Positions 1 to 64,000 of a stretch of 64,000 bases of DNA are shown in pieces. Under the pieces are notes generated by a model. That model saw nothing but the letters and a program-made list of their open reading frames with translations, did no database searches and had not been told where the DNA came from. The DNA lies in NCBI GenBank assembly GCA_000227505.4, contig AGIF02000001.1, positions 2,128,035 through 2,192,034 on the forward strand, in the 5' to 3' direction. The position numbers and the translations under genes are program-made. This DNA is from a gamma proteobacterium HIMB55. GTDB lineage: Bacteria; Pseudomonadota; Gammaproteobacteria; Pseudomonadales; Halieaceae. Position 1 is the stretch's first letter. Every line of letters begins with the position of its first letter.

Positions 1-109
1 CTTTTCGTCTGCGTGCAAGAATGTCTCTACCGGCATTAATGACCGAGTGGAGCAGCCCAGAGATCCCAAGCGTATCGAGCTGTGGTTCAACGGTATTCTT
101 TACTTCCAT
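1..109 (-). CDS. N-terminal fragment of an unidentified protein, cut by the left edge
   Basis: Reading leftwards from an ATG at 109-107, the minus strand stays open for 36 codons to the window edge, giving a peptide that begins MEVKNTVEPQLDTLG and continues with mixed hydrophobic and basic residues ending RRRK. An adjacent in-frame GTG (112-110) is an alternative start. The amino-acid mix looks like a real soluble N terminus. The frame has no stop before the edge, and the GH16 gene is divergent from it. I do not recognise the family and there is too little sequence to assign one. Confidence 0.4.
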   Translation of the reverse strand, partial: MEVKNTVEPQLDTLGISGLLHSVINAGRDILARRRK

Positions 110-355
110 CACGCAAGTCCCGTCTTAACGCCCTTACTCGGGCAGACTTTTAATATAGCGAAGGCTTGAACTCGGCTCACGCATTAATCGCGACGATCAC
201 GATAAAATAAAGCGATACCAACAATCCTGATAAACCTGCAAAAAAGTCGATTTATCTCAAATATACGGAGGGCAATAACCGCGTTTGATAATCTGGCGCC
301 GCTAAAGCTGCCGTCCCTAGTCAACAAGTAAAACAAGCAGTAGGAAAAACGCTCA

Positions 356-2107
356 GTGGCAAACAAATTCTCAACACCGCGCGCCAATCTAATTCGGCAA
401 GCCTCTCCAATGATGTGGGCTTTTCTGCTTGTTGTTCTGTGCCAGTCAGCGGCCTTTGCTTCAGATCGGGTTTTGACTGTCGTTAATACTGGGGGTATCG
501 GCCCAACATGGGATGGTGGTATTGGTGCATTCGATCAAGAAATCGATTTTGACAGCTGCATCAATGATTCAGGAGCGGGTTGCCCGAATATCAGCTGGGC
601 GTGGGTGGGAGATGGCGAAAATCGATTCCTTCGCTTCGAGTATCCGGGGAGCGGTCAGCTAGCCGGTGTGTACTTTAAATCGTCGATCCCACAGGACTTT
701 CGGGTCTTTCAAGGTGGCACCCTAGAAATTGAGGCGCGAGCCTCAGTGCCCAATACAGCGCTGACCATAAAGGTCGACTGCGAATGGCCCTGTTCCACCG
801 GTGAAATCCGGCTAGCCGAAACACTTAGCGATGAATGGACAACGATCAGTATCGATGTCGATGACCTCGTAGCAAGCGAGTTGGATCTGCAAAATGTTGA
901 TACTGGCTTGGTCTTTTGGCCGAGCGACCTAGGCCTCGTAACCGTCGATATCAAAAGCATCGTATGGCGCATGACCGCGATGTCGGCGGGCTTGCAACGT
1001 GGAACCGGTGGCCCCCTTTTACTGTTAAACAACCTGCGGGGACAGGAAAACATCTCGCCTTCTGCCTACCCTGATATGCGGCTCCTGTGGGCGGATGAGT
1101 TTGATGGCGACGACGTCAATCTACGAGATTGGAACTTTGATATCGGTGATAACGGTTGGGGTAATGAGGAGTGGCAGTACTACCAGCCACAGAACGCGAC
1201 GTTACAAGAAGGTCACTTGGTTATCACTGCACGAGAGCAGCGCGTTGGCGGATCAACCTATACCTCCACCCGCATCAAAACCGAGGGCGAAGTTGAATTT
1301 ACCTACGGGCGAGTCGACATCCGCGCCGCCCTACCCGAGGGGCAAGGCATTTGGCCCGCGCTCTGGGCCCTAGGTGCAAACTTCCGGCAAGTGGGTTGGC
1401 CCAGAACCGGCGAGCTCGACATCATGGAAATGATTGGCGGTAGAGGACGAGAAAACACCGTCCACGGAACCATGCATTGGAATCGCGGCGGCCTCAATGC
1501 GCCTTACTCTCATACCTATCAGGGTGGCTCCTACCATTTAGATTCTGGTAAGTTCTCCTACGGCTTTCATGTGTTCAGCATGATTCGATCACCTGAGGGC
1601 GTAACTTGGTTGGTGGACGATATTCCGTTCTACAGCTACCAGTTCACGGACGCGCCTGATTTTGATGCCTTCCAAAAACCGTTCTTTCTCATCTTTAACA
1701 TTGCTGTCGGTGGTCGCTGGCCAGGTTACCCCGATGAGAGCACCAACTTCCCTCAGCGGCTTGTTGTCGATTACGTAAGAGTGTTTGGCGCAAACGCCGA
1801 CGACGAGGACTCGGACGGCGACGGCGTTGCGGATCCGATCGACGACCTGCCGCTTGACCCTAATGACAGCATCGATACTGACAATGACGGTCAGGGAAAC
1901 ACCGAGGATGACGACGATGATAATGATGGTTATCTCGATGACGTCGATGACTATCCACTGGACGCTACGAAGTGGTCGGTCAACCAGCCAAACGAGGGAA
2001 ATGAAGGAACCGACGAAGCGTATCGCTCGAATTTTTTACTTATGTTCGTTGCTACGTTGTTGAATACCGACAACCCACAAAAGCCGAGTACTGCGCCAGT
2101 TCGTTAA
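356..2107 (+). CDS. Secreted GH16 endo-beta-1,3-glucanase (laminarinase-like) with TSP3-type repeats
   Basis: This is a secreted glycoside hydrolase of family 16, most like beta-1,3-glucanases (laminarinases). The GTG start at 356 has an AGGAAA ribosome site 8 nt upstream; ATG at 410 lacks one. The signal peptide has its hydrophobic core at about residues 19-30 and probable cleavage after AFA. Residues about 50-225 form a beta-rich, possibly galactose-binding-like module. Residues about 243-478 are the GH16 fold, opening with LLWADEFDG and ending near VDYVRVFG. The signature ELDIME places the nucleophile at E353 and the acid/base at E358, with D355 between. Residues about 480-545 are Asp-rich calcium-binding thrombospondin type 3 repeats (DSDGDGVADPIDDLP and similar), followed by a short hydrophobic stretch near the C terminus. 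In marine bacteria such enzymes degrade algal laminarin outside the cell. Substrate is inferred from family only. No transporter or other GH lies beside it. Confidence 0.93.
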   Translation: MANKFSTPRANLIRQASPMMWAFLLVVLCQSAAFASDRVLTVVNTGGIGPTWDGGIGAFDQEIDFDSCINDSGAGCPNISWAWVGDGENRFLRFEYPGSGQLAGVYFKSSIPQDFRVFQGGTLEIEARASVPNTALTIKVDCEWPCSTGEIRLAETLSDEWTTISIDVDDLVASELDLQNVDTGLVFWPSDLGLVTVDIKSIVWRMTAMSAGLQRGTGGPLLLLNNLRGQENISPSAYPDMRLLWADEFDGDDVNLRDWNFDIGDNGWGNEEWQYYQPQNATLQEGHLVITAREQRVGGSTYTSTRIKTEGEVEFTYGRVDIRAALPEGQGIWPALWALGANFRQVGWPRTGELDIMEMIGGRGRENTVHGTMHWNRGGLNAPYSHTYQGGSYHLDSGKFSYGFHVFSMIRSPEGVTWLVDDIPFYSYQFTDAPDFDAFQKPFFLIFNIAVGGRWPGYPDESTNFPQRLVVDYVRVFGANADDEDSDGDGVADPIDDLPLDPNDSIDTDNDGQGNTEDDDDDNDGYLDDVDDYPLDATKWSVNQPNEGNEGTDEAYRSNFLLMFVATLLNTDNPQKPSTAPVR

Positions 2108-2408
2108 TCCTCAAATACCGACCGCCTCGATACTCCCAAAAACCCGCCAGCCAAGCCTAACCCGCTGGCAATCTATCTTCACAGACGAGACCCTGCACGT
2201 TTCGCGTCGAGCCTTTCGAGCACCACCTACTGATTATGCTTTAAGATCTATAAGCACTTGGCTCAGCGCTATCTGGCTGGCACAGTGATATTTCGGTGCT
2301 GCTTTTCATCGCTCGAGCCGGCAACGCACCACTAAAACGTGATCAGCCAAAAACGTAGCCGTATGACCGTCACCAAAACGGATAAAAACATAACAAGGAT
2401 AGAAGTAG
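2108..2408. other. Intergenic region between GH16 and Nudix genes
   Basis: No convincing gene. The only structure seen is a weak inverted repeat (GCCAGC at 2146-2151 and GCTGGC at 2164-2169, 12 nt loop) without a T-tract, which could end GH16 transcription. The last 20 bases carry an AAGGATAG ribosome site for the Nudix gene. Confidence 0.5.
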
Positions 2409-3119
2409 ATGACCGACCCTAAAGCCCTCCGACCCGCAAGTACTGTTGTTCTTCTTCGTGATACTGACCACGGCATGGAAACACTGATGCTTAAGCGCAA
2501 CAAAGCGCTCATGTTTGCAGGCGGGCTGTGGGTGTTTCCGGGCGGGGCAATCGATCAGGAGGATATAGAGGCGGGTGGCGGTGACGCCGATGAAACTGCA
2601 CGCATCGCCGCAGCACGCGAGGCTCAAGAAGAGTGCGGCCTGACACCAGATCTCGATAACATGGTCCAGCTGAGCCAATGGACCACGCCAACTGCAGAGC
2701 CAAAACGTTTTCAAACCTGGATCTATGCAGCTCCGATTGTTCAAGACGACGCGGTAACCATCGATGGGGGCGAAATACACGACCATCAGTGGATGCGCGT
2801 CGCAGATGTCGTTGCCGCCCACAAAGCAGGCGAGATGGGCATGATGCCACCCACCTATGTGACCCTCTGTAGCTTACTGCGCTACCACAACACTGCAGAC
2901 ATGATCGAGGGCGAGAAGCAAATCACACCGCCTGAAGTATTGCCGTTGTTCGCAAAAGAAGATGAAACCGTACTTGTCATGTTTGAGGGCGATGCAGGCT
3001 ACGACAACGGACAAAGCACCACGCCCGGTGCTCGGCACAGAGCAGTCATGCAAAACGGAAGCTGGAAGTACATTTACGAGGGTGTCTCAACCGACTATCC
3101 CACGTTTATTCCTGACTGA
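2409..3119 (+). CDS. Nudix hydrolase, NUDT19-like (probable CoA/acyl-CoA diphosphatase)
   Basis: A 236-residue Nudix hydrolase. The Nudix helix is visible as REAQEECGL at residues 70-78, with the metal-binding glutamates E71, E74 and E75. The preceding glycines lie in FPGGAIDQED at 43-52. The loop between G and RE is about ten residues longer than the canonical 23-residue box, which is typical of the NUDT19/peroxisomal CoA-diphosphatase branch. Members hydrolyse a pyrophosphate bond, often in CoA or acyl-CoA, in the cytoplasm. The substrate here is inference. Start ATG has AAGGATAG upstream. It is transcribed in the same direction as the TetR module that follows, but 150 bases separate them. 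Confidence 0.88.
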   Translation: MTDPKALRPASTVVLLRDTDHGMETLMLKRNKALMFAGGLWVFPGGAIDQEDIEAGGGDADETARIAAAREAQEECGLTPDLDNMVQLSQWTTPTAEPKRFQTWIYAAPIVQDDAVTIDGGEIHDHQWMRVADVVAAHKAGEMGMMPPTYVTLCSLLRYHNTADMIEGEKQITPPEVLPLFAKEDETVLVMFEGDAGYDNGQSTTPGARHRAVMQNGSWKYIYEGVSTDYPTFIPD

Positions 3120-3250
3120 TGCGAGATTAAGACAACGTGCTTTAAGCGCACCCCCGAGCGTCAACAAGGGGGCTACAGAAGTACTTTTGCTGAGGAGAGT
3201 TCACCCCGCCTCTTTACTCATAAGCACAGCTCGCTATTATAGATTGCGTT

Positions 3251-3262
3251 AAGTAATAACGA
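3251..3262 (+). promoter_or_regulatory. Copy 1 of shared 12-mer AAGTAATAACGA before the TetR gene
   Basis: The exact 12-mer AAGTAATAACGA lies at 3251-3262, just ahead of the TetR start codon, and again at 4898-4909 ahead of the Rieske gene. Allowing one mismatch, the match extends to 15 bases. In this copy the surrounding bases also make a small dyad, GTTA-N5-TAAC. It could be an operator for the neighbouring TetR protein; this is inference. Confidence 0.35.
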
Positions 3263-3272
3263 ATCAACTACC

Positions 3273-3860
3273 GTGCAACGAAAACGAACTCGACTCACCC
3301 CTGAGGCACGAGCTGATAACTTGCTCGATGCAGCCGCCATGCTCATCTGCCGAAACGGGCTAGCCACATTCACGATAGAGGGTCTTGCTACAGAGGCCTC
3401 TGTCTCAGTACCGCTGGTTTACAACTACTTTTCAAGCCGGGTCTTATTGCTGCAGGCACTCCTGCAACGTGAGTACAGCCGGTTCGGGAAAAGGACCTCC
3501 GTGGCCGCGAGCAATGCTGAGACTTTCAGAGATATTGTCCGCGTGTCAGTGCGCAGTAATTTCGAGCACAACGCACCCGGCACGGTTCTGCCAATGCTCA
3601 TCACACAGCCCGAAATCGCCTGTGTTATCCAAGATGAGCTCAAGCAAAACAGCAGAAACGCAGCCAATTTTTTGATCGAGCGCACCGCAAAGCATTATCA
3701 ATTGGACACCGATCGCGCGCGCCTCATTGTTCAACTTTCAAGAGGTGCTGCTTGGGCTGCGGCTGAGTGGTCGGGCAAGCAAACCAGAGATCAAAACGAG
3801 ATGATCGAAATGACTGTGGATTACATCATCGCAGGCATCGAGCAGCTCACGATAAAGTAG
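3273..3860 (+). CDS. TetR/AcrR-family transcriptional regulator
   Basis: A 195-residue TetR-type regulator. The N-terminal helix-turn-helix lies at about residues 11-58, ending in SVPLVYNYFSSR, the usual recognition-helix end with Y-N-Y-F. The rest is the helical ligand-binding and dimerisation domain with no recognisable ligand specificity. Start is GTG at 3273. It begins 10 bases upstream of the oxidoreductase gene and probably heads the operon with the Rieske and PhyH genes, so it is a candidate local regulator. A sequence AAGTAATAACGA lies 11 bases before its start and is repeated before the Rieske gene (see repeats). Target and inducer are unknown. Confidence 0.92.
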   Translation: MQRKRTRLTPEARADNLLDAAAMLICRNGLATFTIEGLATEASVSVPLVYNYFSSRVLLLQALLQREYSRFGKRTSVAASNAETFRDIVRVSVRSNFEHNAPGTVLPMLITQPEIACVIQDELKQNSRNAANFLIERTAKHYQLDTDRARLIVQLSRGAAWAAAEWSGKQTRDQNEMIEMTVDYIIAGIEQLTIK

Positions 3861-3873
3861 TTAAGGGGATTTG

Positions 3874-4893
3874 ATGACAATTAATCGGCAGTGGCGCTTA
3901 GCAAAACGCCCCGTAGGTATGGTCGGAAGAGACAACTTCGAGTTCGTGGAAACCACCGTCCCTAAGGTCCAAGACCAACAGATACTCATTAAGAACCTCT
4001 ACTTTTCTTTCGACCCAACTCAGCGCGGTTGGATGGTCGACCGCCCCAGCTATCTTCCCCCTGTCGGGATTGGTGAGGTGATGCGCGGCGGGACCGTAGG
4101 ACAGGTCGTGTTATCCAATCATCAAGATTTCGCTGAAGGCGATCTCGTGCAAACGATGGGGGGCTGGCAGGATTACGCAGTAATAACGCCTGGCGAGGGC
4201 GTCACCGGCGTGACCAAAATACCTGACGGTGTGACACCCGAGATGATGCTGTCGGTCATTGGGCTGACAGGCATCACTGCTTACTTTGGCATGCTAGAAC
4301 TCGGTCAGCCAAAAGCCGGCGAAACCGTCCTAGTGTCTGGCGCTGCAGGCGCAACCGGCTCGGTCGCGGCTCAGATTGCCAAGTTAAAAGGCTGTCGAGT
4401 TGTTGGTATCGCTGGTGGGTCTGAAAAATGCGGATGGCTTACTGACGTTGCAGGATTGGACGCAGCTATCGACTACAAGCAGGGCAATTTAGACGCGCAA
4501 ATTGCAGAAGCCTGTCCTGATAAATGGAATGTGTTCTTTGACAACGTAGGCGGCGATACGCTGGAGGCTGCGCTGAACCACTTAGCCCTCTATTCTCGGG
4601 TTGTCCTGTGCGGTGGTATTTCGGGTTACAACGCCGAGGACCCAATCCCTGGTCCCTCGAACCTTATGAATTTGGTGACCAACCGCGCGCGCATGGAGGG
4701 ATTCATCATCCTCGATTACATGCCGCGTGCCATGGAAGCGATTCAGGATCTAATGGGCTGGGTTATGTCGGGGGAGCTGAAGTTTCAGGTGGATGTGCAG
4801 GAAGGCTTTGAAAATATTCCAAGAACACTGAGCCGACTCTACACGGGCGAAAATCACGGCAAGCAGCTCCTCAAGCTAGCAGACCCAAGCTAA
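3874..4893 (+). CDS. NADPH-dependent medium-chain dehydrogenase/reductase (zinc-free, LTB4-12-HD/CurA-like)
   Basis: A 339-residue MDR-superfamily oxidoreductase of the zinc-independent PTGR/CurA type, which reduces activated double bonds (enones) with NADPH. The N-terminal substrate domain contains FDPTQRGWM, close to the family's conserved start. The Rossmann domain has the nucleotide loop SGAAGATGS around residues 148-156 and continues through VVGIAGGSEKC. The structural and catalytic zinc cysteines of true alcohol dehydrogenases are absent. I choose ATG at 3874, preceded by AAGGGGAT; TTG at 3871 is in frame but less likely. The gene follows the TetR gene by 13 bases and precedes the Rieske gene, suggesting a shared catabolic task. 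Confidence 0.92.
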   Translation: MTINRQWRLAKRPVGMVGRDNFEFVETTVPKVQDQQILIKNLYFSFDPTQRGWMVDRPSYLPPVGIGEVMRGGTVGQVVLSNHQDFAEGDLVQTMGGWQDYAVITPGEGVTGVTKIPDGVTPEMMLSVIGLTGITAYFGMLELGQPKAGETVLVSGAAGATGSVAAQIAKLKGCRVVGIAGGSEKCGWLTDVAGLDAAIDYKQGNLDAQIAEACPDKWNVFFDNVGGDTLEAALNHLALYSRVVLCGGISGYNAEDPIPGPSNLMNLVTNRARMEGFIILDYMPRAMEAIQDLMGWVMSGELKFQVDVQEGFENIPRTLSRLYTGENHGKQLLKLADPS

Positions 4894-4897
4894 CAAG

Positions 4898-4909
4898 AAG
4901 TAATAACGA
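4898..4909 (+). promoter_or_regulatory. Copy 2 of shared 12-mer AAGTAATAACGA before the Rieske gene
   Basis: Exact second copy of the 12-mer found before the TetR gene, about 40 bases ahead of the Rieske oxygenase start and just after the preceding stop codon. It lacks the left arm of the dyad seen in copy 1. Two copies in the same small module suggest a regulatory site, but chance cannot be excluded. Confidence 0.3.
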
Positions 4910-4950
4910 GTCGCTGAGGACCTGATACAAACGACAAAGAGCTCTGCCAT

Positions 4951-6084
4951 ATGGATAACAACACAGTAGGCTTACTCGAAGTTCCTGAAATCATCGATCG
5001 CATTTTTGAGCATATCGATAACGGAACAACTGACCTTGGAACGGTGCAGTGGCATGAGCCGGTAGAGCACTACACAAGCCAAAGCCGTTACGAACAAGAG
5101 ATCGCGCTATTGCGTAAGCGACCCGTTGTGTTTTGTCCATCAGCAGCCATCCCTGACGCCGGAAGCTACATCTCCCGTACTGCGGCCGGCACGCCCTTGC
5201 TCGTGGTTCGCGACAATGACTTACAGGTCCGCGCCTTTATCAATGCGTGCCGCCACCGTGGTATGAAGGTTGCGTCGGGCGAAGGGTGTACCCGAACCTT
5301 CTCCTGCCCCTACCACGGATGGACCTATAACCTAGATGGCTCACTGCGGGGCGTTCCGGGTGAGGCAGCCTTCCCTGACCTCGACAAGGAGACTTCAGGA
5401 CTTAAAGAAGTATTTGCCGTTGAAAAAGGTGGCCTGGTTTACGTCCAGCAGGAAGGCGAACCAAGGCTCGAAACACTCAAGACGGCACTGGACTTTTTTG
5501 AGCCCTCACAGTCCTTCTTTTACAAAAACGACACGGTAGATGAGGCCAACTGGAAGCTACTGACGGAGACACTACTCGAGGGTTACCACATCAAGTCACT
5601 GCATCGGGAGAGCTTTTACCCGTTTGGTTTAGACAACATCAACATTGTGGAGTCCTACGGACAGAACTCCCGCGTGATCTATCCGTTTAAACGTATCGAG
5701 AAGCTGAGGTCTGTGGCGCGCGAGGAGCGCAACATAGAGGGCTCAGCAACACTGGTGTATCACCTATTCCCCAACGTCAGCGTTTCAGTCTTATCGAAAC
5801 ACACGAGCGTCACCGTCATCGAACCCCTGTCACCGACACGCACCCAGATGTTTTCTTACGCCATCAAACACGCAGAGCAAAACGGTGTCGAAATCAGCGA
5901 CGAAGACGCAATGCGGGACGTCGACTTTGTGAATAAGTCGGGTCAGGAAGAAGATCGGGCTGCCGCCAGAGACATCCAAGAGACAGTCACAACCTCGGCC
6001 AATTCGCATCTAACCTTTGGCTATTACGAAAAGGCGATTGTTAGTTTTCATCAGCAGCTACAAAACGAGTTGGGGGAGACCTAA
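4951..6084 (+). CDS. Rieske [2Fe-2S] ring-hydroxylating-type oxygenase, alpha subunit
   Basis: A 377-residue aromatic-ring-hydroxylating-dioxygenase-type alpha subunit. The Rieske cluster ligands are C100 and H102 (CRHRG) and C119 and H122 (CPYHGW). The mononuclear iron site is in the helix ETLLEGYHIKSLHRE, with H213 and H218; a distal acidic ligand is expected in the later helix region. Such enzymes hydroxylate or demethylate with O2, taking electrons from a ferredoxin and reductase. Neither reductase nor beta subunit is nearby, so it is probably a homotrimeric, alpha-only type supplied by another locus. The context (zinc-free reductase, PhyH dioxygenase, TetR) suggests breakdown of an organic substrate, identity unknown. 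Confidence 0.93.
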   Translation: MDNNTVGLLEVPEIIDRIFEHIDNGTTDLGTVQWHEPVEHYTSQSRYEQEIALLRKRPVVFCPSAAIPDAGSYISRTAAGTPLLVVRDNDLQVRAFINACRHRGMKVASGEGCTRTFSCPYHGWTYNLDGSLRGVPGEAAFPDLDKETSGLKEVFAVEKGGLVYVQQEGEPRLETLKTALDFFEPSQSFFYKNDTVDEANWKLLTETLLEGYHIKSLHRESFYPFGLDNINIVESYGQNSRVIYPFKRIEKLRSVAREERNIEGSATLVYHLFPNVSVSVLSKHTSVTVIEPLSPTRTQMFSYAIKHAEQNGVEISDEDAMRDVDFVNKSGQEEDRAAARDIQETVTTSANSHLTFGYYEKAIVSFHQQLQNELGET

Positions 6085-6167
6085 ATGGTCAAGCTCGTTA
6101 TTGGAGTGGCTCAACCTGTCAGCACAATGACTCATGAGAAGAAGGGATGACCCGGGGAGAGAACAGG

Positions 6168-7337
6168 ATGCAAGACATATCAAAATCAATAGAGGCCTGC
6201 GCCGCACACTATGGTGAGCAAGCCGATGCGATGCGCGAATACCTTCTAGCCGGCCAAGCCACTGCACTTGCACTCGATAATCGAGGGCCGATTGAATTCG
6301 ACACGTCCGGTAAGCTCGCACAACATATTTTGGACGCTTACTCGAAGTACGGGTTTTATGTCTTTACGGGCGTTCTCAGCGACGAAGAATGTGAGGACAT
6401 TGAAGCGGATATGGTGTCTCTCAAGCGCTCGTTCCCAACAATGCCTGACAGCGCCGTCGATGCAGATGGGAACCCTGCTTTAGGTTCCGATTCAAAAACA
6501 CCGCATCTCGTTTGGTCTAAGCCGCTGGGAGATCCGCTCGGTGGCACACAGTTAGCCAACGGCAGACACCAGGTCAAAATGTTTGAGCCAGAGGCGACTG
6601 CTGATACCCCTCTCGCATCGCCCTTTATTTTGCTCGGATCGCTTCGCTTCTCCGATGCCTGCTTGCGGACCTATGCCCACCCGGAGCTCCTAAAAGTCGC
6701 AGAGGCAGTTAACGGACCAGACTTCGCCCCCTTTAACGAAGCGCTCTTTATCAAAGAGCCCGGCATTGGTGCCGCGGTGTCTTGGCACCAGGACGGCGTG
6801 ACACATTGGGAGAGCCCGGACTTTGACGAGAACATCCATGGTTTTAATTTCATGGCGCAGCTGTATGGCAGCACGGCTGTTAACGGCGTATGGGTACTGC
6901 CCGGTAGTCATAAGCTGGGTAAGATCGATATCACGGATCTAGTCGCAGAGTCTGGAAGCGAACGTCTTAAGGGAGCTGTACCACTAGTCTGTGACCGCGG
7001 CGATGTGGTCATTTGCAACCGCCAAGCGCTTCATGGCTCCTTTCCAAACAGTGGCTTCGAGCCACGACTTACCGTCAATTTTGGTTTCCATAAGCGCTCC
7101 TCAGTCCTTGGTGTGAAAGGCGGAGGGATCCATAGCGATGCGCAAGTATTCGATGGTGAAATCATTGCTCGCCGCTCAAAGGTGCTCGGCTATGCCATAG
7201 CAGCACGGAAAGAGCGCTACCCCGATGAGATGGCCTACACCTATCAACCCTTCGAGGCGGCAGGACGCTCTTTTGAGTGGAACGATGCAGCCCGCCGCGA
7301 CATGCATGATTACAATCGAGACGATTTAAGTATCTAA
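6168..7337 (+). CDS. Phytanoyl-CoA dioxygenase (PhyH) family Fe(II)/2-oxoglutarate oxygenase
   Basis: A non-haem iron, 2-oxoglutarate-dependent oxygenase of the PhyH family. The iron triad starts at WHQDG, H207 and D209 from the chosen start; the distal ligand is the His in RQALHGSFPNSG, followed by the 2-oxoglutarate-binding Arg in EPRLTVNFGFH. I choose ATG at 6168 because GGGGAGAG lies at good spacing; the in-frame ATG at 6147 has AAGAAGGG only one base away. Length is about 389 residues, longer than minimal PhyH proteins. It is the last gene of the TetR-reductase-Rieske run and would add a second hydroxylation chemistry. Substrate unknown. Confidence 0.9.
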   Translation: MQDISKSIEACAAHYGEQADAMREYLLAGQATALALDNRGPIEFDTSGKLAQHILDAYSKYGFYVFTGVLSDEECEDIEADMVSLKRSFPTMPDSAVDADGNPALGSDSKTPHLVWSKPLGDPLGGTQLANGRHQVKMFEPEATADTPLASPFILLGSLRFSDACLRTYAHPELLKVAEAVNGPDFAPFNEALFIKEPGIGAAVSWHQDGVTHWESPDFDENIHGFNFMAQLYGSTAVNGVWVLPGSHKLGKIDITDLVAESGSERLKGAVPLVCDRGDVVICNRQALHGSFPNSGFEPRLTVNFGFHKRSSVLGVKGGGIHSDAQVFDGEIIARRSKVLGYAIAARKERYPDEMAYTYQPFEAAGRSFEWNDAARRDMHDYNRDDLSI

Positions 7338-7350
7338 CGCCTCGCTCATC

Positions 7351-7393
7351 TAAGCGGCGTCTGTTAGGCACCTGTGCCTCATTGCCGTCGCTT
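7351..7393 (+). terminator. Stem-loop after the PhyH gene
   Basis: TAAGCGGCG (7351-7359) pairs with CGTCGCTTA (7385-7393), nine pairs including one G-U, and AGGCA/TGCCT nests inside it. It starts 13 bases after the PhyH stop. There is no downstream T-run, so a Rho-independent terminator is possible but not certain; RNA 3' end protection is an alternative. Confidence 0.4.
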
Positions 7394-7562
7394 ATCAGGT
7401 GAGCGTATCAGTAACACCCTTTGGGTAGGCGTTAACCGAAACAATACGTTCTTCAGGTAGTGACGTAGATAACCTCAGCCTTCAGACTAGCGCCCGCGTC
7501 GAAGCAGACGCTCTAGCTATTTGAAAGGCCTGTATTTCTATACTCAAGGTTGCGCACTCGCT

Positions 7563-8435
7563 ATGTCTTTAAACCAAAATCCCTATCTACCGATTGGACT
7601 AGCACTGGGCGGTGTTTTCCTCTTTTCGGTGATGGACGCGGTGATGAAAGCACAAGCGCTCGCTATGGGTACCTATAGCGCGATGTATTGGCGTAACGCG
7701 ATGGGCGCATTGTTTGCAGCAATATTGTATCTGCCCTCTAGGCCGCCGCGACCCAGTCCTGATGCCTTCAGATTGCATGTGGGCCGCTCAGCGCTGACGG
7801 CCGTCATGATGTACTGCTTCTTTTTCGGTCTGACACGCGTTCCACTTGCGCAGGCCATTGGACTTACCTTTGTAGCGCCAATCATTGCTTTGTTTCTGGC
7901 CTCGCCATTTTTGGGTGAGCGCATTGGCCCCAATGCTAAATTTGCCGCGCTGCTGGGATTTGGGGGTGTCATGGTTGTGGTGGGCGGTGACCTGCTACGC
8001 ATGAATGCAGACACCGACCTGCTTGGGGTCAGTGCCATGCTGGCTTTCGCCGTCATGTACGCCGTGAATTTAATTCTCCAAAGAAAGCTCGCACTCATCG
8101 CAAAGCCCATGGAAATCACGTTTTATCAAAATACGTTCGTGCTACTCCTGATGTCACCCTTCGCACCTCTCTTACTGCTGATGCCAGCCAATGAACTGCA
8201 ATGGGGTGGCGCTGTGCTCGCGGGCCTTGTTGCCATAGGCTCGCTCATACTTATGTCAATTGCCTATCGTCGCGCCGAGGCGCAGCAACTTATTGCCACC
8301 GAATACACAGCGTTTGTGTGGGCCGCTATGTTCGGATGGTGGTTATTTGGCGAAGCCGTAAGTGCGCAGACGCTCCTTGGCACAAGTCTCATCATGTTTG
8401 GCTGTGTAATAAGCGCACGTAAGACGGCAAGCTGA
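7563..8435 (+). CDS. EamA (DMT superfamily) inner-membrane permease
   Basis: A 290-residue membrane protein with about ten hydrophobic segments arranged as two EamA repeats, as in RhaT/YdcZ-like drug/metabolite transporters. The first repeat contains VMDAVMKAQ and the helix-ending LTFVAPIIALFLASPFLGERIG, the typical EamA repeat end; the second ends in a similar LFGEAVSAQTLLGTSLIMFG. Start is taken as ATG 7563 (MSLNQNPYLP); the in-frame TTG at 7521 would add 14 residues with no membrane role. Transport substrate cannot be told. It follows the PhyH hairpin and is probably transcribed separately. Confidence 0.9.
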   Translation: MSLNQNPYLPIGLALGGVFLFSVMDAVMKAQALAMGTYSAMYWRNAMGALFAAILYLPSRPPRPSPDAFRLHVGRSALTAVMMYCFFFGLTRVPLAQAIGLTFVAPIIALFLASPFLGERIGPNAKFAALLGFGGVMVVVGGDLLRMNADTDLLGVSAMLAFAVMYAVNLILQRKLALIAKPMEITFYQNTFVLLLMSPFAPLLLLMPANELQWGGAVLAGLVAIGSLILMSIAYRRAEAQQLIATEYTAFVWAAMFGWWLFGEAVSAQTLLGTSLIMFGCVISARKTAS

Positions 8436-8457
8436 GCAGGCGACCAAACACCTCTAT

Positions 8458-8473
8458 TGCTAACGCTTTAGCA
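8458..8473 (+). terminator. Small hairpin after the EamA gene
   Basis: TGCTAA and TTAGCA pair around a CGCT loop 22 bases after the permease stop. No T-run follows, so it is a weak terminator candidate. Confidence 0.25.
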
Positions 8474-8585
8474 TGAGTGAATGACGCCCATGACAACCTT
8501 AGGTCACATTTTTCTATATGATGTGCGATCCCAAAACCGGGCTCCACTCGTATAGGAAGCACGTTTTAGTCACGCTAATGAAGTA

Positions 8586-9578
8586 ATGCGATCCGCCAGG
8601 CTCGCACGGATGTCTATGAAAACTCAGGTAACAACAGTTTGTGATCTCGAAAAAGAACTGCCACCCGACGCGCCAGATGCGCCCGAATGGTTGGTGAGGG
8701 CACTCCAAGTGCCCCGCGAAGAGGGTTTCATCGAGTCACAAGGCTGCGACGTCCACTATTTCCGTTGGGGCAACCCTGAAAACCCACCCCTGCTACTTTT
8801 GCACGGCTTCCTAGCGCATGCCCGTTGCATGGCCTTCATCGCACCGTTTTTGGCCGAGAAGTATCATGTGGTTGCGTACGATCTAACGGGAATGGGTGAC
8901 TCCGGCGTTCGTGATGAGTACCCCGACAAGGTTCGAGCACAGGAAGTGGTCGACGTCGCACAGAAAACCGGCCTATTTGATCACGCACAAAAGCCCGTCG
9001 TCATCGCTCACTCCTACGGTGGCCACGTTGGTATTGCGGCCATGAACGATCACCACGAGCTATTTGGTGGCCTAATTATTTGTGACTTGATGGTCCTCCG
9101 GTTGGAACGCCTTCAAGCCCACTTCTCAGGTGGGAGACCGATGCGCTCTGATACCAGCCGGCCAAACAGGGTGTACCCCGATTATGCGGAGGCCAAGTCT
9201 CGATTCGTGCTCTCGCCAAACCAGCCCTGTGGCGAACCTTACCTTTTTGATTACATGGCCTATCACTCGCTCAAAGAGGTTGAGGGTGGTTGGACATGGA
9301 AATTCAGCACCAGTGTTTTCGATAGTGACTTCTCACTGCGCGACCGAATTCTCAGGCAGGCCGAGGCTGTTGTTGCAGCACCCGGACGCAAAGCCTACAT
9401 CTACGGCCAAGATAGCGCCCTATTTGATGACGACTCTGCGGATTACGTGCGCGAACTGGGTGGTACGGATATACCGTTTATTGGTGTTCCAGGAGCAAGG
9501 CACCATCTCATGCTCGATGAGCCTATCGCGTTCGTTAGCGCACTTCGCTCAGTACTTGCAGTGTGGGCTGCCGCCTGA
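8586..9578 (+). CDS. Alpha/beta hydrolase
   Basis: A 330-residue alpha/beta-hydrolase fold protein. Visible elements are the oxyanion strand LLLLHGFLAHAR, the nucleophile elbow IAHSYGGH (serine within the A-H-S-Y-G-G turn), and a late GARHHLMLDEP containing the catalytic His. There is no signal peptide, so it is cytoplasmic. ATG at 8586 is used; ATG at 8610 or 8616 could equally be the start. The reaction (ester, thioester or C-C hydrolysis) cannot be told. It stands alone between the EamA and DUF2891 genes, in the same direction as both. Confidence 0.88.
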   Translation: MRSARLARMSMKTQVTTVCDLEKELPPDAPDAPEWLVRALQVPREEGFIESQGCDVHYFRWGNPENPPLLLLHGFLAHARCMAFIAPFLAEKYHVVAYDLTGMGDSGVRDEYPDKVRAQEVVDVAQKTGLFDHAQKPVVIAHSYGGHVGIAAMNDHHELFGGLIICDLMVLRLERLQAHFSGGRPMRSDTSRPNRVYPDYAEAKSRFVLSPNQPCGEPYLFDYMAYHSLKEVEGGWTWKFSTSVFDSDFSLRDRILRQAEAVVAAPGRKAYIYGQDSALFDDDSADYVRELGGTDIPFIGVPGARHHLMLDEPIAFVSALRSVLAVWAAA

Positions 9579-9864
9579 GAGTCATAAAACGAGCCGTGTA
9601 ACATCTTGCCGTGTGCTGAAGCAGATTGCTGTGAGTCGCAAATACAGCGCGCCATGCAGCGCTTACAGGCTCGTTACCGTGAAGCTCGAGAGCTAAACAA
9701 AGCCTCTCGGCACACCTTGCCCACTGCGAGCGTTCTCATCGGATGATCAGCTAACCCAAGCAAGCACCCACGGATTAGCATGCCGCCAAATAGCGGTTGC
9801 TCGTGGCCCTTTACCTCATAGATACGTTACGCTCGGCACGAGAATTCCCAGCGAGCGAATCACA

Positions 9865-10980
9865 GTGAACACCTTAGCCACAAAAATAATTGTCGTCCTC
9901 AGTACTTTGTTTTCCGGAGGTCTCACGTTTGCAGGCGATACCGAGACTGAGCAGAGCTATGCACAGGTGTTTTCGGGTCTCGCCATGGACTGTATCCACA
10001 AGGAATACAGCAACAAGATTGCCCACTACATGACCAGCGACGACGATTTGAAACCGCCCCGCGAACTCTACCCAGCGTTCTATGGCTGCTTCGATTGGCA
10101 CTCCTCGGTTCATGGTCACTGGCTCTTAGTACGATTACTCAATACCCACGAGAGCGAGGTCGACGGCGCGGCGATTCGACACATGCTGAATAAGAGCTTT
10201 ACCGCAAAGAACATCGCCGGCGAACTTGCAAGTTATACACGGCCTGGCATGAAATCCTTCGAGCGCCCTTATGGTATTGCCTGGTTACTCCAGCTGACAG
10301 CGGAACTGCGGCAATCTTCGGGTGACGATGCAAAGCGCTGGCTTCATCACCTGCTGCCACTCGAGCAACAGGCCGTTTCCAATATCAGCGAGTGGCTCCC
10401 CAAACTCTCCTTCCCCATTCGAACCGGCGAGCACAGCCAGACTGCCTTTGCTTTTGGGCTTATGTTGGACTGGGCGCATATAGCGGGCGATCGAGAGTTC
10501 GAGGCTCTACTCAAGTCACGTGTGCGCGAGCTGTATGCCGGTGATGTTAATTGCCCGCTGGCTTACGAGCCCTCAGGCCAAGACTTCTTATCACCTTGTA
10601 TCGCCGAAGCCGACCTCATGCGACGCGTCCTTACCCGGCCTGAATTTTCGTCCTGGCTAACTGACTTCTTTCCCACCCTCACCGCGAAAACCGGATCCAA
10701 TTGGCTGGTGCCGGCTACTGTTACGGATAAATCCGACGGCAAGCTCGCGCATTTGGACGGTCTAAACACCAGCCGTGCGTGGATGCTCGAGGGCATTACA
10801 AGCGCGTTGCCCTTGAACGACGTCCGTCGCCAACCACTAGAAGCTGCCCTCGCCGCTCACCGCAAAGCCGGTCTCGATGCTGTTCTCGGCGACATGCATT
10901 ACATGGGAAGCCATTGGCTTGGAAGCTTTGCAACCTATCTAGAGACCAAGCGCGGATTGGCGATAGAAGCAGGTAACTGA
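9865..10980 (+). CDS. DUF2891 family protein, exported
   Basis: A 371-residue protein of the DUF2891 family. The family hallmark FYGCFDWHSSVHGHW is present near residue 75, and the C-terminal HYMGSHWLGSFATYLE also matches. A signal peptide with core IIVVLSTLFSGGLTFA ends near residue 24, so it is periplasmic. The helical-toroid-like pattern of aromatic/His motifs suggests a carbohydrate- or glycan-active role, but no activity is established for the family to my knowledge. Start GTG 9865 has only a weak GAGCGA site. It is followed by a convergent PPOX gene. Confidence 0.88.
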   Translation: MNTLATKIIVVLSTLFSGGLTFAGDTETEQSYAQVFSGLAMDCIHKEYSNKIAHYMTSDDDLKPPRELYPAFYGCFDWHSSVHGHWLLVRLLNTHESEVDGAAIRHMLNKSFTAKNIAGELASYTRPGMKSFERPYGIAWLLQLTAELRQSSGDDAKRWLHHLLPLEQQAVSNISEWLPKLSFPIRTGEHSQTAFAFGLMLDWAHIAGDREFEALLKSRVRELYAGDVNCPLAYEPSGQDFLSPCIAEADLMRRVLTRPEFSSWLTDFFPTLTAKTGSNWLVPATVTDKSDGKLAHLDGLNTSRAWMLEGITSALPLNDVRRQPLEAALAAHRKAGLDAVLGDMHYMGSHWLGSFATYLETKRGLAIEAGN

Positions 10981-10994
10981 AAGAGCGAATAGCG

Positions 10995-11011
10995 TTGAGC
11001 TAGTAGCTCAA
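10995..11011. terminator. Hairpin between convergent DUF2891 and PPOX genes
   Basis: TTGAGC (10995-11000) and GCTCAA (11006-11011) pair around TAGTA between two convergent genes. The stem is short and lacks a clear T-run on either side; a bidirectional terminator is possible. Confidence 0.35.
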
Positions 11012-11027
11012 AAGGCCACACAGTCGC

Positions 11028-11639
11028 TTATAAGTTGTTTTCATACTCGTCAGCGAGTGACGCTTCGAGCGCTTGTACCTCATCGTCGCTGATACCAAAC
11101 CGGGCCCGATAAATCTCGCCGAACGACACCTTATGTGCTGGGGTAACCCACTGCTCCGGGTCCCATAAATTCGAGCGAATAAAGGCCTTCGAGCAATGAA
11201 AGAAACACTCTTCAACGGTCACGCGTATCGCAAGAACGGCAGGCTTACCGCGGGCCGCCAGTCTATCGAGTACAGCGGGGTCAGCCGTCAGTACCGCCTT
11301 TCCAGAAACCCTCAACGTTTCTGTGGTGCCAGGAATACAAAACAACACCGCCACATTGGGGTTCGCAAGAATATTTTTGTGCCCGTAGGCGAGACGGTTT
11401 CCCGGTCGATCTGGGATGAGCAGCGTGTGCTCATCAACGACCTCAACGAAACCTGGTGCGTCGCCCTTGGGTGAGCCATCACAACGCCCTTCCTCATCTG
11501 ATGTGGACAAGATGATGAAAGGGCTCTTGCTGATAAAGTCACAGGCAAACGTATCTAGATACGGGACATTTTTCGCTTCAAGACCGGGCGATGGCTCGGC
11601 AATGATCTTGCGCAGCTGCTCAATATCAGTAATTTCCAT
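11028..11639 (-). CDS. FMN-dependent PPOX-class flavoprotein (pyridoxamine 5'-phosphate oxidase family, MSMEG_1061-like)
   Basis: A 203-residue split-barrel flavoprotein. The early segment FISKSPFIILSTSDEEGRCDGSPKGDAPG, read in parts, is the conserved FMN-binding region of this PPOX subgroup (S-P-K-G-D-x-P-G), followed by IPDRPGNRLAYGHKNILANP. Such proteins bind FMN or F420 and carry out small-molecule redox reactions; physiological substrate is not known. I choose ATG at 11639, where AGGA sits about six bases upstream, over GTG at 11651. The gene is convergent with DUF2891 and stands as a single-gene unit. Confidence 0.87.
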   Translation of the reverse strand: MEITDIEQLRKIIAEPSPGLEAKNVPYLDTFACDFISKSPFIILSTSDEEGRCDGSPKGDAPGFVEVVDEHTLLIPDRPGNRLAYGHKNILANPNVAVLFCIPGTTETLRVSGKAVLTADPAVLDRLAARGKPAVLAIRVTVEECFFHCSKAFIRSNLWDPEQWVTPAHKVSFGEIYRARFGISDDEVQALEASLADEYENNL

Positions 11640-11951
11640 ACGATTCCTCACACGCCTCGCTCTGCGGGACGCCTATAACGAGAGCTAATTCTTCTGTGTC
11701 GAGAGCTCGCTCTTCAGCGCCACATTGCGCTAAAGATTACTCTGCATACGACAAATGATCGTCTTGTTTTATTCACTTCACACAGCTTATGTAAAACCTA
11801 CAGGCAATACAAAGAATGAGATGCGCACGCGCCGCAAAGAGTGCATCTGGCTAAGACTAATCAGACGAAAAGAGAGATGTCGCCCTCGTGCGTTGGTGGT
11901 CACACCCCTTAGGGAGGTGACCTTTAAGGCATCAGAGATAAGTAAGCAGAA
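11640..11951. other. Intergenic region between PPOX and thrS genes; no infC
   Basis: About 310 bases containing a hairpin (listed separately) and no convincing gene. Open frames here are short and of poor composition. In most gammaproteobacteria infC, rpmI and rplT follow thrS directly; none is present here. Confidence 0.6.
11898..11922 (-). terminator. Hairpin downstream of thrS
   Basis: GGTCAC (11898-11903) and GTGACC (11917-11922) form the base, with partial pairing of CCCC to GGxGG above and a TTAG loop. It lies about 30 bases beyond the thrS stop on the minus strand. The flanking T-run is poor, so Rho-independent action is uncertain. Confidence 0.4.
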
Positions 11952-13871
11952 CTACCGCAGCGCAGCAAGATCACCACTTAGGTGATCAATAAAGGCATCG
12001 ATAGACATAGTGCCGAGATCGTCACCCTTCTGGGTTCTAACTGCGATCTCACCATTCTCCATCTCACGGTGACCTGCCACCAAGAGATAAGGCGTGGCTT
12101 GCAGTGTATGCTCGCGGATCTTGAAGCCAATCTTCTCGTTTCGTAGATCAGACATCACGCGAACACCTCGCGCCTTCAACCGCTTCTCGACATCCTTAAC
12201 GTAGTCATCTTGCTTATCGGTAATCGTCATGAGCACCGCTTGAACAGGAGACAACCAAACGGGGAACTTACCCTCATAATGCTCAATAAGGATGCCGATA
12301 AAGCGCTCCAATGAACCAAAGAGTGCTCGGTGCAACATCACCGGACGCTTATCACGACTACCGTCCTCATCGACGTAGCTGATATCAAAGCGCTCTGGCA
12401 GATTCATATCGACCTGCAGCGTGCCGCATTGCCAGTCCCGGCCGATCGCGTCACGAAGGACGAACTCAAGCTTGGGACCGTAGAAGGCGCCCTCACCCGG
12501 GAACAAAATATAGTCTAAGCCCATAACGTCGAGTGCATTACTGAGCGCACCCTCGAGCTTGTCCCAAACCTCATCACTACCGATGCGGTTCTCAGGTCGC
12601 GTCGACAACTTGATGATGACATCGTCAAAACCGAAGTCCTTGTAGATATCGAGCACCAGCTTAACGACGTCGATACACTCCTGCTCCATCTGCTGCTCGG
12701 TGCAGTAAATGTGCGCATCGTCCTGCGTGAAGTGACGCACACGCATCAAGCCATGCAGTGCGCCAGAAGGTTCGTAACGGTGCACCTTGCCGAACTCCGC
12801 CATGCGTAGCGGTAGGTCGCGATAACTCTTGAGTCCTTGCGCAAACATCGATACCGAGCCCGGGCAGTTCATGGGCTTCAACGCAAAAATGCGCTCGTCT
12901 TCGGTTTGCGTGGAGAACATATTCTCGCGGTAATTGAACCAGTGTCCGGAGGTCTCCCAGAGACTGCGGTCCATCACGTCAGGCGTGTTCACTTCAACAT
13001 AGCCCGCTTCGTCCTGACGCTGGCGCATGTAATCGAGCAGCTGGCGGAATAAGGTCCAACCCTTGGGATGCCAGAAAACAGAACCGGGTGCGTCGTCGCT
13101 GAAATGGAAGAAATCGAGTTTTCGACCGATCTTGCGGTGATCTCGCTTCTCGGCTTCCTCGAGTTGCGTCAGATGCTTGTTCAGCTCCTTCTTATCGCGC
13201 CACGCGGTGCCATAGATTCGCTGCAGCGTTTCATTATTGGAATCGCCGCGCCAGTAAGCACCAGCCAACTTCATTAACTTGAAGGCTTTAGGTAGCTTGC
13301 CTGTACTCGGCAAATGCGGTCCTCGACACACGTCAAACCATTCACCCTGACGGTAAACCGAGACCTCTTCGCCTTCGGGAATGATGTCCTCGATGATTTC
13401 TACTTTGTAGCTCTCGCCAATATCGCCAAACGTCTGCTTTGCCGCATCACGGTCCCAAACTTCACGCGTGATTGCTAAATCTCGATCAACAATCTCCGTC
13501 ATGCGGTCCTCGATCTTAGAAAGATCGTCGGCCGAAAACGGCGTCTCGCGGGCAAAGTCGTAATAGAACCCGTCTTCGATTGCGGGACCAATGGTCACCT
13601 GCGTTCCGGGAAATAGCTCTTGCACGGCTTGCGCCATTACGTGCGCAGCATCGTGTCGAATGAGCTCAAGGGCTTCTTCGCTCTTTGAGGTGATGATCGC
13701 GAGTTCAGCATCGCCTGACATAACAAACGAGGTATCGACCATCTCGCCATTGACCTTTCCGGCCAGGGCAGCCTTCGCAAGACCAGGACCAATATCAGCA
13801 GCGACATCAAAAACAGAAACTGGGTTATCAAATTGACGAGACGAACCGTCGGGGAGCGTAATTTGCGGCAT
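11952..13871 (-). CDS. thrS: Threonine--tRNA ligase
   Basis: A 639-residue threonyl-tRNA synthetase (E. coli enzyme 642), charging tRNA-Thr in the cytoplasm. The order is TGS domain at residues 1-60 ([19 protein letters not shown]), editing domain with [10 protein letters not shown] and the CRGPHLP zinc-like motif, class II catalytic core with [22 protein letters not shown] and the zinc ligands expected for ThrRS, and the C-terminal anticodon-binding domain starting near FPVWLSPVQ. The start ATG is preceded by GAGGTAAC at ideal spacing. Unusually, infC-rpmI-rplT do not follow it. Confidence 0.98.
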
Positions 13872-14321
13872 GTTTGTTACCTCGGTCAGTGGCGGCCCAC
13901 ACTAAAGGCTGCTTGGCTAAAATTTGGATTGCAGTACGCGGGCGGAAGTATATGTCGATTTACGGGTCAGCGTAAGCAATGGGCACTCTGCAGCCCGCTA
14001 GAAGTGACATTGTTGTGGTGATTTAGGCGGTGCTTGGCAAGGAGAGAGCCGGCGTTGACTTCCCTTGTGCCTCTATTGTCTGCGCCTGTGTTATCCACAT
14101 CTGAGTTTTGTGCATTTGTGTTACCAGCATCTAATCAATAAGCCCACCAATGACACTGGGTACATCAGTGACCGGAACACTTATGGATTAAAACGACGTT
14201 GGTGATTTATCAGGGGATGAATATCGTGTTTGAAAGCACTAACCTCAGTGGACAAATAAAGACACCTGGATCAACGCAGGTGCGGCCTCCAAAACTGTGT
14301 CGTTTTTTTAAAGGAAGTTTC
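13872..14321. other. 450-base divergent intergenic region (thrS / S9 peptidase)
   Basis: No gene seen. It must hold the thrS promoter and leader on the left and the peptidase promoter on the right. It includes a perfect DnaA-type 9-mer and an imperfect 16-base direct repeat spaced 30 bases, both listed separately. Confidence 0.6.
14087..14132 (+). repeat. Imperfect 16-base direct repeat, 30-base period, containing a DnaA-box-like 9-mer
   Basis: TGTGTTATCCACATCT (14087-14102) and TGTGTTACCAGCATCT (14117-14132) match at 13 of 16 positions, with starts exactly 30 bases apart, roughly three helical turns. The first copy contains TTATCCACA (14091-14099), a perfect match to the DnaA box consensus. 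They could be binding sites for a regulator of the divergent genes. A single DnaA box here does not indicate an origin. Confidence 0.35.
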
Positions 14322-16427
14322 ATGTCCTCATTCAGTCACTCGGTAAACACTGTTCGAAAGACCACAAAATCTGTCCTACAGGCGTTGCTACTAACTGCAA
14401 TATTGTTTCCTGTGCTTGCGCTCGCCCAAGATGATTCACTGCCCGCGTTCGACGGCATGGACGTCTTTGACTTGGAGTGGGTGTCAGACCCACAGGTGTC
14501 GCCCGACGGAAACACCGTTGTGTACGTGAGACGATCCAACGACATCATGAGTGATCGGACACGCTCGCAGCTGTGGCGAATAGATGCCGACGGACGAAGC
14601 CACCGCCCCTTGCTGTCAAGCACTGAGAACGCAGCGTCGCCGAGGTGGTCGCCAGACGGCAAACAGCTCGCGTTTGTGTCATCTTCAACAGGATCGTCAC
14701 AGATTCACTTACGGTGGATGGATAACGGCGATGTCGCTGTTGTCACACACCTCCAGTCCTCGCCGTCCAGCTTGAGCTGGTCCCCAGATGGTAAATGGCT
14801 GGCCTTTACAATGAGCGTAAAAGCGCCAACCGAGACGATCGTTAAGCCGCGACCAAAACCCAAGGGTGCAAATTGGGCGGATAAACCCATCACCGTGAGC
14901 ACAACGCGCTATCAATACGACGGTCGTGGCATTGTTACCCCCGCTTATCGACATATTTTCATTGTGCCCTCAGAAGGCGGCTCTGCGCGTCAGTTGACGT
15001 CGGGCAACTTTAACCACGGTGGGTCACTCTCATGGTCACCCGATAGCGCGCAGATTTTCTTCTCCGCTTATCGTCAAGACGACTGGGAGTTAGTGAGCGA
15101 TGAAGCCGATATTTATGCCGTGGACATCGCAACTCATGCATTGACACAAATCACAAGCGAGCCCGGCGCTGAGCGAAGTCCACGTGTCTCTCCCAACGGC
15201 CGTATGCTGGCCTTTACCCATGAAGAGCGACGTCCCTTGGCATTCACTGCAGATCGTATCGCGGTCTCAAATCTCGACGGTTCGGACATGCGCATCCTCA
15301 GCAACGATCTGGATGGTGATGCCAGCGGGCTCATTTGGTCACGCGACAGCAAATCGATTTTGCATACCTACGACGAGCGCGGTGAGCGAAAAGTAGGTAA
15401 AGCAACGCTAAAGGGAAAACTCAGCGAGGTGGTCGCAGGCCTCGGTGGAACGACCGTGGGTAGGCCTTATCTCTCTGGCGGCTTCCACGCAGCAAACAAC
15501 ACCATTGCCTTCACACAGGGTCGAGCGGACAGGCCCGCTGATCTCGCCATCCTGCGGAAAGGCAAGCGCCAAGTCGTGACCTCGCTCAATGAGGATTTGC
15601 TCGCTTTCCGGAGGCTCGGTGAGGTTCACGAGATCGTCTACAACTCATCGTTTGACGGTCAGGAGATTCAAGGCTGGTACATCACACCGCCCGATTTTGA
15701 CCCCACCAAAAAATATCCCTTGATTCTGGAGATTCATGGCGGACCACACTCAGCCTACGGCCCCTATTTTTCCGCTGAACTCCAAATGATGGCAGCCGAG
15801 GGCTATGTTGTTTTTTACGACAATCACCGCGGTAGTCTGTCCTACGGCGAGGACTTCGCTCTGCTCCTGCAATACAAATACTCTAGCGAAGAAGACTTTG
15901 CTGATCACATGTCTGGCATCGATGCGTTAATCGAAATGGGCTTTGTTGATAGCGATAACCTGTTTATCGCTGGGGGGAGCGCGGGCGGTATCGCCGCCGC
16001 CTATGCAGTTGGCCTCACCGATCGCTTCAATGCAGCGGTTGCCGCAAAGCCCGTCATCAACTGGGTCAGCAAAACATTGACTGCAGATTCTATGGTCGGC
16101 CAGATCTATCACCAATTCCCGGGTCCGCCGTGGGAGCATCTCGATCATTATTGGAAGCGCTCTCCACTCTCACTCGTTGGCAACGTAACCACGCCAACGA
16201 TGCTTCTGACGGGCGAGAGTGATCGACGGACACCTATGTCAGAGACCGAGCAGTTCTATCAGGCACTGCGCCTAAAAGGCGTGGAAAGTGTGATGATCCG
16301 GATGCCCGGCGCATCGCACGGTATCGCGAGTCGACCATCGCGATTGGTCAGCAAGGTCGATCACATACTTGCGTGGTTTGATCGCTACAAGAGCGGTGGT
16401 GAGAACGAGGGATCGCAGTCTCAGTAA
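14322..16427 (+). CDS. S9 family prolyl oligopeptidase / acylaminoacyl-peptidase-like, exported
   Basis: A 701-residue S9 serine peptidase with an N-terminal beta-propeller and a C-terminal alpha/beta-hydrolase domain. The true start is ATG 14322 with AAGGAAG six bases upstream; the open frame extends 123 bases further upstream to a TTG without merit. A signal peptide ends near ALAQ. The propeller carries WD40-like PD40 repeats (SWSPDGKWLAF, RWSPDGKQLAF). The catalytic triad can be placed at S553 in GGSAGG, D634 in GESDRRTP and H666 in GASHGI. It acts in the periplasm on peptides. Its stop overlaps by 7 bases the stop of the convergent AttH-like gene. Confidence 0.94.
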   Translation: MSSFSHSVNTVRKTTKSVLQALLLTAILFPVLALAQDDSLPAFDGMDVFDLEWVSDPQVSPDGNTVVYVRRSNDIMSDRTRSQLWRIDADGRSHRPLLSSTENAASPRWSPDGKQLAFVSSSTGSSQIHLRWMDNGDVAVVTHLQSSPSSLSWSPDGKWLAFTMSVKAPTETIVKPRPKPKGANWADKPITVSTTRYQYDGRGIVTPAYRHIFIVPSEGGSARQLTSGNFNHGGSLSWSPDSAQIFFSAYRQDDWELVSDEADIYAVDIATHALTQITSEPGAERSPRVSPNGRMLAFTHEERRPLAFTADRIAVSNLDGSDMRILSNDLDGDASGLIWSRDSKSILHTYDERGERKVGKATLKGKLSEVVAGLGGTTVGRPYLSGGFHAANNTIAFTQGRADRPADLAILRKGKRQVVTSLNEDLLAFRRLGEVHEIVYNSSFDGQEIQGWYITPPDFDPTKKYPLILEIHGGPHSAYGPYFSAELQMMAAEGYVVFYDNHRGSLSYGEDFALLLQYKYSSEEDFADHMSGIDALIEMGFVDSDNLFIAGGSAGGIAAAYAVGLTDRFNAAVAAKPVINWVSKTLTADSMVGQIYHQFPGPPWEHLDHYWKRSPLSLVGNVTTPTMLLTGESDRRTPMSETEQFYQALRLKGVESVMIRMPGASHGIASRPSRLVSKVDHILAWFDRYKSGGENEGSQSQ

Positions 16428-17548
16428 CCTGTTAACTCGAGGTAGCCAACGCCCTCGTGGCTACCCTCGACAGAAACAGGTCCCTCCCAGTACGGGAAAG
16501 CTGTGGCAAGCCAGCTGCCCGGTCTATCGGCGCTCACGGCTAAGTCGATATCGAACTTGGGCACTTGCACCCGCCATTCGAGGGGGATTAGTTTTTCGCG
16601 GTTTTGACTCGAATTGGGGATACCATCGTCAATGTTTAACCGCGTCACGCTAACCGGTGTCATCGTGACGTCACCTGCCTTGAGTGAAATGACTTCTCCC
16701 GCTTCGTTGACCAAGCTACCGCTGATGTAATGCTCACCGGAGTCGTGACGCAGCTGATAAACCATCAGCGCACTACCGTCGTTCAGGTGCAGCGACACCC
16801 AATCCCACCCCGCCTGATTGTCCGCAAGGGGCTGAGAGCTCCACTCACGATCGAGCCAACCTTTACCTGCAACTTCGACGGGTTCTTCGTTAACCCAGAG
16901 CGTCCCCGCAATATCGATAAAGGGCTGACTATAGTAATAACTCGCCTGTCCCAAATCGCTCTTCTGGCTGTATCCGTTGTCTCCCTGCAAGACCCAGTTA
17001 TCCGACGCGGAAAGCTCGAGTGTGAAACGTTGATTATCCGTGCTGGCAGATAACGTGGCGGGAAACGGTGACTCAGCCACCCCCTGCCAAAACCAGTCAT
17101 CCATCCAGGCCTCAAAGCGAGACTGGTTGACCACCTCTACACCCGCCTGACCAATGCCACCGCGGGCAAAGCGTTGTGCAAACTCGAAGCCTTGGGGCGT
17201 TGATATCGCCGTGTGGGCCATCCACGTCTGGTTAGATTGCCAGCCACCCGGATTGGGATCTGAATTCATAGCCTGCCGAAACAAGGTCCAGTGAACTCCG
17301 TAATCGTTACCGTCAGTGCCTTTCAAATTGGCCGTGAGGTACCACCATTCGATCTTGAAGTCCTCGTGCGGGTAATGGTCTCGTGGAAAGTTGAATGCTC
17401 TGCCCGGCATCACCTTGGCAAAGCCCTCCCCAGATTGACGAAGCAGCTGATACGGGTCTTGTGCGTATGCCCACTCCCCGGAACCTGCCAAGAATCCCAG
17501 TAGCGTGAGAAAGACGAAAAGTCGTCGTTTAATCAACGGCATCCTCAT
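16421..17548 (-). CDS. AttH/CrtC-like lipocalin-type protein of an ABC exporter operon
   Basis: A 375-residue exported protein of the AttH family, related in fold to carotenoid 1,2-hydratase (CrtC) and made of two lipocalin-like halves. The conserved core IEWWYLTANLKGTDG near residue 65 and WLDREWSSQPL in the middle are diagnostic. A signal peptide precedes QDPYQ. Despite the CrtC name, no carotenoid genes are nearby. Its ATG (17548) overlaps the permease stop as ATGA, so it is translated with the ABC genes upstream. AttH-type proteins are probably periplasmic partners of such exporters; the substrate is unknown, a lipid-like ligand being a guess. Confidence 0.88.
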   Translation of the reverse strand: MRMPLIKRRLFVFLTLLGFLAGSGEWAYAQDPYQLLRQSGEGFAKVMPGRAFNFPRDHYPHEDFKIEWWYLTANLKGTDGNDYGVHWTLFRQAMNSDPNPGGWQSNQTWMAHTAISTPQGFEFAQRFARGGIGQAGVEVVNQSRFEAWMDDWFWQGVAESPFPATLSASTDNQRFTLELSASDNWVLQGDNGYSQKSDLGQASYYYSQPFIDIAGTLWVNEEPVEVAGKGWLDREWSSQPLADNQAGWDWVSLHLNDGSALMVYQLRHDSGEHYISGSLVNEAGEVISLKAGDVTMTPVSVTRLNIDDGIPNSSQNREKLIPLEWRVQVPKFDIDLAVSADRPGSWLATAFPYWEGPVSVEGSHEGVGYLELTGY

Positions 17549-20175
17549 TCCCCCGCCAGCTCTTTAAGCGCGCTATTTACGGCTGCTCTCTGTCCAAGCG
17601 ATGCAAGCAAGAACGCTGATAGAACGACGGCAGCAACCACAAGAAATAAAAACGAAATGGGTTCGGCGTCAATCACAACCGGCATCGTCCAACCGAAAGA
17701 GATCACGTTTATTTTGTGAATGAGTAACCAGGACAGTGCTATGCCTAAAGGCAGAGCCAACAACATTACAACGCCCGTCATTAAAAGGATTGGAAATCCC
17801 GATACCAAAAAAAATGTTGGCCACGTTGCGCCAAGCGAGCGCCACAAAGCGTATTCGCTGCGCCGAAATTGGTAGACCGCTAGAAGCGACGCAAAGATGG
17901 CAACGGCAGCAACCAGAAGGGTCAGCGTATTCAGGGCACGGGTGATAGCAAACGTACGATCAAAAATCGCCATTGAGATGGCAAGCACATCTCGCTGAGA
18001 TACCCATGACCCAGGCTCTACACCGAGCTCGGTTAAGCCAAGCTCGGCAGTCTCCATTGGCTCATCGCCAATCCACAAGCCCCAACCTTGTGGCTCCGCA
18101 TTAGGGAAGAGTTCGAGAAAGGTTTGAGCTGGCAGGTGCAGCGCATAATTGACGTTTCCGTAGTCGTGGAAAAAGCCCAGCACTTCGAAGCGTCGTGTGC
18201 CTTGCGATGTTGGCAAATCAAAAGTGTCGCCAACCTCGACCCCTGCCAGATACCTGAGCTGCTCATTTGCAAAGGCCTTGATCGTATACTCTGATGTCGC
18301 AGCCGACCCCGCGAAGCCTGCTGCTGAACCATCTGAGGCTAAAGAGTCGATGACAGGGCCGCCTGTCACTATATGGTTTAGGGCTAATCGGCCGATAGAC
18401 AGGGCGCCGGACGCGAAGCTTTGGTCGGGTTTATCGCCAGACATCCAGCGATTAAACGCGCCTCGGTCAGCACCGATAACACTTGAAGCAGTGAAATCTG
18501 GTGCGTCAACATCCACCCCCACGATCGTCATTTTACGACCTGAAAAAGTAGTATCGATTTCTATTCTTTGATGCGCACTTTGTACCCAGCTTTGCTGACT
18601 TATCGACTCGGGCTCAAGCACTCCTGCCGTGACATAAATATCGGCAGAAAGGCGAGTCTCGAGCCAAGTGGTTAGCGCGATGCGGAAACTGCCGACTAGG
18701 GAAGTGACACCAATATTTGCGATCAATGTCAGCAACAACGCCATCATCGCAAGGCGCATATGCGGTAATTGGAAACGCACATCAGCAAGCGCCCATCGTC
18801 CTAACCAATGACGACCAAGCCCTGCATTTCCCAATCCGACTACCCATAAAATGACCACCGGTAGCAGAGTGATTCCCGCAAAAAGGACCAACGCCAGCAG
18901 CCCAAAGCCTTCAACCACCGTTGATGCCAGTGGATAGCTCATGTAGGCGGCGATCAAAAAGCCAGCACCTAGAAATGTTCCCGTTAACTCTTGACGAGAT
19001 AAAGATGCGTCAACTGAAGGGTCTTCGTTACCCGCAACCTCGCCCAGCCTAGAACTACCGATTGATCGAACAAGCGGCACGACCATGGCCAACACAAGCC
19101 CCGACATAGCAAGTAGTAGTGCCTGCAAAAATAAATCTGCGTTGAATACAGGGAGACTCGAAACAGAGGCACCGTAGATATTCGACAAGGTTGCGGCGAC
19201 TGCGGGCATAAGCGCAGCACTGAGTGGCTGGGCCAATAACGTACCCAGCAAGGCGCCCACCACAGCCCACATGAAGGCCTCCAACAGTATGGCGGCCGTA
19301 ACATCACGTCTCGCAGCACCCAGATCGCCTAATACACGCAAGGTCTGTCGCCGAGCGTGTAAAGAAAAATGCACCGCGTTGAAAACAATGAATGTCCCAA
19401 CCACAAACGATAAAAGCCCCAGCGCGGTAAGGTTGGTATGAAGGCTCTGCGTCAGTTGTGCCAGATCAAGCGCTTGAGAGTTATTGGTCGCCAACAGGCG
19501 ATCGTCGAACACCTCCGAGATTTGCTGCTGCTCGCTTTCCCTCAAGTAAGACGCCGCAAGGTACGAAACGCGGTTGGTTTCAAACAGCGATAAAGCAGCA
19601 CCAACGTCCATGAAAATTTGATCACGCTGCTGTGTCTGGGATCGAATCACAGCGGGCGGTAGCAGTTTTCCGTCTCGCAACCGTATTTGCTCACCTTCGA
19701 CGATGCCCAATCGCTTCGCTGTCTCTGTAGGCACCCAGGTTTCAAAGGGTGTTTGCGTCAAACCACTCCACCCCGCACCACTGAACGGGTTTTCCCCGGT
19801 GCTCGCGTCATCTGCTGTATTCAACGGTAGTGCGAGTAAATCGGTCGCAATCAGCGAAATCAGTGCCCCGTCTGCGCTCGGTAGCCGCTTTTCAATAACG
19901 GGATAAACTTGTGTGAAACCCGCACGTCGAAGACGAATGTAATCCTCAACCGCAACCTCATCGTTCAAGCGGTTAGTGATTCGCCACTGTGCCGACGCAC
20001 CCAAGATTTGATCTGCCTCGGCATAACTCGCCTTTGCACTGGCGTTGATCTGAGCGACGGAAGTGTAGAGGCCACAGCCCAATACAAGTCCCACGAGCAC
20101 AAACAGTGCCTGTAACGGCTTCTGTCGATAAAACGACAGTGTCGTTGCCAAGATAATGAAAATAGGGTGCGTCAT
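17545..20175 (-). CDS. ABC transporter permease, FtsX/MacB-type (AttFG-like)
   Basis: An 876-residue membrane protein with the FtsX layout: N-terminal transmembrane helix and large periplasmic domain, then a three-helix FtsX block (around LLSFVVGTFIVFNAVHFSL), a middle membrane pair, a second periplasmic domain, and a C-terminal FtsX block (around LLVAAVAIFASLLAVYQF). It appears to be two fused FtsX-type permease halves. The start is ATG 20175, which overlaps the ATPase stop as ATGA; the upstream ATG-like extension to 20211 lies inside the ATPase gene. Together with the ATPase and the AttH-like protein it probably moves a lipophilic cargo or does mechanical work at the envelope. Confidence 0.92.
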   Translation of the reverse strand: MTHPIFIILATTLSFYRQKPLQALFVLVGLVLGCGLYTSVAQINASAKASYAEADQILGASAQWRITNRLNDEVAVEDYIRLRRAGFTQVYPVIEKRLPSADGALISLIATDLLALPLNTADDASTGENPFSGAGWSGLTQTPFETWVPTETAKRLGIVEGEQIRLRDGKLLPPAVIRSQTQQRDQIFMDVGAALSLFETNRVSYLAASYLRESEQQQISEVFDDRLLATNNSQALDLAQLTQSLHTNLTALGLLSFVVGTFIVFNAVHFSLHARRQTLRVLGDLGAARRDVTAAILLEAFMWAVVGALLGTLLAQPLSAALMPAVAATLSNIYGASVSSLPVFNADLFLQALLLAMSGLVLAMVVPLVRSIGSSRLGEVAGNEDPSVDASLSRQELTGTFLGAGFLIAAYMSYPLASTVVEGFGLLALVLFAGITLLPVVILWVVGLGNAGLGRHWLGRWALADVRFQLPHMRLAMMALLLTLIANIGVTSLVGSFRIALTTWLETRLSADIYVTAGVLEPESISQQSWVQSAHQRIEIDTTFSGRKMTIVGVDVDAPDFTASSVIGADRGAFNRWMSGDKPDQSFASGALSIGRLALNHIVTGGPVIDSLASDGSAAGFAGSAATSEYTIKAFANEQLRYLAGVEVGDTFDLPTSQGTRRFEVLGFFHDYGNVNYALHLPAQTFLELFPNAEPQGWGLWIGDEPMETAELGLTELGVEPGSWVSQRDVLAISMAIFDRTFAITRALNTLTLLVAAVAIFASLLAVYQFRRSEYALWRSLGATWPTFFLVSGFPILLMTGVVMLLALPLGIALSWLLIHKINVISFGWTMPVVIDAEPISFLFLVVAAVVLSAFLLASLGQRAAVNSALKELAGE

Positions 20176-20852
20176 GCAGCTTTGATGAGGGAACCTGAAG
20201 CCAGGCGCCATGTACTTGTCAGATGACCTGCAATAGCCGCACTGTGGGTAACCACGACCAAGGTGCTTCCTGCATCGGAGGCGGCCCTCACCAGCAAGCT
20301 GATCACCTTGTCACTCGTCGCCTCGTCTAAGTTACCCGTAGGCTCATCGGCCAGCACCAGTTGCGGTCTGTGCATGAGCGCTCTCGCAATCGCCACACGC
20401 TGCTGCTGACCACCTGATAGTTGCCCGGGATGGCGATGTCGCAAGTGCTCAATCCCGAGGGTCTCAAAGAGGTGTTCTGCAAAATCAGCATCGAAGACAC
20501 CTGCTAAGCGTGCCTGAAGCGCTGCGTTATCCCATGCAGAAAGTGAAGGCACCAAATGAAACTTCTGAAAAATCAGGCCTAGCGCACGCCGACGGAAATG
20601 AGTTAACTCACTTGAGCTTAGCGTCGTCACCGACTGACCACCCACTCGCACGTCGCCGCTATCAACGTGATCGAGGCCAGCAATGATATTCATCAAGGTA
20701 GTTTTTCCGGCACCACTCTCACCCATCAGCGCAGCGTTGTGACCTGCGTCAAGCGACCACGACAAATCGCGCGCAATATGAATTACCTCGTCGCGATCTC
20801 GGAATGACTTATCAATATGACTGAGCTCGAACACAGCAGCCTTTAGTCCCAT
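20172..20852 (-). CDS. ABC transporter ATP-binding protein (LolD/MacB-type)
   Basis: A 226-residue ATPase. Walker A is GESGAGKTT near residue 43, the signature is LSGGQQQR, and Walker B is LVLADEPTGNLDE, the form typical of the MacB/LolD/FtsE group that works with FtsX-type permeases. The H-loop is in VVVTHSAAI. It is the first gene of the three-gene operon, coupled by ATGA to the permease. Start ATG 20852; 221 bases separate it from the divergent Tag-like gene, where the promoter must lie. Confidence 0.95.
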   Translation of the reverse strand: MGLKAAVFELSHIDKSFRDRDEVIHIARDLSWSLDAGHNAALMGESGAGKTTLMNIIAGLDHVDSGDVRVGGQSVTTLSSSELTHFRRRALGLIFQKFHLVPSLSAWDNAALQARLAGVFDADFAEHLFETLGIEHLRHRHPGQLSGGQQQRVAIARALMHRPQLVLADEPTGNLDEATSDKVISLLVRAASDAGSTLVVVTHSAAIAGHLTSTWRLASGSLIKAA

Positions 20853-21073
20853 GACAAAAAGAAGGAATATCGCTGGCCAATTAAATAAACCAGCGTTTTA
20901 GATACGGTCGCAAAGTCACTTCGGTAACACCAACTGTCGCTCTTATTTGAGGTCGACATAAGCCGGGCGCGGTGCCAAAAAATAAGATTGGAAAAGCAAC
21001 CAGTAGTGCGAACGGCTTAAAAATATGAAAGGCTCACCCCGACAGGATGTAAGACGAGACTACCGCGCGACTC

Positions 21074-21772
21074 ATGATGAACACCCCAAGCTACGACGAA
21101 CTCTACCAACGCGCCTGCGAACGCAAAGGCGGTGAAGCAGAAGTCGAGGCACTTCTGCCCTCTTCCGCAACCAAACAGCATCTCAAGACGCTGGGATCAG
21201 ACCGCTACCTCGCAGAGTTCACGCGAAAGGTCTTTCAGTCGGGTTTCGTATGGCGGATCGTCAATAATAAATGGGCGAACTTTGAAGAGGTCTTCTGGAA
21301 TTTCGACATCGAGCGCCTGTTGATGATGCCGGAGGACATGCTCGAAAGGAAAGCCAGCGACCCCGGGATCATTCGCAACTACAGTAAGGTGAAAACCGTG
21401 CTGCAGAACGCGGTCATGATTTCCGATACTGAACGACGCGAGGACTGTAAGTTTGGCGAGTTCATCGCTAGCTGGCCCGAAGACGACGTTATCAGCCTCT
21501 GGATCTATCTCAAAAAACACGGGAGCAGACTCGGCGGCAACACAGGCCCCTATGCGCTTCGCACCTTGGGTGTCGACACGTTCTTGATGACGGTAGACGT
21601 GGAGACCTTCTTACGAAATCACAATATCGTTGACTCGGGAACACACAGCCTCAGAGCACTCAAAGCCACTCAAAGCTATTTCAACGAACTACGCGAGGAG
21701 AGTGGTCGAAGTCTCTCCGAACTCAGTCGGTTGGTATCGCTCGGTATTGGGAAGAACTACACCAACGACTAA
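21074..21772 (+). CDS. DNA-3-methyladenine glycosylase I (Tag)-like protein
   Basis: A 232-residue HhH-fold protein of the Tag family (COG2818). The helical core has FVWRIVNNKWANFEEVFWNFD, where true Tag has the aromatic base-binding pocket, and GGNTGPYALRTLGVDTFLMT as the helix-hairpin-helix. The N-terminal RCxW and the His/Cys of the zinc snap in E. coli Tag are not seen, so this is the divergent branch; base specificity may differ. The expected role is excision of alkylated adenines. It has two adjacent in-frame ATGs at 21074 and 21077. It is divergent from the ABC operon and not in an operon with the amine oxidase. Confidence 0.85.
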   Translation: MMNTPSYDELYQRACERKGGEAEVEALLPSSATKQHLKTLGSDRYLAEFTRKVFQSGFVWRIVNNKWANFEEVFWNFDIERLLMMPEDMLERKASDPGIIRNYSKVKTVLQNAVMISDTERREDCKFGEFIASWPEDDVISLWIYLKKHGSRLGGNTGPYALRTLGVDTFLMTVDVETFLRNHNIVDSGTHSLRALKATQSYFNELREESGRSLSELSRLVSLGIGKNYTND

Positions 21773-21855
21773 GTAAGCCCCCCCAGAGTCGCGTTATACG
21801 GTAGAGTGGTAAAACGCAGTACTCAAAAGAATAAAAGAATTACAGGGGACGCCAA

Positions 21856-23916
21856 ATGACTGTTACTAGCAGGTCTACAAAAGCCGCTTCACGCGCACTA
21901 CCAGCAGTTTGTTTGTCGTCGTTGCTGTCATTTTTAGGCGCTTGCTCTTCTGATGGCGCACCCTCAGCGACGGCCTCAAATTCTGTGGTGTCACCTTGGC
22001 AATCACTGAGTGCTGAAGAAATCACATTAGCGGCTAAAGCGCTGATCGATCGAGAAGGTGACGGAATCGTCCTCAATCGGATGAGCCTTAAAGAGCCAAA
22101 TAAACAAACAGCAAAAGCGTGGACTCCCGACATCCCGGCGGAGCGCGGCGCGGATTTATTTTACCGAGCAGGAAAGGCATCGTTCAGAGCAAGTTTCGAT
22201 TTCGGCACGCAAACACTGTCCGCATCACAGCAACTTACCACTGGCCAATCGATGTTGGTGGGTGATGAGTTATTTGGCGCTGTCGAGAAAGTAAGCGCAC
22301 TCCCAGAGGTTATCGAAGCAGTGAGCCGACGTGGCGTAGACCCTGACTACGCACTCTGCCTACCTCGCACTGTGGGACGCTTCTACGCTGACATCGCGGA
22401 TCCGCAAAACGATCGTCTCGCCCGTTTTGATTGCTTCAACATCCGCGGACAAAGCGGCTTGGGCATTCTGCCTACAACCAGCGCCTACGCCCGCCCAATT
22501 GAAGGTTTGAGCGTGCTGTTCGATGTGGAAGAAAACCGCCTCATCGAGATCACTGACTCTTTCGCTGGCAGCGAGGCGCCCCCTGCTGACTTTGAGGTCC
22601 TCGAACTAGGTGAGGATGCGCTCGATACCCGTACACCGCTTCGCCCCATTAGCATCGCACAAAGCGAGGGACGCAATTTCAGTGTCAGTGGTAGTCAAAT
22701 CGATTGGCAAGGATGGCAATTCCATCTTCGCTTCGATCCCCGACAAGGCACGGTGCTTAACAATATTGGTTACATGCGCGGCGATGATTTCCGACCTATC
22801 GCCTACGAGATTGCCATGTCCGAAATGTTTGTTCCCTATCAAGATCCCGACACGCATTGGTTCTACCGCGCCTACTTCGACATGGGCGAGTACGGCTTTG
22901 GCAACATGGCGACCGAGCTCAAGGGTAACGACTGCCCTGCTAACGCGGTTTATCAGGACGTGGTTCTCCACACCGGGGCCGGCGAACCAGTGGTGGCACC
23001 GAACCGTATTTGCATCTTCGAGTTCGACCCCGGTTACCCGTCCTGGCGTCACAACGAATCACTCCTTGAGGATCTGCCTGGACTCACCACACACAACTCG
23101 CGGCGCGCAACGAATCTCGTTGTGCGCATGGTGGCGGTCATCGGTAACTACGATTACTTCCAAGATTATGTATTCCAACAAGACGGACGGCTTCGAATCC
23201 GTCTGATTTCAACCGGTATTGATGCTACGAAGGGTGTTTTTGCTGCCTCTATGACAGACGCGGGCGCCATGGATGAAACCGCCTACGGCACCTTGATTGC
23301 ACCTCATCGCTTAGGCGTCAATCACGATCATTTCTTCAGCTACCGCGTGGATATGGATGTCGACGGTACGGAAAATAACTTTCTTCGCCAGAGACTCGTA
23401 GCGGAAGCACAACGTGAGGGCACACCGCGTCAGGGCATATGGCGTGTAGAGACCGAGGAAGTCGCGACCGAGCAAGCCGGTCAAACGGTTATGCGCGTAG
23501 AGAAGCCGGCTTTATTGACCTTCGCGAGCGCCAATGCAACCAATCAGATGGGCTATCCAACGGCGTACCAACTCATCTTCCCTAATATTCGCCCCCTGGT
23601 CACACCTGAGGATCCTATTTATCAGCGTGCGGGTTTCTTGAAGAACAATTTGTGGGTGACTCGCTATCAGCCAGACGAAATTTTCTCCGCAGGCATTGCA
23701 GTGAATCAATCAGCAGAAGGGCAAGGTCTACCGCGCTACACAGCCGATGATGAATCCATTGAAAACGCCGATATCGTTGCCTGGCCAACCATTGGCTTTC
23801 ACCATGTACCGATGGCAGAGGACTGGCCTGTTATGCCGGCCAAGGTCGATGAAATCGTGCTCAAGCCCCGAAATTTCTTTGACCGAAACCCGGCATTGGA
23901 TGTCCCCAACGAATAA
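21856..23916 (+). CDS. Copper amine oxidase (primary amine oxidase), putative lipoprotein
   Basis: A 686-residue copper/topaquinone amine oxidase, oxidising primary amines to aldehydes with release of ammonia and H2O2. The TPQ precursor is Y432 in the NYDY motif. Copper ligands are H490 and H492 in NHDHFF, with a third His expected near GFHHVPMAEDWP at the C terminus. The catalytic Asp is probably in YRAYFDMGEYGFG. The N terminus has a signal sequence ending in the lipobox LGAC at about residues 28-31, so the protein is likely lipid-anchored on the envelope, unusual for the family. ATG 21856 has AGGGGAC at 7 bases. No pili, periplasmic chaperone or aldehyde dehydrogenase is next to it. Confidence 0.94.
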   Translation: MTVTSRSTKAASRALPAVCLSSLLSFLGACSSDGAPSATASNSVVSPWQSLSAEEITLAAKALIDREGDGIVLNRMSLKEPNKQTAKAWTPDIPAERGADLFYRAGKASFRASFDFGTQTLSASQQLTTGQSMLVGDELFGAVEKVSALPEVIEAVSRRGVDPDYALCLPRTVGRFYADIADPQNDRLARFDCFNIRGQSGLGILPTTSAYARPIEGLSVLFDVEENRLIEITDSFAGSEAPPADFEVLELGEDALDTRTPLRPISIAQSEGRNFSVSGSQIDWQGWQFHLRFDPRQGTVLNNIGYMRGDDFRPIAYEIAMSEMFVPYQDPDTHWFYRAYFDMGEYGFGNMATELKGNDCPANAVYQDVVLHTGAGEPVVAPNRICIFEFDPGYPSWRHNESLLEDLPGLTTHNSRRATNLVVRMVAVIGNYDYFQDYVFQQDGRLRIRLISTGIDATKGVFAASMTDAGAMDETAYGTLIAPHRLGVNHDHFFSYRVDMDVDGTENNFLRQRLVAEAQREGTPRQGIWRVETEEVATEQAGQTVMRVEKPALLTFASANATNQMGYPTAYQLIFPNIRPLVTPEDPIYQRAGFLKNNLWVTRYQPDEIFSAGIAVNQSAEGQGLPRYTADDESIENADIVAWPTIGFHHVPMAEDWPVMPAKVDEIVLKPRNFFDRNPALDVPNE

Positions 23917-24007
23917 ACTCCGATGACCAAATTGTCGTAAGTCTGGAGGGCAAGTGAGACATCACTGTCCTTCCGGCTCAGTAACTCAAACCCAAAGGCA
24001 TAGCGCT

Positions 24008-24847
24008 ATGGCACAAATCACTCTCAAGGCAATCTTCAGATACCCGGTTAAATCCATGCTGGGCGAATCCTTAGCTGATGCTACGGTTGGCGAAAACGGC
24101 ATCGAGGGCGATCGCGCTTGGGCAACCAGAGACGAAGTCCGGGGCGGTATCCGCGGCGCGAAAAAGTTGCCGCAGCTCATGCGTTTCCAAGCAGTCTCAA
24201 TCGGAGGTAATACCGCAGAAATTATTGCCCCCGATGGTGATACCTGCAGCACAAATACGGACGCCATCAACCGCTGGCTGTCAGAGAAAATGTCCCATGA
24301 AGTCAGTCTTTGGCCAATCATGCCCGCCGATGATCTTGACCACTATCGCCGCGGTGCTCCCGATTCAGAAGATTTCGAGCAGGAGCTGCGTGAACTCTTT
24401 GGCCGCCTTCCAGATGAGCCTTTACCGGACTTAACCGCCTTTGCTGAGGTCATCGAATTTGAGTCCCCGCCTGGCACCTACTTCGACGCGTTTCCTTTAA
24501 TGCTGATGACACAGCAATCGCTCGACACACTTTCAGAGCGGGCTCCGAATTCCGCATTCGATCAGCGTCGCTTCCGCGCGAATCTTCTGCTTGAAGTCGA
24601 TGGCGCAAGCGAGCCTTTTCCGGAGCAATCATGGATTGGGAAAGAACTTCACATCGGGGAGGTCGTACTTAAAATTGTCGATACCTGTCCGCGCTGCTCC
24701 ATGACCACACACGCAACGGGCGATCTTCCGAGAGATACAGATGTCATGCGACACCTTGTGTCCGAGGCAGAGGGTAATCTTGGGGTCTACGCCAAGGTAA
24801 TCAGTGGCGGCTCGATCTCCGCCAACCAAGCGGTTGAGGTTAAGTAG
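24008..24847 (+). CDS. MOSC domain protein (YcbX-like)
   Basis: A 279-residue MOSC protein with an N-terminal MOSC_N beta-barrel (ITLKAIFRYPVKSMLGES) and a C-terminal MOSC domain. The conserved cysteine that would hold molybdenum or sulfur is C227 in DTCPRC (with C230). Such proteins bind Mo-cofactor and reduce N-hydroxylated compounds in the mARC/YcbX manner, or act as sulfur carriers; the residues are consistent but do not prove it. I choose ATG 24008, with AAAGG upstream, over GTG 23954. It is convergent with the PhoX-like gene. Confidence 0.9.
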   Translation: MAQITLKAIFRYPVKSMLGESLADATVGENGIEGDRAWATRDEVRGGIRGAKKLPQLMRFQAVSIGGNTAEIIAPDGDTCSTNTDAINRWLSEKMSHEVSLWPIMPADDLDHYRRGAPDSEDFEQELRELFGRLPDEPLPDLTAFAEVIEFESPPGTYFDAFPLMLMTQQSLDTLSERAPNSAFDQRRFRANLLLEVDGASEPFPEQSWIGKELHIGEVVLKIVDTCPRCSMTTHATGDLPRDTDVMRHLVSEAEGNLGVYAKVISGGSISANQAVEVK

Positions 24848-24875
24848 GCTGTCAGACCAGTGGCCCTACGAGGCC

Positions 24876-26222
24876 CTAAACCGTAATCAATCCTGAATTG
24901 AATTGATCCCAAGGCCCTGTTATTGCCAGCGTTTTGGTCGGCGCATAGACGTTCACAAACAGTGTTTTGCCGTCTGGTGAGAAACAGGCGCCCGCGAGTT
25001 CGGTTTGAAGATTTAATCGCGCGATGGGATAAGCATGGCCATCGGCTGTAATGCCCCGGAGATGATTATCGACCTTGACCGTGTACTGGTCTTCACACAC
25101 GACCAAATGACCATTGGGAGCAACCGTCAGGTTGTCGCCGAAATTGAATTGATGGTGGGACACGCTCTCGAAAAACAGTGCTAATCGATCGTCGTCACCG
25201 GAAGCGCTGAGCGAGAGCTTAAATATTTGCCCGAGCCCCGCATCACCGCCACTGGTCGAGCAGACAAACGCCTCACCCTCACCCATGTGAACGCCTTCAC
25301 CTCGCGCAATGAGACTCGCACCTTTGGCAGCTGCTTGATATCGAAGGTCATCCTCTGGTGCCTCAACGCCCTCTAAATCAACCCAGGTGACCCGGCCGAC
25401 TGTGCCAACAGCAACGCTTTTATCGGTCCAATTCCTGAGGTCAGTGACACCTTCCACTTTCATCGCTTGAAGGCGCCCTCCGCGGCTCAGATTACCCGCC
25501 TCGGATGGTATGAAGCGATAGAGAACGCTGTCTTCCCGGTCTTCGGTTAAATAGACATAGCCCGTAGCCGGATCAACACAGGCTGCTTCGTGGTTGAAGC
25601 GCCCCATTGCAACAAGTGGGACGGGCTCAACCAAACCCGTTTGAGCGGCCGGCACTTCAAAAACCCAACCGTGATTTTTATCCAGTCCCTCACCGTATTT
25701 TTGTCCGGGGCCAGTCACCGACTCTTCACAGGTGAGCCAACTCCCCCAGGGGGTAGTACCGCCAGAGCAATTACGAATAGTGCCACCAAGCGATCGGAAC
25801 TGGTCACTCACTTCAAGGCTGTCTCGATCAAGCACCACGTGAGTTGTGCCGCCCGGTACGAGAACCCCATCTTTGGCACCGAACCCCAACTCAAAGGCGC
25901 CACCACTCTCGTCAGTCGATACAAGTTCATGGTTGCGAACCAGGGCTAGACGTCCGTCGCCCAAGTCAAAGCAGCCCATACCATCCGCTTTATCGGGAAC
26001 TGTCGCCCCATCGCTCATGACATCGCCCAAGCTTGAAAGAACGCGATAGGAGAAACCGTCGGGTAGATCGAGCAGTCCCTCCGCGTCTGGTACCAGCGCG
26101 CCGTAACCGACCGCGCGCGTGTATGGCGCATCGGCCAACAGCGGGGGGCGAGTCACGCAGCCGCTGGCCGATAAGCCAACAAAGGCGGAACTCGTTGCCT
26201 TCAAAAAAAATCGCCGGTCCAT
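24876..26222 (-). CDS. PhoX-family (DUF839) phosphatase-like protein, Tat-exported
   Basis: A 448-residue protein of the PhoX/DUF839 family, beta-propeller enzymes that in PhoX use calcium and iron to hydrolyse phosphate esters. The Tat signal DRRFFLKAT is at the N terminus and is followed by SASGC, which may be a lipobox. Family blocks visible are DGMGCFDLGDGRLALVRNHEL, broken for clarity as GMGCF and VRNHEL, and NCSGGTTPWGSWLTCEE. These match the conserved metal-site segments. Phosphatase activity is inferred. Start ATG 26222. It is followed on the same strand side by the alpha/beta hydrolase and TPR genes (transcribed before it), with 115 bases between. Confidence 0.9.
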   Translation of the reverse strand: MDRRFFLKATSSAFVGLSASGCVTRPPLLADAPYTRAVGYGALVPDAEGLLDLPDGFSYRVLSSLGDVMSDGATVPDKADGMGCFDLGDGRLALVRNHELVSTDESGGAFELGFGAKDGVLVPGGTTHVVLDRDSLEVSDQFRSLGGTIRNCSGGTTPWGSWLTCEESVTGPGQKYGEGLDKNHGWVFEVPAAQTGLVEPVPLVAMGRFNHEAACVDPATGYVYLTEDREDSVLYRFIPSEAGNLSRGGRLQAMKVEGVTDLRNWTDKSVAVGTVGRVTWVDLEGVEAPEDDLRYQAAAKGASLIARGEGVHMGEGEAFVCSTSGGDAGLGQIFKLSLSASGDDDRLALFFESVSHHQFNFGDNLTVAPNGHLVVCEDQYTVKVDNHLRGITADGHAYPIARLNLQTELAGACFSPDGKTLFVNVYAPTKTLAITGPWDQFNSGLITV

Positions 26223-26337
26223 AATCGGTTCTCAGAGTTGTTGGGGGGTTACTGGTTGTGAGCGGGTAATCCAAAATAGTTCAAGTCGCTCGGCGTGGAC
26301 AGTTTACTGTTTTCAGTTGCCCATCTGGCAGCAACCT

Positions 26338-27315
26338 CTACAACCCCAAACCGTTGGTCAGTATCGCCTCGAACTGCACTGGGTTTTCCATATGTGGGAG
26401 ATGCCCAGAATCCTTTATAAAAAATTCCTGCCGCTTCGGTAGTAGACGCTCGATCTTGTCAGCAAAGCCGGCATAAACCACCACCGTATCGCTATCACCC
26501 CAGATAGTGGTCACAGGTATGTCGGAGGTTTGCAGTGATGCGTGGATGCGATCAAGCGCTCCCGAGTCGTGATTTTTACGCGTTGAAATGAGAGCGCGTG
26601 CAAAACCCTTGTGAACGAGAAGCTCTGCGTATTTATCGTCCCAATCCTGAAAGTTTGTGGGGTCTTTGAAGTCAGAAAGCTGGCCTGCAGGGAGCTCTGA
26701 GTACTTCTCAATAAGCTCATCAATCTCATCCTGGCTGACCGACGTATCGGCAGCACGAGTTACATCGCGAAACCCCGAGGAGGCAACGTATACCAAACGG
26801 GTAACGCGCTCTGGTGCCAGACCTGAGACCTGGGATACCACGCGCCCACCATTGGACAATCCGAAAAATGCAGCGCGCTCGACACCGAGCGCATCGAGAA
26901 GTTCTAAGACCTGCGTCGCAAACAAGGTGTCAGTGTAAGCAACATTCGGATTATCCGAGAAACCTCGACCGTACAGGTCGAGCATGATGACGCAACGACC
27001 TTTACTAGCCAAAAAGTCATAGGTCGGCTCCCAAATATAAGAAGGCACCGAAAACCCGTGAACTAATACATCGGGCGTGTCGCACTGATCCCGAGCCGTC
27101 ATTCGGTAATAGGTAAAGCCCTCAGATAGCTCGATGAAAGCTTCGTCAGGTTCTAAATCGATTGAAGCCCTGAAGTTCGCGTCCTTAACCACCGATTCAA
27201 AATGATCATCAGCCATGGCAGGCAGGAAGAAACTCGCAAGTGCAAGCGCAATAATCGATTTCAAAGCGGTTGATCGGCCGGTCACAAAATCTCTCCTAAG
27301 TATTCGAAGCTTCAT
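26338..27315 (-). CDS. Secreted alpha/beta hydrolase
   Basis: A 325-residue exported alpha/beta hydrolase. With ATG 27315 the protein begins with a basic n-region and the hydrophobic core SIIALALASFFLPAMA, a good signal peptide; the open frame runs 29 codons further upstream, overlapping the TPR gene, and I reject that extension. The fold is shown by VLVHGFSVPSYIW (oxyanion region), the elbow FFGLSNGGRV (Ser nucleophile) and DSGHLPHMENP with the catalytic His. Substrate unknown. It lies 29 bases after the TPR gene and is probably co-transcribed with it. Confidence 0.88.
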   Translation of the reverse strand: MKLRILRRDFVTGRSTALKSIIALALASFFLPAMADDHFESVVKDANFRASIDLEPDEAFIELSEGFTYYRMTARDQCDTPDVLVHGFSVPSYIWEPTYDFLASKGRCVIMLDLYGRGFSDNPNVAYTDTLFATQVLELLDALGVERAAFFGLSNGGRVVSQVSGLAPERVTRLVYVASSGFRDVTRAADTSVSQDEIDELIEKYSELPAGQLSDFKDPTNFQDWDDKYAELLVHKGFARALISTRKNHDSGALDRIHASLQTSDIPVTTIWGDSDTVVVYAGFADKIERLLPKRQEFFIKDSGHLPHMENPVQFEAILTNGLGL

Positions 27316-27344
27316 TTTCAGATAACAGGTGGCGGGCACGAGAA

Positions 27345-29018
27345 TTACAAAATCGCAGGTGCGTTTAACGTCACATCGGCATACGACCAAACCTTGGCCC
27401 AAGCCTCACGCGTAGAGGCCGCCTCGGCTGATTTGCCCTGTGCCTCTAGGGCCTGCGTCAAACCAAATAGCGACCAGCCATTGTTTTGATGCCATCGCAG
27501 ATCACGTCGAAAAACGGCTTCTGCCTCCGCAGCACGGCCCGCTTTTAGAAGCGCTGCACCCAAGTACAAACGCATCGATTGCGGCCAGTCGGGTGGTTCG
27601 GTGTAGTTGTTTGTGTCTTCTAGCGCCACGCCTTTCTCGAAAGCAGAGATGGCACCATCAAAGTGGCCTTGAGCCATTTTCATCTCACCCTCGAGTGCGT
27701 TAGCTGCCAATGCAAGCAACTCGGCAGTCGCTGTCGCACCTGCACGGTTAACCGAGACATCCGGTGAGGCTGCAATGCGATGAATCTCGTTTAGCTTCTG
27801 AGCAGCCTCTTCATACTGACCCTTTGCAACATAAGCACTGCCCTTGACGTAAGCCAGTATCCCCGTGAGATAAGGCGTCGAATGTTTGAGTGGTTCTATC
27901 GCAAGCACCTCATCCCACTTGCCAAAAATCTTGAGCGTGACCCACGGTGCGGCAACACGCTTTTGCATGCGTCCCATGGGCGTACCATGCTGGCTGATCG
28001 CCTCAGCCATTTGCTTGGCAGACTTGATAGCGAGCTCGGAACTGCCCTGCATCGTCGCTGCATAACGCACAAAGTCGAGCGCATGGCCGGCGTGTATCTT
28101 GTGTGAAAGTGGATAGGTACCAATGTTCGGTAATGGAAGGTCACCCCAGTGCTGCGCAAACTCTTTGTCCACCGCGAGTGAGCGTAAGTTGTTGTCGATC
28201 GCGCGTTGATAGTCGCCAACTCGTACAAAGATATGTGCCGGCATATGAACCACGTGACCGCCTATGGGTAAAGTCGCTTCCAACGCATCGGCTGAGACCA
28301 TGGCGCGCTCAGGCTCAAGCGAGGCCTCGATCAGGTGAATGTGCAAGTGATAGACCCCGGGGTGCGGATCCCCGGTGTTGATGACATGCTCGAGCGCTTT
28401 GGCAACAGCGAGCGTCTCACCCTTTGCCTCACCATTCTTATCCCAGTAATCCCATCGTCGTATCGACATAAAGCTCCCCGCGTAGAGCGCTGCAATATCG
28501 GGGTCATGGGGATACTGTTTGTTGAGCTTGCGCATCTCTGCGAGATAAGCCCGATCACGCTCGCGAGGGTCAGGAATACTTTTCGCATCAAAGAAAACAT
28601 AGAGCGCGTTGATCAGCGCGGCCTCCATGGGTGTCGCTCGATCGATACGGTCTAGCGCCGCTTCAATCGCTGCCAACCCTGCGCCCTGTGGATCGTCCGG
28701 CATCTGTGCGTAACGCGAATTCGGATTGGGGCCGGCCGCGTGTGCAATCCCCCAGTAGGGCATGGGATGAGACGGATCCAGTCGTGAGGCTTCCTGATAC
28801 GAGGCAATCGACTCCGGGAAATAAAAGCCCCAGGCGAAGCGCAAACCCTGATCGAAAAACCGCTGTGCTTCTTCCTTATCCGTGGATATCGGCCGTGAGT
28901 AAGTGCCCGATTTTGGCATCAAAATGGCCGTGGCTGATTCAGCGCTCACCGCCTCAAACGAGGCATGTAACGAAGTGAGAAAAAGAAGACTAGTTACCAA
29001 GCGTTTCAAAACCAACAT
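27345..29018 (-). CDS. Exported TPR-repeat protein of unknown function
   Basis: A 557-residue protein with a signal peptide (LVTSLLFLTSLHASFEAVSA) and tetratricopeptide-like helices. The N-terminal block has AQRFFDQGLRFAWGFYFPES followed by PYWGIAHAAGPNPN, a combination common in a widespread family of exported TPR proteins without a known function. A metal-like HxHxHLIEA motif (YHLHIHLIEASLEPE) and HMPAHIF lie in the middle and could be a catalytic or metal site; this is only an observation. C-terminal repeats include FRRDLRWHQNNGWSLFGL. The ATG has GAGG ten bases upstream. The alpha/beta hydrolase follows closely. Confidence 0.85.
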   Translation of the reverse strand: MLVLKRLVTSLLFLTSLHASFEAVSAESATAILMPKSGTYSRPISTDKEEAQRFFDQGLRFAWGFYFPESIASYQEASRLDPSHPMPYWGIAHAAGPNPNSRYAQMPDDPQGAGLAAIEAALDRIDRATPMEAALINALYVFFDAKSIPDPRERDRAYLAEMRKLNKQYPHDPDIAALYAGSFMSIRRWDYWDKNGEAKGETLAVAKALEHVINTGDPHPGVYHLHIHLIEASLEPERAMVSADALEATLPIGGHVVHMPAHIFVRVGDYQRAIDNNLRSLAVDKEFAQHWGDLPLPNIGTYPLSHKIHAGHALDFVRYAATMQGSSELAIKSAKQMAEAISQHGTPMGRMQKRVAAPWVTLKIFGKWDEVLAIEPLKHSTPYLTGILAYVKGSAYVAKGQYEEAAQKLNEIHRIAASPDVSVNRAGATATAELLALAANALEGEMKMAQGHFDGAISAFEKGVALEDTNNYTEPPDWPQSMRLYLGAALLKAGRAAEAEAVFRRDLRWHQNNGWSLFGLTQALEAQGKSAEAASTREAWAKVWSYADVTLNAPAIL

Positions 29019-29310
29019 GACAATCGGACCTCGGCGTTTAACTGAATTGCTTTACAACAACGTTACCTCGCTTAGGGCAAGGGCACCAGAACGCATGGGT
29101 AAATAGCCTATCGAAGCTCATCTACCAATGATTAACTATTCTGAGTGGCCAACGCATTTAAGGATTGCTGAGCGGAACCCTCCACAATTTCGTTGCCAAC
29201 CAGTTGCAGTGGATACCCGTAACTGTCTAAGGTCTAATCAGTCATGACCTGGCATGGCGCGCAAAATAACGATGCACTAGGCCGCCAAAGCAGACTTGGA
29301 GTTATCGGAG

Positions 29311-30648
29311 ATGAACAACACAGCAGGTACCCTTTTTGCCGACACCGTGCTCGAGCAAAAGACGATGATCCCTGAGGTCTATGGCAGTGTGGATTTCGGT
29401 CAACTCCCCGAGCGCTACGTCACGGACTTTGATCTTAAATCGATCCGCCCATCTCGACACCGCAGCTATTGCGAGCGCGTCCTTGATAACCCAAACCTTG
29501 TTGAGCGCATCCGAAATTACACAATGATGGGTGACAAGGTAGCTGATGCCTACGCATCACTCATACCTGAGTATGGCTTTAGAGCACTGGTCTCGATGCT
29601 TGAAAAAGCCTGTGACCAAGGTATCGAGAGCGTTGACAACGCACCGGACGAACTTATTGCTTTCATTAGTGCTATGGAGGCCACACCCGACTGGGTCGAC
29701 ATGGCATTGGTGGAAGAAGGCGCCAAGCACGAGCGCATCCCATTGGGAACGATATCGCCCTTCGCCATACGCGGCGCATTTATCGCAACCTTCATGAATA
29801 AGTACACCGCCTTACCCATGACGATGACGGGCACGCTCACCGATCAACAATCGGTCCGACGGGTCTTTGAAACGGCGAGCTTTTTTACGGCGACCGCCAT
29901 GCCGCGCGCAATGGAGCGCTTCAATCCTGGCTTCAAGGCCGCCGCTAAAGTACGTCTGATGCACTCGATGGTGCGCTTTAACATTATGCGCACCGGCAAA
30001 TGGGATGTGTCCACGTACGGCATTCCCATTCCGCAAGTGGACCAAATGCCAGCGGGGCTAATTGGTATCTTCCTGTTGTCATACAAACTTTTGGCACAAG
30101 GACGCACCGACTTCACACCAGCCGAGCGAGCGCGGGTAGAGATGGCGCGCTATCGGTGTTTTTTACTGGGGCTGCCCGAAGAGTTATTGGGAGAAACGCC
30201 GCAGGAGATTGTCGACCTGATGACAGCCAGAGATATGTCGCTGCACAAGATTTATGACGACGAAACCTGTGGTGAGCTCGTGCGAGGAACCATGGACGCA
30301 GAGCTGTTCACCGATCCCAGTATCACTGGGCGTTTCCACCGATGGATGGAGCGGGGTTTTTCAAAGTACTTCCTGATTCAAAACTTTTGTGAGGGTAAAT
30401 CCTCCCGAGCTGAGGCGATGGGTGTTTATTTCAAACTCAACGACAAAATCGCCACGGCCTGTGCGCTTGCAACAATTGTGAGCAATTCAAACCTCTGTGC
30501 GCTTGGCATGAAAATCCCGGGCGTGCGCCACTGGCTAGACCGACGCCTAACGCGCAAGCTGGGTAATTTGCTCGAGACCTATGGTCATGCTGACTTCATC
30601 ACTGATGCAAGTGAGTACAAACTTGTCGGCGCGACCCAGTCACACTAG
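29311..30648 (+). CDS. MpaB/latex-clearing-protein (Lcp, DUF2236) type putative haem oxygenase
   Basis: A 445-residue protein of the MpaB/Lcp-like DUF2236 family. Conserved family segments are TPDWVDMALVEEGA, RRVFETASFF, the helix KVRLMHSMVRF with H218 (Lcp-like proteins bind haem b and have a conserved Arg/His here), and the following WDVSTYGIPIPQVDQ. Lcp cleaves polyisoprene; MpaB cleaves a farnesyl chain. The true substrate here is unknown. No signal peptide is seen, unlike secreted Lcp. ATG 29311, with GGAG upstream, is preferred over TTG 29296. It is convergent with the crotonase gene 21 bases away. Confidence 0.85.
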   Translation: MNNTAGTLFADTVLEQKTMIPEVYGSVDFGQLPERYVTDFDLKSIRPSRHRSYCERVLDNPNLVERIRNYTMMGDKVADAYASLIPEYGFRALVSMLEKACDQGIESVDNAPDELIAFISAMEATPDWVDMALVEEGAKHERIPLGTISPFAIRGAFIATFMNKYTALPMTMTGTLTDQQSVRRVFETASFFTATAMPRAMERFNPGFKAAAKVRLMHSMVRFNIMRTGKWDVSTYGIPIPQVDQMPAGLIGIFLLSYKLLAQGRTDFTPAERARVEMARYRCFLLGLPEELLGETPQEIVDLMTARDMSLHKIYDDETCGELVRGTMDAELFTDPSITGRFHRWMERGFSKYFLIQNFCEGKSSRAEAMGVYFKLNDKIATACALATIVSNSNLCALGMKIPGVRHWLDRRLTRKLGNLLETYGHADFITDASEYKLVGATQSH

Positions 30649-30669
30649 GCGGCTAACCTGGCGTTACGA

Positions 30670-31497
30670 TCATTTGCCTTCGAATGCAGGCGCACGTTTC
30701 GCAATAAACGCCTCGACCGCGTTTTTGTGATCTGCGGTGCCACCACAATGGATATGGTGCGAAGCCTCTAAGTCCATGCAATCTTCGACATCGGCCGATG
30801 TCAGTGCTCGCGCCAGGTTTTCTTTCATGTAACTAAAGGCCACCGTCGGACCATTCGCCAGCTTTTGGGCAATTTCCGTGGCTCGCTCCTCTAGGTCCTC
30901 GGGGGCAACCACCCAATTGGCCAAACCCAAATGCTCGGCCTCCTCGGCCCCAATACGCTCCGAGAGAAAATACAGCTCTCGCGCCTTCGCTGTACCCACG
31001 AGTTGCGACATGAATAAGGTGCCGCCGTAATCACCAGAGAAACCAACTTTCGCAAAGGCCGTGGTCATAAACGCGGTGGACGACATAATGCGAAGATCGC
31101 ATGCGAGTGCAATCGACAAGCCAGCGCCGGCGGCAGGACCAGGGATCACAGCCAGCGTGGGTTTCGGCATTTTATTGAGTCGACCACTGGTCGAGCGTTG
31201 ATTCAGCCGCTGCCTTTGAATGAGCGTCTCCAAAGGGCTCGCAGCCCCCTGAGTATTCACATCAGACATGGCCTTCACATCACCGCCGGCACAAAAGGCA
31301 TTACCGCTGCCAGTCACCACCACACATCGGACGTCGGGGTTGATCTCCGCATCGCTCAGCTGAGCGCCAAATGCTTGAAGTAAATCACCGGATAGGGCAT
31401 TCCGCGCCTCTGGGCGATTAAACGTTAGCGTTAATACCCCCGCGTTGAGGTTGGCCAGCAAATGGTCCGTACCTGTGTCGATAGTTCCTTTAGTCAT
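30670..31497 (-). CDS. Enoyl-CoA hydratase/isomerase (crotonase) family protein
   Basis: A 275-residue crotonase. Oxyanion-hole segments are ALSGDLLQAFG with GNAFCAGGDVKAM, and the signature PGPAAGAGLSIALACDLRI lies near residues 115-133. The second catalytic acidic position falls near GFSGDYGGTLFMSQLVG, where the usual Glu is replaced, so hydratase activity is uncertain and isomerase or hydrolase is possible. It would act on an acyl-CoA in the cytoplasm. The start ATG has GGAGGGG upstream. The VOC gene precedes it by 34 bases and the two may form an operon. Confidence 0.9.
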   Translation of the reverse strand: MTKGTIDTGTDHLLANLNAGVLTLTFNRPEARNALSGDLLQAFGAQLSDAEINPDVRCVVVTGSGNAFCAGGDVKAMSDVNTQGAASPLETLIQRQRLNQRSTSGRLNKMPKPTLAVIPGPAAGAGLSIALACDLRIMSSTAFMTTAFAKVGFSGDYGGTLFMSQLVGTAKARELYFLSERIGAEEAEHLGLANWVVAPEDLEERATEIAQKLANGPTVAFSYMKENLARALTSADVEDCMDLEASHHIHCGGTADHKNAVEAFIAKRAPAFEGK

Positions 31498-31531
31498 AAC
31501 GCCCCTCCGTATTTTTTAGAGAAAATTTGGC

Positions 31532-32272
31532 TTACGTGAAGTTAAAGTCCACGCCGCAGACGGTGACAACACAGTCGTCACGCTCGAGCCCCAACTCATC
31601 AGCTGCGGCGCAGACAGCAGGCAAATCAATCGCTTCGAAGTCGATCGCCATCAGGGCAGGTTCGAGGCACTCTGCATCATAGGTAAAGCGTATTTCGGTA
31701 CCGCCCATTTCAATACGCCAATCATCGCCCGATGATAGTAGTTCGAGGCCATAAGCCTCTGCCCAGCGAAGGCCCGTTTCATGGGGGTTGAGCGATCTTA
31801 TTTCTGCCGCCAATATGCGGCCGACGTGCCTTCCTGCTCTTTGTTCCCAGCCCTCACCTGCCCACAGCCAAGACTCAGGAGGTGTCATCTCATCGATTGA
31901 AGGGATCGCGCCGGGAACATCTTTGGGATGTAAGTGGATGGCTTTCGCATTGCCGCGATCATCAGCAAATACCGTACGTATCGACGTATCTGCTAAACGG
32001 GCCTGCTCCTGAGTGAGGTCCTCGACTTGTACAATGACCATGTAGCCACCATCGCCACCCCGGCGATCAAGAAAACGACCCGCGGCTGTATTTGGCTTAA
32101 CCGGGCTGACCACCTCGAGAAAACAATCCCCGAGAGTGTAGAGCCGATTATCAAGGCCAAAGTAGATGATTTCCGGATCCGCATAGGATTCATCACAGCC
32201 GAATAAACGGCGGAATATTTCGTCGGTCTCTTCCAAGTCCGACGCTGCAAGTGCTACTTGTCTTATTCGCAT
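31532..32272 (-). CDS. VOC/glyoxalase-like protein
   Basis: A 246-residue protein of the vicinal-oxygen-chelate type with two beta-alpha-beta halves: IRQVALAASDLEETDEIFRRLFG at the start and MVIVQVEDLTQEQARLA in the middle. Metal ligands are not obvious. The start is ATG 32272 (M in MRIRQVALA), which has GAGGTG at the right spacing; ATG 32287 is upstream in frame. Function is unknown, and the neighbouring crotonase and aldo/keto reductase suggest small-molecule catabolism. Confidence 0.82.
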   Translation of the reverse strand: MRIRQVALAASDLEETDEIFRRLFGCDESYADPEIIYFGLDNRLYTLGDCFLEVVSPVKPNTAAGRFLDRRGGDGGYMVIVQVEDLTQEQARLADTSIRTVFADDRGNAKAIHLHPKDVPGAIPSIDEMTPPESWLWAGEGWEQRAGRHVGRILAAEIRSLNPHETGLRWAEAYGLELLSSGDDWRIEMGGTEIRFTYDAECLEPALMAIDFEAIDLPAVCAAADELGLERDDCVVTVCGVDFNFT

Positions 32273-32394
32273 TTTCACCTCTGTCATTATTTTTTTGAGG
32301 TTGCTCTTAGTTTAGACGGATTTTGTAACTAATCTCTCTTTTGTTGGATACATATCCACGTAGCCAATGACTTAGTAATGAATGTACTACTGGA

Positions 32395-33285
32395 TTAAGG
32401 GACCTCTTTACCGAGGGCGGCCTCATACAGATAGAACCAATCCTGCCGATCGAGTTCTACCTTCTCCGCATCTGAAAGCGCTGAAATTCGCTCAAGATTA
32501 TTGGTACCCATTACCGGCGTAATCTTGGCGGGATGCGCAAGTAGGAAAGCCGTTGCGACCGCGGCGCGATCCACCTCGTGACGCTTTGCAATAACATCGA
32601 GCCGATCTGCCAGCTCACCCGAGCCTGTCATCAAATCACCCCCGCCTAGCGGAGACCAAGCCATGACAGCGTGGCCGTATTGCTGGTGAAACGCTAAATC
32701 GCCATTGGTGAAGGGCGAGATTTCTTTGAGACTCAGTTCAATCTGATTTGTCACGAGCGAGTGACGCATTGCGGACTGGAGAAGATTCCAGTCCCATGGT
32801 CTGAAGTTCGAGACGCCAACAGCGCGGACTTTTCCAGAGTCGACCAAAGCATCGAGTGCTTCACCCGTCTCATGATGATCCATCAAAGGATCAGGACGAT
32901 GAATCAGCAGTACATCGATAACATCAGTTCCCATGGCAGTCAGCGACTGATGCACACTTTCGTTAATGTGCGCGCGAGTTGTGTCGTAATGCTTCACGCG
33001 TGCGCCTGCGTGACGGCCAGCGTCAATGACGATGTCGCACTTCGTGACGATCTCCATCTGCTGCCGGAGCGAGGGACTCGTTTTGAGCGCAGCACCCATG
33101 ACGTCTTCCGCTGTGTAACCACCGTAAATATCTGCCTGATCGAAGGTCGTGATTCCCTGATCGAGCGCTGCTCGGATTTTGGCATCGACATGTTTAATCG
33201 ACGTATCGGCATCGTCTGCCAAGCGCCACATACCGTAAACGAGCTGGCTGAACTCCAGCCCCTCAGCAATTTGAAGACGTTCCAT
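32395..33285 (-). CDS. Aldo/keto reductase (YdhF-like)
   Basis: A 296-residue NADPH-dependent AKR with the TIM-barrel pattern. The catalytic tetrad can be placed as D in FDQADIYGGY, Y in the same segment, K in MEIVTKCDI and H in VLLIHRPDPLMDH. The C terminus has the cofactor-binding HPAKITPVMGTNNLERI. I choose ATG 33285, with GAGGTGAA upstream, over the GTG three codons earlier. It probably reduces a small carbonyl. It is separated from the VOC gene by about 120 bases and divergent from the selenoprotein gene. Confidence 0.93.
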   Translation of the reverse strand: MERLQIAEGLEFSQLVYGMWRLADDADTSIKHVDAKIRAALDQGITTFDQADIYGGYTAEDVMGAALKTSPSLRQQMEIVTKCDIVIDAGRHAGARVKHYDTTRAHINESVHQSLTAMGTDVIDVLLIHRPDPLMDHHETGEALDALVDSGKVRAVGVSNFRPWDWNLLQSAMRHSLVTNQIELSLKEISPFTNGDLAFHQQYGHAVMAWSPLGGGDLMTGSGELADRLDVIAKRHEVDRAAVATAFLLAHPAKITPVMGTNNLERISALSDAEKVELDRQDWFYLYEAALGKEVP

Positions 33286-33472
33286 AAGTTTCACCTCAAG
33301 CTATGCGCAATAGTCTACGCGCTATTCAGTGCAATGTGACTGTGGGTGCGTGTCAGTGGTGAATTTTAATGCGATCTTGAGTGGCTCAAGCGCCCTCTAA
33401 AATGATCACCCACTGCGCCTTGACAGAGTCGCGCCGGTTAGCGATAAAGACTGTAAGCGATTGAGGCACAAC

Positions 33473-34009
33473 ATGATTGAATTTCTGAATCCAGACGCGG
33501 CGGTAGGTGTGGAGCAAACACCTTACAACCTATCAGTGGCTGTTGATGGTGATGCGCAGACAACGATTGGCCTGCTGGCTAACGGCTTTCCGGATTCTGT
33601 TGAGTTCCTGAACCAAGTGGGTGAGGCCGTTGCGCGTCGCCGGCCTGGCATCAATCTAAAGGCCTACAACAAAGGTAACGCCACCATTGCAGCACCAGAA
33701 AAACTTCTAGGTGAAATTGGTGGTGATTGCGTTGGCGTCATCGCCGCCTACGGGCACTGAGGCTCCTGCACTACCGGCACCGTGCGTGACGGCATAAACC
33801 TCGCAAAATTAGGTATCCCCGCAGTGGCTTTGGTCACTGAGGAGTTTTGGTCTCAAGGAAATTTTGTCGCCGAATCACTCGGCATGTCCGACGTACCGCG
33901 CGTTCAGTTACCGCACCCGGTAGCCGGCACCGGTGCTGAAAATATGACAGCGGTTGCTGACTCAGTGGCCGAGCAAATCCTGAACGCACTCGAGGCAAGT
34001 AGTGACTGA
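33473..34009 (+). CDS. UGSC-family selenoprotein with in-frame UGA (Sec96)
   Basis: A 178-residue protein read through one in-frame TGA at 33758-33760. The first part (95 codons) ends VGVIAAYGH, then TGA, then GSCTTGTVRDGINLAKLG and on to TAG/TGA at 34009. Both sides are coding in one frame and together match the UGSC family, whose named motif is U-G-S-C (or C-G-S-C). The UxxC layout resembles redox selenoproteins. The N-terminal strand TIGLLANGFPDS and later PRVQLPHPVAG are typical of the family. ATG 33473 has GAGG at 7 bases; TTG 33461 is an alternative. Downstream, GCAC (33768-33771) and GTGC (33782-33785) can pair as a candidate SECIS. Function is unknown; a reductase role is inference. 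Pseudogene by nonsense mutation is the main alternative. Confidence 0.88.
33758..33760 (+). other. In-frame UGA read as selenocysteine
   Basis: TGA within GGG CAC TGA GGC TCC TGC. The frame is open for 95 codons before and 82 after it with no frameshift, and the position is exactly where the family has U or C (U-G-S-C). No sel gene (selA, selB, selC, selD) is visible in this window, so decoding machinery must be elsewhere. Confidence 0.85.
33764..33792 (+). promoter_or_regulatory. Candidate bacterial SECIS hairpin
   Basis: Immediately 3' of the TGA, GCAC at 33768-33771 pairs with GTGC at 33782-33785 around a 10-base loop (TACCGGCACC), with a further wobble pair at the base. Bacterial SECIS elements lie in this interval. 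The stem is short and the loop does not show an obvious GU-bulge signature, so this is a weak structural call. Confidence 0.35.
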
Positions 34010-35069
34010 TATTCTCTCGGCACGTGACGAGGAAGCGGCGCTCGAGGAACTCCACCGTCTCGGGTGCACCGACGGTCTACCCGTTGTAATTCCAACCGCA
34101 GAACGCGTCTCCAGAATGGTTCTCGCTTCGGGGCTTGATGCGGACATGATGCTTGGAACAATGGGTCCGGGCCATGGTATTGCCACCGTTGAGAAAGTGG
34201 CCATTGCCGCAGTGATGGCTGGCTGTCTACCTGATTACATGCCGGTGGTTGTCGCTGCAGTCAAAGCCGTTATCGAACCTGAATTTGACCTGACTGAAAT
34301 GCAGGCAACCACGCACTGCACCGCGCCACTCATTATTGTGAATGGCCCAGCTCGCCATACTTGCGGTCCGATTGCCTCAGGCACAGGCGCTTTGGGACCA
34401 GGGCATCGTGCCAACGCGACGATTGGCCGCGCGCTCAGACTCACTATGATCAATATTGGTAAGGCGCGCCCCGGAAGTTCCGATATGGCGCTGCTGGGCC
34501 ATCCCGGAAAGTTCACTTTTTGCCTTGCCGAAGACGAAGAGAACAGCCCGTTCACGCCGCTTCACGTGAGCCGTGGCTTTGACGTTGAAGACAGTGTGGT
34601 CACCGTATTGGGCTCTGAAGCACCCCACTCGGTTATCTATGCGGGAGATGGCGATGATCCCAACAGCTATAAGGCACTTCTCGAACTTCTAGCGATGGGC
34701 TTAGCTAACCCGCCGAGTAATAACGGCACCCTCACCGGAGGCTGCGCAACCGTAGTTTTAAACCCCGAACACAGCGCAATACTGCATGGTGCAGGTCTCA
34801 CTCGAGAAGACATTGCTCAAGAGTTGTATGAGCGCAGCTTCGTTGAAGCGAGCATTGTGAAGCGGCTATTCAGCCAGTTCGCAGGACCTAATCCGCAGGA
34901 CCGAATGGCCTTCAAAGGCCCCGAGCAAATCCTGATTTTGCAGGCAGGCGGTTCGGGCGTTTACTCGATGGTTATGCCCTCGTGGTGTGTCGGCGCACAC
35001 GCCAACTCAGCGGTAAGCGTCAAGGTAGAGGCGGATATGTTCTGCGAGATTCCGGGTCTTGCTGGCTGA
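34002..35069 (+). CDS. Conserved partner of UGSC selenoprotein, function unknown
   Basis: A 355-residue soluble protein whose GTG start (34002) lies inside the UGSC gene, overlapping its last 8 bases, so the two are translationally coupled. Its beginning CTDGLPVVIPTAERV, then QATTHCTAPLIIVNGP, ALGPGHRANATIGRALRL and GHPGKFTFCLAEDEENSPF are blocks I associate with a family recurring next to UGSC proteins. Cysteines recur (C in GCTDGLP, THCTAP, RHTCGP, TFCLAE and GGCATVV) and could take part in redox or metal chemistry. There is no membrane segment. I assign no function. A joint enzyme or an electron-transfer partner of the selenoprotein is inference. Confidence 0.85.
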   Translation: MTDILSARDEEAALEELHRLGCTDGLPVVIPTAERVSRMVLASGLDADMMLGTMGPGHGIATVEKVAIAAVMAGCLPDYMPVVVAAVKAVIEPEFDLTEMQATTHCTAPLIIVNGPARHTCGPIASGTGALGPGHRANATIGRALRLTMINIGKARPGSSDMALLGHPGKFTFCLAEDEENSPFTPLHVSRGFDVEDSVVTVLGSEAPHSVIYAGDGDDPNSYKALLELLAMGLANPPSNNGTLTGGCATVVLNPEHSAILHGAGLTREDIAQELYERSFVEASIVKRLFSQFAGPNPQDRMAFKGPEQILILQAGGSGVYSMVMPSWCVGAHANSAVSVKVEADMFCEIPGLAG

Positions 35070-35102
35070 CCAAGGCGTCGACAAAACGCGATTCACGAAC
35101 AA

Positions 35103-38100
35103 CTAACCTTCGCAGTTTTCTCCCTCGATTAGGGTGATATTCGCGAGCTCCACGGTGCCCGGTGACTCCGCCAAATCAAAGGCGAGTCGGCCGGTGATAT
35201 CAGTCCTGTCCACGGTCCAGGTTTGAGAAAAGGTTTGCCAGTCAGTAGTGACGTTTGAGGCAAACTTTTGATTCGCACCCAACAACTGATAGGCATCGGC
35301 CCCGCGATCAAGGTACGTGTAAATCCGCTTATCCAAAGAGCTCCTTGCCGAGAAACAGGCCGTATAGGTTCGATCCTTGTAAATGGGCACCCTGTGGAAT
35401 ACCTGCACGCGCCAGGGCTCTGGCTGGCTGGCGGTATCAACACTGGCGACGATCTTTCTGGTGGAACGCTCGCAACGAGCCGAACCATTAAACTCGGCAA
35501 ACTCCCAGCTACTGGAGGGTAAACCGCAGTCCATGAGATCACCGCGACTGGCTAAGATAGAACCCTCGCGTAACGAAGGTTCGACTTGCTCTGAGAAATA
35601 AAAAGAGTCGTTTGTAAACTTACCTAGCGGGTTCTGTAGCTGAATCTGGAAAAAACCGCCATGACTGGGCGCTTCCGACAGCACCACCTCAATCTGCTCG
35701 TCAACACAATTGGGTAACTCGCCGTTCATGCAGCTTACCGAGCCATCAACCAGCTCCCCATCTACGAAGATCTGAGCTCCTGGATAAATATGACGACCTC
35801 TCATCTCCAATCGATTAGTGTCATCCAGCTCCGCGACGTTCAGCGTGGCTGCTTGTGCTGCAATGGCCGCTTCGGGCCAAATACCGGGTTGAGGGTGAAG
35901 TGCTGTAACGTTTGCGGGTGGATGCGCTGTGATCAATGCTTGAAGCTCACCCCGCTCCCCGAGTTCTAAGAGTTGTTGGTCACTAAAACTTTCCCCTGAC
36001 TCCGCATCCGTGAACGATCGACTCTCGTAGTGCAGCTCTTGTGCCTCACCCGTGCCTGGCTTGATCATCGATACTCTCAATGCAACCGCTCCAGCATCGG
36101 CAGCGGACATCATGGCATCCAGTTTAGTGAGCTCAGGCGCGGATAAAGTGCTATCAGGAAGCACCGCGACTTGTGAACCCATAGCACCCACGTACCCAGT
36201 ACTGCCCTCGAGCACCATCCGCCAAATATTTTCACTTGATCCGGCCGCTCGCCATATTTGCCGCTCAGGAAAGTGGTCTGGGATAGTGAGGATCTGGAGA
36301 AGATCCGAGATATTCAGACGACCTTGAGGCAGAATCATCCAACGGTCATACGCGCCCCGCCAGGTCGGTGCATCCATGCCAGTTCCTGGCGTATTGGTGC
36401 TCACTAAAAACGGCATTCGGTGGCAGTTGCCACAGTCCTTCTCCATGTGAAACTGGAGCATCCCTTGAAAAGCAGACGGCGTTAAGCGATTGCTCTCCGT
36501 GCGTTCGGGTGGCGGTGGAAAGGGGACGGAAAGGTTAAACAGAGCCAGCGCTAAACGCTCGTCATCAGTCAGTTTACCCGCTCGCCCCGACGGTCCCTCC
36601 TCACACTCACCAACACCGCACATTGTCGAGCCAAGTGTGCGATCCACGAGAACCAGAGAGCAATCTAAGGCCACACCGCTTTCGCAATCAGGCGCCAGAG
36701 AACTATTGATATTAGCTGTGTTATTACCACCATGCGGATCACCCATGACGCCATCCCAGTGGTAAGGGGCTGTATCTCTGAGTCCGCGCATAGGCATAGT
36801 CAGTCGCGGCTGTATTTGCGTACATCCGGCCACATCACAAATGGGCGTATCTAATACCCAAAGCAGCTGATCGGTATTGCCATCGATATGACAACTCGCA
36901 CATGAGAATGTGCCGGTGCTTGACGCCTTTGCTGACTCAAAGAGATGTCTGCCTGCCGCAATTTCGCTGGGCGTCGGATCGTCGAGAGCGATGGCTGCCT
37001 GCAGTGCCAGTGACCCACCACTTAACGACACAACGCTTACAGTCGAATCGCTCGCGTTATATACCCACGCCTCATCACTACCTCTCAGAGTGATACCACG
37101 CGGTGTAGCACCCACAACCAGACGATCCTTAATATCCCCCGAGGCTGTATCCAGCCAAAAAACAGTGTCAGAGGCTGCGGCAATACCAAGCAAGCCATCC
37201 TGTTCGGGGAGAACCACTGTGTCATATGGGGTGGCGAGTGCCCTATCAGCCGCTGGCTGAGTGGGCGGCCTTGGCTCCAACTCATAACGCCGGCGCGTCT
37301 CAGGAAGGCAGCCCTCGGCCCCCGAACAATCGACCCGGGTGATTTGGTTAAAAAACGGCCTATTTTCAAGCTCGGCAAGCCCATGCTGTTGTGAGCCGGC
37401 ACGACCATTGGCCGCATTTCTTGAGTCGGTCTGAGCAATGTAAGCAACACCAGAAGCATCTACAGATAGGCCATAGAGCAGCGTTCCTAAGTGGTTAACC
37501 GACTGAAGGCGCTGTTCGTTCTCCGTGCTGTAAACGATCAAGTCCCTATCCGGGAGATCGGTGTTGCGAACAATGTCCGCTGTGTAGTTAAGAGAGAGGA
37601 CATTGTTGTTATTGAAGACATGCTCCACCGCATCAAAGGTGCAGACGTCGCCATCAATGCCATCCGATGTACAACCAGAGAGCTGGGTTTGGTTGTTCGA
37701 TTCAAAGGGCAGCACAAGCAACTTATCACCTACAACTGCAATAGCTCTGGGATCCTGAGCGGGAACGCGAAGGAGCTTAGTCACTTGATATGTCGTCGCA
37801 TCGACGACTGCAATTTGATTCGTCTGAGACAGCGCCACGTACGCTTTCTCATTGTTTGCAAAGGCAATACCCGCGGGCTCATCAAAAATTGACTCACCCA
37901 GCGGCAGATCAAGATGATCTATGACGGCAGTTACCGTGTGTACAAAGGGTGAGTCCGCTGAAGCGTCGATGACATTCACGCTGTCAGAAACATGGTTACT
38001 AACCCATATCTCACTGCTGTCTGGCCTTGCGGCCAAACTCATTGGCTCCAAGCCAACCTCAATTTGTTGAACAACCAACCGAGTGTCCGCATCTATAACA

Positions 38101-38435
38101 TCAACTGTCCCGTTGGGTGTGTTTGTCACGTAGACATACGGCCCTAACGCAAGAATGGGATTGACGTGGGGGCTCATAAAAAGCTGGAAACCCGGCTGGC
38201 TTCTATCGGTAGAGTCAGCAGCGATCAATCGCTGATTTAGCTCGAGGTCAGTTTCGAGGGGACCACGTTCGGGAGGCTCGCCGCCCCCCGAAGAGCCGCC
38301 ACCCGAACTGGGCGGTGGTGTAGTGACAACCGGTGCAGGAGTTGAAGAAGAAGAGGAGCCGCCTCCGCCGCCACAAGCGGAGAGAAAGACGGATAAAAAA
38401 ATCCATAGTAATAACGCACGATTTATTGTTTTCAT
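35103..38435 (-). CDS. Lipoprotein: YVTN beta-propeller, di-haem cytochrome c, carbohydrate-binding-like C terminus
   Basis: A 1110-residue lipoprotein. The signal ends in LSAC with the lipidated C21, followed by a Gly/Ser/Pro linker (residues about 22-55). Residues about 85-490 are a YVTN/YncE-like propeller (GPYVYVTNTPNGTVDVIDAD). Two haem-binding motifs follow: CASCH at residues 512-516 and CGNCH at 668-672, in a di-haem peroxidase/cytochrome-like part. After residue about 930 there is a jelly-roll module like CBM4/9. Likely site is the outer envelope, facing outward or the periplasm. It may oxidise or sense a substrate; the role is unknown. It is a single-gene unit, convergent with the selenoprotein operon. 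Confidence 0.88.
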   Translation of the reverse strand: MKTINRALLLWIFLSVFLSACGGGGGSSSSSTPAPVVTTPPPSSGGGSSGGGEPPERGPLETDLELNQRLIAADSTDRSQPGFQLFMSPHVNPILALGPYVYVTNTPNGTVDVIDADTRLVVQQIEVGLEPMSLAARPDSSEIWVSNHVSDSVNVIDASADSPFVHTVTAVIDHLDLPLGESIFDEPAGIAFANNEKAYVALSQTNQIAVVDATTYQVTKLLRVPAQDPRAIAVVGDKLLVLPFESNNQTQLSGCTSDGIDGDVCTFDAVEHVFNNNNVLSLNYTADIVRNTDLPDRDLIVYSTENEQRLQSVNHLGTLLYGLSVDASGVAYIAQTDSRNAANGRAGSQQHGLAELENRPFFNQITRVDCSGAEGCLPETRRRYELEPRPPTQPAADRALATPYDTVVLPEQDGLLGIAAASDTVFWLDTASGDIKDRLVVGATPRGITLRGSDEAWVYNASDSTVSVVSLSGGSLALQAAIALDDPTPSEIAAGRHLFESAKASSTGTFSCASCHIDGNTDQLLWVLDTPICDVAGCTQIQPRLTMPMRGLRDTAPYHWDGVMGDPHGGNNTANINSSLAPDCESGVALDCSLVLVDRTLGSTMCGVGECEEGPSGRAGKLTDDERLALALFNLSVPFPPPPERTESNRLTPSAFQGMLQFHMEKDCGNCHRMPFLVSTNTPGTGMDAPTWRGAYDRWMILPQGRLNISDLLQILTIPDHFPERQIWRAAGSSENIWRMVLEGSTGYVGAMGSQVAVLPDSTLSAPELTKLDAMMSAADAGAVALRVSMIKPGTGEAQELHYESRSFTDAESGESFSDQQLLELGERGELQALITAHPPANVTALHPQPGIWPEAAIAAQAATLNVAELDDTNRLEMRGRHIYPGAQIFVDGELVDGSVSCMNGELPNCVDEQIEVVLSEAPSHGGFFQIQLQNPLGKFTNDSFYFSEQVEPSLREGSILASRGDLMDCGLPSSSWEFAEFNGSARCERSTRKIVASVDTASQPEPWRVQVFHRVPIYKDRTYTACFSARSSLDKRIYTYLDRGADAYQLLGANQKFASNVTTDWQTFSQTWTVDRTDITGRLAFDLAESPGTVELANITLIEGENCEG

Positions 38436-38539
38436 TGTTGTGCTGCTCGCTTAGTAAGGAACTGGTATACCACCTAGCAATGCGCATTACCGAGTCTAGT
38501 CGAAATCCCGCTAATTTAAAGACAGTTTCACGTTAGCCG

Positions 38540-39700
38540 TCATGAGCTGACCAGCGGACCCGCCTCAAGATTATCCTGAAGAACAAACATTCCTGGATTC
38601 AAACCAAAGCGGTCTGTGTAGGCGAACAACTGCGCCTTCAAGCTGTCTATCGCGTCGCTATGAATCAGCGTCACCGTGCAGCCACCAAATCCAGCACCGG
38701 TCATGCGGGATCCGAGCACCCCATCCGTACGTTGAGCAATATCGACCAAACAATCGAGCTCGTCACAGCTAACCTCAAAGTCATCCCGAAGCGATTGATG
38801 CGAGGCATTCATAAGAGCACCGAACTCCTCTAAATCACCAGCACCAAGGGCAGCTGACGCATTAAGAACTCGCATATTCTCACTAACAACATGACTGCAC
38901 CGCCGCCGCACAATGTCTGAGAGTTCGCTCGCATATGCGTTAACTTGGTCCAGTGTGACATCGCGCAACGCCCGAACCGACGGGTCGTATTGTTTAAAGA
39001 GCGCAACACCCTCCTCGCACTGTGCACGACGCTCGTTGTAAGCGGAGGCAGCGAGTTCACGCTTCACCTCGCTGGAGATAATGACAATCCGGTGATCGCC
39101 CAAGGTAACGGGAATGTCCACGTAAGAGAGCGATCGGCAGTCGAGCATCAGTGCATGATCAGCGCGGCCAAGGCCGCTGGCGAACTGATCCATGATCCCG
39201 CACATCACACCCGCATAACGGTGCTCAACACGTTGGCAGAGAGCCGCGATATCAGCACGCGGCATCGTAAATTTGAAAATCGTCTGCAATGCCAGGGCCG
39301 TTGCTGTCTCCACAGCGGCAGAGGAACTCAAGCCCGCACCGAGATTTAGATTGCCATCGATGACCGCCTCGAACCCGAAGGGGATCAGTCCCAGTAATCT
39401 CAGCTCTTCAACCACACCCAATACATAACAGGACCAGTGGCCCGGCTTCGGTTGCTCGAAGGCCCCAAGGCTGTAAGCAATGGTTTCGTCAAATTTGAGT
39501 GAGACAACCGAGATCCGATCATCGCTGCGAGGCCGAATACCGATGTAAACACCGCGATCCATCGTCATTGGCAACACAAATCCATCATTAAAGTCGGTGT
39601 ATTCACCAATCAAATTGACACGACCGGGCGCCATTACAACCGAGAGATCTCGGGCGCTACCAAAATGCGACTGAAATTGTGCGCGTATTTGATCAATCAT
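38540..39700 (-). CDS. galK: Galactokinase
   Basis: A 386-residue GHMP kinase (E. coli GalK 382) phosphorylating galactose. Visible are the galactose-binding start PGRVNLIGEYTDFNDG, the ATP loop LGAGLSSSAAVE and the C-terminal GSRMTGAGFGGCTV. The start is ATG 39700; the open frame runs 44 codons further upstream into the divergent gene, and I reject that part. It faces the MBL gene across 78 bases. galT lies 1.4 kb away on the same strand beyond that gene. galE and galM are not in the window. Confidence 0.96.
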   Translation of the reverse strand: MIDQIRAQFQSHFGSARDLSVVMAPGRVNLIGEYTDFNDGFVLPMTMDRGVYIGIRPRSDDRISVVSLKFDETIAYSLGAFEQPKPGHWSCYVLGVVEELRLLGLIPFGFEAVIDGNLNLGAGLSSSAAVETATALALQTIFKFTMPRADIAALCQRVEHRYAGVMCGIMDQFASGLGRADHALMLDCRSLSYVDIPVTLGDHRIVIISSEVKRELAASAYNERRAQCEEGVALFKQYDPSVRALRDVTLDQVNAYASELSDIVRRRCSHVVSENMRVLNASAALGAGDLEEFGALMNASHQSLRDDFEVSCDELDCLVDIAQRTDGVLGSRMTGAGFGGCTVTLIHSDAIDSLKAQLFAYTDRFGLNPGMFVLQDNLEAGPLVSS

Positions 39701-39778
39701 CGCTTTGTCTTTTGCATCACTATTAGTAAAGCGTGGTGGTTTGATGATCGCCTCTTTGTACCCAAACGTAAATTGCGC

Positions 39779-40912
39779 ATGAATATGATGTCTCGTTTTT
39801 TTTCGCAGTCCTTTCAATCCAATCGCTTTCAACCCACACGCGTTAGAGCCGTTTATGCCAAGCGACGCGTGTTAATGGGTTGCGCCGTGATCCTATCGGC
39901 ACTTACCGCCTGCAGTCTGGTTGAAGAGCGTGACTACCCTATATCTGACCATTACGACGGCAGTCATTTCTATAACCGCGATGCCAAGGGAAACAGTTGG
40001 CCCGCCGTTTTTAAATTTCTCTTTACCAGTCTTTGGGAGAAAGCTGATTGGCCTGAGGCACGAGCAAACCCTCAAGCTGAGCCCATTCCAGCGCGCATCA
40101 CTGAGGGGCTTCGCGCAACCTACATCAATCATGCAACCGTTTTGATTCAGGTTGATGGCTTGAACATCCTCACTGACCCCATCTGGTCAGAGCGTGCCAG
40201 CCCCGTCACATTCTCGGGCCCAAAGCGCATCAGACCGCCAGGCGTTGCGATTGAAGATCTCCCTGAGATCGATCTTATTATCGTCAGCCATAATCATTAC
40301 GACCATATGGATACTGCCAGTCTGCGTGCTCTGCGCGAGCGACAGTCGCGCGAACCCGTGATTGTCTCAGGGCTTGGTAACGCAGGTTTATTGCGCTCGC
40401 TGGGTTACGACAACCCGGTTGAGCTGGATTGGGATGAAAGCACCAACGTGGGTTCCTCGAAGGTTCACTTTGTCGAATGTCAGCACCAATCTGCGCGAGG
40501 GCTGCACGATCGCATGCGAACGCTTTGGGGCTCCTTCGTTATCGAGACCAGTCAAGGCGCCATCTATTTCGCTGGAGATACGGGATACTCGCCACACTTT
40601 GCAGACCAAGGTGAGCGATTCGGACCCTTCGCACTTAGCATCATTCCGATCGGCGCCTATGAGCCGCGTTATTTTATGAAGGCGATGCACCTCAACCCTG
40701 CAGAGGCAGTCGCAGCGCACAAGGACCTCAAAAGCGAGCAAAGTCTAGGGATTCACTTCGGGGTATTTCAGTTGACTTGGGAAAGTATTGATCAGCCAGT
40801 CATCGATTTAGAAGCATTGCTGGAAGATCAGTCCGTAGACCCATCTGCGTTTTGGGTACTAGAGCCAGGTCAATACCGGGCGCTAGAAGCTAAAGGAGCT
40901 GTTGGGCAGTAA
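39779..40912 (+). CDS. MBL-fold metallo-hydrolase, NAPE-PLD-like, lipoprotein-type N terminus
   Basis: A 377-residue metallo-beta-lactamase-fold protein. The metal site is SHNHYDHMD, with later ligands in FAGDTGYSPHF and GIHFGVF. The nearby LTDPIWSERASP, IPIGAYEPRYFMKAMHLNP and HKDLKS are typical of the NAPE-phospholipase D / YfcE-like lipid branch. The N terminus has a basic region, a hydrophobic run and LTAC, so it is likely a lipoprotein. The chosen start is ATG 39779; M at 39875 directly before the hydrophobic run is also possible. It sits alone between galK and galT in opposite orientation. A phospholipid substrate is inferred from the family. Confidence 0.87.
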   Translation: MNMMSRFFSQSFQSNRFQPTRVRAVYAKRRVLMGCAVILSALTACSLVEERDYPISDHYDGSHFYNRDAKGNSWPAVFKFLFTSLWEKADWPEARANPQAEPIPARITEGLRATYINHATVLIQVDGLNILTDPIWSERASPVTFSGPKRIRPPGVAIEDLPEIDLIIVSHNHYDHMDTASLRALRERQSREPVIVSGLGNAGLLRSLGYDNPVELDWDESTNVGSSKVHFVECQHQSARGLHDRMRTLWGSFVIETSQGAIYFAGDTGYSPHFADQGERFGPFALSIIPIGAYEPRYFMKAMHLNPAEAVAAHKDLKSEQSLGIHFGVFQLTWESIDQPVIDLEALLEDQSVDPSAFWVLEPGQYRALEAKGAVGQ

Positions 40913-40964
40913 AGGCTACCCCTTGAAATCGAACAGCTTTCCGCACTTGAAGCTTCAACACTGA

Positions 40965-40998
40965 AGCGACTCATCCCAACGCAGTACGAGTCGCTTTT
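40965..40998 (+). terminator. Rho-independent terminator after the MBL gene
   Basis: AGCGACTC (40965-40972) pairs perfectly with GAGTCGCT (40988-40995), with a 15-base loop, and is followed by TTT. It lies about 50 bases after the MBL stop. The galT gene ends from the other side, so it may also limit antisense transcription. Confidence 0.65.
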
Positions 40999-41032
40999 AA
41001 GCCAATCGAGGACCACCATTACCAAATATCAG

Positions 41033-41063
41033 TAATAGCCTTATTTCGGGCTATCGGCTATTA
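41033..41063. repeat. Inverted repeat at the galT 3' end with a competing inner hairpin
   Basis: TAATAGCC (41033-41040) pairs with GGCTATTA (41056-41063, containing the galT stop). A second GGCTAT (41049-41054) can instead pair with ATAGCC, giving two exclusive structures. There is no T-run, so it is not a standard terminator. Confidence 0.4.
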
Positions 41064-42110
41064 GACTCGATCCAGATAGTGCACTTCTAGCAAATCACGC
41101 AGCCTCGCCGCAGCTACCTCGGGCGTTAAATCGCGCTGCGGGTCGGCCAGCATCTCATAACCCACCATAAATTTTTTCACGGTCGCAGAGCGCAGGAGTG
41201 GCGGATAGAAATGCATGTGCCAGTCCCACTCGGCATGCTCCTCACCATCGGTGGGCGCTTGATGCATACCGGCTGAATAGGGAAAGCTGCACTCAAAAAG
41301 GTTGTCATAGCGCGTCGTTAGGCGTTTGAGGATATCGGCAAGATCATCCCGCTCTCTAGCGCTCATCTCCCCGATGTGGCGGATCTGGCGCTTGCACAGC
41401 ACGAGCGTTTCGAAAGGCCAATTGGCCCAGAACGGCACGAGAGCAATGAAGCTCTCGTTGTCACATACGAGCCGCTCACCCCGCTCCTGCTCGACCAGAG
41501 CATAATCACCTAGCAAGGTTCGACCGGTTTTCTCGAGGTGCTCGCGCATCCGCTTAGACTCAATTCTTACCTCGTCTGGAATGCTTCTTTGCGCCCATAT
41601 TTGTCCGTGCGGATGGGGATTGCTGCACCCCATTATTTCGCCCTTGTTCTCGAAGATCTGGACGTGATTAATATCCTCCATAGCACCTAGCTCGAGGTAC
41701 TGTGCCGCCCAGATATCGACTACGCCTCGAATATCTTCCACTGACATTTGAGGCAGTGTTAGGTCATGACGCGGCGAGAAACAAATTACGCGGCAGATAC
41801 CCGACTCGCTCTCTGAGCGCAGCAAGTCGTGCTCGGTACTCGTGTCCACAGGGACGTCGGGCAACAGCGCGCTAAAGTCATTCTGGAAAACAAAGGGACC
41901 AGAGTAGGCTAGATTCCTCTCACCACCTGCACGCGCATTGCCCGGACAGAGATAGCACCCAGCATCAAACGCGGGGCGTGAGGCAGTGCTCGCAGCCTCC
42001 TGCTTGCCCTGCCATGGGCGCTGGGTGCGATGTGGCGATACCAGCACCCAACGGCCGGTCAGCGGATTGAAGCGGCGATGAGAATGTTGATTGCTATCAA
42101 ATAAGCTCAC
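41061..42110 (-). CDS. galT: Galactose-1-phosphate uridylyltransferase
   Basis: A 349-residue GalT (E. coli 348), moving UMP between UDP-glucose and galactose-1-phosphate. The active-site HPH is H166-P-H168 in [12 protein letters not shown]; zinc cysteines C52 and C55 are in CYLCPG. The start is GTG 42110, 10 bases after the PhoD-like stop, so it probably shares a transcript with that gene. An inverted repeat (41033-41063) overlaps its stop codon. Confidence 0.97.
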
Positions 42111-42120
42111 GTAATCTTAC

Positions 42121-43776
42121 TCAGCTCAAAAGGAGATCAGTAACGCGCTGTACACGCCCGTCGTCTGGACCTGACGAGTCGTGACCACCACAGTTAAACA
42201 GCTGAGCTACAACACCGCTTGACGTGATGTCGAATAGCGTAAAACCGTTGACTTCTTCCGTGTCCGATAGCGTTGTCGTCTGCAACCAACCCGGCTGATT
42301 CGCGGGAATCCCCCGTGCGAAGGAGGGCCAAGTCGCATCAGAGGTACTCACGGGTCCTACCAAGAGGGACTTAACAAGGCCGCCTGGTAATGCCTCTTCA
42401 CCGGAGACTTCAATCGCGACAGCCCCCTGCGCATGGATATCACCCGAGAAGGTAAAACGCGACCCTGGGCGTTCAGAGAGCGCCTGAAGTAATCGTTGGT
42501 GTTGCGTCCACCAACCGCGCTGCCACAAATACTTTTGAGCCTTAGTCGTCAGGACCCCTCTGGTGGCTCCCTCAAAGTTCAGTTCATTGGTCACCAGTCC
42601 TTCAAACCCGTCTGGCGCAACAACATCCGGATACCACTCGCGCCATTTACCGGCCGTCCAACCCATAGGGTGCGATGGCACGAGGGCGAAGTGCTTCGCT
42701 GGCGAGGCTTCGATGCGATCAAGAACCCATCGCTCGATGGCTTCAGGCAATAATCGCGCACTGTTTTTGTCCTGAGCGTCACTTTCCCCTGATTCCACAT
42801 TCTCTGCTAAGGACATCTGCCCCGCGCAGTCGAGTAACGGTGCCTCAAACAGCTTGCCATATTTAAACAACCCGAAGGATCGATGGTTTTCGGGTGACGG
42901 CGCATGAGGTAGCGGGGGATAGTAAAGTTCCGCAACAGCGCGATGCGCCTCACGACTGAACGCATCGGCTGGGAACGTAACGAGATCTTTCTCAGCGTCA
43001 TCGTTTTCGAAGTAGTCATGATCATCCGGGATAAAGAAGATCGGCGTTGACTTGAATCGTGTACCGTAAAGATCGGCAATCTGCTCATTCGCAATACGCT
43101 TAAGCACGGCTTCATTGGGAGAATCCAGCAGCGGTAACGCGCGATCAAAAACGCCGTATTTCACCCGAAGGTAGGCGCCAATAACCCACCGAACAAGCGC
43201 CGACTTTCTTCGCCCCAGAGGCGGTCTATCGCCACCTCGAAGATCCCAATAAATATGATCACCAATGGCGATTACAGCATCGGGACTTTGCGCCAATAAC
43301 TCATCAAAAAGTCTGTGGCGAAACGCGTGCGGCTTGAAATATTGAAGACCATTAAAACCAAACGCGTCACCGCCACCAGCGCACGTGAAGGCCGCTAGTT
43401 TGAGTTGGTCAAGGGCCGCATCTTCTGCGGGAAAGGTACGCAGTGGCCACGTGTCACCGACAGGTGTCTCACCGTCAAGAAGCTGCAACTGGTATTGAGT
43501 ATTGGCTGTCAGATCTTCCGCGGTGAAGGACCAATGTAAGCCTTCACTATCGCGCTGCTCCCCTCGGTAAACGTCGTTCGCTACCCGCAAAAAAAGCGAC
43601 TGGACGGGCTGAGCCAAAGAGCAGGAGATTGAAATGCGGGTATCGGTAACCGTCGGGAGGATATGCCTAATGGTCTGACGCGAGCTCGAGCTGCAACCGA
43701 ACAGGCTCAGCAACGGCACCACGGCTGCACCACCGGCTAGCAAAGTCCGCCTGAGAACTGTCAATGATGAACCCAC
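42121..43776 (-). CDS. PhoD-like metallophosphatase (alkaline phosphatase D family)
   Basis: A 551-residue protein of the PhoD-like family, metal-dependent phosphatases. RRTLLAGGAAVVPLLSLFGC at the N terminus is a Tat-like signal with a possible lipobox. Residues about 50-115 form the N-terminal beta domain, and the phosphatase core has VIAIGDHIYWD, FFIPDDHDYFENDD, HPMGW and the HxH-like FSGDIHAQG. Start GTG 43776 has GAGGTAATAG upstream. It is the first gene of the PhoD-galT pair. Specificity is unknown; a diester or lipid phosphate is possible. Confidence 0.9.
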   Translation of the reverse strand: MGSSLTVLRRTLLAGGAAVVPLLSLFGCSSSSRQTIRHILPTVTDTRISISCSLAQPVQSLFLRVANDVYRGEQRDSEGLHWSFTAEDLTANTQYQLQLLDGETPVGDTWPLRTFPAEDAALDQLKLAAFTCAGGGDAFGFNGLQYFKPHAFRHRLFDELLAQSPDAVIAIGDHIYWDLRGGDRPPLGRRKSALVRWVIGAYLRVKYGVFDRALPLLDSPNEAVLKRIANEQIADLYGTRFKSTPIFFIPDDHDYFENDDAEKDLVTFPADAFSREAHRAVAELYYPPLPHAPSPENHRSFGLFKYGKLFEAPLLDCAGQMSLAENVESGESDAQDKNSARLLPEAIERWVLDRIEASPAKHFALVPSHPMGWTAGKWREWYPDVVAPDGFEGLVTNELNFEGATRGVLTTKAQKYLWQRGWWTQHQRLLQALSERPGSRFTFSGDIHAQGAVAIEVSGEEALPGGLVKSLLVGPVSTSDATWPSFARGIPANQPGWLQTTTLSDTEEVNGFTLFDITSSGVVAQLFNCGGHDSSGPDDGRVQRVTDLLLS

Positions 43777-43859
43777 CTATTACCTCAACTGTGCGGGCGC
43801 GTCTGTAACAGAGACACTAACAGAAACACCCATCATTGCCCGTTCAAGCAGTATCGCTT

Positions 43860-46106
43860 TCAGGCCACAGCCTCGATTCTTGCCGGCACAAACTTGTGGT
43901 GTGGCGTGCCTGCGAACTTATCGCAGTCGGCAAGTGACGTGAGTTCATTGGGAGCAACACCCGAGCGCGTGCCATCCTCATTATCCAAGCCAAAGCCGTT
44001 CGGTATCGCAACATGGCCCGGCAACATTCGGTCGGTCACCTCGACACGCACCATCGCAGACCCAACTGCAGTAACAAGCCGCGCCTGGTCGCCCGTTTCA
44101 ATGCCAAGGCTTTCAGCATCGGCCGGGTTAATTCGCATGGAACCGTCGGGGTCTTTTCGGCGCCAGCCGAAGTCACGATAAATCGTGTTTGCGGTGTAGT
44201 CGCGACGCTCGCCCGCGCTCAAGGCAAATGGGAACTCTGACGTTGACCGATCAACTGGACCCGCCTCGAGGACATTGAGCTCCTCGAGTAAGCTGGGCAG
44301 CACTAACTGTATGCCACCCTCGCTACCAAGACGCTCCCAAGCGGTCGACATATCGTCGCGGGAGAACACAACACCGGAGTGGCCCGCAATGATCGCGTCA
44401 AAGAGCTTATCGGCTTGTGTGATGGGGTCACCCTCATAACCTGCACGCGCCAGGCTCGCGCTGTCACGCATCGCGAAGCCGAGCGTTAGCGGCCACATCA
44501 CGGCGCCTTCTTTTGCGCCCTCAGGCAGTACTTCGCCCAGGGTGCGGTAAAGAATCACAGGCGCTAACTTAGAAACCATGCCGTCCTCAGCCATCGCCTG
44601 CATAAACCGTTCGCGGAAGGCGGCACGTCCACCGTCTTTCAACAAGCCACGCAGTTCATCGACCAACTCGGTCGGCATAACGCCTGCAGCCTCGATCAGC
44701 CGCGCATGAATCTCAGCTTCAGAAAGCGATTCTCCGAGAGGTTCGAAAAGTGGCTTTCGAAGGTGGAAGTAATTCTCAGGGAATTCGAAGTTGAAGAACG
44801 TTGCCTCCCATTTCTCAAACTGCGTGGAGGCAGGCAATACGTAATCCGCCGCACGCGCTGTTTCTGTCATCGCAATGTCGATCGCGACCACCAACTCCAT
44901 CGAACGAAGTGCCTCACGCATACGATTACTGTCGGCCAAAGAATGCACGGGGTTAGCCGACTCGATAAGCATGGCTCGGTAGCGATCTGGGTGATCGGTC
45001 AAAATCTCATCGGCAATAACGTTACAAGGAATCATGCCGCTGATGATCGGCGCCTTCACAACTGGCGACTTACGCGAGCTGCGGCCGCTTCCCGCAATAT
45101 TCTGCAAGTAAGCGGGTACATATTGACCGCCTTCCTTACCGAAATGCCCACACAAGACCCAAACCAATTTTTCGAGGTAACTGATCAGCGTTGAGTGGTG
45201 GTTCATTTGAACCCCCAAGTCCTCGAACATGGCCATGCCTTTGGCGTTCGCAATGGCGTCTACAGCCTTACTGACCTCTTCAACCGTGAGGCCTGCATGT
45301 GCGCAGTAGTCGGCGACCGAAATCGAGCCAAACGCCTTTTTAATATCCGCAATACCTTGGGTGTGCTCATCGACCCAAGCTGCTGCATAGCGCTCATCCT
45401 GAACCAGCATGGCCACCATCGCTGCCAGCATCCATGCATCGGTGCCGGGCTTCACTCGCAGGTGAATATCGGCCATTTTCGCCGTCTCGGTGACCACCGG
45501 ATCCACGACAATCATGGTCTTACTCGGATCCTTCGCAAAATCGCGCAGGAATACACGCGCTCTGGGTATGCCGTGCGTTTGCCAGGGGTTCTTACCTAAG
45601 AAGAACGCGACGTCGCAGTGGTGGAAGTCACCTTTAACCATGGACCCAAACATTTGTCCGTTGACCCAGAACTCACCCGTCTTTTCCTGCGCCAGGGCAC
45701 TCGAGCGGTAGACGCTTCCCAGCACAGAACGAGTTGCACTCGAGTAGGCGCCAGGCAAGTGATTTCCCTGGCCACCGCCACCGTAGTAAAAGATTTTATC
45801 GCCGCCGTGGGTGTCGCGAACCGCCGCAAAGCGCTCCATGATCTCGCGAGTGGCTGTATCCCAATCGATTGCTTCGAAGGAGCCGTCTGGTTTGCGTCGC
45901 AAGGGAGAGGTAATCCGGTCTTTTCCGTTTTGATAGCGGTTCAGGCCTGATGCTTTTTGGCAAAGATAGCCCTGTGAAGCAGGATGATCTTCGTCGCCTC
46001 GAATGCGCACGATCTCTCGATCGTTCTCGCCACCAGTCTGAACTTTAATACCGCAGTTCAGCTCACAAAGGATGCACGCACTGGTCATCCATTCTTCGTT
46101 AGACAT
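43860..46106 (-). CDS. Molybdopterin-dependent oxidoreductase (formate-dehydrogenase-like), no obvious Mo-ligand Cys
   Basis: A 748-residue bis-molybdopterin enzyme. The [4Fe-4S] ligands are C11, C14, C18 and C49 (ACILCELNCG and GYLCQKAS). The Moco-binding blocks FFLGKNPWQTHGIPRAR, VDPVVTETAKMADIHLRVKPGTD and the C-terminal ILPGHVAIPNGFG-like region are typical of the DMSO-reductase family. The segment expected to carry the Mo ligand (Ser, Cys or Sec) reads SSALAQEKTGEFWV (residues 135-148), with no Cys or Sec; see findings. It lacks a Tat signal, so it is cytoplasmic. The start has AGGAGATG upstream. Electron partners are not seen nearby. Substrate unknown. Confidence 0.9.
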   Translation of the reverse strand: MSNEEWMTSACILCELNCGIKVQTGGENDREIVRIRGDEDHPASQGYLCQKASGLNRYQNGKDRITSPLRRKPDGSFEAIDWDTATREIMERFAAVRDTHGGDKIFYYGGGGQGNHLPGAYSSATRSVLGSVYRSSALAQEKTGEFWVNGQMFGSMVKGDFHHCDVAFFLGKNPWQTHGIPRARVFLRDFAKDPSKTMIVVDPVVTETAKMADIHLRVKPGTDAWMLAAMVAMLVQDERYAAAWVDEHTQGIADIKKAFGSISVADYCAHAGLTVEEVSKAVDAIANAKGMAMFEDLGVQMNHHSTLISYLEKLVWVLCGHFGKEGGQYVPAYLQNIAGSGRSSRKSPVVKAPIISGMIPCNVIADEILTDHPDRYRAMLIESANPVHSLADSNRMREALRSMELVVAIDIAMTETARAADYVLPASTQFEKWEATFFNFEFPENYFHLRKPLFEPLGESLSEAEIHARLIEAAGVMPTELVDELRGLLKDGGRAAFRERFMQAMAEDGMVSKLAPVILYRTLGEVLPEGAKEGAVMWPLTLGFAMRDSASLARAGYEGDPITQADKLFDAIIAGHSGVVFSRDDMSTAWERLGSEGGIQLVLPSLLEELNVLEAGPVDRSTSEFPFALSAGERRDYTANTIYRDFGWRRKDPDGSMRINPADAESLGIETGDQARLVTAVGSAMVRVEVTDRMLPGHVAIPNGFGLDNEDGTRSGVAPNELTSLADCDKFAGTPHHKFVPARIEAVA

Positions 46107-46289
46107 GAGACATCTCCTAGTGTTGGTGGCGCCATCGCCTCGTTATTACTTGTTTACGTCACAGCAGCAAGACTATCTCATTGCAGGTCGGACGACACCT
46201 TTAACCTACACTCACTGATGGCAGCTATCGACATTACGCTCTCCCCCGCGCTGTTCTTAACATGATTAATTTCACTCCAATACCTCGCT

Positions 46290-46706
46290 CTATTGCGCCC
46301 GATCCGACGTTTGCGCAGTTGGCATGCAAAGCATCAGGGTGATGATAAAGGAGATAATCGAGATCGGCGCGGTGTAGGTCAGCACGTACATGGTTGTCTC
46401 AACTAACGGCGTCGCGCTGCCGGTCATGACCTCTTCAAACCGCCACGCCCAAGCGCGGTAGTGAAGGCAAAATGTGAAGCCCCACGCACCACATAACAGT
46501 CCAAGGGCCGCGTTATTCTTCCGGACCTGCAGACCACCCCAGATAAGCAAAGCAACCGCAATGTAGTCAGGTAGTAGCCCGACAAACGCTTGACCGAATC
46601 GGAGCGTGAAAAGGGTTTCAAGTGCGAAGTGAAGGCAGGCGATGCCAATAGACCACAGTGCAAAGCGACCGATAAATTTTTTGTTATTCATGAGGGGACG
46701 GTACAT
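46290..46706 (-). CDS. Small integral membrane protein, function unknown
   Basis: A 138-residue protein with about four hydrophobic segments: FALWSIGIACLHFALETLF, LPDYIAVALLIWGGL, AALGLLCGAWGFTFCLHY and VLTYTAPISIISFIITLML. There is a short positively charged N terminus. I recognise no family. ATG 46706 lacks a good ribosome site; ATG 46691 is the other candidate. It lies between the Mo-oxidoreductase and the GrdB/PrdB-like gene on the same strand, but gaps of about 120-180 bases do not clearly make an operon. Confidence 0.65.
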   Translation of the reverse strand: MYRPLMNNKKFIGRFALWSIGIACLHFALETLFTLRFGQAFVGLLPDYIAVALLIWGGLQVRKNNAALGLLCGAWGFTFCLHYRAWAWRFEEVMTGSATPLVETTMYVLTYTAPISIISFIITLMLCMPTAQTSDRAQ

Positions 46707-46824
46707 CGCACCAAATCGGCGGGCAAGCGGTACGGCACCCGACTTGCGAAGATCCAGCGCGCTATCACCCAGGATTATTTGGGAGCCTCTGTTTTGTTAT
46801 CCGAAGGACATTGCATGGACCAAA

Positions 46825-48072
46825 CTAATCGCTATCAGCAATCGGATTCGCTGCTTTCACGTAATCACCGTCGCGATCGATTGCCCAATTCCCCGTCGAG
46901 CGCTTGAGTTGCTCGCGCGATGCGATAACGCGGACAAACGGATGATTCGGATCTTGCGCTTCGAAATGCGCGACGTAATAAACAATCAATTCACCGAGCA
47001 GCGTGTCTTCGAAAATCACAGAGTCTGAATACCCGGCCTCGTAATCACCCGGTTGTGCGGTAATAGCTTCTGAGTAAAAGGCTTTTAAATCCTCGAGCGC
47101 GAGCTTAAGCCAAGTAGGATCGGGGAAGTCTACCGAAGCGTTGTCAGGCCAAGCTGATAGTCCCACAACGATTTCCTCAAGCGAGGACTCACTAATACCC
47201 ACCGTCGTTCTACCCCGTCGTTTGAGACCGAGTTCGTACCAAGGGCCAAGCGCCGTCACCTCTCGCTTAAGCCGTCCGTACCATGACTTATCATTGCTTT
47301 TACGCTGAAAACTCACAGGACACGCAGGCGGCGGAAGATCGGCATCAGGAAGATCCACGGGATAGTCAGCCAGTACTGGTCCCTCGGGCTCATCAAGAAG
47401 CGACAGTGCCGTCTCAATAACCGCAGACTGAAAGTCAGCATCGCCCGGCTTTCCAAGCGGTCGACCCAAAGGAAAACTAACCCATAAAATCCGCGGCGGC
47501 TTCATCGACTCCGCGATTTCGCGAAATAGCGCAATGCCCGTTGCTTGGATGCCCTCTGACTCCAGGTAATAAGAGAGCCCACAAACGGTTCTCGAACAGT
47601 TAGGACATACCGGCAAAACCAATACCGCGTCGACACCATCAGCTTTAAGAAGCTTCGCCAAATCCCGCGCGCTGTCTTCGTAGACATCGGGCAGCATGCC
47701 GCCGCCCATAAAACTGTAATTAATGGAAGCAACTGAGCCTATAGCGCCGCTGGCTTCCAACTCCTTTAGGCGATCGATAGGAAATACAACATTGATATCT
47801 TCTTGAAAGCCACTGCGGTCGTAATTTACCGACGTGTGAGTCATCAAAATATCTTTCGTTGCGAGCTCACGCGGTAAAGCGCGGTAGCCCGCATCGACAA
47901 AATCGAATTTGCGGTCTTCTCTGAAATTGAGACCCGCCGTTGTCACGATCGCAATGCGTTTTTGAGCGAGTGGCTTGGTGTTAACCACCCAAGGAAGTGC
48001 TCCCATCGGTGGCAACAGCTTACTCATCAGGTGATTGCGTTCGTACTCAGGAATATCAGCGAGCCTTACCAT
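46825..48072 (-). CDS. GrdB/PrdB-like protein (glycine/D-proline reductase selenoprotein B family), Cys form
   Basis: A 415-residue protein related to selenoprotein B of glycine/sarcosine/betaine and D-proline reductases. Blocks are IAIVTTAGLNFREDRKFDF, THTSVNYDRSGFQEDINVVFPIDRLKEL, IGSVASINYSFMGGG and VLVLPVCPNCSRTVC, where the family has a UxxC or CxxC redox site: here C156 and C159, with C164. About 180 residues of C-terminal sequence follow that I do not recognise. Members reduce a substrate in a complex with PrdA/GrdE proteins or work in unknown ways. No partner subunit is nearby. Start ATG 48072 has AGGTTGAG upstream. The Cys form does not require selenium. Confidence 0.85.
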   Translation of the reverse strand: MVRLADIPEYERNHLMSKLLPPMGALPWVVNTKPLAQKRIAIVTTAGLNFREDRKFDFVDAGYRALPRELATKDILMTHTSVNYDRSGFQEDINVVFPIDRLKELEASGAIGSVASINYSFMGGGMLPDVYEDSARDLAKLLKADGVDAVLVLPVCPNCSRTVCGLSYYLESEGIQATGIALFREIAESMKPPRILWVSFPLGRPLGKPGDADFQSAVIETALSLLDEPEGPVLADYPVDLPDADLPPPACPVSFQRKSNDKSWYGRLKREVTALGPWYELGLKRRGRTTVGISESSLEEIVVGLSAWPDNASVDFPDPTWLKLALEDLKAFYSEAITAQPGDYEAGYSDSVIFEDTLLGELIVYYVAHFEAQDPNHPFVRVIASREQLKRSTGNWAIDRDGDYVKAANPIADSD

Positions 48073-48155
48073 ATCTCAACCTTCACTCTCTCCTGACTTC
48101 TTTTCTTAGTCTTGATCGGGCTGGTTGTAACACCCGCCTGCGGTGTCGGATTCCA

Positions 48156-48167
48156 CTCTCTCTCTCT
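48156..48167 (+). repeat. (CT)6 tract in an intergenic region
   Basis: Six CT units upstream of the GrdB/PrdB-like gene. It is in non-coding sequence, so length change would not alter a frame. No function is claimed. Confidence 0.5.
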
Positions 48168-48276
48168 GTAAGTAAATTCGCCATCAGCAAGTTCACCGAG
48201 TGAAGATTCAGTTTGAGCGCCTCAAAGCACGTCAAACTGCGTCTGATATATGAACGCTTGTTAAAACACGCAAGCA

Positions 48277-48942
48277 TCACGAATCTCGCAACAGCCATCG
48301 GCGTGTCCTCGGTAAGAACAACGGCACCACCGTGAACAAGATGATGGCGAGTGTCAGCAGTAAAATCTGCCCGACACTCAACGTCAGAATCGTTCCGCCC
48401 ATCACCGCATAAAGACTCGCTCGTATCGGCGTTCCCACGACCATGGTTGCAAGAAACTTACCGAAATTGAATCGAACAGCACCGGCGGCGAGTGTCATCA
48501 AGCTCTGCGGTCCGAGGGGATGCACATTGATGATAAAAAGTGCGGGCACGCCACCCTTATCGATCAAACGCTCCCAGTATTCCCGTCGCCCGCCCAGCTG
48601 CTCTGAGACCCAGTCGCTGCCTAGATAGCGGGCGAGAAAGTAATGAACACACCCCGATAAGGTCAGACCTAAACCACCCCAGAAGGTGCCGCCTACAGCC
48701 CCGAACGCGAGACCGCCGAGAATCAGAACGACGTGTGATGAGAGACCAATGAATAGTCGAGAAATGACTAACATTAGAAAAGCGGCAGGTCCCATCCATC
48801 CGAGCGAGCTAATCCAGCGCTGAAAATCCTCGAGAGATTCACTATTCAACTCCCAGCCGTAATGATTCGCCGCAGCGCGCCCACCCACAATGAGGACAAC
48901 CAAAATGAACAAGGGCATTGCGAGTCGAATAGATCTAGCCAT
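48277..48942 (-). CDS. TVP38/TMEM64 (VTT-domain) membrane protein
   Basis: A 221-residue membrane protein with a VTT (SNARE-associated) domain. Helices include LFILVVLIVGGRAAA, AAFLMLVISRLFIG, a G-rich VLILGGLAFGAVGGTFWGGLG and PALFIINVHPLGPQSLMTLAAG, the latter close to the conserved motif of the DedA/TVP38 group. ATG 48942 is taken; a GTG three codons upstream is also open. Such proteins may help move lipids across the membrane; the role here is unknown. It overlaps the TauD gene's downstream gap by only 26 bases. Confidence 0.85.
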   Translation of the reverse strand: MARSIRLAMPLFILVVLIVGGRAAANHYGWELNSESLEDFQRWISSLGWMGPAAFLMLVISRLFIGLSSHVVLILGGLAFGAVGGTFWGGLGLTLSGCVHYFLARYLGSDWVSEQLGGRREYWERLIDKGGVPALFIINVHPLGPQSLMTLAAGAVRFNFGKFLATMVVGTPIRASLYAVMGGTILTLSVGQILLLTLAIILFTVVPLFLPRTRRWLLRDS

Positions 48943-48968
48943 CTTCCCCACCCATTAGAGCATTTGCA

Positions 48969-49814
48969 CTAAGCCGCGCGATCAAGGACTTGGCAGCGTA
49001 AAAGGAGACGTCGCTGCGAGGGATCAATAGCAGTCCTGCGGTGAAGGCAGCGACGGTTGTCCCAGATGATGACATCACCCGGTGTCCAATTCTGCTCGAC
49101 CACAAAGTCGCTCGGAATGGCATAGGTCCACAACTCGTCGAGGAGCACCTCGCTCTCCTCGAGCGATAGCCCCGGGATATACGCCCAATCGCGGCGTCCC
49201 AGGTAGAGACATTGATCACCGGTCTCGTTATGCCTTCTCACGATAGGATGGACGGCTCCCGGTGCCATTCGCGGATCGTCGAAAGGCTCGAAACCATGCC
49301 TCAGTTTACCCACGCTGTCGTGCGCCGCGTTGTGCTTGATTGACAGGCTATGAATGCGGACCCGGAGGTCCTCAGGCAGTGCTCTTAAGGCAGCTCGCTG
49401 ATCGACAAAAAACGTATCACCACCATTCTCTGGAATCTCAACGCCCAAGAGCACGCTCGCAGGCGGTGGCGTTTCGATGTAGGTCATGTCGGAATGCCAT
49501 GCGGCCTCCGCGTCACCGAGCCCACCGATTGGCTTTCCATCGACTTTTATATTGGAGATTGGCGTGACGTAAAGATTATCAAGCTGCGCCTTTTGTTCCT
49601 CAGTCATACGTCCTGTCGGAAGCTGCTCAAGAGGCCCAAAACGCTGACTAAACGTCTGCAATGACGCTTTATCCAGCGACTGTCCCTTGAACCGAAGAAC
49701 ACCGTATTTGAGCCATGTAGCGTAGATGGCTTCGAAAGCGGAGTCCGTCAATGCCGCGAGGTCGACGTCGCTTATATCGGCACCGAAACCTTCACAAATC
49801 TGAGTTACTTCCAT
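48969..49814 (-). CDS. TauD/TfdA-family Fe(II)/2-oxoglutarate dioxygenase
   Basis: A 281-residue alpha-ketoglutarate dioxygenase. The iron triad is H107 and D109 in AWHSDMTY with H258 in RCLHRR; the 2-oxoglutarate Arg is in the following QRRLLLRCQV. Family members attack sulfonates, phenoxyacetates and similar small molecules; no substrate is evident. It has no signal peptide. Start ATG 49814 has GGAGAGC upstream. The TVP38 gene follows by 26 bases, so the two likely form an operon. Confidence 0.92.
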   Translation of the reverse strand: MEVTQICEGFGADISDVDLAALTDSAFEAIYATWLKYGVLRFKGQSLDKASLQTFSQRFGPLEQLPTGRMTEEQKAQLDNLYVTPISNIKVDGKPIGGLGDAEAAWHSDMTYIETPPPASVLLGVEIPENGGDTFFVDQRAALRALPEDLRVRIHSLSIKHNAAHDSVGKLRHGFEPFDDPRMAPGAVHPIVRRHNETGDQCLYLGRRDWAYIPGLSLEESEVLLDELWTYAIPSDFVVEQNWTPGDVIIWDNRRCLHRRTAIDPSQRRLLLRCQVLDRAA

Positions 49815-49969
49815 AGCTCTGCTCTCCGTGGTTTATCAATCTCCCACCGATACCGCCCGCAAACCGATAACGCTTTGTTGAAGCGTGCATGAAGGACTCG
49901 TTTCACCACAGCAATTATTGTTATACGTTGTCCTTGTGCGCATCGCTAGCGCAGCATTCATCGCTAATA

Positions 49970-49986
49970 TGGCATATGTTATGCCA
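49970..49986. promoter_or_regulatory. TGGCATA-TGT-TATGCCA dyad
   Basis: TGGCATA (49970-49976) and TATGCCA (49980-49986) form a perfect 7-base inverted repeat with a 3-base centre in the divergent region between the TauD-like gene and the GFA gene, about 42 bases before the latter's ATG. It looks like a dimer-binding operator. No regulator is adjacent. Confidence 0.4.
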
Positions 49987-50027
49987 AAATAAAAACGTAA
50001 GTAGCCGCCACTGGGGAGCCACGCCTT

Positions 50028-50429
50028 ATGGACATAACCGGAGCCTGCCATTGCGGCAATATCACTTGGAAAGCAGTTGCAAACCCGGACATGGTCGCCA
50101 TCTGCTACTGCACCGACTGCCAGTCCTTCGGATCATCGGCGTTTCAGTACGCCGCCCGAATCAAGCGCGAGGACTTTGAACTCACCAGCGGGCAACTCAA
50201 AGCGTATGGAAAGCTCGCGGACAGCGGTAATGAGCGCTACTACAGTTTCTGTGGCGATTGTGGCTCGGGGGTTCATACCAGCAACGTTGATGGTCTGGGC
50301 GTGCTATCCGTGAGACTGGGCGGCTGCCATCAGAAAGATGCGCTACCTCCCAAACTCCAAATATGGTGTTGCTCGGCACCCTCATGGGTATCCGTAGAAA
50401 GTGATATCAAACTCGAAAAGCAGGGGTAG
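50028..50429 (+). CDS. GFA-family zinc protein (glutathione-dependent formaldehyde-activating-like)
   Basis: A 133-residue GFA-family protein. Zinc ligands are the cysteines of ACHCGN, CYCTDCQ and FCGDCGSG, all present. The family name comes from a proposed glutathione-formaldehyde activation that has been disputed, so the role is uncertain. GGGGAG lies about ten bases before the ATG. It is convergent with trmL. A paralogue of similar size lies at 55926-56336. Confidence 0.92.
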   Translation: MDITGACHCGNITWKAVANPDMVAICYCTDCQSFGSSAFQYAARIKREDFELTSGQLKAYGKLADSGNERYYSFCGDCGSGVHTSNVDGLGVLSVRLGGCHQKDALPPKLQIWCCSAPSWVSVESDIKLEKQG

Positions 50430-50445
50430 CTACCACTGCCCCAAA

Positions 50446-50919
50446 TTACCTGCCGGCGTAGCCCAATTGTCGCCAAGCCTCAAAAACAGCCACCGCAACT
50501 GCATTCGATAAGTTAAGACTTCGGCTGCCCGGCAGCATGGGTAAGCGAACGATATGACCAGGGTCAAAGAGCGCAAGCAACTCGGATGATAAGCCTTTGG
50601 TTTCGGAGCCAAAGACCAATGAATCACCGCGCTGGTAAGCGAGATCGGAGTGAGCCACCTCGCCGCAGGTCTCGACAGCGATGAGTCGTCGAGACCCGTG
50701 AGCCTCAATATAACTTGGTAGCGACTTCCAGATTTGCACATTGGCAAACTCATGGTAATCGAGCCCAGCACGCCGTAGACGCTTGTCATCCATCTCAAAG
50801 CCTAAGGGCTCAATGACATGAAGCGACGCCCCAGTATTTGCACACAGGCGAATGATATTCCCCGTATTCGGGGGAATCTCAGGTTGGCAAAGTACGATAT
50901 GAAGCGCTGACTCACTCAT
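50446..50919 (-). CDS. trmL: tRNA (cytidine(34)-2'-O)-methyltransferase
   Basis: A 157-residue SPOUT methyltransferase matching TrmL, which 2'-O-methylates the wobble C/U34 of tRNA-Leu isoacceptors. Motifs are [19 protein letters not shown] at the start and the knot [21 protein letters not shown] at the end; family length is about 157. It is convergent with the GFA gene, and the ABM gene is upstream by 69 bases. Confidence 0.96.
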
Positions 50920-50988
50920 CTCAAAGTCTCTCTATCATCTGGCGCGCGCACGTACCGCGGTCAAATGAGCGAGTGGCGAGCGACGCTA

Positions 50989-51294
50989 CTATATATCGAG
51001 TTTGGCACCCAGTCGCTGAATGGTAACGCCGTTGTCCCAGCCGCCTTCGATGATACTCGCTGTCGCTTCTTTGATACCGGTATCGATACGCCATTGTAGA
51101 TAGGCATCGTAATGAGCAACGCTCTCCCATTCCTCGATCAGCGTGTACATGTTTGCCGACTCCTCAACATAGACGTCGAGGCCTATACAGCCGTCAAAGC
51201 CACGCGTTGCGCCCAGCGATGCCTTAAATACCTCAGCCATCTCCGCGAGCTTGCCTTCCTGCGCCTTGAAATGCGCGATGATGATTGCTGCCAT
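50989..51294 (-). CDS. Antibiotic biosynthesis monooxygenase (ABM) domain protein
   Basis: A 101-residue ferredoxin-like ABM domain protein, with AAIIIAHFKAQEGKLAEMAEVFKASL and the matching MYTLIEEWESVAHYDAYLQW segment. Members act as cofactor-free oxygenases on quinol-like compounds or have unknown roles. The start ATG has AAGGAGAA at ideal spacing, indicating good expression. It lies between trmL and the sulfatase on the same strand. Confidence 0.9.
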   Translation of the reverse strand: MAAIIIAHFKAQEGKLAEMAEVFKASLGATRGFDGCIGLDVYVEESANMYTLIEEWESVAHYDAYLQWRIDTGIKEATASIIEGGWDNGVTIQRLGAKLDI

Positions 51295-51369
51295 TTTTAT
51301 TCTCCTTTTTACCGCCTAATCAAACTACCGCTTTGTCAAAATCCAACAACGATGCGGGCGCAACACGCC

Positions 51370-53025
51370 TTATGACTCGTCATCTTTGATACACATACCA
51401 AAACTCCACCAACGTTTGGAGCAGGCGTAAACTAACCGGCCGCGCTGCCCGTGTTGCATGTCCAAAATGCGCTGAATCGTCTCAGTTGGCGCCATTCCCA
51501 GGGTTTCCTGAGTCTGTAATTCGTCGAGAGGTCTGGGATAGGTTGCCCAATCCTTTGGAGGTCGCCAGCCTGGCGGCGGTATCAGAACCGAGCGCGTGCC
51601 ACTGACCGGGTACAAGGCGCGCCAATCCATTATCGCGCGACTCATATCGTCGACGACCTCTGGGTATTCACCCGCAAGGTTGTTGTACTCGTAAGGGTCT
51701 TCCGCGATCTTGAAAAGATAGTTGGTTACCGTGGTCGAGAGCTGATCCTGCTCCATTTCCTGAACCAACTTCCACTCCTCGTCAAACGCGGTGAGCTTGA
51801 AGCTGCCGTAGATAGGGATCTCAGAGGCAAACATCACCAGCTCATCGCGCTCATGGATTTCTCCCTCTTTGATCGACGACCACAAGCTGCTGCCATCGAA
51901 GGGGAAATTGTTGAGCGGCGTCACGCCAGTCGCCTCGGCCAGCGTTGGGAAAACATCCATCACCGTCATGATCTGATCAAAACTTTGCGCCGGCTCAAGG
52001 ACACCTGGCCAGCGCATCAGCGATACGACACGGATACCGCCTTCGAAGGTTTCTCCCTTGCCGCCACGAAGCGGTGCATTATCAGCCCCTCCATACGAAT
52101 AAGCGGCACCACCGTTGTCACTGAAAAAGAGAACAATCGTGTTATCCGCAAGACCTTCCTCATCGAGCGTATCGAGCACCTGCCCGATCGCCTGATCCAT
52201 GGCGTCTACCACGGCCGCATACATGGGCCGTGCACTGGGCTGCATCATCAACTTCGCCATACGACGGGTCGAGTCAGTCTGATTAGATCGTGCCGGTGCC
52301 AGATCTGTCTCAATGTCTTTGTACTTCTCTTGCAATTCCTGAGGCGCATCCAAGGGCGTGTGCGGCGCAATGAACGGCATATAGATAAAGAAAGGCTTTT
52401 CTTCATCACGATCACGTATGTACCGACTTACCTCATCGGCGAGCAGATAGGTCTCGTAACCCTCGTCATCAATGGAGACACCGTTTTCTTGGAAGTCCTT
52501 GCCGCCCACATTGGCAAACGGCGGGTAAAAGCCTACCTCCGTGTGTAGGTGGCCATAAAAGTGTTCAAAACCGCGCTGATTCGGATGATAGGTCATCTGA
52601 GCGTGACCCAGATGCCATTTACCCACCATAGCTGTTTGATAACCCGCCGCCTGGAAAGACTGGGGCATGAAATGCTCAGCGGGATTCACACCAATATTGT
52701 CCCAAGGAAGAATTACCCCATAGGCAATACCAAGGCGCATAGGATCGCGGCCTGTCATGAGTGCCGCTCGCGTGGGTGAGCAGATGGGTGTTGTGTAGAA
52801 GCGGTTCAGTTGCACACCCTGCTCGGCGAGCTTATCCAGCGAGGGAGTATCGATATTCCCACCGTGGTAGCCGACGTCATTCCAGCCTAGATCGTCTGCC
52901 ACCATGACGATGACGTTCGGACGAACGCCGTCTTCAGCATAGACCGCCTGAGTAAAAACCGTCTGCACAAAAACCAAGGCAATCAGGGTAGTGGTAAGTC
53001 CAGCGAGTCGCTTAAAAGAACACAT
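51370..53025 (-). CDS. Exported arylsulfatase-type sulfatase
   Basis: A 551-residue sulfatase. The formylglycine signature ICSPTRAALMTGR puts the modified residue at C82; metal ligands include DD in MVADDLGWNDVGY, and DNGGA later. A signal peptide (LAGLTTTLIALVFVQTVFTQAVYA) indicates export. The bacterial Cys-type needs an anaerobic or FGE maturation enzyme, not in this window. Sulfated-polysaccharide cleavage is plausible for a marine organism, but the substrate is unknown. The next gene on the same strand, the beta-propeller-like unknown, is 128 bases upstream. Confidence 0.94.
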   Translation of the reverse strand: MCSFKRLAGLTTTLIALVFVQTVFTQAVYAEDGVRPNVIVMVADDLGWNDVGYHGGNIDTPSLDKLAEQGVQLNRFYTTPICSPTRAALMTGRDPMRLGIAYGVILPWDNIGVNPAEHFMPQSFQAAGYQTAMVGKWHLGHAQMTYHPNQRGFEHFYGHLHTEVGFYPPFANVGGKDFQENGVSIDDEGYETYLLADEVSRYIRDRDEEKPFFIYMPFIAPHTPLDAPQELQEKYKDIETDLAPARSNQTDSTRRMAKLMMQPSARPMYAAVVDAMDQAIGQVLDTLDEEGLADNTIVLFFSDNGGAAYSYGGADNAPLRGGKGETFEGGIRVVSLMRWPGVLEPAQSFDQIMTVMDVFPTLAEATGVTPLNNFPFDGSSLWSSIKEGEIHERDELVMFASEIPIYGSFKLTAFDEEWKLVQEMEQDQLSTTVTNYLFKIAEDPYEYNNLAGEYPEVVDDMSRAIMDWRALYPVSGTRSVLIPPPGWRPPKDWATYPRPLDELQTQETLGMAPTETIQRILDMQHGQRGRLVYACSKRWWSFGMCIKDDES

Positions 53026-53152
53026 AATTTTCTACTTTATTAAATTCTTATTGTTGCAATGACATATCGGAAACTTCTCGGAGTGTCCACGTTACAGATA
53101 CTCACGCCGATGGGCATGCCACACAAGGCACAAACGGACGTAAAGCCAAGCG

Positions 53153-54820
53153 CTAGTCTCCGGCACCGTTATCATCAGGGATCAGACGGACACGGCCCCA
53201 CGGGGTGCCATAGTGAATCCGCCCGTCCTCATCGATCGAGGTTCCCGAGTACATTACGTTGTAACGCTGGCCCCCGATAACGTAATGAAAGTCAGCGTCT
53301 CCAGAGGTCCAATTGAGTGCCTCGAGTGTGAACTCGTTGTCACGGGCGCCAATAAAATAAACGCGGTCAGACAAGATACCCACCGTCGGTACGCTGCTGG
53401 GAGAGCTAATGTCTTTGTTGACCCATGCGTATTCAAGGATCTGAGCATCTGGATTCCACTCAAATTTCTGAAGCCCATAAGGTTGGTAGTCAGGGTTACT
53501 ACCGAGGTAGCCAACTAGTAATCCGGTCGCTCTCTCGGGCAGATACCAAGGAACGTTACGCGGGGCGTTGTTCACGACCATAGCACCGTACCCAGACACC
53601 ACAACCGACTGCTCAGATTGAATCTGCGTGAGGGATGGATCGCCCATGGTTACCGGTAGTTGGCCAGCAATTCTTCGGCTGGGTGCGTCGGGCAGTTGTT
53701 GCCAACCTTCGGGAATACCGTTTCGCCAGAAAAGCAGCATATTCATCTGCGGCTGACCATCGGTAATGACGACAAACTGATCCTCATCACCAAACCCCAT
53801 GAGCGAGGGGGTTGCACCTGTGCCATGCCCCCAGCCGTTCAAATAGGCTGCACTCCAGGCACCGTCGCGCTCATCAATACTCAGACGATCGCCGGTCCAT
53901 ACCACTTTATGCATGTGCTCTTGGGAGGCGATATAGATACCGCCGTCTTCGTCGATCGCAAAGGCATTTCGAATCCAGCCATAACCCGTGGGTTTGGTGG
54001 CTTTGTCTTCGGCGCCCTCGCTGTGATTTAGGCGCACCCAATGGAATGTACTGAGATCGCGGCTCACCGCGACAATGTATCCATGTTCGGTGGCTGCTAT
54101 GAGCCAGCCGTCATAGGTCATGCTGAGCCCCATGACAGGCCCTGTCACTTCACTTGGAAATTGGAACTCCCCTTTTTTAACAATGCGTGACCGGGAATCT
54201 CTCGGATCCTCGTCGCCAAACACCAAAATCTGTCCGGTCTTACTGCCGATGTAATAGTTATGTTCGTGGTCGAGCACCGTGTAGAGGTTGGCTAGATCGC
54301 GCAGTTTGCTGGCTTCTTGAAAGGCATGAACGAGCGCAAAGAGCCCAGCGTTGTTCTCATCAAACTTCGCTATCGAGGCGTCGGCTCGCGCCTCGTCGTA
54401 ATACGTTGTGCCAGGAAACGGATACTCGTCGATTAATTCATAGGTGTCGTAGTCGACTTTCACAATCCGATCGATGCCATTCCCCCAAAAGACCCGTTTT
54501 CCGTCGGCATACTCGCCCGAGATAACCTGACCAAAGTGTGCAGGTCCTGTATGCAGGTACTGTATTTCTTCAACGGAAAGTCTTCGCGACGGCCCCGAGG
54601 GGCCTGCCAGCATTTGCGCGTCTTGTTGGGCTGGGTCGTTATGTGCCATGGCGTTATGACTGTCCGCCAAGAAGACATTACGGCTAGGAAGGTTAGCTTG
54701 TGAGGCGTCCTCAGCACTCGTCGCATCGGCAGCCGCCGCACATGAGAACGTCAGGAGAGCGTAAATGAGGGCAGCGCCACTCGCGCGTCGATTGAAAAGA
54801 CCTTTGCACATCGTGTTCAT
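53153..54820 (-). CDS. Exported beta-propeller-like protein, function unknown
   Basis: A protein of about 555 residues with a signal peptide around ASGAALIYALLTFSCAAA. Many WD/PQQ-like blades are visible as repeats: VFWGNGIDRIVKVDYDTYEL, YYIGSKTGQILVFGDEDP, GWLIAATEHGYIVAVSRDLS, GGIYIASQEHMHKVVWTGD. I recognise no family. Cysteines are nearly absent outside the signal. ATG 54820 (MNTMCKG) is chosen, with GAGAAT upstream, over GTG 54844. It may be co-transcribed with the sulfatase. Confidence 0.82.
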   Translation of the reverse strand: MNTMCKGLFNRRASGAALIYALLTFSCAAAADATSAEDASQANLPSRNVFLADSHNAMAHNDPAQQDAQMLAGPSGPSRRLSVEEIQYLHTGPAHFGQVISGEYADGKRVFWGNGIDRIVKVDYDTYELIDEYPFPGTTYYDEARADASIAKFDENNAGLFALVHAFQEASKLRDLANLYTVLDHEHNYYIGSKTGQILVFGDEDPRDSRSRIVKKGEFQFPSEVTGPVMGLSMTYDGWLIAATEHGYIVAVSRDLSTFHWVRLNHSEGAEDKATKPTGYGWIRNAFAIDEDGGIYIASQEHMHKVVWTGDRLSIDERDGAWSAAYLNGWGHGTGATPSLMGFGDEDQFVVITDGQPQMNMLLFWRNGIPEGWQQLPDAPSRRIAGQLPVTMGDPSLTQIQSEQSVVVSGYGAMVVNNAPRNVPWYLPERATGLLVGYLGSNPDYQPYGLQKFEWNPDAQILEYAWVNKDISSPSSVPTVGILSDRVYFIGARDNEFTLEALNWTSGDADFHYVIGGQRYNVMYSGTSIDEDGRIHYGTPWGRVRLIPDDNGAGD

Positions 54821-54969
54821 TATTATTCTCATCACAGCCTGCACTCTTAGACTCTACGCTAGTTCTGCTGCAAATGGACAGCCAAACGAGTTGAGGCGCA
54901 AGCTTGCTTTGGCCTGATAAGTCACGGACCCTTGCTCAAAATAATAAGCAACGCCAAGGATGCAGATCT

Positions 54970-55851
54970 ATGGGGCAAACTTTCACACTAAAGAGCGGCG
55001 ATTTGAAATTCACCGCCGTAGAGCAAGGCGAGGGACCGTTGGTTCTCTGCCTTCACGGCTTCCCCGACTGCTACCACTCGTTTCGTCATCAGCTGCCTTT
55101 TTTAGCGGAACACGGCTATCGCGCAGTATCGGTTAGTCTTCGAGGCTACGAGCCCAGCTCTCAGCCCTCAAACGGTGACTACTCACTCGAGTCGATCGCC
55201 GGCGACGTCATCGCATTTATCGATCAACTGGGCGAGGACAAGGCGCACCTCATTGGCCACGATTGGGGAGCCGCGATTACTTACACCGCAGGCGCCGCAG
55301 CACCCGAGCGTTTCCACAGCTTAACGACAATGGCCGCGCCTCACTCTGGCCGCTTCGTGAACGAGGCATTTTTCAAACCCAGACAAGCGCTTCTGTCTTG
55401 GTACATGCTGTTCTTCCAGCTGAGGGGCATCGCGGATTACACAGTTAGGCATAACGACTTTGCGTTTATTCGCTGGCTATGGAAAACGTGGAGCCCTAAC
55501 TGGCAAATAGAAGAAACCGCTCTTTCTGAGGTTATCGATACGCTCAAACAGCCGGGCGCGCAGCAAGGCGCGCTGGCTTACTACCGCGAGGCTTTGAGTC
55601 CTAAACAACTACCGTTGACTTCGGCACGAAGAGCGGCAAATGCTTACCCTGTGCCGGTACCCACATTGGCATTAACAGGAAGAGATGACGGGTGCATCGA
55701 TTGTAATATTTTCCAAGCGTTGTGCAGAGAAACGGACTTTCCGAACGGCCTTGAAGTTCGTGTTGTTGAGAATGCCGGGCACTTTTTGCATCAAGAACAG
55801 CCCGATGCGGTTAATGACCTTTTGCTCGAATGGCTACAAAGCCATCGATAA
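54970..55851 (+). CDS. Epoxide-hydrolase-like alpha/beta hydrolase
   Basis: A 293-residue alpha/beta hydrolase of the epoxide-hydrolase / haloalkane-dehalogenase group: the nucleophile elbow is GHDWG with D98 instead of Ser, the oxyanion segment is HGFPD at 29-33, and the catalytic His is in ENAGHFLHQEQP. Start is ATG 54970 with AAGGA nine bases upstream; the open frame begins 22 codons earlier, without a ribosome site. No signal peptide. Substrate unknown. Confidence 0.92.
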   Translation: MGQTFTLKSGDLKFTAVEQGEGPLVLCLHGFPDCYHSFRHQLPFLAEHGYRAVSVSLRGYEPSSQPSNGDYSLESIAGDVIAFIDQLGEDKAHLIGHDWGAAITYTAGAAAPERFHSLTTMAAPHSGRFVNEAFFKPRQALLSWYMLFFQLRGIADYTVRHNDFAFIRWLWKTWSPNWQIEETALSEVIDTLKQPGAQQGALAYYREALSPKQLPLTSARRAANAYPVPVPTLALTGRDDGCIDCNIFQALCRETDFPNGLEVRVVENAGHFLHQEQPDAVNDLLLEWLQSHR

Positions 55852-55925
55852 CCAGCACTTTACATTCACAATCGGAACTTTCAGTTGGGTGTCACGTTCC
55901 ATCCGAGGCACCAACCTCTCTCCGA

Positions 55926-56336
55926 TTAACCCGGCGGATTTTGCTCAAAGGCAGGAACATCGGGATTAAGCTCAACCCAATCCTGCTTGGTGCTCGACCA
56001 ACAGTGGAACATGGCGACAAACCCTTCGGTGTCGTCGAGCGTCCCTGTTTTTAAATAAGCCATGTCGGGCTGTGCGGGCACCTGTGAGTAAAGCGGTGAT
56101 CCGCAGGTACCGCAGAAAAAACGCTTTACGGTATTTCCCGTATCGGTATCGCTGTCTTCATACAAGGACATCTCACCCGAAAACGATAGGTCTGCCTTTT
56201 GAAAAGCGGCAAGCGTGGAGAACGCCGAGCCCGCCTGTTTCTGACAGTTTTTACAATGGCAGACACCCGTCATCATGGGGTCTGCCTTTGCCTCATACCG
56301 CACCTTGCCGCACAAACATCCACCGCTTCTCGACAT
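55926..56336 (-). CDS. GFA-family zinc protein (second copy)
   Basis: A 136-residue GFA-family protein, with zinc-binding GGCLCGKVRYEA, CHCKNCQKQAG and FFCGTCGSPLYSQ. It shares only the family pattern with the one at 50028-50429, so the two are not recent duplicates. It is convergent with the epoxide-hydrolase-like gene and directly upstream of fhs in transcription order (fhs end, then 53 bases). Function uncertain. Confidence 0.92.
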   Translation of the reverse strand: MSRSGGCLCGKVRYEAKADPMMTGVCHCKNCQKQAGSAFSTLAAFQKADLSFSGEMSLYEDSDTDTGNTVKRFFCGTCGSPLYSQVPAQPDMAYLKTGTLDDTEGFVAMFHCWSSTKQDWVELNPDVPAFEQNPPG

Positions 56337-56389
56337 GGCTTTTCCTCGCTGGTTTGTTAGGTCGTCGTTTAGTTAAACAGATGACCTAA

Positions 56390-58075
56390 TCAGAACAAAC
56401 CAACGATTTGTCCGTCAACCACGTCGATGCTCTGGCTGGCAGGCACTTTCGGAAGACCGGGCATGGTCATGACGTCACCGCAGATAACGACCACAAAACC
56501 AGCACCTACCGAGAGCCGAACTTCACGGATATCCATCGAGTGACCCGATGGCGCGCCTTTGAGCGCAGGATCAGTTGAGAATGAGTACTGCGTTTTCGCA
56601 ATACAAATAGGCAGATGGCTATAGCCTTCTTCCGCCAGTTCCTTAAGCCGCGTTCTCACCTTGGCGTTAGCGGTCACCTCAGAGGCGCCGTATATCTTGG
56701 TCGCGACAGCTTCAACCTTTTCAAACAGCGAAGCTGAATCCGGATAGACAAAAGACTGATGCGGCGTATTGGCAGGTGTCTCGTCTTCGTCGCAAAGCGA
56801 CACCACCATTTCGGCAAGTTCGGTCGCGCCTGCACCACCGTTTGCCCAATGGCTAGACAGCGCGACCTGAATACCACGGACGCGGCAGTGCTCAATGATG
56901 AGATCGATCTCTGCCTGAGTGTCAGCGATGAATTGGTTGATCGATACAACCGCGGGAATACCGTAGTTGTCACGGATATTGGTGATGTGACGATCGAGAT
57001 TAGCCAGCCCTTTCTCGAGCGCTTCGAGGTTCTCCTCAGAGAGGTTCTCGCGCGCAACACCGCCGTGGAATTTCAGCGCTCGAATCGTCGCTACCAGAAC
57101 CGCGGCAGAGGGGCGAATACCCGCCGAGCGGCATTTAATATCGATAAATTTCTCAGCACCCAAGTCCGCACCAAAGCCTGCTTCGGTGACAACGTAGTCG
57201 GCCAATCGAAGACCCGCTGTTGTGGCAATAACGCTGTTACAGCCGTGCGCGATGTTGGCGAAAGGACCACCGTGAACGAAGGCCGGCGTGCCTTCTAAGG
57301 TCTGCACCAAGTTGGGTGCCAGTGCGTCTTTCAAAACCGCGGTAAGCGCACCCTCAGCCTTCAAATCTGCTGCGGTCACGGGCTTACGCTCACGCGTGTA
57401 ACCCACAACGATACGACCCAGTCGCGCTTTCAAATCATCGAGGTCAGTCGCCAGGCAGAAGATCGCCATGATTTCTGAGGCAACAACGATGTCGAAGCCG
57501 TCTTCACGCGGATAGCCGTTGCCGGGACCACCCAGCGCGACTGTGATTTGGCGCAGAGCGCGATCATTCATATCGAGCACGCGCTTCCACGTAACGCGGC
57601 GCACATCGATATCGAGCGCATTGCCATGATGGATGTGATTATCGAGCAGTGCGGCAAGCAGGTTGTTTGCAACACCAATCGCATGCAGGTCGCCATTAAA
57701 GTGCAGATTGATGTCTTCCATTGGAATCACCTGCGCATGACCACCACCCGCTGCGCCACCCTTCATCCCGAAAACGGGACCCAGAGACGGTTCACGTAGA
57801 CAAATAACGGCGTCCTTACCAATCTTCTTTAGTGCATCACCGAGGCCAACAGTGGTTGTCGTTTTGCCCTCACCGGCAGGTGTTGGACTAATCGCCGTCA
57901 CGAGAATCATGCGTGAAGAATCGCGAACGGGCTGTTCAAGTAACCAGTCGAGACTGACCTTACCTTTGATGCGACCGTAGGGCTCCAGAGCCTCTTCAGG
58001 TATGTTGAGTTGGTCGGCGATTTGCGCGATCGGGCGAGGTGTCGCTGCCTGAGCGATTTCGATATCAGATGCCAT
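56390..58075 (-). CDS. fhs: Formate--tetrahydrofolate ligase
   Basis: A 561-residue enzyme making 10-formyl-THF from formate, THF and ATP. The P-loop [13 protein letters not shown] lies at residues 65-77; [59 protein letters not shown] and [20 protein letters not shown], taken in parts, are diagnostic. RBS AGGGGAC precedes ATG 58075. The GFA protein downstream and the Mo-oxidoreductase in the window could hint at formate or formaldehyde metabolism, but there is no direct link. Confidence 0.97.
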
Positions 58076-58313
58076 GTTGGAGTCCCCTATTTCAGCCTTT
58101 TAAGAGTGGGTTTTGGCTGATGTTTTATTTGCCGCCACGCTAAAACCAAACGTTGCCACGAGCAATACATAGGAACCGTTAATTTCAGTGAAAAGTTGGC
58201 CTAAAACGCCTCTGCTTAGCGCATAACTAACAAGGACTTCGACTGAGTCGCAGAACGGCTAAGCGATATGCTACCGTCGAGACAATAGAGCACCGCAAAA
58301 GCCCCTGATAACA

Positions 58314-59609
58314 ATGACCGATACGACAACGTCAAACTGGCAAAACTGGTCCAAATCGCTGCCTCCCTCAAAGGCGCAGTTGCACACGCCAGAGAATTTA
58401 GAAGCACTGAGCTCTTTAGTGAAATCTCACTCAAGCGGTATTCGTCCAGTAGGCTCGGGGCACAGCTGGATGCCACTGGTTCCGAGCAAGACAGCCATCG
58501 TCAAACTCGATCACTTTGGTGGCGTTGGTGAAATTGACGGAGAAACTCAACAGGCTTGGCTGGGCGCTGGTGGTCGCCTTCACGACCTATCGCCTGAGCT
58601 TGCCGATAAAGGCTACGCGTTTCGAAATCTCGGCGACATCGACGTACAAACCCTGGCCGGCGCCACCAGCACAGGCACCCACGGTACGGGCGAGACACTT
58701 CAAGCACTTGCAGCCGAAATTCAGGGACTGCGTTTGGTGACGGGAACCGGCGAACACATCGAGATTAGCGCTGACCAAAATACAGATTGGCTAGACGGTG
58801 GCCGAGTCGCCCTGGGTGCGCTGGGCATTCTCACCGAGATCAAAATGCAGCTTGTTGAGCGGTTTAAATTACACCGCCAAGTATGGCCCGAGTCGCACAA
58901 GCACACGCTGGAAAACGCCGAGCGCTACTGGCGAGAAAACCGAAACTTTGAGTTCTTTTACATACCCTTCTCCGATACCAATTTACTGATCACGCATAAC
59001 GTGACAGAAGAGCCCGATACAGCGCGCAACGACGACAACAGCACATCGGCAGTGATGCAACTGAAGTCACTGAGGGATGCACTCAAATGGTGTTCACCGT
59101 TACGGCGCTGGTTACTGAAACGCGCCATCTCAAAAGAGCCGACCGAAAATGTCATCGGTGAAAGCTGGGATATGCTCGCCAGCGAGCGCAATGTGCTTTT
59201 CAACGAGATGGAATACCACTTACCCGTCGACAAGGGTTTGGAAGCGCTCGAGGAAGTACGCCATTACATTGAGAAAAAGCGACCCGATGTTTTCTTTCCA
59301 TTCGAGGCGAGAAAGACCGCCGGCGATACTGCCTGGCTATCTCCATTTAACGGCGGCAGCCGCATCTCCATTGCGGTGCATTGCTATCACAAAGACGCCT
59401 TTGACTTTCTCTTCACTGACGTCGAACCTATCTTTCAAAAATATGGTGGGCGGCCACATTGGGGCAAGCTCAACAGCATGACGGCAGCGCAAGCACAAGA
59501 GTGGTACCCGGACTTCGATAAGTTTGCGACGCTCAGACAGGAACTGGACCCTGATGGTCGATTCCTGAATGGCTATCTATCGGATCTTTTCAAACAGGAC
59601 CTCTCTTAG
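58314..59609 (+). CDS. FAD-binding sugar-lactone oxidase (D-arabinono-1,4-lactone / gulonolactone oxidase family)
   Basis: A 431-residue two-domain flavoenzyme. The FAD domain has RPVGSGHSWMPL, in the position where the family often links FAD covalently to His, and DVQTLAGATSTGTHGTG. The C-terminal ALO domain ends with WYPDFDKFATLRQELDPDGRFLN, a typical family end. It would oxidise an aldono-lactone or alditol with O2 in the cytoplasm. It is divergent from fhs. Substrate specificity cannot be read here. Confidence 0.92.
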   Translation: MTDTTTSNWQNWSKSLPPSKAQLHTPENLEALSSLVKSHSSGIRPVGSGHSWMPLVPSKTAIVKLDHFGGVGEIDGETQQAWLGAGGRLHDLSPELADKGYAFRNLGDIDVQTLAGATSTGTHGTGETLQALAAEIQGLRLVTGTGEHIEISADQNTDWLDGGRVALGALGILTEIKMQLVERFKLHRQVWPESHKHTLENAERYWRENRNFEFFYIPFSDTNLLITHNVTEEPDTARNDDNSTSAVMQLKSLRDALKWCSPLRRWLLKRAISKEPTENVIGESWDMLASERNVLFNEMEYHLPVDKGLEALEEVRHYIEKKRPDVFFPFEARKTAGDTAWLSPFNGGSRISIAVHCYHKDAFDFLFTDVEPIFQKYGGRPHWGKLNSMTAAQAQEWYPDFDKFATLRQELDPDGRFLNGYLSDLFKQDLS

Positions 59610-59612
59610 AGG

Positions 59613-59674
59613 CTGTAAAAGGACTCGACACAGGGTTTCTATTGATAGGCAGATAATAGGCAGACGTTTTACAG
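59613..59674 (+). repeat. Inverted repeat CTGTAAAA / TTTTACAG before the DSD1 gene
   Basis: CTGTAAAA (59613-59620) and TTTTACAG (59667-59674) are a perfect 8-base inverted repeat with a 46-base spacer that holds two copies of ATAGGCAGA-like sequence. The right arm abuts the AGGA ribosome site of the next gene, so pairing could hide it. Confidence 0.35.
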
Positions 59675-59688
59675 GACCGTGATTACCT

Positions 59689-60888
59689 ATGAGCAACAAC
59701 CCACTCGCTGCGAGCTATTTTCAGCAATTACAGACAGCGTTAGTCCAAGCTGAACTGGCGGAGCCCGTCCTGATCATTGATCGAGATCGGCTCGATGCCA
59801 ATATCGACAGGCTGAAGACTCATCTGCCTCAGGGTATGGCTTATCGCATCGTCGCTAAATCTCTGCCCTCTGCGCCATTAATAGAGTACGTCGCAAGTCG
59901 TGCTGGGACTGACCGGCTAATGAGCTTTAACACCAACATGGTCGAGCAGCTGGTAGCGCTGATGCCCGAGGCCGATCAGTTACTGGGAAAGCCCATACCG
60001 ATTGTTGCGGTGCAACGTATTTTTAAGCGAGCGGACGCTGCCGGTGCGAGCGCGCTGCAGCAGAAAGTTCAATGGCTAATCGACACACCCGAGCGAATTG
60101 AACAATACGAAGCGTTTGCTGCGAGCTCTGGTTTAAGCCTGCGCATTAACCTTGAAATCGACGTCGGCCTTCACCGTGGAGGTATGGAGCCCGGTGATGC
60201 GCTGGCGACAGCGCTGCAACGCATTAGCAACAGCAACCACCTCGAGCTCTCAGGGCTCATGGGTTACGAGCCTCACCTAACTAAGCTGCCTAATTTGGCA
60301 GGTTGGCCGAAGCGCGCGAAAAAAGGCGCTGCCGATCGCTTCCGCGAGGCACTCGCACAAGTCTCTTCGATACTCGGCGAGGGTCATAGCGATGCAATGA
60401 TCAGGAATATGGCAGGGAGCCCTACTTTTGGCTTGTACACCGATACCGGTCTTGCCAACGAAATTGCCGCAGGCTCGGCACTGGTGAAGCCCAGTGATTT
60501 CGACCTCCCCATTCTGAAAGACTTTTTACCCGCAAGCTTTATCGCGACACCGGCGATCAAAGTGAGCAATGGCGTTCGCCTTCCCGGCCTTGAATACGCA
60601 AATCGGGCATTGGGAAAGCCAAAATCGGGTAAGACTGTATTTCTTCACGGCGGGTACTGGAAGGCCGATCCTGTCTACCCGGGCGGTCTGAAGTACAGCA
60701 ATCTGTTCGGTCGTTCGAGTAACCAAGAGATGTTGGTAGCGCCCAAGAATTCGTCGCTCAAAGTCGATGATTTCGTTTTTTTGCGGCCCACGCAGAGTGA
60801 AGCCGTTTTCCTTCAGTTCCCGAAGATCGCAGTCTTCTCAGGTGGCGAGATCGTTGATCAGTGGCAACCACTACCCGTGACGGCCTGA
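59689..60888 (+). CDS. DSD1-family PLP-dependent enzyme (D-threonine aldolase / amino-acid deaminase type)
   Basis: A 399-residue type III-fold PLP enzyme of the DSD1/D-threonine-aldolase group. The PLP-binding Lys is K57 in YRIVAKSLPS. The TIM-barrel end and the C-terminal beta domain with FLHGGYWKADPVYPGG follow. A metal site (Zn/Mn) is typical and the HxxC-like motif is not clear. It would cleave or dehydrate D-3-hydroxyamino acids such as D-threonine or D-serine. It follows the oxidase with 79 bases between, containing an inverted repeat. Confidence 0.88.
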   Translation: MSNNPLAASYFQQLQTALVQAELAEPVLIIDRDRLDANIDRLKTHLPQGMAYRIVAKSLPSAPLIEYVASRAGTDRLMSFNTNMVEQLVALMPEADQLLGKPIPIVAVQRIFKRADAAGASALQQKVQWLIDTPERIEQYEAFAASSGLSLRINLEIDVGLHRGGMEPGDALATALQRISNSNHLELSGLMGYEPHLTKLPNLAGWPKRAKKGAADRFREALAQVSSILGEGHSDAMIRNMAGSPTFGLYTDTGLANEIAAGSALVKPSDFDLPILKDFLPASFIATPAIKVSNGVRLPGLEYANRALGKPKSGKTVFLHGGYWKADPVYPGGLKYSNLFGRSSNQEMLVAPKNSSLKVDDFVFLRPTQSEAVFLQFPKIAVFSGGEIVDQWQPLPVTA

Positions 60889-60994
60889 CATACGCCGTTA
60901 GAACCGCCCGAAAGAACTGACAAAAAGTTGCTAGTCCGCAACCATCACCAAAAACGGCGCTCATCCATGTAGTCCTTGGGTGACTGAGAATCCG

Positions 60995-62569
60995 TCACAT
61001 CGAATAAAACACACTGGCACCCGGCCCAAGGGGCAAGTCGAGCACCACCCAAGCGATGGTCATTGCCAGACCCGATAACAGCAGGCCAATAGAATAAGGC
61101 AGCATCGTCGCCGCCAAGCTGCCAAGACCAAAGTTACTCTGCCAACGTTGGCAGAAAATCAGAATCAGCGGGAAGTACACCATGAGTGGTGTGATGATGT
61201 TTGTTGCCCCATCGCCAACACGGTAGGCGGCGGTTGCCATTTCTGGTGAGATTCCGAGAAGCATCAGCATCGGAACCATCACTGGCGCGATGAGCGCCCA
61301 CTTTGCACTCGCTGAACCAACGAACAAATTCAACAACGATGAGACAAGAATAATTGAGGTGAGCAGCGCCCACGCCGGCATGTTGGTTGAGCTCAAAAAA
61401 TCAGCGCCGTGGACGGCCAGAATGAGGCCCAAGTTAGACCACGAAAACATCGCCACAAAATGCGCGGCCGCAAAGGCGAGCACGAGGTAATAGGCGAGAT
61501 CTTCCATCGCACCGGTCATCATTTTCACAAGATCACGGTGATCGTTGATCGTACCTGCGGCTTTCCCGTAGGCCCATCCAGCCAGCAGGAACATCACAAA
61601 AAAAGCTGCCACCAAGCTTTTGTAAAACGGCGCCATTTGAGCCTCAGCCGATGCGCTCTCATTGATGAGCGGTGTGTCTGGCCCGATCGTGAAGTAAGTC
61701 CAGAGTGCGATAACAAAGAGCACAGCCCATCCTGCGTTTTTCAGGCCTTTGCGCTCGGCGTCGGTAAGTTCACGATTGCTGTCGTCGTCTGCACCCGTTG
61801 CCGCCGCCAGCGAGGGGTCAAACGCACCCAAACGAGGCTCAATGATCCGGTCGGTGACGTACCAAATAACCGGAAGAAATACGAAAGTCATTCCCGCGAT
61901 AAAGAACCAGTTACCGGCAATGTTTGCGGTGAAGCCCTCGAATACGGTCAAAACACTGGCTTCGGTGATGCCGAACAAAAGTGCATCTAACTGGCCGGGT
62001 AATAAGTTTGCGGAGAATCCACCGGAGACGCCGGCGAAGGCTGCGGCAATGCCGGAAATCGGGTGCCGTCCTGCCGCATGGAAAATAATGCCAGCGAGTG
62101 GGATCAGTACGACATACGCGGCATCAGCAGCAAGGTTCCCCAACATACCCACGAGCACAACCGTCGGTGTCAGCAGTACATTGGGAACGTCTTTCACACC
62201 CGCTCTCATTGCGGTACCAAAGAGCCCAACACGTTCAGCGACACCTGCACCCAACATAACAACCAGTACGTAGCCCAGTGGATGGAAATGGGTAAAGGTC
62301 TTGGGCATATCCACCCACAACCTAGCGATATTGTCAGCTGATAATAAGCTGGTGGCAGTGATCACTTGCTGCGTACCGGTCGCAGGGTCGATCTTCGTGG
62401 GATGCAGCGCAGAGACACCTGACAAACTGGCAAGGACCGAAATAGCGACCAAGCCAACGATCAGCCAGAAGAAGAGAAAGACCGGATCGGGTAACTTGTT
62501 ACCGCTTCGTTCGACCCAACCTAAAAATCCACCCATGCCCGGCTGGGCATCGTTTGTTGACGTATTCAT
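60995..62569 (-). CDS. AbgT-family transporter
   Basis: A 524-residue membrane transporter of the AbgT family, importers or antibiotic exporters (AbgT imports p-aminobenzoyl-glutamate; MtrF-type exports sulfonamides). It has about 11-13 hydrophobic segments. The beginning GFLGWVERSGNKLPDPVFLFFWL and the end SVGDGATNIITPLMVYFPLIL-like pattern are family features. Start ATG 62569 has GGGGAG upstream. It is convergent with the DSD1 gene and precedes nothing in operon; the amidase lies upstream by 220 bases on the same strand. Substrate unknown. Confidence 0.94.
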   Translation of the reverse strand: MNTSTNDAQPGMGGFLGWVERSGNKLPDPVFLFFWLIVGLVAISVLASLSGVSALHPTKIDPATGTQQVITATSLLSADNIARLWVDMPKTFTHFHPLGYVLVVMLGAGVAERVGLFGTAMRAGVKDVPNVLLTPTVVLVGMLGNLAADAAYVVLIPLAGIIFHAAGRHPISGIAAAFAGVSGGFSANLLPGQLDALLFGITEASVLTVFEGFTANIAGNWFFIAGMTFVFLPVIWYVTDRIIEPRLGAFDPSLAAATGADDDSNRELTDAERKGLKNAGWAVLFVIALWTYFTIGPDTPLINESASAEAQMAPFYKSLVAAFFVMFLLAGWAYGKAAGTINDHRDLVKMMTGAMEDLAYYLVLAFAAAHFVAMFSWSNLGLILAVHGADFLSSTNMPAWALLTSIILVSSLLNLFVGSASAKWALIAPVMVPMLMLLGISPEMATAAYRVGDGATNIITPLMVYFPLILIFCQRWQSNFGLGSLAATMLPYSIGLLLSGLAMTIAWVVLDLPLGPGASVFYSM

Positions 62570-62789
62570 GGTGTGCTCCCCAGTTGCTGAATCGGATGAA
62601 TCAGCGCGCTCTGAAATATCTGATCTCCACCCGCAGTTTACCTACGTGACCCCTCAATGCCACCTCAATACCACCCGCGTCATGACCTTCTAAAATCGAT
62701 CCCTAGATGGAGTGGAGCGCGTGCTTTTCGCAATCAAGCCAGCTCCGTAGCTGTAGCGTGAATACCAACGTTGTATTACTCGCTCCAAG

Positions 62790-64000
62790 TCATTCATAAC
62801 CGTCTGCGAGTGTGCTGACGTAGCCGGCTTCTTCCAGCATCCTCGCAACAGCAAGCGTCGTTCGATCGCCGTACTCGGGTCCTATGACCTGCAAACCAAA
62901 AGGCAGACCGTCGCTATGCCGACCAACAGGCACAGCGGTTGAGGGCAAACTGCACAGAGTGGCGACGCCCGCCCACACAATGTTGTCCGAGTAGGGTCGG
63001 GCCTCGTCGTTGACGAGGATTTTGCGCGCACCAAACGGTGTGTCCTGATCGTGCGGCATCGCTGTGGTCGGTGTTACGGGGCAAATCAGCACGTCGTAGT
63101 CGTCAAAAAACGCCGCCCACTTCGCCACCATGTGAGCCCGAATCTCATTCCAAAGTAGCCACTCACGATGAGGCAATAAGGTACCCCTCGCCTGAATCGC
63201 GTTATGAGACTTATCGTCAGGCCCCAAGTCGCGCGCAACACGCTCCATAAGCGCAATTTCATCGGGCCCAAAACTGGCGCCAATGATGGGTGATAAATGC
63301 ATGAGATAGGTTTCGTGGTGCTCGGCGAGCGAAAAGTCAGGCTTTGCCTCGTTGACCGTTGCACCTTGCGACGCCAAGGCCTGCCCTGCCCGCTCAATCC
63401 CCGCAAGCATTTCAGCGTCTACGGGACAGTAGTCATCACCCAGCCAGAGCCCCACACGCAAGTGTTTGACCGATTCCGCTCGAGAAGGGGGTAACGCAAG
63501 CTCAGCGCCTTCGCCGGGCTTAGAGTCAAAACCAACTGTCACATCAAACGCTAGCTCGAGATCATCCACCGATCGGGCGAGGGGCCCCATCACACCTAGG
63601 GCAGAGGTTGTCATTGCACCGTGGGTGGGCGGTACGTGACCCCGTTGCGGAATAATGTCGAACGTAGGTTTGTGACCGAAAAGGCCGCAGAAATGGGAAG
63701 GTGTACGGATAGACCCACCGATATCGCTACCAAATTCTAGTGGCGTCATTCCTGACGCCAAGGCCGCTGCCGCGCCACCCGATGAACCCCCGGGTGTTCG
63801 CTCAGCGTTGTGCGGATTGTAGGTAGTGCCATGTATCGCGTTGTAAGTTTGGAGGTCAGCGCAATGAAGCGGCGTGTTGGTTTTACCGAGAATGATGGCC
63901 CCCGCCTCTCTTAAGCGCTTTACCACCACCGCATCCGAATCTGACACCCAGCCCTTAAACGGCAGATGCCCCACCTCACAGGTCAGCCCCGTGACCTCGT
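62790..64000 (-). CDS. Amidase (AS family), truncated by the right edge
   Basis: The last 403 or so residues of an amidase-signature enzyme, hydrolysing an amide. The catalytic block GGSSGGAAAALASG gives the nucleophilic and cis serines region, with SDIGGSIRTPSHFCG following; the Lys of the triad lies beyond the edge. The frame is open from 63974 past the window end without a stop: the upstream codons read TCEVGHLPFKGW, typical of the family, so the N terminus and start are outside. It may be co-transcribed with AbgT. Substrate unknown. Confidence 0.93.
   Translation of the reverse strand, partial: EVTGLTCEVGHLPFKGWVSDSDAVVVKRLREAGAIILGKTNTPLHCADLQTYNAIHGTTYNPHNAERTPGGSSGGAAAALASGMTPLEFGSDIGGSIRTPSHFCGLFGHKPTFDIIPQRGHVPPTHGAMTTSALGVMGPLARSVDDLELAFDVTVGFDSKPGEGAELALPPSRAESVKHLRVGLWLGDDYCPVDAEMLAGIERAGQALASQGATVNEAKPDFSLAEHHETYLMHLSPIIGASFGPDEIALMERVARDLGPDDKSHNAIQARGTLLPHREWLLWNEIRAHMVAKWAAFFDDYDVLICPVTPTTAMPHDQDTPFGARKILVNDEARPYSDNIVWAGVATLCSLPSTAVPVGRHSDGLPFGLQVIGPEYGDRTTLAVARMLEEAGYVSTLADGYE

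Follow-up and report, generated by a model that had tools for sequence, protein, structure and literature searches.

The stretch at positions 33473-34009 (+) of the window, by which we mean the whole 64,000 nucleotides analysed, raises the question of whether a reading frame that runs through a TGA codon is a single selenoprotein gene and, if so, what its product might do. Rereading the sequence confirmed what an earlier note had described: an ATG, 95 sense codons, an in-frame TGA (33758-33760) in the context GH-TGA-GSC, 82 further sense codons and a stop (TGA, 34007-34009), all in one frame and preceded by a likely ribosome site (GAGG, 33463-33466, placed by eye six bases 5' of the ATG). Read through, the frame would encode 178 amino acids, including selenocysteine (Sec) at residue 96 within G-H-U-G-S-C. 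The proposed membership of the UGSC family was likewise borne out by profile search. The joined frame matched PF24696 with 138.9 bits over residues 20-174, relative to a Pfam gathering cut-off of 25, each half matched it separately (30.8 and 87.5 bits, respectively), and the U/C-G-S-C motif of the family is present as U96-G-S-C99. No other PF24696 match was found in the organism's own genome (one contig of 2,736,988 bases). The NCBIfam equivalog NF041046 (UGSC_fam) gave 107.7 bits, below its curated cut-off of 125, which was exceeded by 4 of the 5 Cys-type plasmid members tested; the window protein is therefore a somewhat divergent member, which shares the motif, the length and the Sec/Cys position of the family while differing in its score against that model.

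The family itself is already known, both as PF24696/NF041046 and as the 'UGSC-containing protein' of the GOS selenoproteome. According to the accessible portions of that literature, the GOS set holds 255 Sec forms, and UGSC makes up 8.2% of the selenoprotein genes in a later ocean survey, placing these proteins among the commonest selenoproteins of such surveys. The same portions assign the family no function, in line with the earlier statement that its biochemistry is unsettled, and give its fold only as 'likely Trx-like'.

Gene callers would end this ORF at the TGA at 33758, and the list of ORFs of at least 90 amino acids contains 33461-33760 with no entry for the second half of the gene. 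Together with the missed NF041046 cut-off, this could be taken to mean that the TGA is a genuine stop, arose by sequencing error or marks a pseudogene. Homologues argue against this view. Of the 106 homologue rows that could be read at residue 96, 105 had TGA and one had TGC (109 rows including the window, the remaining 3 being truncated at contig ends; some genomes belong to both locus sets). Expressed as distinct proteins, 89 of 94 had TGA and 1 had TGC with a readable motif, while the remaining 4 comprised three truncated sequences and one with Ns beside its TGA. Recurrence of TGA at the same place excludes, for practical purposes, the read error that the earlier note had named as a possible refutation. 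Since TGA is kept in so many distinct proteins, the frame stays intact beyond it, and both a SECIS hairpin and the full Sec machinery are present (see below), we regard the stop, error or pseudogene reading as already refuted in practice and its probability as negligible. The sequence gives good support for a single gene at 33473-34009 whose in-frame UGA specifies Sec at residue 96.

In more distant members Cys occupied the motif position, as in haloarchaea, Roseovarius, Arthrobacter, Variovorax and some Halieaceae-family genomes. Homologues thus carry U or C at residue 96, as the Sec96 assignment had predicted, with few exceptions: the motif site reads DMGTS in the fusions L200 and L201, and a shifted HCSTC is present in Neorhizobium L144. 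On a rapidly built tree comprising 106 UGSC sequences (Sec in 98 rows, Cys in 6; read without regard to branch support values), at least four Sec/Cys changes were required. Sec-type genes were also found on plasmids of Acidovorax T1 (IncP; L145) and Paracoccus ferrooxidans (L206), where the records show short hypothetical proteins, terminated at the TGA or split there. As these records illustrate, annotation overlooks Sec-type UGSC genes.

Immediately downstream of the UGA lies a feature that the earlier note did not mention, which by its sequence is a SECIS hairpin. The bacterial SECIS is described, in the part of PMC1088965 available to us, as a hairpin just after the UGA whose small apical loop holds a G. 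The hairpin at 33774-33792 (+), CCG-G-CAC(CGUGC)GUG-A-CGG, conforms to this description, its CGUGC loop beginning 20 nt after the UGA and having G as its second base. Folding of the 36 nt that begin with the UGA gave -8.1 kcal/mol for the main clade, which is modest alone, and a 59-nt stretch folded no better than its shuffles. Codons +6 to +10 (GGC ACC GTG CGT GAC; 33776-33790) did not vary in the main clade, being the same in 73 of 73 distinct sequences; these are labelled in their records as Gammaproteobacteria, Acidimicrobiia and one deltaproteobacterium. The residues at positions -2, +1, +2, +4 and +15 (Gly, Ser, Thr or Ala) are invariant as well, yet each was encoded by four synonymous codons. 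This comparison used distinct 63-base sequences; one too-short UGSC row and one with Ns were dropped, and five divergent hairpins were counted apart. Because loci L048-L127 were found via the adjacent partner gene (see below) and L019-L047 via a protein profile, UGSC codons were not selected for.

Covariation was assessed in alignment A3, a sample of 20 drawn from 51 distinct main-clade 39-mers, in which the hairpin was paired in 100% of cells. Pair 18-34, which lies outside the five identical codons, changed from C-G to U-A in 5 of the 20 sequences and to U-G in 1. The covariation score was higher than in 500 of 500 shuffles, as was the number of cells in which both sides had changed, while the count of pairs changing on both sides (one) was reached by 435 of 500; five of the six pairs were invariant, and hence uninformative on covariation. 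Distant UGSC clades possess a different 8-bp hairpin in the same register, with a three-base loop starting GU. In alignment A4 (10 distinct divergent hairpins, leaving out the L022/L023 variants and three chance TGA matches in L144, L147 and L205), this hairpin was 98.8% paired and its covariation was 0.225, versus 0.064 in shuffles, of which 0 of 500 reached the observed value; two pairs changed on both sides, a count reached by 40 of 500 shuffles. A search for the main-clade SECIS core 15 bases after a TGA, allowing one mismatch, gave hits in 2 of 274 class genomes: the organism's own, at its UGSC gene, and G230, at a UGSC gene that also has the partner.

The machinery for decoding UGA as Sec, which the earlier note had proposed to look for, was found complete in the organism's own genome. 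selA (580.6 bits) is directly followed by selB (389.7 bits), tRNA-Sec (selC, 72.5 bits) lies just downstream of selB, and selD (405.8 bits) lies elsewhere, each scoring above its cut-off. Among 140 family genomes, 50 had a PF24696 match, which was above cut-off in 46. selA was present in 36 of the 40 family genomes with a TGA-bearing UGSC gene compared to 13 of 100 others (Fisher p 4e-18, a value that overstates the association, given the relatedness of these genomes and the incompleteness of some of them). Five genomes had Cys-type UGSC alone (G045, G112, G113, G119 and G126), and selA was present in one of them. In two genomes selA lies 0.6 kb (G009) and 1.0 kb (G115) from UGSC and its partner, and on the Paracoccus ferrooxidans plasmid selB lies ~3 kb from UGSC.

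The start of a second gene (34002-35069, +) overlaps the UGSC stop by 8 bases and encodes a 355-residue protein, hereafter the partner, with conserved Cys75 and Cys174. Neither Pfam nor NCBIfam yielded a match to the partner, and fold comparison gave nothing clear; when 58 members were compared with Pfam, no consistent family emerged, the rows obtained being at chance level and covering no more than 2 members apiece. (Alignments A1 and A2 hold 55 of 75 and 58 of 80 listed sequences, respectively, the window included.) The partner nevertheless adjoined UGSC in 109 of 111 loci, lying at a contig end in the other two, with the order UGSC-partner in 103 of the 109 and reversed in 6. In 38 further loci, profiles detected both genes in 35, with only a UGSC fragment in L164 and L165. 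The exceptions were L166, L200 and L203, and in L200 Pfam finds UGSC within the same chain. Indeed, the two form one chain in L205 (Variovorax boronicumulans; UGSC part 103.1 bits), in L200 (Sporomusa; a weak 28.3 bits) and in L201 (Vibrio europaeus; 24.9 bits, just under the cut-off of 25). Both of the latter fusions, which lack U or C, lie near aconitase X and DUF126 genes. From the conserved adjacency and the fusions, we infer that UGSC and the 355-residue protein form a complex. The order partner-UGSC-partner in haloarchaeal loci L143, L202, L204 and L209 suggests a three-chain complex there. As far as the available part of PMC2398784 goes, the GOS paper describes a conserved domain, Unknown_1, that is fused to UGSC in some records; the partner too is found fused to UGSC, if weakly scoring in two of the three cases, and judging by that description it is possibly the same domain. 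In L113, on a metagenome-assembled contig labelled Klebsiella pneumoniae and probably a mislabelled bin, the partner is 61% identical to that of the window.

Profile comparison linked UGSC to the selenoprotein B subunits of the glycine, sarcosine, betaine and D-proline reductases. Using hhalign, 106 UGSC sequences aligned with 21 GrdB/PrdB rows at a probability of 93.2 (pairwise E 2.9e-7, score 54.4) over 111 columns, placing Sec on Sec and reaching the PHP segment near the C-end. By comparison, 40 column shuffles scored at most 24.2, the reversed profile 23.7 and the best of 25 unrelated families 23.8. A set of nine assembled in another way from the same records gave 93.5. The narrow alignment A1, containing the closer relatives of the window protein, matched more weakly, with a probability of 60.7 (E 8e-5) that fell to 39.2 against the larger set, and gave no match to nine PrdB-like sequences (window 46825-48072 and its relatives). 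The window protein alone likewise failed to match the GrdB/PrdB models TIGR01917, TIGR01918 and TIGR04483 up to E 10. Some other UGSC members displayed weak matches to such models across the Sec region (E 0.02 to 0.16), and unrelated models reached similar E-values for other members. An ungapped pattern, U-G-[ST]-C-T-x13-G-I, is common to the window protein and 5 of 6 distinct GrdB-type proteins, with P as the next residue in 3 of these 6 proteins. These results support remote homology of UGSC to the catalytic, Sec-bearing domain of GrdB/PrdB, and by sequence comparison UGSC is a distant relative, not a member, of selenoprotein B. With GrdB/GrdF/GrdH and PrdB (PF07355, TIGR01917/TIGR01918/TIGR04483) it shares the aligned Sec and the PHP segment. 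It differs from them in being a single 178-residue domain alongside which no GrdE/PrdA-like subunit was detected: comparing 122 partner sequences with 10 GrdE/PrdA/PrdD-type frames gave an hhalign probability of 0.2%, a result that a very remote relation could escape. The accessible literature naming UGSC selenoproteins, which covers few subscription journals, does not state a link to GrdB, and it is possible that one is stated elsewhere.

An AlphaFold2 model of UGSC (mean pLDDT 89.7) has five alternating strand-helix units, and fold-comparison lists returned flavodoxin-like and other three-layer chains, the lists being such that the lack of a family from them proves nothing. The model and the profile comparison support a single flavodoxin-like domain, in which Sec is predicted to lie just before the helix that follows a strand.

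The window contains a further protein of interest 12 kb from the UGSC gene. The 415-residue product of the frame at 46825-48072 (-) matches PF07355 (GrdB) with 39.2 bits and contains a CPNC motif, and four of its relatives (L134-L137) have one in-frame TGA each. It is a Cys form of a PrdB-like family, which was present in 8 of 369 class genomes, own included. Also on the minus strand are a molybdopterin oxidoreductase free of in-frame TGA (43860-46106) and a large protein (35103-38435) that, judged by eye, has haem-type CxxCH motifs and a part made of propeller-like repeats.

Gene neighbourhoods were surveyed for candidate electron donors and substrates. Of the 8 plasmid loci L142-L149, 4 had a thioredoxin-reductase-like gene on the same strand and no more than 2 kb off: it adjoins the UGSC/partner pair in L144, L146 and L147 (in L147 together with trxA) and is two genes upstream in L148. 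A disulfide-reductase-type flavoprotein is encoded upstream in L205, and trxB-like frames lie 2-3 kb off in L204 and L209, on the other strand in L204. No trxB was found near the pair in any of the 20 Halieaceae-family loci L150-L169, and of the 80 loci L048-L127, many of which have short flanks, 5 had it on the opposite strand at a distance of 1.5 to 4.7 kb. By eye, 3 of the 6 grd regions compared had a trxB-like gene; proximity of trxB in some loci is thus common to grd systems and UGSC. TTT/TRAP-type solute-binding proteins were encoded in 5, and CoA transferases in 3, of the 7 annotated plasmid loci (L142-L148). Acidimicrobiia loci had SDR and P450 genes nearby (by eye), as well as MaoC and nitrile-hydratase-alpha genes. 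A nitrile hydratase alpha chain gene lies ~2 kb before the pair in L089 (1785-2420, -) and 14 further loci, the 15 having been counted by clustering with one member Pfam-scanned. These neighbours suggest carboxylate or CoA-ester catabolism, pointing to no particular substrate.

We consider it probable that UGSC is a Sec-inserted, GrdB-like protein that acts with its partner as a two-subunit, thiol-recharged reductase with a Sec nucleophile and a carboxylate-type substrate. In the scheme that we propose, SelB, guided by the hairpin at 33774-33792, would insert Sec at the UGA, and UGSC would act as one subunit in complex with the co-encoded protein, which may hold a small carboxylate-type substrate. 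The Sec96 selenolate would attack the carbon adjoining a leaving group, Cys99 would resolve the resulting seleno-ether as a selenenyl-sulfide, and re-reduction would come from a dithiol system, which in several lineages, and presumably also in this organism, would be thioredoxin with thioredoxin reductase. The net result would be reductive removal of a substituent, as performed by glycine or proline reductase, probably without the pyruvoyl cofactor of those enzymes. This scheme draws on the available part of PMC3091704, where PrdB is proposed to use its Sec to attack the substrate, with resolution by a Cys, and where electrons reach GrdB via thioredoxin reductase, thioredoxin and GrdA.

Two other readings of the protein were weighed against this one. 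The 2008 GOS paper, in the part available (PMC2398784), proposed a thioredoxin-like selenoprotein, and UGSC could accordingly be a general thiol:disulfide or peroxide-reducing enzyme for which the partner serves as substrate or accessory. UxxC is a common redox motif among such proteins, and PMC3091704, as far as it is accessible, cites a title on a peroxidase activity of GrdB itself, by which such an activity could also occur on the side; we nevertheless consider this reading unlikely. Somewhat more doubtful still is the possibility that the partner is the enzyme proper and that UGSC serves solely as its electron donor, for instance through reduction of a disulfide between Cys75 and Cys174. 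Each of these cysteines is conserved in 117 of 122 partners, and both are lost together in L150-L154, where UGSC carries Cys rather than Sec. L150-L154 look like one group, however, so that the joint loss may be one event, and PrdB, a relative of UGSC, is itself proposed to attack the substrate (PMC3091704, in part).

The reductase that we favor would give the UGSC family, through the GrdB/PrdB link, a concrete candidate chemistry together with a proposed second subunit and electron donor. GrdB and PrdB occur in amino-acid fermenters, whereas UGSC is found in marine bacteria that we take to be aerobic. A broader proposal, conceivable though with the balance slightly against it, is that UGSC and its partner constitute an aerobic-world counterpart of the Stickland-type reductases: a pyruvoyl-free, two-subunit enzyme whose Sec displaces a substituent of a small carboxylate or CoA ester, widespread in marine bacteria, with a Cys form in haloarchaea and soil bacteria and a SECIS core kept letter for letter across phyla. 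If true, a reductase class of amino-acid-fermenting anaerobes would extend to marine bacteria with a presumably aerobic life.
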